Source: Isoetes taiwanensis (lineage: Eukaryota; Streptophyta; Lycopodiopsida; Isoetales; Isoetaceae). From it: DNA of 64,000 nt. The stretch is from positions 62,001 through 126,000 of the forward strand of contig JAJEKV010000330.1 in assembly GCA_021234155.1 (NCBI GenBank), read 5' to 3'. Positions 1 to 64,000 of this stretch are shown here, piece by piece. Under the pieces are notes generated by a model. It did no database searches and was not told where the DNA came from. It saw only the letters and a list, made by a program, of their open reading frames with translations. The stretch's first letter is position 1, and each line of letters opens with the position of its first letter. The translations under genes were made by a program, and so were the position numbers.

Positions 1-1441
1 ATCACCATAACATAAAATAGTATGCTGCAAGACATGTGACTAAAAGTAGGTCAACAAACTCCATTTTTAAGGGCTCAAAGCTATCACATATGGCCTAAAG
101 TAGCAAAACTATCATAGGCATTAGCAGATATATTTACTATCATTTTGTGCATTGAATTCTTATGCATGTTTTCATATCCTCTTTATCACACTGGCATTAA
201 AAAACTAATGCAAACCACTGGCTTCTAACATACAGATGAACCTACTACCGTGGCAATGTAAATTTCAAATAGCAAAAAAGACGTCCTATACAGAAAAGTC
301 TTCTTACCTGAGAACAATGTAGAACTGCAAGAGCTAAATCACCTTTCATGCACATGGGTTGTCCGGCCTGAAACCTTACTCATCCATATGCATTTATTGT
401 CTTTCAGCTGCAAGCCAATAGGAGGTGCAAGAAAATGAGCCCTGCAAATACAATTTATTATAGATAGATAGTGAAATTTTGCGATCTAAGCATGTGTGAT
501 GCAGAGCCCATTGGATTAAATTCATGATTTCCCAAAGATTTTGAAGGGAGATCTACCTATCAACCATGTCTATGTATTCAATCAAAGAGCTATGTAACTT
601 GCATCACCATAACATAAAACAATATGTTGCAAGACATGTGACTAAAAGTAGGTGAACAAACTCCATTTTTAATGGCTCAAAGTTGTGGCCTGCAGTAGCT
701 GTTTCCATATCCTCTTTGCCACACTGGCATTGTCAAGCCAGTGGCTGCTAACATAAAGAAGAAACAGAGGAAGATACTACCATGGTAATGAAATTTCATG
801 ATCTAAGCATGCTTGATGCAGAACCCATTGGATTAAATTCTTGATTTCACAAAGACTTTGAAGGGCAATCTACCTATCAACCATATCTATGTATTCAATC
901 AAAGACTCATGTAACTTGCATCATCATAACATAAAATAGTATGCTGCAAGACATGTGACTAAAAGTAGGTCAACAAACTCCATTTTTAAGGGCTCAAAGC
1001 TATCACATATGTCCTAAAGTAGCAAAACTATCATAGGCATTAGCAGATATATTTACTATCGTTTCGTGCATTGAATTCTTATGCATGTTTTCATATCCTC
1101 TTTATCATACTGGCATTAAAAAACTAATGAATAGAATAGAATGCAAAATTGGCGGCTACTAACATAAAAGAAAAACAGGATGAACCTACTACCGTGGCAA
1201 TGTAAATTTCAAATAGGAAAAGTGATATCCTATCTAGGAAAAGCCTTCTTACACGAGAACAATGTAAAGCTGTAAGTGATAAATCACCTTTCATGCACAT
1301 GGGTTGTGCGGCTGAAACCTTACTCATCCATATGCATTTATTGTCTTTCAATTTGCGAGGTCAATAGGAGGTGCGCGGGAAAATGAGCCTACCAAATACA
1401 ATTTATTATAGATAGATAGATAGTAGAGGTCTAGAGGTGAT
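1..1441. repeat. Diverged tandem repeat, three units
   Basis: Three related units lie head to tail at about 1-603, 604-920 and 921-1441. Each opens with a CATAACATAAAA tract followed by ATGTGACTAAAAGTAGGT. The first and third units can be followed side by side for about 480 bases; the middle one lacks about 300 internal bases. The junction stretch at 481-600 is repeated at 799-920. The left edge may continue outside the window. No coding potential is visible. Copy differences include CTG in one copy against CG-containing strings in another, for example at 309-318 versus 1250-1258. Confidence 0.85.
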
Positions 1442-4015
1442 GATTTATGCACAACAAATTATTATTTGCAAGCCAAAGCAACACCATAATATATATAATG
1501 GAGGACTAGTCAAAGGCTCAAACAGATGGAATGCGGATATATTAGAAGCCCACTTCTATAAACATACCACCTTTTTGATGGATTAGAACCGTAGACCCCG
1601 GAAGATTGGCACCATGGTGGAGTGTATGTTGAACCCTGCAAGAATGGAAATGAAAACACATACTCTCAAGAAGGATTAGAATGCTAGGCTGAGCGAATAA
1701 CAGTTAACGAAGCCCAGAATAAAAAAAGCTTCGGTTATAGGAGCCTACCCCGCTTTTGCACGGGTTCGCTGATATGGAGCTTCATGTCGACCCTGTGTAA
1801 CCCCGAATACAATGTGAGCAAAGTGGGTTACGAAGGAAGGAATTGCAAAGTCCCTCCCGGAACAATAGTATGCGCCTGAGAAGCGGAAATTGGCGAATTT
1901 TCAGACAAATAGAGACTTCATTATACTTCATTCTTTGGCCATTCAAAAGCTCCTAGATGCCGAATTTGCATGCAAGTACAACTGTCGAATTTCGATCCCC
2001 TCTCGGCAATTTGCCGGAAGGGGATCGAATCCAAAAATAGAAACATCAAAACCATACTCCATCGAACCCCTAATTTTTGTTTTTGATTTTTGGTTGATGG
2101 GGAAAGTTTTGGTGGAAAAAAAAACCCCAAACCTTAGGCAAACCAACCTGGCAAAAAAATCCAAAAAGTTTTCGGGACCCCGGAAAAACCGAATTTAAAC
2201 AATAGGATGTTCTCATTTCATACTATGGTACATTATATTTTCTTTGTGCCTTGTCTCTTTGCATTTTTATGATTACTTTGAATCTCCTCTTTGATTTTGT
2301 TCTTGATATGATCTCAATCTTGCCCTTTTTCGACTTGGACTTGGCCCTTTGCTTATTTTCATGTATATCCACTCATACCCTTCTACCACGATTCGATCCC
2401 GATTCGTTTTGACTTCGATTTCTGCTCCTTTGCCCCTAACCTCAACCTTGATTTCCATCGTTTGTTCACTTGTCCATTTCCACATAGGCCTCTTAACCAT
2501 TCGATTGACTTGACCTCATTCACGAGAAGCAGTGCATCTGCTATAGCCATCTACATTTTTTTCCGGGTTTTTCGTCTCCAGTTTGTTTAAAACTCACACC
2601 TCCACGCTCTCTTTTTTAGTAGCTAACACTTTTACTAATATGCCACTTCACGTCATTATTGTGTTTTTGGTTCATTTTTCATGTCCATTACTTTATGTAT
2701 GGCACTAGCTTTAGTAATAATATGTCATTTTACCTAGTCATTGTGTTTTTCATTTGTCCTTTTCTACCATATGGCTAACCTCCTTGCACTCCATCCCGAT
2801 CTTGGCACTTTGACCTCCATCTCCTTTTCATTGGCCATAACCTCACCTTTGACTACTTAAGCCTTATTTTTATTCGATCTACATTGTGATCTGAAACCTT
2901 TCATCATTTCCCTTCTTGACCTTCCTTTTGCCATGGTTGTCGTATCCATATGACTTTCAAAACCACATCTTCATATGGTAAGTACCAACCTAAAAAAAAA
3001 ACACATATCGTTCGCGCAGATGTTTTATACGACATATACCTGGTGCTGCATCCCCCTTGAAGTGAGCCCACACTTAGTTCATATGAAGTTCTTACATAAT
3101 AATTGAGATCAACATATAGCTATTCAAGCTTTTGGAGAAGCGTCTACCTACAAAAGGAAAAATCGAGCTTATGACAAGCAATACACAATGTTTCTAAATT
3201 GGAAAAAAACCACATAATGCCTGTTTCTTGGGAAAAACTACAAAATGCCCTTATGTTTTGGCATATTTTATCACATAACCCTAACCTTTCATATCTTTGC
3301 CAAATGCAAGGTAAAATAGGAAAATAGAAGAATTGAAATAGAAGATTGAATGCATTAGCAAAAGTATGCATCGATAGATTGTCTTGTGAAAAAGCAAGTG
3401 ATGGGTGGCATGTATGTTGTTTATTTTAAATGTATCTCTGAGCTGGTCCATCCTGGCCAGCCTTTGCATCAGATGCTGAGCACGAGCTTGGTACGGAGGT
3501 TGGGCTCATACATTCAAGAGATCATGGATCACAGAGATCAGCTCGGCCCTCGGGCACTTACCTGATACATATACATATTCCTGACTATATTTGTTTTTGT
3601 ATTTGTACAGTTTGACAGCAAGCCTATTCCTGTCACAGTTTTTCCCCCCAAACAACCCTTTAGGGCAGGGAGGGGGTTTTTTCACCCGGGAAGTAATGTA
3701 TTTGCTGCACCTCCTATTGGGACCCATAGGCCAATTAGTCTCGTGGGCGATAAAGGGGTTTTTCTTTGGTGGTGTACAAAAAGCGAAATTCAAGCACTAA
3801 ATCAAGACCTTCGTAGATAACATGTGTGATCGGGACTTCACATTACTAATATGCTCATTATGTTATACATAACTAAAGAACATCCTAATATTTTTTGAAG
3901 GGCAATGAAGGGCAAGGGAAGGGCAATGAAGGGTAGCTTGAAGGACAATCGGCAGATTAAGCACCCTATGTCCTAGGCGCTTATTGTACACCACCAATAA
4001 AAAGGCCCAAAGACT
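1442..4015. other. No recognisable gene
   Basis: AT-rich sequence with only short chance reading frames. A T/C-rich tract runs from about 2230 to 2990. The minus strand from about 3560 to 3290 reads for some 60 residues like coding sequence interrupted by one TGA (segments AELISVIHDLL and RAQHLMQRLARMDQ), but I recognise no family and do not call a gene. Confidence 0.45.
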
Positions 4016-4055
4016 CTATTCTATTCCATTCCATTCCATTCCTCCATTCCATTCT
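4016..4055. repeat. Microsatellite (ATTCC)n
   Basis: Imperfect run of CTATT/CCATT pentamers. Confidence 0.85.
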
Positions 4056-4870
4056 AGGGTCAAGTTTAATAAACAAATTGGCCGAATAAAGCATCGAAGC
4101 ATTGGGTATCAGTAACATACCAAATCTGATGAATAGGTATCTTCACCATTTTATTTCATTGTTTTTACGCTTGCCTGAAAGGTATTAGATATTATGGTTA
4201 CCTCATGCATTGACAATAACATCTGAGCTAGACATCTTATTGTAGCCATTCTCATTAAATTATTTTGGAGGGAATTTACTCTAAGAAACTCATGGTGGCC
4301 TAGACTTTTGTGCCTATTGCAGACCCGAGAGACTCAAAAGTTCCACATATTAATTGCTTTAATGTTCTAGTTATAAAGGAGCAAGTGAGCACCATTATGC
4401 ATTTAAATGTCAAAAAACCATCATCACATTGAGTGCATGTTGAATCTACATCATCACATTCTATTAAAAAGAACAATTTACAAAAGAAGCAAATTCTGCC
4501 TCTCATAATGCAAAAATAGAACAATTTAATGGAGAGTGCATGTATGAGAGTATGCATGAGAGATTGAAATTAAGGAGCAAGGAAATTGATCCTTTTATAA
4601 TATTCTTAACGTTGCTTAGGTACAAAATGAACCATTCTCACATGTGTAGACCTAGAGCATAACAATTGTTGCATTCTTATATCTTTAGCATTTCTTATGG
4701 TTAATGAAGCACAAAGCTTTTGAGAGCCCTTAGGCACAACTTAAACTTGAGTACTAGAGTAAGTGAAAACCAATTTCTCTATGGATTTGCCTAATTATAT
4801 TAGATTGACAAGGAGTTTGAGCTAAGTAGCTTTCCATTCATACAGGCTCTCCAACTTATGCCCACCAACT

Positions 4871-4901
4871 TATGCCCAACAATGCTGGGCACCGTTATTA
4901 G
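4871..4901 (+). mobile_element. Orphan Helitron 3' end (degenerate)
   Basis: The stretch closely matches the 3' terminus of the minus-strand Helitron at 8900-8930, including the hairpin arms TGCCCA / TGGGCA with an AAT loop and the following ACCNTTANTAG. The terminal tetranucleotide is TTAG rather than CTAG. No matching 5' end (TCCTATATTATAATG) was found upstream, so this is probably a 5'-truncated or decayed copy on the plus strand. Confidence 0.6.
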
Positions 4902-5135
4902 TGTTTAAATAAGATGCATATTGAGATCTTAATCCACATTCATCTTAGGCTATCTTATGAATCTAGATATCTCATGAACCTAGAATTTAATCAAGATATT
5001 TTTATAAACACATTTCCTTGAAATGTACTATTGAGCTAAGAGATCTTACTCACAATTGAGAAGGAAGACAACCCTTATGCCTACAGGCCTTTTTGGGCTT
5101 ACAGATAAGTTGTAAATGGAAAGTTACATGGAAGA

Positions 5136-5305
5136 GTGAGCTGCTAGCTAATCAAGAACATGATCGAAAGCTGCACCTTTGCAACGCAAATTGAAAACAC
5201 GACCGCATCATTCTGCAGGTGTGAGCTGCTAGCTATTCAAGAATATGATCGAAAGCAGCATCTTCATAACCAAAATCGTACACACCACGTCATCCTGCAA
5301 AACAA
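5136..5305. repeat. 85-bp tandem duplication
   Basis: Two units start with GTGAGCTGCTAGCTA at 5136 and 5221 and share the following AAGAA(C/T)ATGATCGAAAGC. The right unit runs into the retroelement poly-T at 5357. Confidence 0.8.
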
Positions 5306-5356
5306 AGGCACGAACACAAGGCCCCGAGCCCACCCGACACCAAAGGCGTATGCAAA

Positions 5357-6530
5357 ATTTTTTTTTTTTTTTTTTTAAGGGTAAGATTTTTCATATTAAT
5401 ATAGTGAACAGATTACACTTATTTGAGGCTCCACAATAGGCCTGATAGAAAAAATTTAAACACAAAGGATCCTTTATGGATCAAATAGGAAGAATTCAAG
5501 CTATCAATCCAAGACTGGGTCTAAAACCAGGTTTAGTCCATTTGATTTGAGCAGAGATAAAGATCACTATAAGTCCTAAAGCTGCCACCATCTGAAGCTC
5601 CTCCTCCGAAAGATGCAAGCTAATGAATATCTCACAAGAGCAATTGGCAGTCCACGCGTTAACTTGGCCTGCTATATTATCCTGCATAGAAGTACTAAAA
5701 GAGGTCGGGTCTCTGTTCCAGTAATGTACTACGAGATTCTCTCCTCTATCTTCCAACTATGTAGAACATCGTACATGCCTTCCCTGAGGGGTGGTCCAAT
5801 CACTCCCATATACATCTTCACGATTTACATAGGCACCGGCTCCACTACGCTCAACTTTCTTAGAAAACCATGAAACATGGCCTTCCAAGTCTGCAATGAT
5901 GAAGAAATTTTAGTCTCCCGCCCAAAGTCTCTCCATTTGACCTGAATCCTTGCCCAAAGCATCCGTTCCTGAACCCGCCAATAAATCTCAATTCTGATTT
6001 CTCCCTAGCTGGGATAGAGACGAACTCTAGAATAACTTAATACAAGAATAATCCAAAATACTAGAACAGTAACACAGCCAGAGTTAAACCAACCAAACTG
6101 CTTCCATGAAGAATCCGTCCTCCTAGGTCCGTTCAAAGTGTAGCCAACAAGATCTGCAGCTCAAACAACCAGAAACCCTGAAGAATCCAAGAGCAGGCAG
6201 CTTCATATGTCTGGCAGCAAAGTCCATCCATTACTAGCTATATCATTATTTTCCATACATTTGGCCGCAATACCACTGTTGCCAACAACTCTCAAAAGCT
6301 AACAGGCTGCAATACCATCAATACAGATAAAACCATGACAGCCCAAGTCATGTATCAACATAAGCCACCAAGGTTTTATAACTATAAAACCGCCACCAAG
6401 GCTTTAAAACCATAAAGAAGCCACCAAGGCTCTAAAACCACAAACCGACAGACTATAACAATAACCAAGGCAGGTCATATTGGCAAGGTCAGAAATGATA
6501 ACTGAAGAAAATAGCACGCGTATCAACAAA
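5357..6530 (-). mobile_element. Retroelement copy, poly-A 3' end (family shared with 54.6 kb)
   Basis: A poly-T run of about 18 on the plus strand marks the 3' tail of a minus-strand element. Shortly inside it lies GGCTCCACAATAGGCC, which recurs at the same place in the element at 54.63 kb. On the minus strand a frame at 5496-5756 contains YWNRDPTSFSTSMQD and EELQMVAALGLIVIFISAQ. The 54.6-kb copy has WNGDMIFYSTSLQD and GELQMAAVTVYTLISIFVQ in the same order, so the two share a protein-coding segment. I do not recognise the protein; a hydrophobic stretch follows the ELQM motif. No reverse transcriptase motifs are visible, so this could be a non-autonomous LINE derivative or a retrocopied host gene. 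The right (5') boundary is uncertain. Confidence 0.55.
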
Positions 6531-7560
6531 ATATGTAGCAAAATAACAGGGGGTTCCAGGGGGATTTGATATAGATATAATTCTTGAAACCATAGACTAT
6601 ATCCCTAAAACAATTCAATGGGTTATTATAAAAAAAAACATAGATTTAAGATAAAAATAGTCACATTAGCTCACCTGGTTAGATTGGTTAAAGTAGTCGT
6701 ATTAGGACATTGAGTTATTTTGGTAGAGGTTTGAATCCCCGTATTTCATCAGATAGAGGCTCGATATACCATCAAAACCTTAGGCAAACTCAGATTCGAC
6801 ATCTTAAAATCATAGGCGCCCCTAATCATAATTGAGCATAATCGAAACGAGAGGTGTCAAGAAGCTCCAACATACGCCCGGGCCATAGGATTGACAGATC
6901 CAACGACTGTGGTAGTCCAGGGTGCACCTCGTTTAGAATATGTAGCAAAATAATAGGGGGTTCCAGGGGGATTTGATATAGATATAATTCTTGAAACCAT
7001 AGACTATATCCCTAAAACAATTCAATGGGTTATTATAAAAAAAAAACATAGATTTAAGATAAAAATAGTCACATTAGCTCTTTGGTTAGATTGGTTAAAG
7101 TAGTCGATTAGGACATTGAGTTATTTTGGTAGAGGTTGAATCCTCGTGATTTCACCGTATATAGAGGCTCGATATACCATCAAAACCTTAGGCAAACTCG
7201 ATTCGACATCTTAAAATCATAGGCGTCCCCAATCATAATTGAGCATAATCAAACGCGAGAGGTGTCAAGAAGCTCCAACATACGCCCGGGCCATAGGATT
7301 GACGATCCGGACGACGTGGTAGTCCGAGGTGCACCTCGTTTAGAATATGTAGCAAAATAACAGGGGGGTTCTGTGGGGATTTGATATAGATATAATTCTT
7401 GAAACCATAGACTATATCCCTAAAACAATTCAATGGGTTATTATAAAAAAAAACATAGATTTAAGATAAAAAATAGTCACATTAGCTCACTGGTTAGATT
7501 GGTTAAAGTAGTCGTATTAGGACATTGAGTTATTTTGGTAGAGGTTTGAGTTATTTTGGT
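6531..7560 (+). repeat. Three tandem SINE-like units with tRNA-like A and B boxes
   Basis: Units of about 405 bp begin with ATGTAGCAAAATAA at about 6533, 6940 and 7347; the third is cut off near 7560. Each carries an A-box-like TAGCTCACCTGG (6667-6678 in unit 1) and a B-box-like GGTTTGAATCC (6728-6738), about 61 bases apart. That spacing is longer than in most tRNA genes but workable for an internal pol III promoter. A tRNA-derived SINE that became tandemly amplified is the likeliest reading. No clean cloverleaf can be drawn. Units differ at CAG/CTG sites: GACAGATCCAACGACTGTGG in unit 1 reads GACGATCCGGACGACGTGG in unit 2. Confidence 0.55.
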
Positions 7561-8899
7561 TGGAAGGAGCTCTGAAAATTTTTCTAATGGAGAGAAACGC
7601 CGGCCCGATCATGAAACCTGTATTCCAAGCTAGAAACAGGTGAGAGCCTGGTAGTTGCTAACTACACATGACACTTGTCTCGTATCTCTACAAGGCCATT
7701 TACCTTCTATTTGTTGCAAACGAAGGTAAATGTGTCTTTTAGAGCTATAGAGACAAGGTGGACAAAATGACTCTTGTGGGCATCTCCATAAACGTAAACA
7801 TGTCGACAAAGAAAGAGACCAAGAGAATGCCATCCTGGGGTCTTCGGCATGGTATCAATGGAACAGATTTTTGAGAAAAATCATGAACCAAAACATGCAA
7901 GATCAAAAGTTGCTCCCTCAAAGTTGGACAGTTGGACATAAATAAGCTTCCTCAACTGCGGAGGAAGAAACTAGCACATGTGGGAAAACAAAAAGAAAAT
8001 CCTATGCCAATGAAGGTTGAGTAGCCCTGCACTACGAAGGAATCTATTAAAGGCAAGGCAAATGGCCACACAACGCATGAGATCTAATGAAGTTGAAGGA
8101 CGACAATCTATTATCAAGAAAAAATCAAGATACATGGAACTCAAAAGTAGAGGACAAAATACTCCACTAAGCAAAACCACCCATACAAAGTAGATAACCA
8201 CACTCCTTGTGCCACCTTGAGACGTTTAATAGCCTTATCACAATCAACATTTTCTACCACATCAAGATGATCATCAATAGACATCAAATTATCATGCCAC
8301 TAAGTAGAACGAGGCGGGATTGCCTCATGAGATGACATATCAGGCTTCTTCCTAGCTGCCTTCTTCCAACCTCCGTTGGGAACTTATGCTTGGCAATATC
8401 ATGAGCAAGACCACAAGAAGAAGCCACATAGGATGAGAATAGAATAGGCTTTTTAACATCCACAAACCAAGATGTCATGGGAACTTAAAAAATGCATTTT
8501 AAGGTGTGTTGGAGCAAAAGGGAATACATAAGAGGTCATGTTAGTAAGAAATAGACTCTCAAGACCGTGGTTTTTCTACCACATCATCAATTAATAGCAA
8601 CACAAAATAACCAAAGCCTCATGAAATTAAAAGGACAATTATTTGCAACCTCATGAAATTAAAAAGACTATGATCGAGCAATCCAAGAAATGAAAACATA
8701 TATAACACAAATTATCTAAACAAGAGGGCTATGCAAAATTGGAAAAAGGCCATGCACATGAGAACAGTGGTTATTGCACCTTAAGTTTGATAATAATAAA
8801 CCAAATAATATGAAGTTCCGTATTTCAACAATACCATAGGAAAACCAGATATAGCAAAAGCAAATTAAAAGAGTTCTCCATAGATAATATTATCTCACA
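7561..8899. other. No recognisable gene
   Basis: Short frames occur on both strands, including a hydrophobic minus-strand frame at 7971-8201 with no supporting homology. I see no promoter, splice model or known motif. Confidence 0.4.
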
Positions 8900-9401
8900 C
8901 TAGTAATGGTGCCCAGCATTGCTGGGCATAAGTTAAAACGTGTTAATGATGAATCTTAGATATAACAAATAAGCCAGCATTGGGAAAACAGAGGAGAGTA
9001 GGCCTTTACTCCATGTTTTGTTGATGTCGTGCAAATAGAATAGTAGGCCCTTCATTTCGTGTTGTGTTGTTGTGCAAATACTATTTATTATGGCTTATTA
9101 CTCTAATGTGCATTTTATTATGTTATAGTGTGCTAGGGTTAAATGTTGTTATGTTGCCCTAATGTAAGTTATTTGTTACAGCTTGTTAAGTTGAATGTTG
9201 GCATATCGTAAGCAACAAATCTCAAAGCAATTTGTTTACCTAGTGTTGCTGAATTGTTTATAGTATTCAAAGGTACGCATAAAAGCTTTTTACTAATGAT
9301 GGTTTTTTATTATAGGTGTTTTACTAATGATGGTTTTTATGGTACTTGTGACTTGCTTATGTGTTGTGGCGCATTGCCCCGCTATAAAGAATTTGACCAT
9401 A

Positions 9402-9579
9402 TTGGATTTTTTATGTTGTAGTTGTGACTTGCTTAGGTGTTGTGGAGCATTATAGATTTTTGATGTTTGGGTTGTTGTGACTTGCTTGTGTTGGATTTTT
9501 GATGTTGTAGTTGTGACTTGCTTAGGTGTTGTGGAGCATTATAGATTTTTGATGTTTTAGTTGTTGTGACTTGCTTGTG
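9402..9579. repeat. 89-bp tandem duplication inside the Helitron
   Basis: Two units (9402-9490, 9491-9579) each contain GTTGTAGTTGTGACTTGC and GTGTTGTGGAGCATTATAG. A partial third copy follows. Confidence 0.85.
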
Positions 9580-10250
9580 CAACTATAAGGAATTTGAATG
9601 CAGTTGACTTTTGATGTTGTAGTTGTAACTTGCTAATGTCTTGTGGAGGTTATGTGTTATGGATCTCACAAATAGATCCATTTTTTGCTTGATTCTATGC
9701 ATTCAAATACAATTTGTGAATTTAATGATCAAAGTTCAATGCCTTTTCTCCTTCTTTGTTGTATTTATGTAGTGATTTTCTCATTAGAATTCAATGCCTT
9801 TTTGCTTCTTCATTGACCATATATGTTGCAATTTTGTAGTCATTTTAAGTTCACATGTTCAAGTGTTGTAGTTAGTATATTGAAAGTTTGCATCATCACC
9901 GCATTAATTGTTTTACATAAACTCAAATTTCATCCAAACTGCTCATGTGGATCATCACCATGATGTTTCATAGGCCCAAACCTCAAGTTGCAATTTCACA
10001 AAAGGTTCAAGCACCAATATGCCAATACAATCTTCTTTATCCAGTTTTCTTTATGTTGACCAAAAGCAAAGGCTCAACATTTTATGTAGATGATTTCGAT
10101 AGAGGAGCATGATAGATACAAAATATAATGAGGGGCAACTTAATATAATGAGGGGCAACTTGAGTAGATACAAGCGTACTCTGAGAACACTGAAGTTACA
10201 CATAACATCACAAAAATCAGGAGCATTATTGCTACCTCTACATAGGCCAT

Positions 10251-10430
10251 CTTTTTCCCTAAGAGACCTATGCACCTAAGATCTCCCCTCTTAGAGAGAA
10301 TCTACTATACTAAAGGCTTTCATATTGTTATCGGATCCAACTTTTTCCCTAAGAGACTTATGCAACTAAGATCTCCTCGTAGAGAGGATCCGTGTACTAA
10401 TAGCTTTCATATTGTTATCGCGGTTGTGCC
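10251..10430. repeat. 90-bp tandem duplication inside the Helitron
   Basis: Two units begin with CTTTTTCCCTAAGAGAC at 10251 and 10341 and end with GCTTTCATATTGTTATCG. A separate 21-bp duplication (ATATAATGAGGGGCAACTT) lies just upstream at about 10123-10163. Confidence 0.85.
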
Positions 10431-11510
10431 ATATGATGGTTTCCACAAATGTTAGTGTGAAGCGTAATTTCACCTTCACACATAGATCAAATGAGTCGCA
10501 TGTACACAAATGGCTATGAAGCTAAGACTATGAAACAACTATGTATCGGGTAGACTTTTGAAGTGTAGCATGATACCAATTTCCGGTTTAGCATGATACC
10601 ATGATACCAATTTCAACTTAGCATGATACCAATTTGGGTGTTGCTTGAGTTAAACATTGAGCAACAATGCTTAGCTTACTTCTAAACAACACGACAAAGT
10701 TGATGCCATTGTGGATCTTTATAGTGATGGCCAAAATTTCCTACCTCACAAATAAACACTTTCAATCCTTCTATGAAATCAGAAGATCGTTTACAAACAT
10801 TATTCATATAAATGTAAATTCCATACAAACTCAAGACTACAAAGAAGGAGAATAATGGTTTTAGCATTATTATCTCCTCAACATATCTGTTCTAGAGAAT
10901 ATCACGGCATATATGAAGGTCTTGAACAAAGATTTACTTGTGACCGAACATACTGAACAAACACATTTGAACATACCTGGACATTGTCTGCAGTAAGCTA
11001 TGAATTTGATTAAAATTCTCACCTTACAACTTTATTATGTATGATTAACAACGAAATTGCATAGGTGAGGTAGGAATAGTACTCACCGCTAAATGGGAAC
11101 AATATTTTAGTAACCGAATTTACGGTAGTATGCGGATGTGCTCTCTGTTTTTTTTTTGCTTGTGAATATCACATGCACAATAAATACATGCCTCGCAGAA
11201 TTCATCTCAAATTAGTCACAACGATTGAAATTAGCCTAGAACCATACCTTAGAGGGATCTACTCGGAAGACCCCACAAAAGCCATGGTCGTAGGATCTAA
11301 AGCAAGTTACGCGTGTGTAGATATTTTGCTCTAGCAGGAATCTGAAAATCCGATTCACTTAGAATAATGGTATGTTTGTTAGCTTTTCTGCTCCAGCCTT
11401 AAAAATTTCTGGGCTTCCTTAAAGCCTTTGTCACCCCAAGATCCAAAGAACAATATACTCTTTGGTATCTTTGGAGAACAAAGGTTTAACAGATAGCGAC
11501 AAAAAACCGG

Positions 11511-11645
11511 ATAGTGGCACCTCCTTAAAGAAATAAAATTTGATAGCAAACAAACCTGGATAGTGGCACCTCCTTAAAGAAATAAAATTTCATAATCATC
11601 TAGTGGCACCTCCTTAGAAAAATAAAATTTCATAATCATCCGGGA
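11511..11645. repeat. Triplicated 40-50-bp unit inside the Helitron
   Basis: TAGTGGCACCTCCTTA followed by an AAATAAAATTT tract occurs three times, starting at about 11512, 11561 and 11601. The last two units also share CATAATCATC. Confidence 0.85.
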
Positions 11646-12492
11646 TCTTATATGCTTGATAAAAATCCTTACTCCATGACTCATTTCCATAGCGCTCATG
11701 TCGCTTCCTCTCTAGTTGAAAGCTCCTCTTGAACATGTGGAAAAACCTAAAAGGCAAAACCTTGTTAATTGAAGAGGCAGTCTAGAGAAGAGCTCTCATG
11801 ATTTTAGAATTAGGGATGCATGTCTTCTTTGCTCTTCGACCAACAACGAGAACAACATGTCCGCTTTTCACCAACAAAGAACAACATGTGCTACCTTGCT
11901 CTGGAACAACTCTAGCACACCGGCCGGTGATGGAACAAAAACTAATGTTTATAAACGAGGGATTTCATAGAAAAAAGGGGCTTCGTTTGGACCATCGAAA
12001 AAAAAAGGAGATCACATTTAAAGATAGATAGATAGTACTTTTAAAGAAAAAGGGGCTTTGTTTGAACCCTTCGATCGATCAAGTGATTTTGGCCATCGGA
12101 TCTAGGGCTAGATCCCTTTATCGGTTGAATCCCCATCGTCGAATTAAGCCAATCAAATTCTGGCCGCCAGTTTTAGGGCGTGGTCCATTACTTGCACTAA
12201 AACATTATAATATAGGATAGGATGACCAATTGTTGAGCACAAAACAAAGAAGATACTACTTACAGAACCAAGCATAAGGACATTTCAAAGATTAATGGTA
12301 TGGGTAAGGGTCATACAAGAGGTAAAGAAGGAGCTAGCTACATTAAGGTAAGCAGACAAAATAAGATAAGGTGATGTTCAACTAGAGGTAGGACAAGATA
12401 AACAAAAAAAATTCTTCAAAGAAGTTAAGCTATGGCAAAATGGTGCATATGGGCATTATTTATAATAATTTGTCTAGAAGCATCTTCTAAAA

Positions 12493-12624
12493 TGCCTGCA
12501 TCGAGCACCCTTATTATGGAATATGGATACATTTAATGCCTGCATCGAGCACCCTTATTATGGAATATGGATACATTTAATGCCTGCATCGAGCACCCTT
12601 ATTATGGAATATGGATACGTTTAA
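12493..12624. repeat. 44-bp unit repeated three times
   Basis: Perfect or near-perfect copies start with TGCCTGCATCGAGCACCC at 12493, 12537 and 12581. They lie in the 700-bp gap between the minus-strand Helitron and the inhibitor gene, downstream of the gene's stop. Nothing else is recognised from 12218 to 12914. Confidence 0.9.
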
Positions 12625-12914
12625 GCCACAAGCATATCCATGGTATATCCGCTTAAAACCAAACTTTAAAGAAAAAAAGAAGAAGAAATCAAAACATGTG
12701 GACTTAGAAGAGTTCTCGAGGGTTCAAGCTGGTTTAAACATGATGGTGTCCCATATAGATTAGCACGCACTGGAACATAAACCACAAAATTTAAATGTTA
12801 TTTGCATAATCTTGGAGAAATCACGTGGATTACTTATGCCAGTGTAAGGTAGTAGAAATACAAACTAATATTCAGCAGAGTAATATAATACATTATATAT
12901 GGTAATAGAGTAAA

Positions 12915-13232
12915 CTAGTTATCGGCATCGAGATAGCCACCAGAGCAGCGGCATAAGGGCGGGATGCTTTTGGTGCAAATACTGCAAGAACTTCCCTCGG
13001 GACAGTCCTGATCGGAGCAGCAGCTCGAATCTGGGTGGCAATCTGAAGAAGGTCCGGTGCACCAGCAATATGGATTCAGAGAACGGTCGCAGGCTGTGCA
13101 AAATTTGCCAGCCTCACAGAACTTGCTTTTGGGGCAACACTCGGAATTGGGTTTGCAAACCAGACCCGCATCGCTTTTGTAACAGAGTAGAATAACCGCC
13201 ATCAGTATGAGGAGCCCCATTTTAGTCGCCAT
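12915..13232 (-). CDS. Bowman-Birk type double-headed serine protease inhibitor, secreted
   Basis: A single-exon, 105-residue protein. Residues 1-22 form a typical signal peptide (MATKMGLLILMAVILLCYKS then cleavage near DAG), so the product should enter the secretory pathway. The mature part holds 16 cysteines as two 8-Cys repeats (residues 26-58 and 65-96) with nearly identical spacing, C-x5-CC-x4/5-C-x5-C-x2-C-x7-C-x-C. Each repeat carries one nine-residue loop like the Bowman-Birk reactive loop. Loop 2, CTKSIPPLC (86-94), is canonical with P1 Lys88, P1' Ser89 and cis-Pro at P3'. Loop 1, CDRSLNPYC (48-56), has P1 Arg50 and Ser51 but Asn at P3' instead of Pro. Both heads should favour trypsin-like proteases. 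Classical double-headed members have 14 cysteines, so 16 in two separable repeats is unusual. Angiosperm family roles are seed storage and wound defence; the role here is inferred only. Start chosen: first Met, good signal peptide, TATA box about 55 bases upstream. Confidence 0.85.
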   Translation of the reverse strand: MATKMGLLILMAVILLCYKSDAGLVCKPNSECCPKSKFCEAGKFCTACDRSLNPYCWCTGPSSDCHPDSSCCSDQDCPEGSSCSICTKSIPPLCRCSGGYLDADN

Positions 13233-13345
13233 TATAAAACTTGAGTAGTTGAAGGCAGAGTGCAGAATAAAGCCTTCCCTCCCCTTCTTTTATATCCCCA
13301 ATAACACGTCACGAATAGGCGCCTCTGATATATGCCACGTCCTTG
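13233..13345 (-). promoter_or_regulatory. Promoter of the Bowman-Birk gene: TATA box and two ACGT elements
   Basis: On the minus strand TATAAAAG lies at 13294-13287, about 55-62 bases before the ATG, giving a predicted short 5' leader. Further upstream, GACGTG (13310-13305) and ACGTGGC (13340-13334) are ACGT-core elements; the second equals the usual ABRE core bound by bZIP factors. Stress or abscisic acid control is an inference from these motifs only. Confidence 0.6.
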
Positions 13346-14380
13346 GCACATATCAGCCTCCCAATCTACAATATCCTCTCCAATCCAAAAACAACCTCTT
13401 CTAAAGCTCCTGTCTAGTCTGCTCTGCACATGATAAGCTTTGGGCCGGATAAGATTTGAAAAAGCCCATCCTATCCTATCCTATATATTATTACAGTAAT
13501 TCCTGGATTTGGATCCAGCCCTAGATTGGACGGTTTAGATCTAGGGCTGCAGATCCAACGCCGTAGCACCATAAGAATAGGAAAATTTCGTCCAACTTTG
13601 CGGGCGCTGCTCTGCTTCATCGCCATAGCCAAGCATACTCATTTCCGGGCAAATCGGCGCAAATCGGTTGTCCAGCGATGGATTTAAACGATGGTGGAAC
13701 CATTTTTGTGGGCAATAGGTCGGAGATGACTACAAGGCGATGGTTTTGGGCACCATCAATATATGCTAGGTTTACTGCCACAGAGCATTGGGCTTCTAGA
13801 TCCTGAAGAATGCACGACAGAGACACCTGCGTCAAATGAAAGAGGTTCGTTTGCTCTTAAATCTTTTACAATGTCAATGTGTGTAAACTGTGTCAGCAAA
13901 TTGCTTCCTTTTCTGGCCTGCACTTATGCCCTGGAATTTGGTCAGCAGATTGCTTAAACAATTGCTTCCTCAACTGCTAAGATGGGGGAAAGATGTGGTG
14001 GAACCATTTTTGTGGGCAATAGGTTGGAGATGACTACAAGGCCATGGTTTTGGGCACCATCAATATATGCTAGGTTTACTGCCACAGAGCATTGGGCTTC
14101 TAGATCCCGAAGAAGGCATGACAGAGACATCTGCGTCAAATGAAAGAGGTTCGTTTGCTCTTAAATCTTTTACAATGTCAATGTGTGTAAACTGTGTCAG
14201 CAAATTGCTTCCTTTTCTGGCCTGCACTTATGTCCTGGAATTTGGTCAGCAGATTGCTAAAACAATTGCTTCCTCAACTGTTAAGATAGGGAAAGATGTT
14301 GTGTCTCATCGGAAAATTAGAAGCCTAGCATGCCTTAATGATCAGACATGCACATTGACACTCTCTAGAGAGACTGCCTA

Positions 14381-15045
14381 AATGTTGAGAAAAATGAGGT
14401 TTTTAAGCAGCTTCAACAATAGACTATTAAGCTTACTTCATTGGAACAGTCTAAGTAGCTAGAATTTGAAACATCTCGATGGGCCAGTCTCGAGGAGTCC
14501 TTGAAAGAAGCTCAATCAGCTGCATGGTGTGCAGAAGAGAAAGCTACTGTTACTGCTGCAGAATATTATAATTGCAACCAGCTGATTGAGAAGTTGTAGA
14601 CTGAATTGCGGGCAATAAAGGCAAGATGAAATCAAAGGCACAACTTCTCTCCCAGCAGGATGCTCTTCTTGCTACACGTCAAGCAATTATCGACAAGGGA
14701 ACAGTTGTTAACAATGCAATGAAACAAGAAATCGTCAACCTAAAGGAAGGTAATGAAACTTTAAAGAGAAAGGAAGAAGATCTGGAAAGGAAGATGCAGA
14801 AAGCCCAGGACCTTCTGAAGTCCAATCAACAGATGACTGAGTGGTTAAATGAGCAGTTGACAAATGTCCAGCTTGGAAATATTGGGATTGGTGGAGTCTC
14901 AAGATGCAACTTTAAATCTGGGATGACATATTTATCATCTTATGAGAGACCTTCACCTGCTGGTACAGGGTTTCCATCACCAAGCTTTCGAAGCTTAACT
15001 TCACAGTATGCAGGTCCCAGCCAATCAAGCTCAAATGGCAAATGA
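14381..15045 (+). pseudogene. SAS6: SAS-6 C-terminal coiled-coil fragment, Helitron cargo copy 1
   Basis: The clean frame 14626-15045 encodes a 139-residue coiled coil. It contains SKAQLLSQQDALLATRQ, a charged helix, then LKSNQQMTEWLNEQL and a Ser/Pro-rich tail. The order (LIEKL..., MKSKAQLLSQQ, NQQM..WLN..L, disordered tail) is that of the C-terminal half of SAS-6, the centriolar cartwheel protein needed for basal bodies of flagellated sperm. Upstream, 14381-14599 continues the coil (FKQLQ, SLEESLKEAQSAAW, NQLIEKL) but holds three in-frame TAG stops at 14420, 14456 and 14597, each where CAG (Gln) fits. A frame change of one base lies between 14600 and 14626. The N-terminal head domain needed for ninefold assembly is absent. 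This is a captured, intron-poor gene fragment, not a functional gene. Alternative: another long coiled-coil protein; the WLN motif argues for SAS-6. Confidence 0.65.
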
Positions 15046-15750
15046 CCCTTCAGTGTGTTTGTTCTGCCATCTGATTTATCAAACTTGGATGTCCTTATCT
15101 AGCAAGGATATTTCTCTTTCTGATATAAAAAATGACAATAAAATTGCTAGCAACAAAAGGATGTGGGCTGCTATAATGCACTTTTTATTACATGGGTTTG
15201 TATCTGAAATCCTTTTGCAATACATGTGGCAATTCACATTTTCCATAAAGTTGATCAACATGGTTGATCCATAAATTAATCATTTATCTTTGAGCATAGT
15301 GATTGCAGGAATGGGAGGAGAAAACTTCAGATAATAGAAGCAATGAATCGTCTTCCCTTCATTGTCACGCTCTTCTAATTTGCAAAGCCAGATGCATGTG
15401 CACATCATGCAAGCTTGCCTCTATGGCTTTTTCTTTGCAATTAGCAACCACCTTTGAACTTGAGTACAATCACAACATTATTGTATGGTTTTTTCTTTGC
15501 AACTAGCAACCCAACGTTAAACACCTTTGAACTTGAGTACAATCACAACATTATTGACGTTGAGATCAACTATAAAATACAAAAATATGTGTATAGCTCA
15601 AAAGTTATACCTAATGCAACCATTGGTTTATGCATACATTTAACTACAACAACCATAACATTCGGCACTAATACGACCACTTTCATATATGAAACTCAAA
15701 CATGCAACAATGTACATTTGTTTACAAGTTCATGGCTGCTTATAATAGAA

Positions 15751-15775
15751 TGGTATCAGAGCCTGGTTCGAGTTC
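15751..15775 (+). other. Retrotransposon primer-binding-site-like motif in Helitron cargo
   Basis: TGGTATCAGAGC is the classic plant Copia primer binding site, complementary to the 3' end of initiator tRNA-Met. It recurs intact in copy 4 (24612). In copies 2 (18717) and 3 (21659) it reads TGGTATCGTGAGC and TGGTATCGAGC, so it differs exactly at the CAG. No LTR end or gag/pol follows convincingly, so this is a scrap of a retroelement carried by the Helitron. Confidence 0.55.
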
Positions 15776-16418
15776 ATGAATACTGCATCAATTGATAGAA
15801 AACTTTTTGTCGAAACAAAAGCTTCAACAGAGCTTCAGACAAAAGATGAAAGGTAATACGAAGGTCACAACGACCATCTTTCTTCTTTCCATAATGCACA
15901 CATATTGACAAAGAAATTAAAAGTATAAAATCCTAATTGTGAGGGAAAACTAATTTATGATGATGCAAAAGCAAAAGTAGAAAGTCAGAAGGCCGATTTG
16001 GAAATGACGAAAGTGTTCGAGAAAAAAGAAAGAACATAAGATGAAGCTAGGTCTATGAAGATGATCCAAAATGGAGCCATTTCTCTTCAAGGCCCCAACC
16101 CGGCTTTATGCTACAAGACTGGTTTTAGTAGGGTCATTTTACGCATTAAAGGCCCAACAATTTATTTGTTACAAGGCTGAAGCATTGGGCATCCAGAAGA
16201 GTTATGGCACCGCGGCAAAGGCAAAAAATAGAGGAGGCGTAAAACAATCACACACATCGACAGCCTTTTTTTTGCTTTTTAAAAACGAAGTTAAAAAGAG
16301 GGCGGAATTTGATGGTGATAAACATTTTCGATTTATAGTAATTGCGACTTTTGAATTGATGAACTCGACTTTTTGCATATATCTATCAAAAGCCCACCAA
16401 CGGTGGGCATTTTACTAG

Positions 16419-19387
16419 TCCTATATTATAATGTTTTACAAGAATTCTCGGATTTGGATCCAGCCCTAGATTGACGGTTTTAGATCTAGGGTCGCAGATC
16501 CAACGCCGAAGCACCATAAGAATAGGAAAATTTCATCCCAACTTTTGGGCGCCGCTCGCCTTCATCGCCATAGCCATGCATACTCATTTCGGGCAAATCG
16601 GGCGCAAACGGTTGTCCAAATGATGGATTTAAACGATGGTGGAACCATTTTTGTGGGCAATAGGTTAGGAGATGACTACAAGGCGATGGTTTTGGGCACC
16701 ATCAATATATGCTAGGGTTTACTTTGCCACGCGAGCATTGGGCTTCTAGATCCCGAAGAAGGCACGCATGAGACACCAAGGCACAAAATGAAAGAGGTTC
16801 GTTTGCTCTTAAATCTTTTACAATGTCAATGTGTGTAAACTGTGGTCAACAAATTGCTTCCTTTTCTCGCCCTCGCACTTATGCCCCTCGAATTTGGTCA
16901 GTGGTGATTGCTTAAACAATTGCTTCCTCAACCGCTAAGATAGGGAAAGATGTGGTGGAACCATTTTTGTGGGCAATAGGTTGGAGATGACTACAAGGCC
17001 ATGGTTTTGGGCACCATCAATATATGCTAGGTTTATCGCCACGTAGCATTGGGCTTCTAGATCCCGAAGAAGGCATGATGTAGATATCTGCGCCAAAATG
17101 AAAGAGGTTCGTTTGCTCTTAAATCTTTTACAATGTCAATGTGTAAAACTGTGTCAGAAATTGCTTCCTTTTCCGCCTCGCACTTATGTCCCGGAATTTG
17201 GTCAACAGATTGCTAAAACAATTGATTCCTCAACCGTTTAAGATAGGGAAAGATGTTGTGTCTCATCGAAAATTAGAAGCCTAGCATGCCTTAATGATAG
17301 ACATGCACATTGACACTCTCTAGAGAGACCGCCTAAATGTTGAGAAAAATGAGGTTTTAAGCAAGCTTCAACAATAGACTATTGCTTACTTCATTGGAAC
17401 AGCCTAAGTAGCTAGAATTTGAAACATCTCGATGGGCCGGGCCTCGAGGAGTCCTTGAAAGAAGCTCAATCACCGCATGGTGTGCGTAAGAGAAAGCTAT
17501 CAAGCATCGGCCGCAGAATATTATAATTGCAACCCGGTTGATTGAGAAGTTGTAGACTCAATTGGGGCAATAAAGGCAAGATGAAATCAAAGGCACAACT
17601 TCTCTCCCCAAATAGATGCTCTTCTTGCTACTACGTCAAGCAAATTATCGACAAGGGAACAGTTGTTAACAATGCAATGAAACAAGAAATCGCCAAACCT
17701 AAAGGAAGGTAATGAAAAACTTTAAAGAGAAAGGAAGAAGATCCGAAAGGAAGATGCGTAAAGCCCGTGGACCTTCTCAAGTCCAATCAACAGATGACCG
17801 AAAGTGGTTAAATGAGCGGGTTGACAAATGTCCAGCTTGGAAATATTGGGATTGGTGGAGTCTCAAGATGCAACTTTAAATCTGGGATGACATATTTATC
17901 ATCTTATGAGAGACCTTCACCTGCTGGTACAGGGTTTCCATCACCAAGCTTTGAAGCTTAACTTCACAAGATGTGTCCCAGCCAATCAAGCTCAAATGGC
18001 AAATGACCCTTCAAGTGTGTTTGTTCCGCCATCTGATTTATCAAACTTGGATGTCCTTATCTAGCAAGGATATTTCTTCTTTTGATATAAAAATGACAAT
18101 AAAATTGCTAGCAACAAAAGGATGTGGGCTGCTATAATGCACTTTTATTACATGGGTTTGTATCCAAATCCTTTTGCAATACATGTGGCAATTCACATTT
18201 TCCATAAAGTTGATCAACATGGTTGATCCATAAATTAATCATTTATCTTTGAGCATAGTGATTGCAGGAATGGGAGGAGAAAACTTCGATAATAGAAGCA
18301 ATGAATCGCCTTCCCTTCATTGTCACGCTTCTTCTAATTTGCAAAGCCAGATGCATGTGCACATCATGCAAGCTTGCCTCTATGGCTTTTTCTTTTGCAA
18401 TTAGCAACCACCTTTGAACTTGAGTACAATCACAACATTATTGTATGGTTTTTTCTTTGCAACTAGCAACCCAACGTTAAACACCTTTGAACTTGAGTAC
18501 AATCACAACATTATTGACGTTGAGATCAACTATAAAATACAAAAATATGTGTATAGCTCAAAGTTATACCTAATGCAAACCATTGGTTTATGCATACATT
18601 TAACTACAACAACCATAACATTCGCACTAATAATGAACACTACCATTTTCATATATGAAACTCAAACATGCAACAATGTACATTTGTTTACAAGTTCATG
18701 GTCGCTTATAATAGAATGGTATCGTGAGCCCGGTTCGAGTTCATGAATACCGTGATCAATTGATAGAAAACTTTTTGTCAAAACAAAAGCTTCAACAGAG
18801 CTCGCATAAAAAAAGATGAAAGGTAATAATAAGGTCACAACGACCATCTTTCTTCTTTCCATAATGCACACATATTGACAGCAAATTAAAAGTATAAAAT
18901 CCTAATTGTGAGGGAAAACTAATTTATGATGATGCAAAAGCAAAAGTAGAAAGTCGTAGCGCCGATGCTGGAAATGACGAAAGTGTTTCGAGCAAAAAGA
19001 AAGAACATAAGATGAAGCTAGGTCTATGAAGATGATCCAAAATGGAGCCATTTCCTCTTCAAGGCCCCAACCCGGCTTTATGGGCTACAAGACTGGTTTT
19101 AGTAGGGTCATTTTACGCGATTAAAGGCCCAACAATTTATTTGTTACAAGGCTGAAGCATTGGGCATCCAGAAGAGTTATGGCACGATGTCAGGCAAAAG
19201 GCAAAAAATAGAGGAGGCGTAAACACCGACACACATCGACAGCTTTTTTTGCTTTTTAAAAACGAGTTAAAAGAGGGCGGAATTTGATGGTGATAAACAT
19301 TTCGTTATAGTAATTGCTACTTTTGAATTGATGAACTCGACTTTTGCATATCTAACAAAAGCCCACCAACGGTGGGCATTTTACTAG
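16419..19387 (+). mobile_element. Helitron, tandem copy 2 of 4
   Basis: Starts TCCTATATTATAATG immediately after CTAG of copy 1. Ends with the hairpin at 19361-19377 and CTAG at 19384-19387. Collinear with copy 1 over its whole length, but with numerous small indels. Many of these fall on CAG/CTG sites of copy 1 (for example GCCTGCACTTATG becomes GCCCTCGCACTTATG). Confidence 0.9.
17336..18006 (+). pseudogene. SAS6: SAS-6 fragment, Helitron cargo copy 2
   Basis: Collinear with the copy 1 fragment; ATGAAATCAAAGGCACAACT lies at 17581. The same three TAG stops are present. Several extra frame shifts break the 139-residue frame, mostly next to sites that are CAG or CTG in copy 1. Some of these may be sequence errors. 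Confidence 0.6.
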
Positions 19388-22336
19388 TCCTATATTATAA
19401 TGTTTTACAGTAATTCCTGGATTTGGATCCAGCCCTAGATTGGACGGTTTAGATCTAGGGCTGCAGATCCAACGCCGTAGCACCATAAGAATAGGAAAAT
19501 TTGGGTCCAACTTTTGGCGGCGCCTCCGCTTCATCGCCATAGCCATGCATACTCATTTCCGGGCAAATCGGCGCAAATCGGTTGTCCAGCGATGGATTTA
19601 AACGATGGTGGAACCATTTTTGTGGGCAATAGGTCGGAGATGACTACAAGGCGATGGTTTTGGGCACCATCAATATATGCTAGGTTTATCGCCACGCAGC
19701 AGCATTGGGCTTCTAGATCAAGAAGAAGGCACGTGAGACACCTCGCCAAAATGAAAGAGGTTCGCTTTGCTCTTAAATCTTTTACAATGTCAATGTGTAA
19801 ACCGTGGTCGCAAGAAATTGCTTCCTTTTTCTCGCCCGCACTTATGCCCCCGAATTTGGTCACAGATTGCTTAAAAACAATTGCTTCCTCAACCGCTAAG
19901 ATAGGGAAAGATGTGGTGGAACCATTTTGTGGGCAATAGGTTGGAGATGACTACAAGGCCATGGTTTTGGGCACCATCAATATATGCTAGGTTTATCGCC
20001 ACAGAGCATTGGGCTTCTAGATCCCAAGAAGGCATGATAGACATCTCGCGTCAAAATGAAAGAGGTTCGCTTGCTCTTAAATCTTTTACAATGTCAATGT
20101 GTAAACTGTGGTACAAGAATTGCTTCCTTTTTCCGCCCTGCACTTATGTCCCCGAATTTGGTCGCAGATTGCTAAAACAATTGATTCCTCAACCGCTAAG
20201 ATAGGGAAAGATGTTGTGTCTCATCGAAAATTAGAAGCCTAGCATGCCTTAATGATCGAGACATGCACATTGACTCTCTAGAGAGACCGCCTAAATGTTG
20301 AGAAAATGAGGTTTTAAGCAGACTTCAACAATAGACTATTAAGCTTACTTCATTGGAACAAATAAGTAGCTAGAATTTGAAACATCTCGATGGGCCAGCC
20401 TCGAGGAGTCCTTGAAAGAAGCTCAATCACCGCATGGTGTGCGTAAGAGAAAGCTACCGCTATCGCCGCAGAATATTATAATTGCAAAACCAGCTGATTG
20501 AGAAGTTGTAGACTCAACCGCGGGCAATAAAGGCAAGATGAAATCAAAGGCACAACTTCTCCCAAAGCAGGATGCTCTTCTTGCTACACGCCAAGCAATT
20601 ATCGACAAGGGAACAGCTTGTTAACAATGCAATGAAACAAGAAATCACAACCTAAAAGGAAGGTAATGAAACTTTAAAGAGAAAGGAAGAAGATCCGAGA
20701 AAGGAAGATGCAGAAAGCCCGTGACCTTCTCAAGTCCAATCAACAGATGACGAAGTGGTTAAATGAGCAAGCTTGACAAATGTCCAAATTTTGGAAATAT
20801 TGGGATTGGTGGAGTCTCAAGATGCAACTTTAAACTGGATGACATATTTATCATCTTATGAGAGACCTTCACCGCCGGGGGGGTTTCCATCACCAAGCTT
20901 TGCTTAACTTCACAAGATGCGTGTCCCCCAATCAAGCTCAAATGGCAAATGACCCTTCAAAGGTGTTTGTTCCGCCATCTGATTTATCAAACTTGGATGT
21001 CCTTATCTAGCAAGGATATTTCTCTTCGATATAAAAAAATGACAATAAAATTGCTAGCAACAAAAGGATGTGGGCTGCTATAATGCACTTTTTATTACAT
21101 GGGTTTGTATCCGAAATCCTTTTGCAATACATGTGGCAATTCACATTTTCCATAAAGTTGATCAACATGGTTGATCCATAAATTAATCATTTATCTTTGA
21201 GCATAGTGATTGCAGGAATGGGAGGAGAAAACTTCAGATAATAGAAGCAATGAATCGCCTTCCCTTCATTGTCACGCTTCTTCTAATTTGCAAAGCCGAT
21301 GCATGTGCACATCATGCAAGCTTGCCTCTATGGCTTTTTCTTTGCAATTAGCAACCACCTTTGAACTTGAGTACAATCACAACATTATTGTATGGTTTTT
21401 CTTTGCAACTAGCAACCCAACGTTAAACACCTTTGAACTTGAGTACAATCACAACATTATTGACGTTGAGATCAACTATAAAATACAAAAAATATGTGTA
21501 TAGCTCAAAGTTATACCTAATGCAACCATTGGTTTATGCATACATTTAACTACAAACAACCATAACATTCGGCACTAATACTAACCACTTTCATATATGA
21601 AACTCAAACATGCAACAATGTACATTTGTTTACAAGTTCATGGTCGCTTATAATAGAATGGTATCGAGCCCGGTTCGAAGTTCATGAATACCGTGATCAA
21701 TTGATAGAAAACTTTTTGTTAAAAACAAAAGCTTCAAATGAGCTTCATAAAAAAGATGAAAGGTAATAATGAAGGTCACAACCACCATCTTTCTTCTTTC
21801 CATAATGCACACATATTGACAAAGAAATTAAAAGTATAAAATCCTAATTGTGAGGGGAAAACTAATTTATGATGATGCAAAAGCAAAAGTAGAAAGTCAT
21901 AGCTACCGATGCCGAAATGACGAAAGTGTTCCGAAAGCAAAAGAAAGAACATAAGATGAAGCTAGGTCTATGAAGATGATCCAAAAATGGAGCCATTTCC
22001 TCTTCAAGGCCCCAACCCGCTTAAGTGTGCTACAAGACCTGGTTTTAGTAGGGTCATTTTTACGCATTAAAGGCCCAACAATTTATTTGTTACAAGGCTG
22101 AAGCATTGGGCATCCAGAAGAGTTATGGCACCATGTCAGGCAAAGGCAAAAAATAGAGGAGGCGTAAACACCGACACACATCGATGCCTTTTTTTTGCTT
22201 TTTAAAAACGAAGTTAAAAGAGGGCGGAATTTGATGGTGATAAACATTTCTGCTATAGTAATTGCTACTTTTTGAATTGATGAACTCGACTTTTGCATAT
22301 CTATCAAAAGCCCACCAACGGTGGGCATTTTACTAG
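19388..22336 (+). mobile_element. Helitron, tandem copy 3 of 4
   Basis: Begins TCCTATATTATAATG directly after CTAG of copy 2. Hairpin at 22310-22326, terminal CTAG at 22333-22336. Collinear with the others and carries the same cargo. Confidence 0.9.
20293..20952 (+). pseudogene. SAS6: SAS-6 fragment, Helitron cargo copy 3
   Basis: ATGAAATCAAAGGC at 20538 marks the coiled-coil start. The frame is broken repeatedly. The three TAG stops are shared or altered in the same places as in copy 1. Confidence 0.58.
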
Positions 22337-25276
22337 TCCTATATTATAATGTTTTACAATAATTCCCGGATTTGGATCCAGCCCTAGATTGACGGTTTAG
22401 ATCAGGGGCTGCGATCCAACGCAGAAGCACCATAAGAATAGGAAAATTTCGCCCAACTTTTATAAGGCCGCTCGCTTCATCGCCATAGCCATGCATACTC
22501 ATTTCCCGCAAATCGGGCGCAAATCGGGTTGTCCAAATGATGGATTTAAACGATGGTGGAACCATTTTTGTGGGCAATAGGTCTGAGATGACTACAAGGC
22601 TATGGTTTTGGGCACCATCAATATATGCTAGGGTTTATCGCCATGCAGCATTGGGCTTCTAGATCCTCAAGAAGGCACGCATGCAGACACACCGGCCAAA
22701 ATGAAAGAGGTTCGCTTTGCTCTTAAATCTTTTACAATGTCAATGTGTGTAAACTGTGGTCAAGAAATTGCTTCCTTTTCCGGCCTGCACTTATGCCTCC
22801 GAATTTGGTCAGCAGATTGCTTAAACAATTGCTTCCTCAATCGCTAAGATAGGGAAAGATGTGGTGGAACCATTTTGTGGGCAATAGGTTGGAGATGACT
22901 ACAAGGCCATGGTTTTGGGCACCATCAATATATGCTAGGTTTATCGCCACACGAGCATTGGGCTTCTAGATCCCGAAGAAGGCATGATTTAGACATCTCG
23001 CTAAATGAAAGAGGTTCGCTTTGTTCTTAAATCTTTTACAATGTCAATGTGTAAACCGCGGTCAAGAAATTGCTTCCTTTTCTCGCCTCGCACTTATGTC
23101 CGGAATTTGGTCATTAGATTGCTAAAACAATTGATTCCTCAACCTGTTAAGATAGGGAAAGATGTTGTGTCTCATCGGAAAATTAGAAGCCTAGCATGCC
23201 TTAATGATCGACATGCACATTGACACTCTCTAGAGAGACATTTAAATGTTGAGAAAATGAGGGTTTTAAGCAGCCTTCAACAATAGACTATTGCTTACTT
23301 CATTGGAAATGTCCTAAGTAGCTAGAATTTGAAACATCTCGATGGGCCAGCCTCCGAGGAGTCCTTGAAAGAAGCTCAATCACCGCATGGTGTGCGTAAG
23401 AGAAAGCCATCATTATCGCCGCAGCAATATTATAATTGCAACCAATTGATTGAGAAGTTGTAGACCGAATTATGGGCAATAAAGGCAAGATGAAATCAAA
23501 GGCACAACTTCTCCCGCCAGGATGCTCTTCTTGCTACACGCCAAGCAATTATCGACAAGGAACAGCTTGTTAACAATGCAATGAAACAAGAAATCGCCAA
23601 CCTAAAGGAAGGTAATGAAACTTTTAAAGAGAAAGGAAGAAGATCTCGAAAGGAAGATGCGTAAAGCCCGGGACCTTCGCCAAGTCCAATCAACAGATGA
23701 CTGAAGTGGTTAAATGAGCAGCTTGACAAATGTCCAAATTTTGGAAATATTGGGATTGGTGGAGTCTCAAGATGCAACTTTTAAAATGGGATGACATATT
23801 TATCATCTTATGAGAGACCTTCACCGCCGGGTGTGGTTTCCATCACCAAGCTTTGCTTAACTTCACAAGATGTGTGTCCCACCAATCAAGCTCAAATGGC
23901 AAATGACCCTTCAAAGGTGTTTGTTTCGGCCATCCGATTTATCAAACTTGGATGTCCTTATCTAGCAAGGATATTTCTTTTCTCGATATAAAAATGACAA
24001 TAAAATTGCTAGCAACAAAAGGATGTGGGCTGCTATAATGCACTTTTTATTACATGGGTTTGTATCCGAAATCCTTTTGCAATACATGTGGCAATTCACA
24101 TTTTCCATAAAGTTGATCAACATGGTTGATCCATAAATTAATCATTTATCTTTGAGCATAGTGATTGCAGGAATGGGAGGAGAAAACTTCAGATAATAGA
24201 AGCAATGAATCGCCTTCCCTTCATTGTCACGCCTTCTAATTTGCAAAGCCGATGCATGTGCACATCATGCAAGCTTGCCTCTATGGCTTTTTCTTTGCAA
24301 TTAGCAACCACCTTTGAACTTGAGTACAATCACAACATTATTGTATGGTTTTTCTTTGCAACTAGCAACCCAACGTTAAACACCTTTGAACTTGAGTACA
24401 ATCACAACATTATTGACGTTGAGATCAACTATAAAAATACAAAAAATATGTGTATAGCTCAAAGTTATACCTAATGCAACCATTGGTTTATGCATACATT
24501 TAACTACAACAACCATAACATTCGCACTAATACTTAACCACTTTCATATATGAAACTCAAACATGCAACAATGTACATTTGTTTACAAGTTCATGGTCGC
24601 TTATAATAGAATGGTATCAGAGCCTGGTTCGAGTTCATGAATACTGCATGAATTGATAGAAAACTTTTTGTCGAAACAAAAGCTTCAACAGAGCTTCAGA
24701 CAAAAGATGAAAGGTAATACGAAGGTCACAACGACCATCTTTCTTCTTTCCATAATGCACACATATTGACAGCAAATTAAAAGTATAAAATCCTAATTGT
24801 GAGGGAAAACTAATTTATGATGATGCAAAAGCAAAAGTAGAAAGTCGAGCTACTGATGTCGGAAATGACGAGTGTTCTGAGCAAAAGAAAGAACATAAGA
24901 TGAAGCTAGGTCTATGAAGATGATCCAAAATGGAGCCATTTCTTCTTCAAGGCCCCAACCCGGCTTTGGCGGGCTACAAGACTGGTTTTAGTAGGGTCAT
25001 TTTTACGCATTAAAGGCCCAACAATTTATTTGTTACAAGGCTGAAGCATTGGGCATCCAGGAAGAGTTATGGCACCCATGTCGTGGCAAAGGCAAAAAAT
25101 AGAGGAGGCGTAAACACCATTAACACATCGACATTTTTTTGCTTTTAAAAACGAGTTAAAAGAGGGCGGAATTTGATGGTGATAAACATTTCGTTATAGT
25201 AATTGCTACTTTTGAATTGATGAACTCGACTTTTGCATATCTAACAAAAGCCCACCAACGGTGGGCATTTTACTAG
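22337..25276 (+). mobile_element. Helitron, tandem copy 4 of 4 (right end of array)
   Basis: Begins TCCTATATTATAATG directly after CTAG of copy 3. Hairpin at 25250-25266, terminal CTAG at 25273-25276, then T, as expected for insertion at A^T. Its last 700 bases are closer to copy 1 (intact CAG/CTG at the primer-site motif) than copies 2 and 3 are. Confidence 0.9.
23245..23906 (+). pseudogene. SAS6: SAS-6 fragment, Helitron cargo copy 4
   Basis: ATGAAATCAAAGGC at 23490. Same arrangement and TAG positions as copy 1, with further indels that break the main frame. Confidence 0.58.
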
Positions 25277-25624
25277 TAGTTAGATATTTACCAAGCACTA
25301 AGAAGTGTCCTTTTCGAGTGGCCCAACACATCTATTTAGGCCTAGTTATATCTAGTTAATTAATGTATTAGCGTAACGAATACCACGTGGCTGGCCTTTT
25401 GTCAGAATGCTTTGACCGTTAGGGGCCAATCATGCCTTCCCAAATGGTAAATTGGGCCCGAATTTTTGAGCCTAATCGGCAAATTTTTGCACCAAGCCCC
25501 GCCAACTACAAACTTTCCCTCTAATTCCTACCGTAAAATGTCAAGAAAAATTAGTATTCTCGCAAGAAAATTTCCCGCTCTTTCTAAACTCGACGCGGAA
25601 TTTTAAAATCTACAATAGGTTATA

Positions 25625-25805
25625 AGGTGTAGATAACGCCTCGGTTTAGGACGTTACCCTGTGGTTTGAGGGCCAACTTAAAAATGCCGAGATGAGCAGG
25701 GCGGTATGCCGCATTTTCGGTGGCATTTTCGCTGGCCCAAAACTTTTTTGTAGGTAACGCCCGAGGGCCGTGGCTATCGCCTTAACGCCTCGGGTTCGAG
25801 GGTTT
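25625..25805. mobile_element. Fold-back element (MITE-like), left of recombinase gene
   Basis: The termini carry TAACGCC...GAGGG motifs and the arms pair imperfectly: TTTGAGGGCCAACTTAAAAA (about 25667) with GGCATTTTCGCTGGCCCAAA (about 25722). The same terminal motif GTAGATAACGCC opens the fold-back at 30512, so the two are probably members of one small family. The rest of 25277-26380 shows no gene; a short hairpin TAACCCA...TGGGTTA lies at 26032-26057 and a similar one at 26857-26880. Confidence 0.5.
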
Positions 25806-26384
25806 ACTTTGCAGCTGCATGCATGCATCAAGAGAGGAGAGGAGCCGGGAATGGGAGCGTAAGGAGCAAGCGAATGATGAGCCAGAGGACGCCTTAATGG
25901 CGCCATCATTTTCTTTTTAGGTCCGAATGTGCCGTTTAGATCTATCATCCGAGAATCTGCTGATTTCTCAAGATGCTCATGGCTAAACAACAAGAAAAAG
26001 ATCGCGAAGAGGATAACTCCTCCTTGGTTATAACCCACGAGGCCTTGAGTGGGTTATTTTGCATATAACTTAAAGGGAGGGGTTGGCCTCCTTAACCACG
26101 TGCCCCGCAGCTTAAGATTTAAGATCAGGTCGATTTAAGATGCCTGGATCCCAAAGGCCCCGGTGAAGTTTGACAATGTTGCTTAGCTCCGCAAATGGAA
26201 TAGGATTCTCGCCTTCCCGAGTTTTTTTTCTATGAAATGCCAACCACGCAGTCCATTTTGCTACTGACCGACGTACATTTTGGGTCTTTAGATCATAAAT
26301 TCAACGCTGTGAGCTTAACCACGTGCCCGAGCGCCAGCTTTTGTTTCTTCATTTTTCCTCCGTTTCAAGCATGATTTTGAGTGG

Positions 26385-26640
26385 GCGAAGAGGCTATGGC
26401 AGATCAAGAGGGAAAATCGCCTTGGCTTCCTAATGATGCCGATTTGATGCAAGAAACAGTGAAACCGCCGGATTTGTTGCAAGAAGAGGGAAAATCGCCT
26501 TTGGCCTCGAATGATGCCGATTTGATGCAAGAACATAAAGGAACCCGGCCGGATTTGTTGCAAGAAGAGGGTAGAAGCCGCAAGAACAGGTAGAGCCGCT
26601 GATTTGATGCAAGAACAAGGTGGAGCGCCGGATTTGATGT
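26385..26640 (+). repeat. Coding-like tandem repeat (DADLMQE / PDLLQEE units)
   Basis: An open frame from ATG 26396 to 26593 reads as repeats of GKSP...NDADLMQE and PPDLLQEE; the repeat continues past the stop in another frame (ADLMQEQGGAPDLM). Units are about 60-70 bp. It could be a separate small repeat protein or a degenerate upstream exon. No link to the recombinase gene is shown. Confidence 0.5.
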
Positions 26641-26891
26641 TTTAATGTTTTAGATAGGAGTTTCCGTCAACTGATGGATTTAGCGTGATTTTGCCGCGCA
26701 GCAGAGAGTGATACGTAGTATCATACAAATAAATCTTTCACGTAAGAATATTCTAAAGGTTATTTTAATAATCCATGGAATATTCTATAAAACTAATATT
26801 CGAGAGATTATCGATATAACCTCATCGTGATCTAACTACCGGGAACGTTGGATTCGATAACCCAGCGAGGCCCGTGGGTTAAGGGAAGAAG

Positions 26892-29800
26892 ATGCCCGCT
26901 AAAATGAGCAAGAATCGCTGTAAGAGGAGCAATGCAGACAAGCTTTGTGCCACTCCCCAGAAATCTCGAGTTTCTTCAGAAATTTTAGCAATAGATGCAT
27001 TGCCAGTTGATCTTATTGACTCTGATTCTGAATCAGAATCAGATGTTGAAGAATATGATGGTAGAAACAGCAAGAAATCAGGTAAATCAGGTTTTCTTGA
27101 TGCTGATGCAAGAATGGCTCTCACTTTGAAGAAGAAGGCCAGTACTGAGAGAAAAGATAATGCTTATGCCGAGAGATATTATGAATGGAGGAGAGAATAT
27201 GGTGGAAAATTGTTTGGAGTATCTTCATCATTTCAGAAACGAATTCAAGAGTTCAATAATCGAGATCCGTGGAGTTTGGTCAAGATCTTGTGTGTATTTT
27301 TGGCAAAAGCCAAGTTGTGCAAAGAAATGGAAAGGTGTATAAAGCAACGACAATAAAGGATTTCTTTGACTACTTTGGAAGGTTAGTTATCCGATATTCT
27401 AAGTTTGGTTCAATTACGCCTTTATATTAGTTTAAGGTTGAGAATTTTAGATATTTTAAGTTTAACTTATAGCCTTATAATAGCCATGCAAGGGAAAATC
27501 GTGGAAGGAGAATGCTTTAAATAGAATAGGCATGTCCTTTCTTGAATAGGCCTTCTTTTCTTTCTATTTAAATGAAAAGTTGAAAAACAATCAAAATCTA
27601 TTGAATATTTCAGAGCTAAATATGGGTGCATGCATCCGATGCATCCGGGTACATGGATCTGCACTCTAATGCAATAGTGAGAATGAGATGGCTATCCTTG
27701 CACTTCTTTAGCAATATAGTATGCTTCTATCGGCAATCCTTAATGCAGAAAGTGCTTTGTAGTCCAATAGTAGTGTAGAAGCATTTAAATACATTTATCT
27801 ACGCTTAAACTTCAGATTTAAGGCCTAGGCCGGAATTCTACACTGGTTTTAGAAATATACACCAGAATGTGATGCTAGAGTCCACACATGTTCTGCCACG
27901 TACTCACTGCAGGCTGTATTTGTTCATGCTGCCATCTTTATTTGCAACACGATTTTCTTCCAACCTATCTCCACTATGCTTATCAAGATTGCTTGTTGGA
28001 AAGAGCAACCGCTTTTACTTCTCTCTCACATAGGAAGTGACCGATCTATACCAGCCCTTTGATCAGCTCAAAAGCTCAGCCATACCGCGGATATGCTTAC
28101 ATATGCTTCTTAGAATGCACAAATCGGTGAAAGCTACATGTTATTGTCCATGTTATTGTTTATTTTGATTGTCCATGTTATTGTTTATGTCCATTCATTG
28201 TTGCGAGAAGGAAGAAATGACCGTGACGCAAGCACGGGTCAAGATGAGCCGATATCAATGTATTTGAGCATCCGCTTTTTGAGGCAAATAAAGAGTTTTT
28301 TAACAAAGTGATAGCAGATATTATGGCAAGGCAGCCAAGAAATCCGGATTCCTTTAATATGATAACTGATAAGGTAATTAGGATGTTTTCATTTCTGCAA
28401 CTAGATTAAGTAGATGCTTGTATTTTACTTGTATTTTAGATGTAAGGTTTGTACTATTACAGGTGATTGTGAAGGTCTTGGCAGCAGAAGAGTTTTTGCC
28501 ATCAACTCCAAATGGCCTTCTTAATCGGGTTATCTTCTATTGTATAACCAATTTTTTGATTCGTGGGGGAAAGGAGTTGTGGAATGTGGTCTACAACGAT
28601 TTTCAATTGATGCAAGATCGTTACGGGCGATTTGTTAGGTGAGTTTTTTATTTTCCTTTGTGTGTGTGTTGCTACTATTTGTAATAATTAATCTTTGCTA
28701 TAATGTGTCCATATTGTGTTTATGCAAAGGCCTTGTAAAAATCGGCCCGTGAGATCTGAATAATTGCAAGGAATCAGACCTAAGAAAGCCCTCATGAGAG
28801 GTGTGTGAAACAGCTTAACTAAGACTTATATAAGACTTTTGAAAAGTATATTTCTCGACTTCCACCAGTGGACGATGGAGAAGATGTTTCTGATCGCCAT
28901 TTTCTCAAGGCTAGTAAGACGTTTGTTGCTGGAGGATCAACTTGCTGGTATTCTAAGACAAATTTAGGGTGGAACAAAATTTTTAAAGTTGGAAAGATCA
29001 TGGGCAATATAGTGGTATTCTTTCATCCCTTTTGTCGCTGTGAAGTTTTCAAAATTTGAAGGCTAATTGTTTTGTTTTGCTCGATAGGCCTCAAGATAAG
29101 CAACAAGACATTGCGTCACTATGCAAATACAAGAGCTCGCCAACAAGGAATTCCTCGATGACAATCTTAAGGATTTAACCGGGCATAAACGGCCGATACA
29201 CTTCAGAACCATGACCATTGGTGTAAACTACTTTACAATGACGTTTTTTGTACATTTACAATGATATTTGTTTGATAGGAAAGCAAGCCATGATGGCAAT
29301 TAAGCGTAGCATTATGCCGTGGAAAGCCTTACCGCCATCTTGCAATGTTACAAGAAAACGGAGTATTTATGACTCATTTGTTATGCCCGTTTTTCTTCTA
29401 TTTCTTATCATTATTCGATTCATATAGTCAATGCACCGTAACGAGAATGTTGAAACGCCCATTGTCTGTCCCAAGAATTGGTTCTTGCCTTGGGAGAACG
29501 CTGGTGTTAAACCGCCTTCTAAGGCCGATCCGAGGAGTGGTGTTCAAAGAGCCGAAGCCGAGGAGCGTGTTCAAAAATGACCGAGGAGCAGTTGAGGAGA
29601 TTTTGCATCAATCTCGACAAAGAAATAGAACATGTGCAAAGAAATTTCTCCTCGCCACAAATTGCAATGCAAAGCAGGAGGCAACAAATCAGACTGGTAA
29701 TGATGTAATTTTATGCCTTTGAATACTTAAATTTCATGTGTGTTTTATTTATAGATGGCCAGCTGAAACCTCAACCTAATTTTCGACCACCATTGGCTAA

Positions 29801-30021
29801 TGTGACAAATGTCGGAGTTCCAAATGTTGGATATCCAAATGTATTCCTCGCATACCCTCCCCGTGGATTTAGTTTTAATTTCTCATTCTATTGGTATGTT
29901 TTTTTCATTCTGTTGGTACGTTCTATTGGTGTGTTCAAATTTCTGATTTTAATGGTTTTATGGGCAGAAAAATCCTTGGATAGATGGCAGCGATTATGAT
30001 CTCAGAATATTGGATACATGA
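26892..30021 (+). CDS. Crypton/DUF3504-like tyrosine recombinase gene, nine exons, three frame breaks
   Basis: Proposed exons: 26892-27381, about 28247-28373, 28463-28638, 28730-29014, 29088-29220, 29279-about 29363, 29428-29696, 29755-29893, 29968-30021, mostly with GT/AG borders. The N-terminus is basic and acidic (SDSESESDVEE), then KVYKATTIKDFFDYFG. Exon 3 has GLLNRVIFYCITNFLIRGGK, the block with the first catalytic Arg of tyrosine recombinases. Exon 4 has ERCV...LYKTFEKYISRLP and STCWYSKTNLGWNKIFKVGK, typical of Crypton/DUF3504 proteins. Exon 5 has SNKTLRHYA (H/K-x-x-R motif) and LTGHK. After GHK the +1 frame reads ADTLQNHDH, where the nucleophile Tyr is expected but His stands. Exon 4's first part has unresolved stops. 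Frames break at 27267-27271 (CCGTG), 29154-29157 (CTCG) and 29190-29191 (CG); reading CTG or CAG there restores them. Such recombinases are known mainly from fungi, stramenopiles and animals. Could be a transposon gene or a domesticated copy. Confidence 0.6.
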
Positions 30022-30129
30022 CGCCAGAATATGATCCGGATACATGGCAAAAGATGGCAAGTTACAAAGAAGGGAAAATATAGAAGTTAGAAACAGCTTT
30101 TAGTTACAAGAATTCTAGTTACAGCTTGT

Positions 30130-30282
30130 AAAAAAATATGTCACTTGTCAAAAAAATATGGCGCTTGTGAAAATATGGCAAGAAAAATATGGCAGCTTGT
30201 GAATATGGTAGTTGTGAAAATATGGCAAAGAAAAAAATATGGCAGCTTGTAAATGTGGCGCTTGTGAAAATATGACTTGAAA
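30130..30282. repeat. Minisatellite of AAATATGGCAGCTTGTGA-like units
   Basis: About seven imperfect short units of the form (A)n-TATGGC-(AG)CTTGTGAAAATATGGCAAG follow the recombinase gene's last exon. It may lie in the 3' UTR. Confidence 0.7.
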
Positions 30283-30511
30283 TCGTGATAATTACCGTGA
30301 TAATCATGACTATGATGTTTTGATAATCATTGTAATGTTCATATTGTTCTAGGATTTTATGAGATTATGTCTAATACTCTAGGATGTTATGAGAGAGAGA
30401 GTAGAAGTTGTGGGCCAATGAGTCCGTTATTAGCCGGGTAACAAAGATTTTTAATGGACGGCCGAGATTAGATCTCAGCCCGCAAAACCGTAGGAACCAG
30501 TATGCTAAAGG

Positions 30512-30720
30512 GTAGATAACGCCCCGGGTCGAGGGCTGCTATGGGAATAAAATTCAAGGGCAATATGGCCATGGCTAAAATGGCTCTAAGCAAGGCGTTA
30601 TGGGAATAGGTTAGTATTACGGCCATGGCCGGCAAGGGCGCATGGGAGCACGCCGGAGCCATTTTTGGCCATGGCCATATTGCCCGAGAATTTTATTCCC
30701 ATTAACGCCCGAGGGGGGCT
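30512..30720. mobile_element. Fold-back element (MITE-like), right of recombinase gene
   Basis: Long inverted arms: TGGGAATAAAATTCAAGGGC (30542) then CAATATGGCCATGGC pair with GCCATGGCCATATTG (30668) then CCCGAGAATTTTATTCCCA. The ends carry TAACGCCC and GAGGG motifs like the element at 25625. Confidence 0.7.
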
Positions 30721-30749
30721 GTATCTTTCCTTAACACCCCCGCCCCGAG

Positions 30750-30850
30750 GGTGTTATGAGAGCCTCGTGATAACGCCTAGGGTGTAATGAGCTCGTGATA
30801 ACGCCTAGGGTGTTATGAGCCTTTGTGATAACGCCTTAGGCATTATGACC
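30750..30850. repeat. Tandem 28-29-bp repeat (GTGATAACGCCTAGGGTGT)
   Basis: Three to four units of GTGATAACGCCTAGGGTGT followed by (T/A)ATGAGC, directly beside the fold-back. The repeat unit contains the TAACGCC motif of the fold-back termini. Confidence 0.8.
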
Positions 30851-30871
30851 GCTTTTAGCCATAAAAACCCA

Positions 30872-33800
30872 AGGAGCAGTGGTGTTAAGGGTTCTAGAGA
30901 ATTTTTCAATCCTAGCTCAATGGCATCAAAACTCCCCTTGCATGGGTCTATTTGTATTTTTGAGTTGCCCAAAAGGCAAAATCTATGGGAGGAGGTGATG
31001 AAATATCTTTTGATGCCAATCAATGTACCAAATTGATGGCTGTTAAATCTCACTACGCTGATGGCTCGATTGAAACCCCGCTACGCTATGTGAGTTAGAT
31101 ATAGATAGAGGCCGCTTTGCCGCTGATTGTCAGAAGAGTGCGAGAGGGCAATCCGACCATCCAATGTGCTTGTGATGCTCCATTGGCTTCTGAAATGCGT
31201 GGACTATCGTGAGTGCCCATCCGATTTAAGTTCGTCCAGACATGGCTTTTCAAAAAATTGGAGTGTGAGAGAAAATTCATCTCCACTCCCGGCGCCAAGA
31301 TTTGGAGTAAAGCAGCTTAGTTCTTCCTACATTTTCAACACATGTATTATTCCTATGCTTTTCGCCATGGCCATAGCCATGCCCCTAACTAGGAGGTCCT
31401 CCTTTTTCTTTCCCTTTTCCTCGGAGGAACGGATTTGGGGCACTAGATTGAAGATTTCCGATCAAATCAAGAGACATGGCGGATGATTCATATATGGCTA
31501 CAATAACGCGGGGTGCCTAGATATGGTGGGATAAGGCTTCAAGCTCGACTTGAAGCAACGAGGTGATGTTTTCGGGTCCATTGAAAACACTAACAGTTCC
31601 CATGATATCAAGCAATCATGTTGGACCTGCAAAGACCTAATCAGAGCCACATCTTAAGAAATATAAGGATTGAAAAGGAGGTCGGGCTTTTAACCTTCAT
31701 GGTGACAGCTCCCAAACATGGTGCAAATAGAGATGTGCACCCGACTTCAAGGAATGGTGCTATATACATTCCCAAATGGAGTAATCAGACATATCAACAT
31801 GGCCACCGCATGTCCGCAATGGAGATAGTCCATGCTCTTGTTGGAGATACCGCGATCAAGAGATGGAGATACTAGATCGTAAAATGGTGAGTGCAAAGTG
31901 AAACTAATGGAACAGATTTTACACCGGATGGTGCAGAGAAGGAAAGTGGATGAGACATTGATTAACTACCATAAACATCTCAAATAGAACTCAAATGTAA
32001 TCAAACCGTAAAGATAAACATTTTTTTTCAACTAACAATCAAAACAATTCAATTCAAAAGCATCTTCCCATTGATCAAGTAGAAAATTACATCAACATCA
32101 AGCTTTAATCAACCTATTGCCACATGCCATAGTCTACAAACTGTTTCTACAAAAAGAAAAAGATAGCAACAATTAAGAAAAGTATATAGCACTCAAATTC
32201 CCAAGCTACTTAAGATAGTCATTTGCTTCGCCCCTGTATAACCCATCCAAGCCCTTCAATTTTTCTGTCATGGCAGATCGATTCACTTTGACCGCTTTCT
32301 GGTTGGCTTTTGCTATGACTTCTTTCTCGGTTGGCTTTGGAAAAGCATCTGGTTCTATCTAGATTTCCCAAGGAGACGCCATTCCTTACCATTACTTATG
32401 TCTTTGCTCAACAGCTTTCAACATGTGGAAGAATTACATTTGAAGGTGGATAGATCTTCTTCTTTCTCCTCGGCAGCTCATCCCAAGAACAGATGTGTGT
32501 TTCTTTGTAATGAACAAGGTATCGGTTGCCCGCTGAATTTGGGAACTGGCTATCCTGCATGTCATGATTTTCAGGTGGTCGACTGTCCTGCATAGTTTCA
32601 TTCCAATTGTTTGCCTCAACCTCACCCTCCACATCATCCAACTGGTTATATTTTCTATAACCAAGGGTTCAAACTGAATTGCAACTTCCAAATTTACCAT
32701 TATTTTTTCACTCACCTGGTTGCTCAATTTCTCTTGTGTGCATGCACAAGATCTTGATGAAATTCATGGCCATCTTCTTCAACCTGCTGCAAGTGAACCG
32801 AATTTTCTCCAGCTTGTTCAAACAGTTCTGCTCCACTCTCTTCACTTGACAAGTCTTCGTACTCCATCATTCTTCTCGTTGGTCTTCTACTTCATTTGGG
32901 CCTCAGACCGCCCTCAGCACGTGTTTCCCTATCCACCGCTGCCCTCGCATGCCAATCTCTTCTTCTCTTCCCCTAGCTCTTCTATTCTCCTCTCTTCTTA
33001 CTTTTTCCTGCTCCCGGGCTACCTTCTTTTCTACTTAACTTTTTCTTCTCATCGATCTTTTGCTGCTTCAGTTGCTCAACCTCTTCATATTTTCTTTGGT
33101 GCTCAATTTCATTTGAATGACTTCATCATGGCTGATGTAAAGTCCTTTCCTAATCTCTAAAGGCAACCTTGCATTTCTTTTTTTTCTTTTTTTCTTGGAC
33201 CCCTGCCTCAGCCCTATTCTCAATTTGCACTCCTTGAGTATGCAATGAGCCTGCCCACCTACACGAGCCAATATCAATGTAAGTTTTAAATCTTAGCCAT
33301 GCAGCCATAATAGTCTCCCTCATACAAATGATTTATTCAATCTATTAAGATGTAAAGAACGTGATTCAAAATCAAAATCATGGCCTCATGGCAAAATGCT
33401 TTATCACATGCAAGGTCATGCGTGCAAGGTTATATGCAAAATACTAAAGGGAATGTAACCTATAGAAGATTATCTAATATACAAGAAAAATATAACCACA
33501 TTATGGACAAAGCAAGTGCTACAAACAAATGCCAAAAGCCCTATGATGTGTTCAAGAGTTGGTGCAGTATAGCCACTATTCCAAGCAAGATCTGCAAGAT
33601 TCTGTTTCATCGTTCAAAAGTATGTGTTGGAAGAACCATCTGATCAAGGACTGGGCCAACTTGAATTTCACGAATTTATTAGGTGTAAAAAAGGAGCCTG
33701 AAATCAGCAATCTGTGCCACAGGATGCATGAACTGGCAAGTAGAAGGATGCAAATAAGGCTGCAAATCTCCTTCACTTATTCATTTCTGAAAATGACTGC

Positions 33801-34785
33801 AAATGAGGCTGCACATGCACATAGCCTAAATACATAAGGTTGCTGCACAGATCAGGGGCTAAGCCTTACAAAGCTAGGCAGTAGCTTTTTTCAAGATAAA
33901 GACGAATCTTTAAAGCAAAACTCGGCTTTCTTTTTGTAGAAATTACAGCAAAGAATGATTCCAAATTTCCAATACAGACACGCCGTGCAAGGGGAAGAAA
34001 AAGTGCAAGGCCTTGGCCTTCGATAAGATAAAATAACCAAACGTCTCGGGCTTATAATAGAAGAAGCAAGGCTATGTATTTGCGTAATAGAAAATCTTAG
34101 TTTTCCAATGTCCTCTCGCTATGAAAATTCCATTCCCTTCATCCCTTCCGAAAATAATGATGATGATGAGTCGCTAAAGGTCTCATTCAATTGTGGGATG
34201 CTATATTTGCATTGGTTTAGCCTATGGCTTTGAAGGCTGCGTGAATTGAGCTACAAATTCTCGATATTTTAGCTATGGCAGATGGATGCACCTTTGGACC
34301 AGATTTACCAACAGCTTCCAAGCCATGCCCTTAACAAATACGATTTACTATATATACAACCATATGCATTTACCTACATACAATGACAATACCATATGCA
34401 AAAGGATTAAAACTTTTGTAACATTTTTAAAACCCTTATTAGGTTTTATCTTTGAGCAGAGGACACAATAAGTTAATGATCTCAAGATTAAGACACACTA
34501 AAACAATTATCCTAACCCGCTGTTGGTTGGGATCTTCCTCTCTCTCGCATATCAAGATCTAGACTTGATCCTCTCTTGCATAGTCAACACCTAGTTCAGA
34601 TGTACTACAATGTTAGCTTTAAATGCTATTAAGAAGAAAGCTAGTAAGAAGTGGCTCACCATGAAGAGGAATAGACTCGGCTTGTGCATCGCCCGGCCGC
34701 AGCCCACAAAAATGGTGTGGTCCATCTTGTGCAACTAAGTTGCTTACTAACACCGGATCTGCTTCAGCATGTTCTTCCCTCATCT
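30872..34785. other. No recognisable gene
   Basis: Scattered frames of 60-146 residues occur on both strands. A minus-strand frame at 32641-32408 (NHDMQDSQFP, HICSWDELPRRKKK) looks protein-like. A plus frame at 32720-33160 is a pyrimidine-rich low-complexity tract. None shows a known domain. Parts may belong to the transposon whose transposase lies at 34.8-36.2 kb, but no terminal repeats were found. Confidence 0.4.
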
Positions 34786-34789
34786 CTTC

Positions 34790-36229
34790 GCGCTTGGGTG
34801 GTAGTGGGCCTGCATTTTGAATGGCAGCATGCTTCTCTCTCCCATTGGTCTCGCAATAGGATCAGTGATTGATAGCAGAATTGTTGAATGGCCATACACT
34901 GTCTTTTCAAATCCAACCCTTATGTTGCATGTCACACCTCTTTTAAAATGCATTGGAAGCCAAAGTAGCAAGATCCTCTTTACTCATCTCCTTATTTCTA
35001 CCCCTGTGACATATGCTTGGCTCTTAATATCTTGAAAGCATGCTTGAATGGTCCAAAGCAAGCCACGTCCAATGGCTGAAATTTGTGTGAAGTGTGTGGA
35101 GGCATAGTGAGCATGTGGAGGCCAAACTCTTTGGCCTTTCTAATTGATTCAATTGTTACATGGCTTCCATGGCCATCAAAGATCATCAAATGTGGCCTCG
35201 TCAGTGATACACCTCCGAACATTTTTTTTTGAAGTGATCTAACCATGCTTCAAAGAGGGCATCGTTATCCATGCCTTTTTTTTTGGAAACTCATGATCGC
35301 CCCTGTGTTCACAAACCGCTATGAGATTAGTGTCCCTCATCCTAAGCCCCTTTGAAAACATACAAATTAGGAATAGCAAAATCCTTGGGCATTGACACAT
35401 ACCAAAATTGAAATCCATTCCCTATTGGTTGGGATATTCATGCGAGGGTGCTTGTCTCCCTCTTCTCCCAATAATTCTCATTCCAAATCTTGCACCAGCT
35501 ATGATCCCTGCCTCGTCAATTGCTCCACACTCTTGAGGCATCAACTTGAAGTCTATCTAATGCATCCTTCAAATGTGTATAAAAATTAGTAACATAAAAG
35601 TAGGCATAGCTCTTACCCCTGCTCAACTCGATAGGGTCGAAAGGTTTTTTTGCGTAAGGATTGATGCCTCTTTTAAAAAAGCCTCCACCATTTTTTGCCG
35701 GGCATGCCAACTTTGAAGATTGTCTTCTTGTGTGCCGTCATATCAGCCACCTTTTATCCTTCAAAACATCTAATGTAACAGCCTGCCTTCATCGTGACAT
35801 TTGCAAAGACCCATTTCAGCAACAAAGCTTCCTCGGATTGTGTCAATCCTTTCAGACACCCCCAAATTTTTGGGATGAAATCCCATCAAGATGGTTCCTG
35901 ACCGTGGTCTGTGGAATGCCAAAATGGATGGCAGCCTTCCTAATTGAAAATATACCATCCTCAATTGCCTCAATACAGTCATTCATCTGTTCCATTGTCC
36001 AAGATCCTCTCACATAGGATCTTACAGATTTTGGATGATCCTCATCTACTTGCTGGCCTATGATCCTAGCTTTTGCTGTCCTCTTGCCTTTTTGAACAAC
36101 ACTTGGGATAGTATCTTCAAGATTAGGAGCTACACTCCTTTGTTCCTCATATTCATTGGCATGACAAAGGATGTGTAGCAAAACTGATTTCTGGAAGAAG
36201 CAAATGCGTATGTGATTCTGAGAGGCCAT
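34790..36229 (-). pseudogene. Pogo/Tigger-like (DDE_1) transposase, frameshifted
   Basis: All blocks of a pogo-type transposase occur in order on the minus strand but in changing frames. The N-terminal helix-turn-helix (psq type) is at about 36010-35870: SWTMEQMNDCIEAI, IRKAAIHFGIPQTTVRNHL. Next come EEALLLKWVFA (about 35830) and FKVGMPGKKWW (about 35710). The first catalytic Asp is in IDEAGIIAGARFG (35520-35482), the second in LMIFDGHGSHV (35183-35160 and flanks), the third in QPLDVACFGPFKHAF (35078 onward). A C-terminal CNIRVGFEKT block lies near 34930. Length, about 480 codons, fits the family. At least one shift sits in a run of ten T (35222-35231) and could be a homopolymer miscount, another just after the HTH. 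It would cut and paste DNA at TA targets if intact. Terminal inverted repeats were not found. Confidence 0.78.
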
Positions 36230-38689
36230 GGATTAAAGAAGCATAAAATTCTGAATTGTAGAGTAAGCAATCTCGGATGCTTACACATCAGCAATCCAAG
36301 GGAAGAGAGAGATCTAAACCATTGTTAATGGAGGGAAAACCTAACAAAGACTAATCAAGGGATTGTATGAGCATGGTGTCATCGATCCAGAGATCCTATG
36401 GCCATGGAATTTCCTAATTTTTACCTTCACAATATATTTTCATGCTATCCGAGCAAATCCATGGACTAGTGGTAGTAATTGCACGGATCTAGGCCGGAAT
36501 GGCCATGTGGATGCAAGATATAGTGTTTGTCTTTATCTAAATAGCAACAAACTAATGCTAAAGATACATGCACCAATCGGAACCATTGCTATCCGAATCG
36601 CCTCCAATTCTGAATTATGTAGCACCTATCAGCCCATCGAATCCCTCACCATAAAGAAATTATGAGGGCACCAACGGCATCCAAGAATCGCCCCAACCGT
36701 GATAGTTCATTGGCGCCATCTCCGGATCCTTTGCTAGTCGCTATTTTTGCCGACCATTTTTTTTTCTCTCACATTTCTAACCGCTGACATTAACCCTAAC
36801 CATTGTCATTTTTTCCCCGCCCCCAACTTTTGTTGCTAGTATGCCATGTCATTAAATGTATGCACCATAGGGGGTCACCATTGTAGGGGGCACCTAATGC
36901 TAGTAGGAGATTTGTGAAGGTTTTATGCACGTGATCATGCCGTTAAGGCTTCTAGCCTGCCGCCTCCAACGCCCCAGCCCTCGCCATAGCCGAAAAGAGC
37001 TTGGTCTAAGAGCTCATTCCGCCCCTCCCTCTCGTGTGCCTAAGTGCCCACATTCTAGTAGCATAGAGGATGTATATAACGTAGCTCACGCCTTGTTGTT
37101 GTTGTTGTGGAAGCAAGACCGGTTTGGGATCACTGGCCATGGGACACCCCCCGCTTGAGTATCCATGCAAACTTGCCTTGCTACCAAAGGAGGCCCTATT
37201 CATTTATTTTCGATCAAGATATTTCAACACATTTGGCAAAAGCGCAGCTCTTCAAATGCCTGTGTCACTTTTTTCCTTTAATAACCCGTGATTGGAAAAA
37301 ACTTATTTCGCGGCTTTTGTACAAAAAAAAAACCAAACCTAATTCATCTACACAGAGAGTCCTACTTGCCAAAGAATGATTTAAACAAACTGTTGAATCT
37401 CTCAAGTAAAGCAGATTCTAGGCATTGAGAGTGTTGACCCACCTTAGGCCTTACATATATGCCAAGGATTATGATTATCATGATGAGCTTAAAGGATTTC
37501 ATGTACTTTGCAAAGAAGGATTGTGGTTACTATGGAACTTGTGTTTACTAAAAGTTACCAATTTAATGGAAAGAGATAGAAGCATCTAAAGTTTCCCTCC
37601 TATATTACATTGTTCTTTTTCTATGGAAGTTGTACTATGAAAACACATGGGAGTCAGAGACCCGCTTCAAATCTAGATTCCAAAGAAATCTCGTGGTCGC
37701 TAGCTAAGCATGTGATACAACCAATTGAATCTTTTCATTATTTCAAATTTCAAAACAAGTTCCATTCTCCATTTCTAACATTTAAATCCACAAAGGCATT
37801 AGCACATTTTTAATTACCCTTGATCTAATGAATATTCCTTACTTTATGTCGTGATCAATGCCTCTTGAATTTTTTTCATCCAAAATTTTATGTGCAAGTT
37901 CCAATGGTGCAAAACAATGATTCCAACTTCACCAATATTTTGCATTATAGCCATTGTGGTAGCAAAAGAGAATAAAAAGGGTTGTCCCTCCCAAGTGGCA
38001 TGAGGGTGTGTTTGTTTGTTTCCTCGGATGGTGGAGGATGTGCTTCAGAATAGGCCATCATCCAACTCTCTGGTCACCGAGGGTGTTTATGCTTGTTTTG
38101 GAGAGTGGTCGAGGAGATGCTTTAATGAATAAACCACCATCGCCTTAGCCGGCATCTCGTGCATGCTAGTTGAAGCATTGTTTCCACCTTCATCTTGACC
38201 CGACATCCCGCGCACTTGCATGTTGGTGGGATTGAAGTTCAATTTTTTGCCGATGGCGTGAGATATTGTCATAATAATAAACAAAATGATGGCAAGAAGT
38301 GGATAACATTAATATTTACCATGCTATTACGCTAGTAAATGCTTTTACAAGTTTTTTTTGGGGAAAAAATAAGATTTTTTTTTTTATGCGGTGAAGTTTG
38401 AACCATTGGTATATTTAAATCTTGATGCATGTGAACCATTAGTATATTTAAATCTTGATGACGGGCTGCTTTTTGCTTCACGTGATTCACCCTACCGATC
38501 AAGCCGATCTCAAGGCCAGCCTAATCAAACCGATCAATCTTCATCCAGAGGGTTGGGTATGATGAAATTGGCCATCTCGATAGTACCAGGTGCCTCCATC
38601 ACCAGGATTCATGCTTAAAGAGGGCAGGCAAGGTTCTTCCTTCCAAGAAGCAAATTTGTTTACAGTTTCTGCAGGCTGGTACAAAGGGT
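36230..38689. other. No recognisable gene
   Basis: A pyrimidine-rich patch with TTGTTGTTGTTGTTG lies near 37090-37107. Frames are short and lack motifs. Nothing further recognised. Confidence 0.4.
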
Positions 38690-39270
38690 ATGAAAATGGA
38701 TGCAGTGACGGTAGTGGATATAGATTTTGGCACTACTTATTCTGGATTTGCATATGCCCATCACTCCAATTCAATCGAGGTTTATATTTTCGACAATTGG
38801 CCTACTTACAATGAAGCTGGGGGTCATAGAAGGTACTAGTGTTTTCTATTTCTAACTGAACATGTTGGGTACTGAAAGCATGGTATTGGCCTCAAGACCG
38901 TTATAGCCTTTGAAGGGGCCAGAGATGCACAGAGATATCAGTCCGAGAAGAATCTTGTGAGAAACCTAATAATACAGATATCACCAAATTCAAGTTGTTT
39001 TTGGCCGCAAAGAATCTTGACCCACTTCTTTCAAGTGGGCTGATAGTGGAGAAGCTCATTGTTTATTATCTGAGAGCAATGTTTCAATTTGCTATGGGTG
39101 AATTGAAGTTGTGCCATTGCAAATTTTAGCAAGTGAGACATGAAGTGGTGCATTACACTATCTTGCCTGCTATTGAGGATGAATGTCGGATTGATCAAAA
39201 AGCAACTATCGTAGAATCGACAAGGCTTTTCTTTAGCTCCATGCAACTTATCATAGTTAGCAGATAACGC
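38690..39270 (+). pseudogene. HSP70-superfamily (HSPA12-like) ATPase fragment
   Basis: The frame 38690-38839 encodes VVDIDFGTTYSGFAYAHHS, the phosphate-1 loop of the actin/HSP70 ATPase fold with the FGTT-x-SGFAYA form typical of HSPA12-type proteins. It may end in a splice donor at AAG|GTACTA (about 38834). A second frame from about 38869 reads WYWPQDRYSL, TKFKLFLAAKNLDPLLSSG, IVEKLIVYYLRAMFQFAMG and, after one TAG at about 39127, HEVVHYTILPAI. This order (kFKL...L, yLra...A, V-hyTiLPAI) follows the HSPA12 N-terminal lobe. The C-terminal lobe is missing, so it is a truncated copy. HSPA12-like genes form large families in some eukaryotes; function here cannot be inferred. Confidence 0.6.
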
Positions 39271-39802
39271 TATATCCCAAATTTGTAACGCTAGGCATTA
39301 CACACAAGGCCCCCAAAAATAATCTATTATATTTTAACCCCCCTCGAATATCTAAAGACCATTATATGTGTGATTTCTTATGCATAAATTTATTTGATAG
39401 AAGAAACCCATGCCATAGTGGTTTGTTTAACTGGTAGTGGTTTATAACATGGTTATTAATGTGATTACCAATGTTATAGTGGTTTCTTAGAACTAGTGGT
39501 GGTTTAAGAGAGTTTTGTGCTTACTATAATGGTTTATTAAGATTAGTAATAGTTTGTTAAAACCACTATGTGATCTGACCAACATAAATAAATGCATTAT
39601 TTTTTCTTTATAGGAATTTTTCTCAACCATTGATTTATGGTATGGTATTGGTTGAAGATTTGCACTACAATTGATTATGTATTAGATTTATTGGGATGTC
39701 CTCGCTTTTTAAAAGTAAGCTTTTTGTTATTCCTAATCATTGTTAAGATAATGGTACACTTTGCATGCAAATGATTAGGGATGGCAACATAAATATTCTA
39801 AT

Positions 39803-39804
<2 letters not shown>

Positions 39805-39839
<35 letters not shown>

Positions 39840-40070
39840 TGAAGGACGCCTTTCTATTCATCATCATATCATGAGTACATTTTACATCACAATCTATGAT
39901 CACATGGAAGCCGATTAATCCACCACCTAGGCAACGATATGCTAGGTCGCTTTTAGGACGCCGCTCTATTCATCATCACATCATGAGTACATTTTACATC
40001 ACAACCCATGCATCACATGGAAGCCAATTCACTATCTAGACCAATTCACTATCTAGACATGATATGCTAA
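39805..40070 (-). mobile_element. LINE-family 3' tail with 114-bp tandem duplication
   Basis: A run of 33 T is followed by ATT and GAAGGACGCC, the same motif that follows the poly-T of the LINE at 43089. So this is another minus-strand copy's 3' end. Next to it a unit holding AGGACGCC, TTCATCATCA and CATGAGTACATTTTACATCA is duplicated (39841 and 39955). No coding sequence remains. Confidence 0.65.
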
Positions 40071-40117
40071 AAAAGCTGTTTTGCATCTGATTATTTCATA
40101 CATGTGGTGTGTTTAAG

Positions 40118-40190
40118 GTCCAAGTGAGCATGGTATAATGGCAAGTTATCCGATAGAGGTACCGGATTTCAAGTTTTCCTCACCGGGCAA
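40118..40190 (+). repeat. tRNA-like stretch, possible SINE head
   Basis: GTGAGCATGGTATAATGGCA resembles the D-arm/A-box of a tRNA. GGATTTCAAGTTTTCC about 45 bases later is a poor B-box. No acceptor stem pairs, so not a functional tRNA gene. Confidence 0.3.
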
Positions 40191-40699
40191 CATGAGCATG
40201 CATTGTTAACTCCTAATATTTTTTTCTTTTTTTCTCAGAAGAGGATAAAATAACCATCAAGGTGAGCAAAAATGCAATGACAAAAATATTAGGCCGCAAA
40301 ACATTTAGGGTTAGGTGGGTGGGTGGGTATTTTGTGTCCGCCTCGTGGTGCGCAAGAAAGCTCCAATGGAACGCTGATGGAGCGGAGCTTGTAGCTAAGG
40401 ATAATACTATGGTGAATCTTGCAAATATGGTTATTTGGGCTCAAGGCAAGCCGCTGTAAAGGTGCATCAAGATGGATTTTCAGATTTGAGAAATATAAAC
40501 ATGGTATGAACCCTAAAAAAAGTTTACGTGACGCTCTTTTTCTGCTTTTTTTCCATTTTATCGCATTCTTGCGAAACTATGCAAAGACCCATTGATACAA
40601 AAAGGAGAGAAGGTAGGTATTTTGCACAAAAGAGACTACCCCGCAGCCCTAGAGATTGCTTTTTATTCGGCTAGTTTGAAGAATCCGCCCCCTCTATTG

Positions 40700-40920
40700 T
40701 AGAAACCGCCTCAGGTGCAAATTAGGGTCAGATGGCCCTCCCATTGAAGAATCCCTCCATTTGAATCTATCCGCCCCTCTCACGCCGATTTAGTACAATA
40801 AAAAATACCAAAATTTTTGTACAGCTTTGTCCGATCCGGGCATGTAGTAGAGGGAGGGCCGGATAGGTTCAAGGGGGGGATTAGTTCAATGGAGGGGGCC
40901 TGATACTATCAGAATCGCCA
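40700..40920. mobile_element. Fold-back element, about 220 bp
   Basis: The arm around CCTCCATTTGAATCTATCCG (40760) pairs with GGATAGGTTCAAGGGGGG (about 40861). The outer parts, GGGTCAGATGGCCC and GGGGCCTGATACTATC, also pair imperfectly. Arms are about 65 bp. Confidence 0.6.
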
Positions 40921-41199
40921 GCCGGATGCTTCTGATTCTTCAACTGCCCCTTTATTCTCACCATGTAGGGGCACTTTGTTTTATATCACAAGAGTTACAC
41001 AAGCCTTAGCTTTATTCAATTTTCGTGATCTATGCCAATAAATTGGTTTTGATCAGTTTGTATCAAATCCCTTCCCTTAGAGCCAATAGATTGGTGAGAG
41101 CTTTTATTTCTATATGGGTTTATCATTTGTCCAACATGATTTTATGCTAATTTGCACTTGTACATTCTTGTTTTGATTATCATCGTTCTCCGCATCCGC

Positions 41200-41935
41200 A
41201 AAAATTATGGCGTATATTATATTTGGCGCCAAGAATGGTTCCGGGTCATGATCCTCTCTTCCATTGTATAAAAGTTGAAGATGTTATTAGTGGATGCGAA
41301 AAATCATATATCAACAAGGTAATTGTTAGTTGTTTGAAAATTGATCTTGTTTATCCCTTTTTCTAGCAAAGTGCTGTTTAAAAATGATTTTTAGCTTTTA
41401 AACAGTAAATGTAAGCATTTGCAAATACATGTTACAACACAAATTTTCGAGTATGCTCAAGTGATTTTGTATACATGCTCGAACAAGGCAGACTGTCTGA
41501 AGCATTTTCTGAGTAATCTCCTTGTGGACATTTCTGTTCCAGATAAGTTCTCTCAGTGATAATTCAGTGCAATTTTGGCATTATTCATTTGGGCTCCAAA
41601 GATCAGTTCTTAATACATTTCCATCGCCTATGGTTCTCTTTCTCGTTATATTTGTGTTTAGAGTTTTGTGGAATTCTCGTGATTTTGGTACTTCAAGCAA
41701 GGTTTATATAAATTTTTAGATTCGTATTCATATTTTTGTTTATAGGGACATACCACGCTGCCAGCAAAATACATGAGCCTAATGGATCAATTTGGAATGG
41801 CTGTGAATATATCCATGATGCTAGTAGACAATTGAGAATTGTTATAGATCTTCTTGGTATCCTTGCTTCTGTTACAGTGCCAATCAAATTTCTGAATATT
41901 ATGCCTTTAGCAAGTATCAATCGACTCTAACGAGT
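41200..41935 (+). pseudogene. Exon-like blocks, possibly CDT1-related
   Basis: A block ending at AACAAG|GTAATT (41318) reads MVPGHDPLFHCIKVEDVIS. A second, from TATAG|GGACAT (41746) to about 41856, reads TLPAKYMSLMDQFGMAVNIS. The LP-x-KY-xx-L-xx-F pattern is reminiscent of the start of the CDT1 geminin-binding domain (replication licensing), but the rest does not follow and stops intervene. Treat as an unassigned gene remnant. Confidence 0.25.
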
Positions 41936-42197
41936 AAGAAATACCTATACCACATATCTTATTGCATATCTATATCTAAATGTAGGTTTGTTGATCAACT
42001 ATGTTGTTTCTGTTGGTTGTTGTTGAAGTCCCATGAGAGAAAGGTAAGGGATTGGTCGATAGTATTTGAATTTGTCTGTTTGATATTTGTACATATCAAG
42101 ATTTAGGATTCTGTGGTAAATCCTCCATAAGCTCGCTATCCAAGTGCTTGCAAAGGCTACATGCTCTCAAGCTTTTTCTATTACAAAGTCATATCAT

Positions 42198-42255
42198 ATG
42201 GTTTGAGTGAATGTTGGTACAAAGATATGGATATACCAGGGTTCAAATCCCTGGG
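42198..42255 (+). repeat. tRNA-like B box, possible SINE
   Basis: CCAGGGTTCAAATCCCTGG (42237-42255) forms a perfect T-arm-like stem-loop containing a consensus B box. A weak A-box-like GAGTGAATGTTGG lies about 30 bases upstream. No full cloverleaf. A similar GGGGTTCAAATCCTT occurs near 48340. Confidence 0.35.
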
Positions 42256-42440
42256 CAATTGAGCTTTGGATATATGCTATATGATTTGTTTTCCTAAATA
42301 TTTCATAGAGCGATCCATCAACGTTGTTTTAATGACTTCAATACAAAACTTGCATCAATCTTCCTAATGGTTTATCCAAAATATCAGTCTTTCTATTTTT
42401 CAAATAATAATTGGATTCTTTCAGATAAACTAGTACAAAT

Positions 42441-42466
42441 GATAGATAGATAGATAGATAGATAGA
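42441..42466. repeat. Microsatellite (GATA)n
   Basis: Six GATA units. A pentamer run (ATAGA)n lies at 43067-43088, just before the LINE tail. Confidence 0.9.
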
Positions 42467-43085
42467 AGAAAAATATCAAGAGAAATTGTAACTAGGTGAT
42501 GCAAAACTTACGATGATTCATGACCATTTGTGTCGTCTAAATGGCAATGCTTCCCAAGTTGAGCATGTCTTATTATCTTTACTACGCCACAACCAATGCA
42601 TCGTTTAAAATACCATTGATTTGTTCTTGATACCAAATAGATGTAAAGATGCAAACCTTGATTACCTTGATAGAAAAATTAGAGTCATTTTATTGCATGG
42701 AACAACAATGGTTCATGTAAAAAGACGAGATAACTTCATTAGAAAAAATATTGTTTTATTTGCTATATTACTATTTGGACCACCGCCTAAAACATAGAAT
42801 CAAGCACTATCAAAAACCATCTCGATAAAGAGTGATAACAAACTAAAACGATAAATCACAACTAAGAACCATATTGTACAACTATTCGTGATTATTCAAT
42901 ATATTAACCCACAAAGTAATATTACTTTATTATATAGTGGTTTTATATAAAAGTTGCTGAAAAATTGATAATGTTATTTTTGGGGCCTTGTGTTAGCAAA
43001 ATAACTAACAAAAAATAACCCAGTTATTTTTTGGCGTAATATGACAGATGTCAATTTTGAAAAATAGAATAGAATAGAATAGAAT

Positions 43086-43088
<3 letters not shown>

Positions 43089-43122
<34 letters not shown>

Positions 43123-45260
43123 AAGGACGCCAAGCTTTATTCACCAACTAGAAACCAGAGCAACATAAATGCAAAGATGTGGATTATAACCCCAAAGTGG
43201 ACAAACCGATCCAACTGAAAGCACAACCACCGCCTATGCAAAAGAATGAATCAAGGTAAGTATGCCGGATCAGCACTTTCTTCTCTTGATCAAGAGAAGA
43301 ACAATTGTAAGCCATAACAATTTTATCTTTGCCTCATCAAGAACAACCTCATCTGCAGATCTATGCCCTTAAAGATAAACAACCTCCTTCTCTTCCAGAT
43401 TGACCATAAAAAGCCACCGCATGCGAGATGAAAAGCTCGTTTCCGTTGTTTGGGCCAAGCATCGGGATAGATAGCAAGCAAAATTTGCCGGCTAGATCGA
43501 GACGCGATGCAAAAAGGGTCAACAACCAAGACCACCCCGCCAAGCCTCTCACACAAGAAAAACAATGCTCAATACCTCAACCCTTTGCCGGGCATAAAGG
43601 GCGAGCTCGAAACCGATTATCCATTTTATGGACTAACCTCGTTGACTCGGGAGGCATCTATGGATCACTTGCCACCACAAAACTACTACTTTGGGGTGAA
43701 GCACTTTTTATCCCATACCCATATCCAAACACTTTTCCATTGTGGCCGAGGGACTGAAGATGCCATCTATTAGATGGAGGCAGGATTTTAATGCACAAGC
43801 AATTTATACACGTAAGACACAAAACCGCCTGGCTGGATATCCCGATGGCAACCCCATATGACTACCCCAACTGCGGGACCAGAATCCTGCGGGCAACAAT
43901 GTAAAAAGAATATGATTCCAGATTACTCGTCCCATCCGCATACAACAAGAACTTTGTTCTGAATGCTTCCCATGACATGAGATGATCGACTCATACCAAG
44001 TCGCAATAGTATTGATACCACCGCTACCCATCGTCGCTTGCGCCTTTGGATGAACAACCACACTTAGAGGCACATTCTCTGGAGTGTCCCGCAAAGGAAT
44101 CCACCAAAGATGGAGTGGACAAATCAAGACATGCCTCGGGATTAATATGGAAAAAGAGACCGACAAAGGTCCCAAGTCATAGCAACCCCTTTAGAAAGGG
44201 AGAAGCATTAGGATACGGATGCATATGATAAAGCAAAGCCCAAGGAAGGAGGGGCTTAATGGAGGCCTTATGAAATGGAAGACAATGTGAATCGACCGCA
44301 CCAACAACCTCGAGCCGAGAATCATCCTTACCAATGAAAATCCTCCAAATGAACTTTGATATCATCACCTTGCTTTGGAGGTGAAAATCCAACATACCAA
44401 GACCACCAGGTGCCTTAGGTCTAATGCATTTCGCCCAAGCTACCTTGACCACCGCCTCCTAACTCATTTCCACCCCAAATAAAATTTCTCGACGATACGC
44501 ACAATCTCCTCCATCTTACATCGCGAGCTAGTAAAAGGCACGCGCCATGTAGACATGAGTATTACTAAGAACACATTTAGCCACAGTGATTCTGGGCATG
44601 GACAGGTTTAGTCAGATTCCACCAAAACAAGTGCTTTTTGCAACCCACTAATGATTTCATCCCAAGCATCCGGCGCAGACATGAATTCCAACTGGGATAC
44701 CAAGCAACTTTGTGGTATTGCCATGCGTAAGAATCTTCCAAGGATAGTCCAAAAATACAAGATAGATTTTTTAACGCCCACGGAGACCAATAGGTCATGG
44801 GACCCATATAATGGGCTAGTACAATCATTACTACTAGGATTAAAACCCTCGCCTCAAAGGTTTTCAAGGGAAAAACCTTTGCAAAGAATGATGATACTAG
44901 ACAAGCGGGAGATAATGACTCACCGAGGGCTCAAGAATTGCCGATGTTTTTCTAGAACCCTCAAGTATGTATAATGCCAAGTCATGCACGATGGTGCTCG
45001 AGAAGTTGTGGGAAGCGTGAAATGGAATGCTAAGGTAAAAAATGATTCCGACTATCTCAAAACCAGGGCAACTCGTAAGAGTATGGCTTTCATCTTCACC
45101 AACATGTAACCGCAACAGTAACATAGTCTCGCTTTCGCAATTTCGCGGCCGCCCCATCTACCCGCCTCAACTGTGAGTTCGTGGGACCCCACGCCAATTG
45201 ATGCGTGAAAAAAAAAAAATACCATTCTCAGATGTTTTTCGAGACTAATTAAGAAATGCA
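43089..45260 (-). mobile_element. LINE (non-LTR retrotransposon), 3' half
   Basis: A run of 33 T at 43089-43121 is the poly-A tail of a minus-strand element. AATAAA lies 15-20 bases inside (43141-43136). Going upstream on the minus strand, broken frames give LINE landmarks in order. YLSIPFHASHNFSS (about 45080) matches the region after the reverse transcriptase core. VAWAKCIRPKAPGGLGMLDF (about 44440) and SKFIWRIF are the conserved W-x-x-x-x-x-PK-x-GGLG block. FHLACGGFLWSIWKRRRLFIF (about 43420) is the end of the zinc-finger zf-RVT region. The catalytic core and endonuclease are not visible, so the copy is 5'-truncated or decayed; multiple stops and shifts rule out activity as read. The tail motif GAAGGACGCC recurs at 39841. 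Confidence 0.75.
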
Positions 45261-45724
45261 AAGATCTAACCTAAACGAAGCTATTCCCCGCCGCCAAATT
45301 TTGTCCACACATTTTTGTTTCGGCTTATGCTAGAGCTACAAGGAGGCCAATTAGATTTATTCGCTCGAGCCACATCCTTTTGATCCACATCGGTTCGAGC
45401 CACATCCTTCTCGTGTATGCCGGAGCCATATCCAACCGATACTTTTTTTAGAAGTTAAAGAAGCCAAAGTTAAGATCGATTCATTGATCCTTTCTCCCCG
45501 TTTCTATACTTTGGGTTTGAGGTATATTCTAATTTTTTAGCATGTTAGAGTAGGTATTTTAAATTTTCGATTGCATATTTAGAATCAAAGATGATCATTA
45601 GTCAAGATTATGTTTCAAATTGTTCAAATCTGATTTTTGTTGCCCCTAGGGGCAAACCCTCATTTACTTAGTTTTTTGGTATATCCTAAGTATATGCTAG
45701 AATATACTTAGAATATCTTTGGTG

Positions 45725-45930
45725 ATGCTCCAAACCCCATCTCCCTCAGAATTACGGTCACATCCATTTGTGGGTCGCCATGTTTGAACCGCTTAACCGC
45801 CAGGTCCTCTTTGATTCGCCTCGTGATGTAGAAGAAGGTGAGATCCTTTCGCCTGCTCGCTTCCATCTGCGTAAGATCCGCAAAAAAGCACCCTCTTGAG
45901 CATTCCCCGACATTTTGTTAGAGGTAAAAG
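45725..45930 (-). pseudogene. Protein-like segment, unrecognised
   Basis: One minus-strand frame reads ASRRKDLTFFYITRRIKEDL then KRFKHGDPQMDVTVILREMG without stops. Charge pattern and composition look like a real protein, but I cannot name a family. It lies upstream of the LINE fragment on the same strand; it may or may not belong to it. Confidence 0.25.
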
Positions 45931-47880
45931 GCGAGGGAAGGGAATTTCCCTCTTTGGAAGGCAATCGTCGCATTCCTTTGGCACTTGCATTCGTTTCCCG
46001 GCAAGGCAGGTTCTTTTGTAGGTCCGGCCCTCATAGGTATGTAAGCCCTTCCTCTCAAGCTTAGGTTTTCGTAAGGTTTAGTAGATTTGCGTGGGGTTTT
46101 CAAAGCGTATATTGCATATACCTCCTCGCTCTTGGATCGCGGAGTTTACTAGATCTTTGAAATGTTTCATAACTTTTGGTAAGCTCTTAGAATCTTGTCA
46201 TATTTTCGGTTTTTATTCTTGAATCTAGCTCTCATTTTTGTTTATGTAATGTAGGTGCTTAGATGAGCTTAGAACCATCGCTTTTTGGTAATATTTGTGA
46301 AATATTGTGTAACCTATAGATATATTTTGTTCTTTCCTGAAATGTAACCGTATTTGTTGTTTTCTTTTGTCCTTTAAGTCGCGGATTTCAAGCCCTCAAG
46401 GCCTCGTAAGGATTCTAATTTTTCAACAAAAATCATGATATAAGCAAATCTATTCTTTACGCTTTGGCTCTAGAATTATGTGTTGTTTGGTCCGATGTAA
46501 TAAGAATTTTTTCTCACGTGATTTCGCTATTTCTTGGTTCTAATATTGTTCTTGTGGTAATGCAAAGTTAAAAATTTCTACTTAAATGAAATGTCGTTGC
46601 ATGCAACACATGTATTTTGTGGTTTGTGGATTCTCATGTTGATGCAAATTTATGGAGGGCATGTAAAAAGGTATTTCATTCACAATGCATGAAAATGAAG
46701 ATTCAAGAAGAAGATTTGTAGTATGAATATTTGTGTTGTGAAATTCTCAGACTTTTTTTTTGATGGCAGCTCGTTTCTATTCTATTATTTTATGGCGGCT
46801 CCATAAAAACATTGATCCGAACACAATATAATACTCAACATGTATCACTATGAAATGCTGTAGTCTATTTGTAATTTTGGTATAAATACATAATCCCTTA
46901 AAATATACGCAGGACATACTGAGGACGCTTGATGTCTATACAGAAAAATTACTAGAAATAATCTAGGACAGAAATTAGGTGAAATTCCCCCGACCTCGCT
47001 TTTTTTTGATTCAACAACTGCCTCGGAAAATCTAAGGCGGGTTGAATGGGGCAGCCCCAACACACCGCCTCAAGTTTATAGTGATCCAACGGTTCGCCTG
47101 ATCAATCTTGATCGCTGGTGTTTATGGAGCTATAACACATCGCTACTCCATAACACCCTATGATGTTATGAAATGAACGGATCCGCATCGATTTTGATAA
47201 TGATCTGATGGCCCAAAACTCTGGCAAGTTAGGTTAGGAGGACGCCAATTCTGCAGTTACTTCAAAAAAATTCGGGCCATCAATGGCAAGCTACGCCAAG
47301 ACACCCTCGCCATTTTGATGGCCTCAAATTTTTTTTCAAGAACACCCTACTGTATGCTATCTACTCCTTAAAACTGCTTACACTTTTCTATCGTGGAAGA
47401 TGTCCGGTGGTGGCGGCAACATTAGCTGGTTTTGTTGTTATTTTCAATCTTATCTTTACATGGTCTTTGACCTACCTGAACCGTAAGTTCTCTAAACTTA
47501 TTTGGTTTCAGTAGCTTTTTTATTTTCTAAGCCATGTGTTGCATATAATCCAGAAGCCTCAAGTTGTTCTATTCGAGGAAACACTTGCTGAAATAGAAGC
47601 TTAGTCGCTGAAGGTTTTGAATATAATCCAAATGCAAGGTTTTGAATATTCTACTTTTGGACAACATGATAAGCACTTTAAATGTCTACTAGCTATGCAA
47701 TCCACAAGGCCAACATCTGTAGAGAAAAAAAACATGGATCTCTATAGAATAACAAAACATGGACCCTTATAGATGTATCGCTGAATTTGTTGCCCATATA
47801 TTATAGATCTAATGCAGACATGCACAACCCTACTATTGAAATGCATAGAAACGGATAACGCTTGTAGCATGTCAATACAT
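45931..47880. other. No recognisable gene
   Basis: AT-rich sequence with short frames only; nothing supported. Confidence 0.4.
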
Positions 47881-47883
47881 CCG

Positions 47884-48100
47884 AGGAGATGGATGCATCG
47901 CATGTTAAAGAACAACAAGGTTACTATGAAGCATAGAGAGTTACTAACTCATGCAGAGATGGAAAGGAGATGGAAAGTTACTATCAAAATGTCATGCTGA
48001 ATACATCTGGAGGAGATGGATGCATTTCTGCATGTTAAAGAACAGCAAGGTTACTATGAAGCATGGAAAGTTACTAATCATGCAGAGATGGACAGGAAAA
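47884..48100. repeat. Tandem duplication of about 127 bp
   Basis: GGAGATGGATGCAT followed by CATGTTAAAGAACA(A/G)CAAGG starts at 47884 and 48011. The units share GTTACTATGAAGCAT. Confidence 0.85.
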
Positions 48101-50768
48101 TGTTATTTGGGTCTAAATAAAGTGCTTAATTGTTCAGAATAGAGCTGGGTCCTCTTGTTGGCAATGTGTGTCAAGGTTTCAAAATTTTGGGAGCCTTCAA
48201 AGATAAAAAGTCTTAATTGTAGTAGCAGATGCAATCTTTCTTTGTCATGATGCAAGGACTCATGAGTTATATAACATAATGTTGAGGGCCCCAAAATGAC
48301 GATGACATGATGTTGAGTAGTCTCATTGTTTCAAAATGCTGTGGGGTTCAAATCCTTCTCCAAAATTATGAAGCCTTTTATTTTCTAACATTTAATACAA
48401 CTATTTTTATAGTTCTATGCGTACAATTCATTCACTAGATTAATATATAATTGTAAGTTTTTTTGATTCATTATTTGTCAAATGCATCTCGAACGAAGCT
48501 TAAGTAGTTCAAAGATGATATGTCTAGGGTATGTAGGAATGGGTTGAAATATTTATCTAGCAATCAATTTGTTTGATATTGCAAAAAATAACCATTATGA
48601 CGTTTAGCTTTTGTATACTTATTATCTTTGATCACAAGACATACACGGCTTAATTAGTGTTACATTCTTAGTATGCCCAAATAGCTTTTTTTTGTTATGA
48701 ATGCAAGCCATAAATGTGTATAATAATATGCACAATTAGCTTTTTTTGGTATGAATGCAAGAAAATCATAAAGGTACATAGCACGCCTATATTTATGCCC
48801 AGACAATGCGAGGCACACATTTAGCCATATTTTTCAAGTGGAATACACATGTATCTCAAATGAGGTGTGCCTACTATAGTGTTTTTTTATTAATCCACAT
48901 TTTTAGGCATGAACGGCATGCACATATTCAGGTAATCTATTTTAAGTTTGACATATTATTATTCCACTAATGCAACGTCATCCAACAAAATACAGGGTTT
49001 TTATAGTTCCAATACAGCTATAGAGCCCAAAACTCAACTACCCTAATCTATTTCATCTACAACACAGGCTACTTTGCAATCCATCTTACAAACCTAACGT
49101 GATTTGGAATTTATGAGCTAATTATTGGTAATATTATAATAGAGTGAGCGTTGTAGAACCCCCCTGACATAGAGCTATAAGGATGTAGTTCTAAAACATC
49201 ACGTTCTCGTTGAATGGTTCTAAGAAGATATCATGAAGTATAAAATGAGTTTCTACACACTTTCGTGTTGAGTGACATTTATGACAACCTTCTATGTAGT
49301 TAACCACATTATACACTAGCTCCATTCTATGTCTATTTTGCCGATCCAACCGCTAGAGAGCTCCAAGAGTGGAGACGAAGGAGCCAAGTTATGATAGTGT
49401 GTGGCTCCGGTAGAGGAGGCATGAGAGAACCCTCATCCATATGCGTTTCGTGATGCGATCTTTGCTCTGATGACGTTCCATAGCCCATACACATTGTCGA
49501 GCAAGCCCCCATGGAGCCCTGGTGTCCAAACCGCCTCGGGTAGTCATATTCACGTCGATCGGGGATGCATAGGAGCCGAGCAATTTTGATTGAGTGGCAA
49601 AATATGACTTTCTATTATGATTTAAGCCACTTCACCCCCTCGCCATGGAGGGCAACCTCCTCGTCTAAAGACCTTTTTTTTTTGGCAAAAAGAAACGCGT
49701 TATTAACTTTGAAGCTAACTAGTTACTCGTGATTTTGGTGTTAGCCATTAGCTAACTACTAACTGCTAACTCCTAACTATGCTTATGGCTCCCTCTTGTT
49801 TCAGCTATGGTGGTTAGAAAATAAAGAATTTAATTTTTTGTGACATAGACTCGCCTTCGAAGCTCCTTTTGGGTATAACCGAGTTGATTAGGTTTCCTTA
49901 TTTTGAGTTCCCTTCTAGCCATTCAAAATTCTCGTTGCAAGAGCTCTTAAAATCTTGCTCTTAAATTCTTTAAATGCTATAACTTTGTATTAGATTCAAG
50001 CACTGAAACATGGCCGCATTTTGTATGCAAAAAAAAAACTTTTAAAATCTTTGTTTTAGTGCATTATGGGGCATGCGTTATTTTTAATGGTTTATATATT
50101 ATTCATGGTGTTTTTGAATTTTTTTTTTCCAACCAAAAACAAGATCTCCCATAACGTAAAGCTCAATAATAATAAAAGCTCAATAATAATAATTAAAAGC
50201 TCAATAATAAGAGTTTTTATACTGTAATTAAAAGCTCAATAATAATAATTTCTGTACATTAATCAAAAGAATTGCATTAGCATAGATGAAAACTTCTACA
50301 CGCACAATATCCTAATATAACCATGTAATTGTGAAGCCTCAATACTTCATTGACAGTGGTCTTTTATGGCAAAGAACATTTACATCTATAATGAATAGTT
50401 GTTTTTGCATCATAACAAACAAGCATGGATCTCATCTTCGACACTATGTTGGACTGCATCTCTAGAGCAATTATATGCTCTTAAGGATATGAGTACTTTT
50501 ATTATTTCTTATATGCTTCCAATCAGCTTGGCCTTACAGGCACCATGAATTGTTAATCCCCTAAAGCTTGGCATACTACATTGGAAATGCCCACACTTGT
50601 TAGCTGGAATCTTCTTCTATTTTGATCTGACATGTAGCTCTCAACAATGATTAGTAAATTCACATAACAATAGTTGAATTTGATGTTGAATGTATGCAAT
50701 TTGAGGTAAGGAAAAGGAAGCCATACCCTAAAGTTTTACCATATGCCCAAGGTAATGCGTTTAGGACA
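48101..50768. other. No recognisable gene
   Basis: AT-rich. Contains a short direct repeat of AGCTTTTTTT-GTATGAATGCAAG (48690 and 48741) and a run of AAAGCTCAATAATAATAA units at 50158-50250. No coding or RNA gene seen. Confidence 0.4.
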
Positions 50769-51512
50769 AAAGAGATTAGATGAATTACGTTCTGTTCAAC
50801 TCAACCTAGAGGAGAATTCTTACCATTCAACTCAACCTGAGGGACGTTTTATTTTGTTCCATTTCGCTTCTTTGTTAGGGTCGAAGGGCCCAAATTTTTT
50901 ATAATATAACAACTAACATAAAGTACTATTAATATTAATTAACATAAACCATTGGATCTAACACATTTGAATTATAAATCCCAAAAACCCCTTTGGTTTG
51001 GGTGCATATTCACACGGGGGGTAACTCCGGGCATCGAGAGCTGTTGGATGGGCATATTTGCCTTTTATTCCTCGATCAAGGCCATACATAACGACCCTCA
51101 TTTGTGGGGTATGCTTGTACAATTTTTTGTATACAGTATATTGAGGTTAGCAATATACTATAATGTTTGGGGGAATTTACTGAATGGTCTTGATTTTATA
51201 CATGTATTATACGATTTTAGGGGCTCTCGCTGCCCTATGTCACCCCCCGTGTGAATATGCACCCAAACCAAAGGGGGTTTCAGGGGGATTTATAATTCAA
51301 ATGTGTTAGATCCAATGGTTTATGTTAATTAATATTAATAGTACTTATGTGTTAGTTGTTATATTATAAAAAAAATTTGGGCCCTTCGGGCCCTAACAAA
51401 GAAGCAGGAAATGGAACAAAATAGCAAGAACCGTCCTCTAGGTTGAGTTGAATGGTAAGAATTCTCCTCTAGGTTGAGTTGAACGGTAACGTAATTCATC
51501 TAGTCTCTTTGC
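50769..51512. mobile_element. Long fold-back element, arms about 270 bp
   Basis: The left arm (50769-about 51035) and right arm (about 51222-51512) are near-perfect inverted copies. Landmarks: AGAGATTAGATGAATTACGT (50771) versus ACGTAATTCATCTAGTCTCT (51489); TTGTTAGGGTCGAAGGGCCC (50873) versus GGGCCCTTCGGGCCCTAACA (51380); GGGTGCATATTCACACGGGG (51000) versus its complement at 51244. The right arm holds an extra GGTTGAGTTGAA unit. A central spacer of about 190 bp has no gene. It resembles a MITE or Mutator-type element with long terminal inverted repeats. No clear target duplication seen. Confidence 0.85.
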
Positions 51513-52078
51513 TAAATAAATGTAAAGAAAAAAAAGGGAAAAACTACGATGATGTATAATAAAAGAGCAAGAAGAATGAGTAAAGAACCAAGTTGACAAG
51601 CAAAGAATGGTATAGAAACGGAATTTGATTCTTCACAACATTGTATCATGTATATGAATGGCATAAAAGCATAATTTTTCTCTATATCACAATAGCTATG
51701 AAGAGCAACTGCATTTTTTTAAATAGTTGTGCACCTAATTGTGTGCATAATTCAGGGAGGAGCGATGGCTTATAGCCATAGTAGACTTGGTCCGAATTTG
51801 AACCCGAGTTTAACCATCCATCATGACATGATAGCGTGGTCGGGACAATTGCACCAAAATAGAGTGTGTGAAGCTTCATTCATTCAAGATAAGAAATGTC
51901 TTAAGAGAACAAACAAGAATAAAATTAATATCGTCTATTTAATTGCAAAGCAATAATGAAAGCCACACTTACTGGATATGTAGCATTTGGAGCTTGGAGC
52001 CATCAGCTTCTCGTTCCACTAAATATCTGACCAGCAAGGCAAAACACATCATGTTATCGCCTAAATGCATGAACATGC
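51513..52078. other. No recognisable gene
   Basis: Nothing beyond short frames. Confidence 0.4.
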
Positions 52079-52201
52079 ACTAGCATCCAATACCTAGTGG
52101 AAAACATGATAGGCTTGCATATATCAGTCAAACAACACATGTACTAGCATCCAATACCTAGTGGAAAACATGATGGGCTTGCATATATCAGTCAAACAGC
52201 A
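52079..52201. repeat. 65-bp tandem duplication
   Basis: Units with TAGCATCCAATACCTAGTGG begin at 52081 and 52145 and continue through GCTTGCATATATCAGTCAAA. Confidence 0.9.
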
Positions 52202-53140
52202 GGGGTAAAAAATGATACACTTGAAAGCATATAGATGGCAAAACTTTGAAGCAGAATGTAATTCACTTGACAATTGCAGTTCGATTTTCCCAGATGACTA
52301 TTCTTGCAATTATCTTTTAGTGGCGTAATAGGCCTCTTTTGGAAATGTAATGCATGTTGCAACTTGCAAAGCACATCCATATTGATCCAATGACAAAGAA
52401 GAAAGATATGGTGAATCCTCGCTTTTCTTCCAAGCCATTCACAAAGCCAAAGGTGCAAATTTTTAACTTTGATGTTTTCAAGATTGTTTTATGTACCTGT
52501 TTTGTTCACCCTGAAACATCCGACTGATATGTTCCTTCAACTTGGGCTCTTGTAGAAGAAGGATTTGGCATGAAGCAATTAATAGTCCTACCAGATTGAA
52601 TCATTTTCTATGTATATCAAAGTGAAGACCATTTTCTGTATATACTAGATTGAACCGTCTATAACCTGCTGGAAATCAAGCAAACCCTGGCAAAGCTTTC
52701 TTCGGGCATCAGGCATCTGGAATAACAATCTATGGTTAACAATTGATGTAAATATGCAATTTAGCTTTAAAAGATACGCAACTTACCCTGGGCAAATGCT
52801 TGGATGTTATTAACACAACCATAACCTGCGGCCCTGTCATCGACCTACAAATCACAGGTCGAGTTTTATGTTTCCATCTTGGCTATAAGGAGGCTCAGAA
52901 TATGCAGCCGGCCGTGTCCCTGCGGCCGCTGCCCTGCCCTATAATCGCTAAAGCTGCAGGAAGTGGGGCAAGAAGAGCTACAAAAATAGGTTCGAATCCA
53001 TCTTCATCCTGTAGAATGATTTTGGAACGAAAAGGAAAAAGGTTTTCTGAAAAAAAAAGGGCGTTACAGGAGAGACATGCAAGAGGAACTCCACAGAGAA
53101 AAAATTCTGGAACTCACAAAACCTATTAGGCTGTACAATC

Positions 53141-53250
53141 CGGAATCCACCTAGTTGCACAAAAAATCCTGAGATGTGGCTCCTTTGCCTTTCCGGAATC
53201 CACGTAGTTGCACAAAAAATCCTGAGCTGTGGCTCCTTTGCCTTTGCCTC
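53141..53250. repeat. 53-bp tandem duplication
   Basis: CGGAATCCAC(C/G)TAGTTGCAC begins at 53141 and 53194. Both units end in TGGCTCCTTTGCCTTT. The surrounding 52202-54180 has no supported gene. Confidence 0.9.
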
Positions 53251-54181
53251 GTCGAGCCCTGAAAGAAGAAAATGTGAAGCAAACTCTAAATAACCCTAAA
53301 ATACTTTGTTCGATGCTTGCATGTTTGACTTTCGGATATGTAGAGAAATCATAGGTATAACCATTGAAAAATGCCACTAAATTTGGAGTGACAGTATGTG
53401 CACTCTAGATGTACCGATTAGTATGTCTCACCAAATACAGTCATCAAATCATATAAAAACTATTGGAAAAAAAGTACAAAAATACAAAAGAAACCCCCTG
53501 TCATAATGCTACATATAGAAGGTAAGAAGGTAGGTAATACAATACAAAATTGTCAATTTGCCCAATTTGTGGTTTGTGGTTCAGGAGTAGTAGTAGGCCT
53601 CGATTAATAAGAGGCGTGGATCGGATTGACGCCTATAATAAGTTTAGGCTGGTCGTGTTTAATATCCGGGTATATTCCAAAGATATACTTTCGGGGATAT
53701 CCCAAGTTTCCACATAACCAAGGGCTTGCCCTTATGGGAGACCCAAAAATAACATATGGGCCTTTATGACCATGTACTGCTAGCATAGCAGGATCTAGGC
53801 CTGGCTACCCACCTTTGAGTCGATACAGATAGTAGAGATGAAGAAGTTGATTCTGACCACCAACCCATCCTCCTGCAGGTGGATTGGAAGAGTGTTGGCA
53901 TGCCCATTGCTTCAATGTCTCGTGTGCCTCAGCTGCACTTATATTACGACCACCACAGAGGCCTATCTTGAGATGGCCACAACTCGACCTAGAGGGAATA
54001 CTGACTTCCCATGCTACAATAATGGATGCCCGCTAATCAATGTGCTTATGGCTGATGTTGATGACATATGCTTTGAAAGAAGCTGCCCACATGGGCACTA
54101 CCACCCCAATTCTGGGTCCACACCTAAAAACAACAGTAACAAAAAGACCACATGTCGTTGTTCCAAAAAATCTACATGTGG

Positions 54182-54624
54182 TTATGTGGAGGTGTGGTTT
54201 ATTAAGGAGGTGGTGTAGTTTTTTTTTATGGAGCTATAGTTTTTTTTTTTTGAAGTGTGTGGTCTTTTTGAGGTGTCGCTTTTTTAAAAAGAAGTGTTGC
54301 TTATTTTTTTTGAGGGGTGTTGTTTTTAAGAAGGTGTTGTTTTTGAGGTGTAGTTTATAACTAGGTGTAGTTTTTAAGTAGTCGCTTTTTTATGGAAGTA
54401 TAGTTTTTGAAGTGTGGTTTATAAGGAGGTATAGTTTTTAAGTGGTTGTTTTTAAGGAAGTATGGTTTTCTCAGTGGTATGATTTTTTTTAATCGAGGTG
54501 TTTTTTGAGGTGTCGTTTATAAGTGGGTGTAGTTTTTAAATAGCTGTTTTTAAGAAGTATGGTTTTTTTGAAGTGTGGTTTTATAAAGCGGGTGTAGTTT
54601 TAAGTTCTTCGCTTTTTAATGAAG
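54182..54624. repeat. G/T-rich degenerate minisatellite, left part
   Basis: Irregular units built from GGTGTAGTTTTTAAGTAG, AGTATGGTTTTT and GAAGTGTGGTTTATAA follow one another for about 440 bases. The open frames across it are composition artefacts. The same array resumes at 56128 after an inserted element. Confidence 0.8.
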
Positions 54625-56135
54625 TATGGTTTTTTTTTTTTTTGAGGTCAAGATATTTAAATTTTATTAATAAGTAAAACAGGTACACGACCTTTATTTG
54701 GTGGCTCCACAATAGGCCAGATATGCAAGATCTAAACATTGGTCACCAGATAGAAAGAAGTATCATCGAACATTCCAAAATCAGGAGTCTATAACACTGA
54801 TATGGATCTTCCCTACTTGAACGAAGATTGAGATCAATGTGTAAACTGTAACTGCAGCCATTTGAAGCTCACCACCCGACGATGCAAGCAATTGAAGGGC
54901 ATTGGGAGCAACTATCATTCGCAAGATTTACCGCCTAGAATCCATCCTGCAAACTTGTACTATAGAAGATCATGTCCCCGTTCCAAGTATGTACTGAGGG
55001 ACTCAATGCTCCCTCTTCCAACAATGCAAAAGATAATGCTGGCCTGCCCGCTAGAGGTGGTCAAATTGCTATTCAAAGCTCCTCCTACTACTAGCATAGG
55101 CCATAGTTGCAAAATGCTCAACTTCCTCACTGATCCGGAGTCAAGTTCCCCTTGGACACTTGAATAACAGCCCGTAAAAAAAGTCGCCAACGAGTAAAGT
55201 AACCTCGTCTCCCCCAAGATTCCTAAATCTCATCCCTTTCACTATCCAAAGAAGTTCAGAGCCATGCCCGTCCATAGAACCTAATTTCCCCTTGCTGGGA
55301 AAGGGGGAGGATGACATTGAAGTAGCCAAGACTAAGTTACATCTCAAGGTGCCACAACATAACAACAGAGTAACCAAAGATGCATCCGACATCTGCATTT
55401 CATAGACTTGCCCCCAGACCAACAAAATCGCAGCTCTTAAAGGGAAGGACAGACCCATTAAATGCAAACACGGTTGCATATTTACCTATAATGCCGCCTT
55501 TGTCATGAACTTCTGCAAGTGAACACGCCCGTGTTCTCCAATATCTATTTCTGGCTCAAAACCATCATAAAAACTTGCAATATATCAGTTGCATTCAACC
55601 CCAAGACTGCAGTGAGTGCAGCCAGAGCCACAATGGACATGGTTTTCCTATTGTTGCAAAGGAGTGCAACAAAAGAGGTTCAACCTACAAACTGAAAAGA
55701 CAAGCTTAAAATATGCTTCGAGCCCATAGCAAAGAGCCAACAAGAGAATGAGACAGAGGGCAAATTTTGAGCAAGGCTCAAAGATGCCCGTAGTCTTGAC
55801 ACACAAGTAACCGCTATATCTTTAGCCTATTGAAATTGGAATCCGGAGAAAAGGCAACAAAGACACTTCTACCGGCCAAAAATCTTATGCTATGATGGCA
55901 AAGCACTAGGAGCGAGCCCAACCCCACCATCAACTTCTAATGCACAAGATCCGAAGATGACCAGCAGACCGATCTTGCAACTATACCCAAGACCCGAGGA
56001 CAATGGCAGCAGCAGATCATGCTGCTCTTCTTGCTATGGCAACCATTCTTCGAGTTCGCGACGTTAACTGGCGACGCGCCTAAACGCCGCCAGAAACCCT
56101 AGACTGCCCGGCCTGCTTGTCGAAAATATGGTTTT
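54625..56135 (-). mobile_element. Retroelement inserted in the minisatellite (family shared with 5.4 kb)
   Basis: The plus-strand poly-T at 54630-54643 is the 3' tail, and the 5' end is near 56126. TATGGTTTT borders both sides (54626-54634 and 56128-56136), consistent with a target-site duplication, although the host array also contains this string. Inside, GGCTCCACAATAGGCC (54704) and minus-strand segments WNGDMIFYSTSLQD and GELQMAAVTVYTLISIFVQ match the copy at 5.36 kb. A minus-strand frame of 112 residues (55479-55141) is open but unrecognised. Stops occur elsewhere. Confidence 0.65.
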
Positions 56136-56420
56136 CGAAGTGGTGTAGTTTATAACTAGGTGTAGTATTTAAGAAGCTATTTTTAAGGAAATATGATTTT
56201 TTGGTGTGGTTTACATAACTAGGTATAGTTTTCACGTAGCTATTTTTTCAAAGTAAGTATGATTTTTTGAGGTGTGGTTTTAAGTAGGTGTAGTTTTTTT
56301 ATTTTTTTTTTTTTTAGAAAAGTGTGGTTTTCTCAAGTGGCTTAGTTTTTACGCCAGCCTATTTCTTAAGGAAGTATGGTTTTTTTTAGTCTATTTCTTG
56401 AGCAAAGCACCACCACCTGG
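56136..56420. repeat. G/T-rich degenerate minisatellite, right part
   Basis: Continuation of the array at 54182-54624, with AAGTGGTGTAGTTTATAACT and GTGTGGTTTTAAGTAGGTG units. Confidence 0.8.
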
Positions 56421-56502
56421 AATATTGTTTGTGTGCTCAACTTTGAGAATGTATCTTATTGTTTTACATTCGTGAAAAATAACTTCAACGGTTAGATCCA
56501 AC

Positions 56503-56880
56503 CACTACAAGAGAATGAGCAATTTTGTCGAAAAAATCGCCGACCGGTTTAGAGAGATTTTTTGCCCGGCGCATGTGCCGACGGTAACGCATTGATGATT
56601 ACTATTTTTGATGCTTTTTCCGACGATACCACGCCGGACATATTGTCACATAAATCGTTAGAAGCCTTCGCCACGTTAAGCGCCACATTAATCGCCGAAT
56701 ATACGCCAAATATGTATCGTCGTAAAAGCGCTTTAATTTCATGGGCCAAAATATCTGCGCCAAGAATAATCGTCAGAAAAAATGTGTCGATATGTCGCCG
56801 ATATATCATCAAATTTTTGCGCCGACTATTCGATACGCATCAGACTAATCGTCGATGGTGCTTTTCTAGGCTATTATTAC
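56503..56880 (+). mobile_element. CACTA transposon terminus with subterminal repeats
   Basis: CACTACAAGAGAA at 56503 matches the conserved terminal inverted repeat start of plant CACTA (En/Spm) transposons (CACTACAAGAAAA). The next 370 bases are packed with CGCCGAC / CCGACG / CGTCG-type motifs, typical of transposase-binding subterminal repeats, and are much richer in CpG than the surroundings. The opposite end (TTCTCTTGTAGTG) was not found to the right. The element is therefore truncated or extends beyond 64000. The open frames on both strands here reflect the repeats, not a gene. Confidence 0.6.
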
Positions 56881-59800
56881 AATTTTAGTTATAACATTTG
56901 ATTGAACAAAGATATTTTAGATGAAATTTGATGTTTCACAAAGCTCCCGATCCGCCTAATGATGTATTATTTAATTGCTTTTGATTTCTGTGAGGGGAGT
57001 TAATTTCCATCCCTAGCTAGTATTGTGGTTTGAGCCAACACGGACCCCATCCCCAATAGACTTACAATACTATATTCATACAAGATTCATACCTGACAAT
57101 TTTATAATCTTGCTAGAGTTCCTGGGACGCCTGGGACAATTTGGCATCGTCTTTGTATTTTATGGTTTAGTAAAATACTTGTAGGGCATAATCGGAAATA
57201 AGTTAGCTTAATTGCCCTCTAGATTTGCTAGATGGATACTATGCTGTTTGAGTCGCATTTGCTTGGTTGCATGGTCTAAAGATCGTGGTCTTAATTTAAT
57301 ACTATGGCTTTTAAGTTCATATTTAAAGGTTGGTAAGACCTTCAAAATTTTATAATGGTTGAAAAACCTATCTTTATCTACCTTGAAAAATTGGCCCAGT
57401 AGTTGACACGAAAAATGGCATATTGCATGTAAAGAATGCAATATGTGCAAATTTGATGCCTTGGACATTTTATGATAGCCCTAGAGTTGTTGGTGTAGGT
57501 TATTATTTAGGCAACATTACCGGGACTCTAACCCGACTTTTAAAGAGATGTCACGGATGGGGTTAACTTTTACTTTCTAGTTCGTGGTCTCCATGCATGG
57601 ACTTGACCGTGCACAAAAACTGTGGTTCTTAAACGGGAGAATCCACCGAATGAATGGCCCATAGCAGGTATTGTTTGTGGAGATTTCCAAGAACCGAAGG
57701 GTTCACCGCAGAGAGAAATCAAGGTGTCGATGAAGTTTTGAAATCCTCCGCCCTTTCCCCGAAAAATTCGAGTTAGTTGAGAAAAACTTTGCCGGCAAAA
57801 AGTTAAGTTGTGTTGGTATTATGCGGACTGGACTTGACTTTTTTTTTTCCAAGTCAAGTGAGGCAACCACATGGGAACATTGCCTTTGGCCTCAAAGTGT
57901 CATAAGCTTATGACCTTGATAAAAGTTTAATAGTTTCCATTGCCTTTATGGGATATAAAACTAATATTGGTGTATTTCTAACCTTTGAAAACCTTTCCAC
58001 GTCTCCGATATCGATTTAGGGCATGCGTAAACCTTTAGGTTAAAATTTATTATGGCCAAGACATGGTGCCTACATGGTTAACATTGCATTTGATTAGTCT
58101 TCTTGAAGGCCAACAAGAACGCTCAAAGGAAATAATGTAACAACTTCAAATAAATCTCACAATATGCAAAGAAGACTTGGGGCGTGCTTATGAATGCTTT
58201 GGCCAAGGCGTAAAAAGAGTTGAAGATGCAGTTGACCACTAATACTCTTCAGTTGATGTCTCTTTCCTTAATTCATTTTTGGTGGTAGCACATATTGTAG
58301 TCAATTGCTTTGCCTCAAAACTTAGATGTGTTTATGGTCCTTATTAATTGTTGTTTTGCGGTGGAATTGGAGCCATCCTCAACAGCTATTGAGATTAAAA
58401 AGGCATGTAAAAACTAGCATTGAGACATCATATGGACAAAGTAGTACGCCTTCCGTGTACTACACTTATTTTATATTCTACTATTTATGAACTCAAGAAG
58501 AAAAAGATCTTGCCGACGTTGGCGTACATTTACTTCGTATTCTTGCACAATGGAACACTAGCGTAGGGTGAAACCATGACTCATGATGTAGTTAGGGATC
58601 TGGCTGGGGGTTAAACTAGATATTAAGAACTGTAGTAAGAAATTGAATATTTGTTCTTGAGATCTTAAAGACTTCTATGAACAAAACGCGCAATTCCTTT
58701 GCAGGTCTCTATTTTCACAAGTTTGCCTACCAACTTTGCCCGGGTCAAAAGTTGGCCTTGCTTACTTGGCATGGCATGTCATCAATGGCATGCAACATCA
58801 TCATGCACATGACATATCACCAATGGCATGCCACATCATCATGCACCTTGTCCGCCTTATGTTTCAAGCAGGTTGTGGTTGAAATATGCTTCGTTGGGAT
58901 GAGTGGCAAAGCGAGAAGAATAGTGGCACATAAGGTGAAATGGCAATGAGATGGCACTAGAAATGTTGAGGTTGCTTCGAAACAACAAGCAAACTTCATT
59001 CTTTGCAAAAATTATGGGAGATGACATGGCATGAGTATGGTGAGGTGGCAAAGATGAGTGGTGAGGGTGAAAAGATGAAGGGCTAGAAAACCAAAGAATT
59101 TGCCTCCAGACAACTTTTCAACTTAAAATAAAGCATATTTGTCCATGGTGACATGGCATTCCCTTGGATGATGTGGTATGTGACATGATGACTAAGCATT
59201 TTATGCACTTTAGATAGAAAATGACTAGGCCAATTAAAAGAAAAGGAGAATTTTTTTGAGTGAGATAAGTAGGCAATAATGGCAAGCAATAAGGAGATGT
59301 GGGACTAGAAATGATGATGGCATGGTATGAGCATGTGGGATGCAACTATGAGTGATGACATGGCAAAAAATGAGGAAAATGAAGAATTTGCCTAGGCAAT
59401 TTGAAACTTAGAAGAAGCATATTCACTATAATGACATGGCATTTCTTTTTGAAGATGTGGCACATCACAATGTATGACTAATACATTTGGTTTTAAACAC
59501 ATTTGGTTTCAAATTGGGATGTCAATATATGATGTGCCAAATATTCTGACAACATTGATATTCATTGACGTAAGACAATCATCTTTTGTCCTTTGAGCTT
59601 CTTAAAACATGCAAATCCTATAAGTAGCTTATGCCGCACCAAAAGATTTATAGAAGAATATGCAATGTGCATTCAATTTTAGAAATAGATCGTTGAAACA
59701 GAGCTAAAAAAACAACGAAAAATTTAAGAGATTCTAAGCTTGGAAAGAAAACTTGGAAGATCCATCGATGGCGTAATGCATGGCAAAAGATAATCCATGA

Positions 59801-60430
59801 GATCGCCTGTAAACCTTTTCTAAGCAGCTTTCGGCCAAGCTTTTTGCAAATGCCCGACATTGGTGGGAAAGACCCATAAATTCCACCAAAGAGTCAAGAA
59901 AATTAAATGAACACATTCCTAAGCAAGATCATGAGAAAAACTTTGCAAAGATCCTAAGCTTGCAAGAAAAACTTAAAAAAATCTAAAGCAAATCCTACCA
60001 GATCGCGCAAATAGGGCAAGTGCCATAGCCATCGAAAGTGCGGGGGCTACAAAGCGGCATCACAAAGAAGCTCCAAGGGCCGCCCCAGCCATACAGCCGC
60101 CACCGCCATAGACAGACCTTCGGTGAAAAAAGATGGGGGCGGAGGGGCAAATTAGCTCCCCATTTCCATGTTAGGTGATATCTGACCCCACCGGTTATTT
60201 CGGGTGGGCTTGACCCCTTTCGGACCGCCAATCGATTGTGGGGGCCCCACCGTCCACAATCGTAATGTGGTTTCCGTGACCATGCCACCATAGAAGGACA
60301 TCCATTTGTAACAAAGGTAAAGTGATAAAACAAGATTATAAAACCAACAAACATTTAACATCATCATAACCTATGAAATTTATATTTAAAAGTAGAGATG
60401 AACGCATGGAGATGAATTCAAATAGACGGT
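56881..60430. other. No recognisable gene
   Basis: AT-rich, short frames only. A 36-bp tandem duplication containing CAATGGCATGC and ATCATCATGCAC lies at 58783-58855. A GC-rich patch at 60000-60290 has long but unsupported frames on both strands. Confidence 0.4.
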
Positions 60431-60495
60431 TAAGATGGTGATCCTAACATCCTATTGGTGGAATTGAACTTTTTTATTGTTTGTTTCCAAGAGAT

Positions 60496-60668
60496 ATGGC
60501 GGCCTTCCTCTTGCCAGCCGAAATTCAAGGCCACAAAAGGCCGGTCCATTCGACTTCCATCTCCATCTCCACTGTGCTCTAGGGTTTGCCTTTGCCGCCT
60601 CCCACCTCCACGGCGCATCACCAGATCTTCAGATTCGCCTCCAACTCCAAATACCACAACCCAAATAG
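60496..60668 (+). CDS. Candidate first exon, possibly transit-peptide-like
   Basis: ATGGCGGCCTTCCTCTTGCC opens a frame rich in Ser, Pro and His (MAAFLLPAEIQGHKRPVHST) that meets one TAG near 60580. A good splice donor GG|GTAAGC follows CCAAATA at 60668. The frame is broken by the TAG, and an overlapping +1 frame is open instead. Low-confidence guess at the 5' end of a gene; no downstream exons identified. Confidence 0.22.
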
Positions 60669-61552
60669 GGTAAGCTTTCCAAACAATATGCCTTATTCGG
60701 CCAGATCCTTCAGCCTCCAAGGATTTGCCCTCTTTCGCCTGTTTTGCTTCCAAGGTTTCTTCTTTTTCACTGCTTTCAGCCTCCGTGTGTTGCCCTGTTC
60801 TCATGTTTTGGCGCCGACAAGATTTAAATGAAACGCACTTATTTCAGAAGCGCGTTTGAAAGATTCCTTTAAAAAAAATTGAAAACTTGAAAAAAAACGT
60901 GACAAAATAGGGAGCAAAATAGATTGTTGAGCAATTAGCATTCGGAATACCCCCAAAAAAGCAACTTTTTTGAAGCCTTTTCATTTTTAAAAGAGGGCAA
61001 AAAAAAAAATGCTTGTTTTGAGGAGAGAGACATTAATTTTGATAACTCAGTAAGTATTTATTGTTGAAAATAGAAGGAAATATAGTTTGTCTTTTTGCAA
61101 GCTTAATATAAGTGCTAAGAAAATCAAACATAGGAAAGACAAGGAGTGTGAAATCATGGAGCAAGAAAGAGTTGTTCTAATTAAGCATTGTTGAAGAGAC
61201 AAAGCTTTCAGTTTAAAAATCTTCATCAAAATATATTATAATTCTTAGCACATAGTTTACAACGGAAGTAGTTAATAACTCTGTCTCAGATAAAATTATA
61301 TGGGAGGTGGGGAGGCCCTTCCCACCATCACGTGACTCTCGCATTTTTAGCCTTTGGCTCTTATGCAGCCCACAACAGCAACAGAGATGCCTCCTTTGAT
61401 TCCAATCCTATCGGCACAAAATGTTTTCTGCACAGCTCCACAAAGCTCCAAGCTCCACAAACTCCACCTCCTCATCTTTTCTCCCCGTAAGTGGAGGTCG
61501 GATTTTTCCAGATAAGTGCCTTTAACATCACCGGCACCGCTCTTTTGCTCCT

Positions 61553-61728
61553 TTTCGCTTTCATCGTGAAAGGATTCACAAGAGCTTATCTGGTCCCGAT
61601 GAAACTTACTTTATCCGGTCTATGTCGACGGAGATCTACATTGCGCTCGCTAAGGGCGAAACCGCTGCGGGTGCTCGATCCAAAATGCATCTAAGATCCG
61701 CCTGTATAGAAAACCATCAGACAAATTA
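61553..61728 (+). pseudogene. Coding-like block, unrecognised
   Basis: A stop-free frame of 58 codons reads GPDETYFIRSMSTEIYIALA then KGETAAGARSK. Its codon choice and amino-acid mix look like a genuine conserved exon, unlike the surroundings. No family recognised, no clear splice sites. A G-box CACGTG lies at 61329-61334, about 220 bases upstream. Confidence 0.3.
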
Positions 61729-62044
61729 TTAATAAGCCTCGTGGTTTCGATATCGGGGACACCACAGCCCTTTGTCGTTGTGGGTCTCTTAATTTCGCAG
61801 TAACAGCCGAACCGAAAAGCATTGCGGGGAGGAGTCTTCTCATTCTAATGTGATTGAAATGAACCATGGTTTTTGGTGTCCGGCACCGTAAAAACCAATA
61901 TAAAAATGCTCAAACAACTCACTAAGCCGCGACCACCACCATGACCCTTGACGCTTGTTTTAAGCCCCGCCAAAACAATACAAAAGAATTAAAAATTAGT
62001 AGAAAGAAAACAAGGAAAATAAGTTAGCCCAAAGAGTGTGGCGG

Positions 62045-62210
62045 CAGATAAATTTATACCACGGTTTGCCTTGTCTTGTCAGAAAAAATTTTACCACGGC
62101 GGCAAGTCAGATAAATTTATACAAACATTGCCTTGTCAGATAAATTTATACCACGGTTGTTCCACCGCTTAAATTTAAACAAGGCAACCGGTGGTATAAA
62201 TTTATACCGC
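62045..62210. repeat. Clustered AAATTTATACC(A/G)CGG motif with 16-bp palindrome
   Basis: CAGATAAATTTATACCACGG or close variants occur at about 62045, 62108, 62137 and 62193, the last forming the perfect palindrome GGTATAAATTTATACC (62193-62208). GATAAATTTATACCGCG occurs again at about 63275, inside a proposed intron of the gene to the right. It could be a decayed element's terminal repeats or a protein-binding cluster. Confidence 0.6.
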
Positions 62211-62249
62211 GGAGTTACAAAGAAAAGAAAAAGCGTTGAAAGTAAAGCT

Positions 62250-63868
62250 TACCAAACGCAGCTGGGCTTCTGTTACATGCATCCGCTCCCATAGGTTTAA
62301 GCACCGACATCGCCTCAGAGGTCGGAATGGAAAATGATGACCCTCCGCTTAGCGTGATATATCGGACTTCCTTCAAAGCCATCCAAAAGAACGGACTTGC
62401 ACGCGGCATTGAAAGCCTCCGCCAAAAAAGCGCTTATCCTTAATTTTAAAGCCATAAGGAATATCCGCAATGCATAATGTAAAATTTTGCTTGTCTAAAA
62501 GAGTCCCCACTCGCAATCACCCCCAACAACCCTTGGCATAAGCAAATTCCGACCAAATGTTGTAAATCTCTCATAAGTAGTGTCAAAACTACCAAGCATG
62601 CACCTCTTTACCCTGCTCAATTGCCTTTAAGTCTCGCCTCTTCTCTCCTTGGCCCTACTTAACTAGGTTTAAAAATCCGGGCTTGGTAGGCCCCTTCTTC
62701 TTGTTTCAGAAGAATACTATGAGACAAAGGCACAAACACGTAACATATTTTCTACAAAACTTACCCAGCCCACCGGAAGTTAACAAGCCAGGTTCTCCGA
62801 TGATACTATATGTGGTACAACTTGGGTATAAAGCTTGCACTCCTCCCAAATTCTCTAGGTTTAGTCGCTTCATTAACTCGGCCCGGTGTGACAATGTCTT
62901 TTCCGACCGCAAAGGGAAAATAATGTAAGACAAAAAAGGTAGAAAAAAACACCAAGATAGCAAAATGAGGCTTACATCTTAGCTTCCTTTGGCCATCTCG
63001 GCCCAATGTGAATTCCTTTGGCCACAACTTTTTCCAAGAGGCTTAACAAAAATTTTTTGCTTTTTAACCCTCAGAATCAAGGGTCACTGGTACAATGCTC
63101 ATATTTTTTTTGTTTTGATTCGCCACCTTTTTGGTTTTTTCATGGAGCTAGCTTGTTCTTTAAGCTCACCATCTTCAACATTACAAAAATTCTGAAGATC
63201 CCTCTTGAAGATCCCATCGCTGTACGCGGGTTCCAACGCCTAAATAAGATACCGCACGGTGACTAGGCACTATGTGATAAATTTATACCGCGCCCCAGCT
63301 AATACACACTTCTAACCACGCTAAACATACTACAAAAAGATTGAATTAAAGCATTTACTTATTTGACCATCTCTCAAAGCGAAGCCGAAAGTAGTTATCG
63401 TATTGTTTCACGTACCATAATGGGCTTCTTATCGTAATCATAACTGAGGCAAAGACTGGTCACAATGTGCTTCTGAAGCTCTTGAAGCTTGTTCTTTTGT
63501 TTTTTGAAGTCCTCTCCATGCACTTGTTTGAAATCCACGCACTCTGCAGGTGAAACGGATCTTGTCTATTAGGCTCATTTTTAGTCTAAAGTCATTGTGA
63601 GATTATGACTCACGGCAAATGACTTTTTGCCTCTTCGCCCTGCTACACCCACGTAAATATGGGCTTCCACGCTTTTCCACACTTCGCTACGGCTTTCTTC
63701 CTTTGATAGTTCTTTTTTCTTGCCTTGTAACCGTGGTGTGCCTCCAAGGACATAATAAGTGTAATCTTCAAAGTCCGCCTTTTGTAATCTTTTAATTGGT
63801 TGCAATCGACTTCTATCAACCATCACAACTAGTGGCTTAATACATGCGCATGAGGATTCCTTCTCATT
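62250..63868 (-). CDS. Unrecognised multi-exon gene, partial (possible ParB-like fold)
   Basis: Proposed exons on the minus strand: (a) about 63868-63614, (b) 63541-63416, (c) 63239-63170, (d) about 62908-62765, (e) about 62409-62252. Borders are GT/AG (GTGAGT after a, GTACGT after b, GTGAGC after c, GTAAGT after d, GTAAGC after e); a to b joins in frame over a 72-bp intron. Exon a reads VVMVDRSRLQPIKRLQKADF, YYVLGGTPRLQGKKKELSKE and VEAHIYVGVAGRRGKK. The YYV-x-GG-x-x-R pattern after a PI-x-x-L segment faintly recalls ParB/sulfiredoxin-fold domains, where GxxR binds nucleotide. Exon b is a charged helix, DFKKQKNKLQELQKHIVTSL. Exon c: ALEPAYSDGIFKRDLQNFCN. Exon d: RAELMKRLNLENLGGVQALY. The acceptor of d reads TTTGCGG where TTTGCAG would be expected. 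The gene runs off or begins near the right edge; exon e has competing frames. The function is unknown. Confidence 0.45.
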
Positions 63869-64000
63869 CTTTGCTTAAGGATAGCCACATGTGCCGCTGC
63901 ACAACTTTCGGAATAGGTGGCCTCTTAATAGTGCTTTAGTGTCAAGGAAATGGAAATGGTTTGCTTGAGGAGTTTGGTTTCATTTACGCTTTTAGAATGG

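Follow-up and report, generated by a model that had tools for sequence, protein, structure and literature searches.

A decayed, very probably Crypton-like DNA transposon inserted at TANGG in the genome of the quillwort Isoetes taiwanensis

The window, by which we mean the whole stretch of 64,000 nucleotides that was analysed, contains a damaged element that is very probably a Crypton-like DNA transposon, one member of a large family in the nuclear genome of the quillwort Isoetes taiwanensis. Transposons of this kind move by means of a tyrosine recombinase, the type of enzyme to which phage integrases belong. The element has fixed ends and inserts at TANGG, where nothing is duplicated apart from a single core at either end. 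On the left, the core retains the third base of the target, and on the right it is TAAGG. Land plants have yielded hardly any descriptions of such elements, and the genome of I. taiwanensis provides unusually good evidence for how they insert.

Eleven further regions were fetched for comparison with the window, comprising ten other loci and an inverted duplicate of the window copy (L013). Similarity between the copies breaks off sharply at both ends. At the left end the order is host DNA, TA(A/T/C)GG and TGTAGATAACGCCC, and at the right end it is AACCAGGGCGT, TAAGG and host DNA. Judged from alignment alone, the left end is TANGG in all seven copies aligned, and the right end is TAAGG in five of the seven, with TAAAGG in the window copy and the end absent in L020. 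Twelve elements could be delimited at both ends: the third base of the left core is T in eight, A in three and C in one, and that of the right core is A in all 12, a count in which TANGG was part of the string that located the left ends, the TAAGG string located the right ends of L014, L016, L017, L018 and L056, alignment gave the seven remaining right ends, and fetched copies lacking an end were left out. The third base differs between the two cores in 9 of these 12 copies, and the cores are therefore not a target duplication.

The genome contains hundreds of left ends. The left-end pattern was found 774 times, against 274 for a reversed-pattern control (one mismatch allowed), and the right-end pattern 319 times, against 44 for its control. 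Among the first 100 exact left-end matches listed, which were tallied by hand and include 10 from a single array, the core is TATGG in 61, TAAGG in 36, TACGG in 3 and TAGGG in none; the 100 exact right-end matches listed all have TAAGG, some of them being internal inverted copies near left ends. The ends are of the kind expected of a Crypton (terminal direct repeats of 4–6 bp, no terminal inverted repeats and no long direct repeats), in that the cores are 5-bp TANGG sequences and the copies aligned have no long repeats at their ends. A subterminal inverted repeat is present near the right end, and inverted sequence lies close to both ends; we interpret the 11-bp inverted arms as recombinase sites rather than as terminal inverted repeats.

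Empty sites were sought by joining the flanks of 11 elements around a single core and taking the best 40 of 1039 candidates scored. The joined flanks of five elements (L014, L018, L039, L043 and L044) match elsewhere straight across the junction, and within the same best 40 no empty site was seen for the other six; among these six, the joined flanks of L046 lead to a different filled copy, and the sequence flanking L017 on the left is found again next to another left end. In addition, a single locus, L056, combines a filled site with an empty site related to it. The empty sites represent repeats that are related to the filled sites, and are not alleles of them. Seventeen were read, of which 15 have an exact TANGG (the exceptions being TATGT in L061 and TGTGG in L065), and in 17 of 17 the third base is the one found in the filled site's left core, three of these, for L018, being uninformative in this respect because both cores are TAAGG. 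The empty sites of the L014 group have 12 extra bases beside the core, which are missing from the filled site. Four or all five of the element's last five bases agree with the target, as insertion by a tyrosine recombinase would lead one to expect. Given that the related empty sites carry a single core, insertion takes place without target duplication.

The limits of the window copy were set by the points where similarity between copies ends (blastn against the ten other loci and the inverted duplicate) together with the TANGG cores. So defined, the element lies on the plus strand at 25623–30511, core to core, which exceeds the interval first noted (26892–30021), and relative to its sister copies it has been lengthened by DNA inserted later. 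The left core (25623–25627, +) is TAAGG and is taken to be target-derived. The left terminal region (25626–25800, +) consists of a TAACGCC repeat resembling a recombinase arm and then a long palindrome; it was recognised from the seven-copy alignment and from inverted self-matches of left ends, and is clearest in the sister copies. The coding start of the sister copies corresponds to about 25851 in the window, where the 5′ part of exon 1 begins (25851–26003, +). In sister copies this part reads MGTEGASG..APSFSLGS.., and by eye an APSFSLGS-like motif is present near the N terminus in several lineages. Exon 1 is interrupted here by a nested insertion of 874 bp (26004–26877, strand not assigned), with the right end ...GTGGGTTAAGG, that is missing from L014, L015, L016, L017, L018 and L020. 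The insertion starts near GAGGATAAC, and may be related, as a short form, to the type 2 elements described below.

The remainder of exon 1 (KMSKNRCK... ERYYEWRREYGG...; 26878–27381, +) was placed by comparison with the sister exon and is followed by the donor GTTAGT. Extra DNA lies within an intron at 27673–28096 (strand not assigned), at a place where L014 and L020 have about 50 different bases. The exon FEHPLFEANKEFF...MITDK (28248–28373, +) has an approximate 5′ border and the donor GTAATT, and the exon VIVKVLAAEEF...IRGGKEL...GRFVR (28463–28638, +), with acceptor CAG and donor GTGAGT, contains the codon for the first catalytic Arg at 28562–28564. The next exon (28717–29012, +; from an alignment of eight copies, 3′ border approximate) holds LYKTFEKYISRLP, WYSK and the catalytic Lys, whose context is CKN in sister copies. 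The exon NKTLRHY...TGH (29088–29221, +) has a changed donor, and C-terminal coding pieces with approximate borders (KQAMMAIK..., DGQLKPQPNFRPP...) occupy 29280–30083 (+). The right subterminal inverted repeat (GGCTGAGATTAGATCTCAGCC in sister copies) is at 30460–30481 (+), and the right core at 30506–30511 (+), where the window copy has TAAAGG and the inverted duplicate reads ...GGGCGTTAAAGG. It is directly adjoined by a second, short element (30512–30890, +; GTAGATAACGCC ... GTGTTAAGG), head-to-tail after the first.

The preliminary description drew a recombinase gene of nine exons at this place. Its motif blocks are present, with IRGG at 28559–28570, LYKTFEKYISRLP at about 28823, NKTLRHY at about 29100 and TGH at about 29180, and WYSK is also found. 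The nine-exon gene as drawn was not confirmed, the copy being broken: an acceptor is lost, two exons have indels, and exon 1 is cut by the 874-bp insertion. The lost acceptor, before the LYKTFEKYISRLP exon, is present in all eight other aligned copies, and the indels, in the LYKTFEKYISRLP exon and the TGH exon, are seen relative to all eight. The codon for the catalytic Tyr is TAT in 8/8 other copies, and CAT (His) in the window (29210–29212). As assembled, the window copy is non-functional, and the word “gene” is too strong for it.

L013 duplicates, in inverted orientation and on the same contig (C31), the whole 8-kb neighbourhood of the element. In a mirror test across C31 two stretches pair with the window: 24751–32801 with C31:225500–233500 (90.5%), and 10258–12673 with approximately C31:255353–257700 (93.6%). 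The mirror was not found to extend over the whole contig, as L080 has no long match in the window and L081 none in the window or in L082. Private changes over a stretch of 1.05 kb number 62 in the window, against 9 in the inverted duplicate and between 8 and 34 in each of six other copies. Given that so many changes are private to one arm, and that they include 27 transversions and 25 transitions, a balance unlike that of the other copies, part of the damage may be assembly error in the window arm of the inverted duplication, an arm that could be chimeric or insufficiently polished. The nested insertion is likely to be real, because it lies within the stretch that aligns with the inverted duplicate. 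A tandem array of approximately 2.95-kb units occupies about 15890–25300 of the window, and a 0.53-kb piece of L013 matches the window at 15890, 18860 and 21801 and from 24751.

A search with the profile PF12012 (DUF3504), which had been proposed as a check, was positive: in a six-frame translation it matches the window at 28502–28981 with 33.4 bits (cut-off 29.7), the matched stretch crossing an intron and including seven stops. For L014, the spliced domain gives a DUF3504 match of 9.5e-10 (39.2 bits, cut-off 29.7) and a Phage_integrase match of 1.2e-5 (25.7 bits, below the cut-off of 27.1), and the lineage L033 matches Phage_integrase at 1.9e-7, above the cut-off. Among seven aligned proteins, at E ≤ 0.1, six match Phage_integrase and two DUF3504; four of the seven match a PHROG integrase, the best at 3.7e-11. 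Against solved structures, the profile gave weak matches to integrase, XerC-like, QRICH1 and XerA chains (0.008–0.78), while L014 as a single sequence gave weak matches (0.07–0.54) outside the catalytic part of lambda integrase and L033 as a single sequence gave none.

The residues aligned across lineages are R (in IRGG), K (SKN/CKN), R (NKTLR, NKSCR), H (TGH) and a Y that sits nine residues past the TGH His. The sister copies, in which the recombinase blocks are separated by introns, keep R, R, Y and the TGH His, and have Lys in place of the His of HxxR (NKTLR, NKSCR). Where the canonical R-H-R-Y tetrad has this His, lineages 1 and 3 have Lys, and different residues occur elsewhere. Among the structural features that we compared, this replacement by Lys is the only one in which the element departs from Cryptons, the circular form being presumed.

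Retrotransposons of the DIRS, Ngaro and PAT groups also use tyrosine recombinases, and the ALOG genes of plants have been traced to a DIRS-like tyrosine recombinase (PMC3537659), so that one might think of a retrotransposon whose reverse transcriptase was lost or overlooked. We consider this very unlikely. All 23 frames of at least 60 amino acids in the L014 element were scanned with Pfam, each at least in part, and no reverse transcriptase, RNase H, methyltransferase, GCR1_C or other enzyme was found at the cut-off; the only matches are to DUF3504 and Phage_integrase. Long end repeats are likewise missing from the aligned copies. Instead of the reverse transcriptase and RNase H that accompany the recombinase in DIRS-like elements, the tyrosine recombinase stands as the only mobility enzyme, as in Cryptons.

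A translated search of the genome gave at least 165 matches (best 150 of 598 candidates scored). By hand count, about 20 loci, including the window, have a match of at least 75% identity among the matches listed, which places the recombinase similarity far above chance. Two readings had been offered at the outset, a little-known plant lineage of these elements or a domesticated gene. The former is strongly supported, by the multiple copies, their sharp ends, a target site of tyrosine-recombinase type and the empty sites. The latter, a host gene derived from a Crypton in the manner of ZMYM, QRICH1 and KCTD1 in animals, would suit the multi-exon structure. It would also suit L076, L077 and L078, a divergent tyrosine recombinase lineage with long open frames, dN/dS of 0.085–0.11 between loci, and TGQ replacing TGH, as in a gene losing catalysis; these three are possibly a constrained gene family. 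As an account of the window copy domestication is extremely unlikely. A domesticated DUF3504 gene is expected at a fixed single locus without element ends, whereas the window copy and its approximately 20 relatives are dispersed, and several of them have element ends and insertion sites. For the window locus domestication is not supported: the copy is damaged, has element ends and belongs to a dispersed family.

Beyond the window type, the lineages recognised are L024–L029 (type 2), L033 and its relatives, and L076–L078. A search of the L033 type gave at least 159 matches (best 150 of 1793 candidates scored), many of them without stops. L015 and L016 share 99.3% identity across about 1 kb and have different left flanks, and dS between L033 and L074 is 0.036, which suggests recent movement of some copies. 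Three L033-type copies that were compared have the termini CCATATTGT and no TAAGG, and the TANGG result is therefore limited to the window type. In type 2, the right ends at six loci are TTAAGG in four and TTAAAG in L029, with the end absent in L028, and the left end GAGAGGGATAACGG is present in three of the four loci aligned there. Type 2 matches form three clusters within about 12 kb at L029 and its neighbours (C1036:2266452–2277983). Two element copies lie in opposite orientation about 4 kb apart in L022 (C606:36500–46400), and an open reading frame that by eye resembles a LINE reverse transcriptase (L034:3–1118, minus strand) adjoins a recombinase copy.

The L014 unit is approximately 3.8 kb long, and there are also shorter units. 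Nineteen loci were taken by an exact left end (L038–L056), and seven of them have the right ends of the full element, giving units of 636–916 bp. L056, with a short unit of 878 bp, has a weaker right-end match, so that both ends are kept in 8 of 19; for the other 11 no matching right end was found within the stretch fetched. Copies and empty sites occur on scaffolds of up to 53 Mb, which makes an oomycete or algal contaminant unlikely.

Tyrosine recombinases of a kind also found in Cryptons are carried by Polinton-like viruses of cryptophytes, which are thought to circularise before integration (PMC12220804). An origin of the window feature from an endogenous virus or a Polinton-like element, as a remnant with such an integrase, is nevertheless hardly credible, as Pfam attributes none of the genes in the approximately 3.8-kb L014 unit to viruses and a single-protein scan, which reaches close relatives only, found no relative among viral contigs. 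A second single-protein scan of the same reach found none among prokaryote genomes. We give equally little credence to the idea that TANGG is incidental to the ends of a TIR/DDE transposon or Helitron that carries the recombinase as a passenger, an idea that would fit the inverted sequences near the ends but not the unequal cores (no target duplication), the single core of the empty sites, or L014, where no other transposase was found.

The Crypton-like reading is also in keeping with the tandem copies. In an array on C13, successive elements have one core in common. Across the genome there are 16 occurrences of the tandem junction GGCGTTANGGTGTAGATAACG, nine of them outside this array, and none of its reversed control. 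The core common to the tandem neighbours is TAAGG in 11 of the 16 and TATGG in 5; the latter are not what a simple polarity model would lead one to expect. Short elements with TANGG cores in common lie head-to-tail in L037 (C13:361300–371000), where left ends are spaced about 600 and 1200–1300 bp apart, partly in alternation.

We propose that the recombinase would bind the arms CCAGGGCGTTA and TAACGCCCTGG, bring the two cores together and cut with its Tyr, so that the element would be excised as a circle with the junction CCAGGGCGTTA-AGGTGTAGA-TAACGCCCTGG. This junction would be an 11-bp inverted repeat around 9 bp; sites of tyrosine recombinases generally have arms of 11–13 bp and a spacer of 6–8 bp (PMC3212892). 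The excised circle would then recombine with a genomic TANGG, the exchange taking place on the GG side of the variable base, and derivatives without the gene could be mobilised in trans. The empty sites and the tandems with common cores agree with integration, at a repeat, of an excised circle that we infer. The element very probably works like a Crypton, its circle and activity being predicted from sequence.

Annotations already name Crypton for land plants, and we do not present its bare presence in plants as new. In the portions of these papers that were available, Crypton is listed among the superfamilies found in all taxonomic groups studied (PMC4438587), a survey of Dracaena gives 24 Crypton fragments totalling 1,719 bp (PMC6294377), a Brassica napus paper names Crypton as a repeat class (PMC8245426), and another paper merely names the class (PMC7353026). 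Among the literature matches listed, titles and the starts of abstracts describe no Crypton from a lycophyte, fern or bryophyte, in a search that supplements, most subscription papers and Repbase lay outside, and the word is missing from the main text, as far as available, of two Isoetes genome papers.

The circle model for Cryptons is itself a proposal by analogy with prokaryotic elements (PMC3212892, in part). Here, one plant genome offers filled sites, related empty sites, tandems with common cores and many left ends, which define the target site and the direction of exchange and form a ready substrate for tests of excision and integration. The presence in a vascular plant of well-resolved Cryptons that seem to have moved recently bears on the age of Cryptons and on a possible transfer between oomycetes and plants, and suggests that such elements may be missed when the repeats of seed-free plants are annotated. 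A wider reading, which we offer tentatively and consider rather unlikely as a whole, is that Isoetes harbours old and diverse tyrosine recombinase transposons of at least four lineages, some recently mobile and with differing termini, which came from an early plant stock of Cryptons or by transfer from water-living oomycetes or diatoms, and that L076–L078 (TGQ, dN/dS about 0.1) are a constrained host gene family.

Comparison with known systems places the element as follows. Integrases of the SSV1 type in archaea have the signature R..KxxR..Y (PMC8371274, in part), and Lys likewise replaces His in the Isoetes copies; host and element are unrelated, and the parallel is confined to the active site. 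CryptonF, of fungi and oomycetes, is also a tyrosine recombinase DNA transposon with short terminal direct repeats. It encodes GCR1_C and mostly has repeats of 6 bp (PMC3212892, in part), whereas the Isoetes element has no GCR1_C match. CryptonA, CryptonI and the animal DUF3504 genes (ZMYM2-4, QRICH1, WOC, KCTD1 and KIAA1958) have in common with it the domain whose cut-off is passed by both the window and L014, and animal QRICH1 is one of the weak profile matches (0.17) of the Isoetes recombinase. Animal Cryptons are described as lacking terminal repeats and the animal DUF3504 genes as having lost catalytic residues (PMC3212892, in part), whereas the Isoetes element has cores and its sister copies keep R, R, H and Y. 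A parallel in termini is seen with CryptonS of oomycetes and a diatom, which is likewise a DNA transposon with a tyrosine recombinase only and 5-bp terminal direct repeats and lacks GCR1_C (PMC3212892, in part); in the Isoetes element, too, no Pfam match to GCR1_C was found. TATGG, reported in the same source for the termini of most CryptonS, is the core of the 61 left ends tallied above, a match at one end only, as the right core in Isoetes is TAAGG. The Isoetes element differs from CryptonS in its land-plant host and its intron-bearing gene. Its core resembles the CryptonS termini; the likeness lies in the termini and the missing GCR1_C, and kinship with CryptonS would be conjectural.
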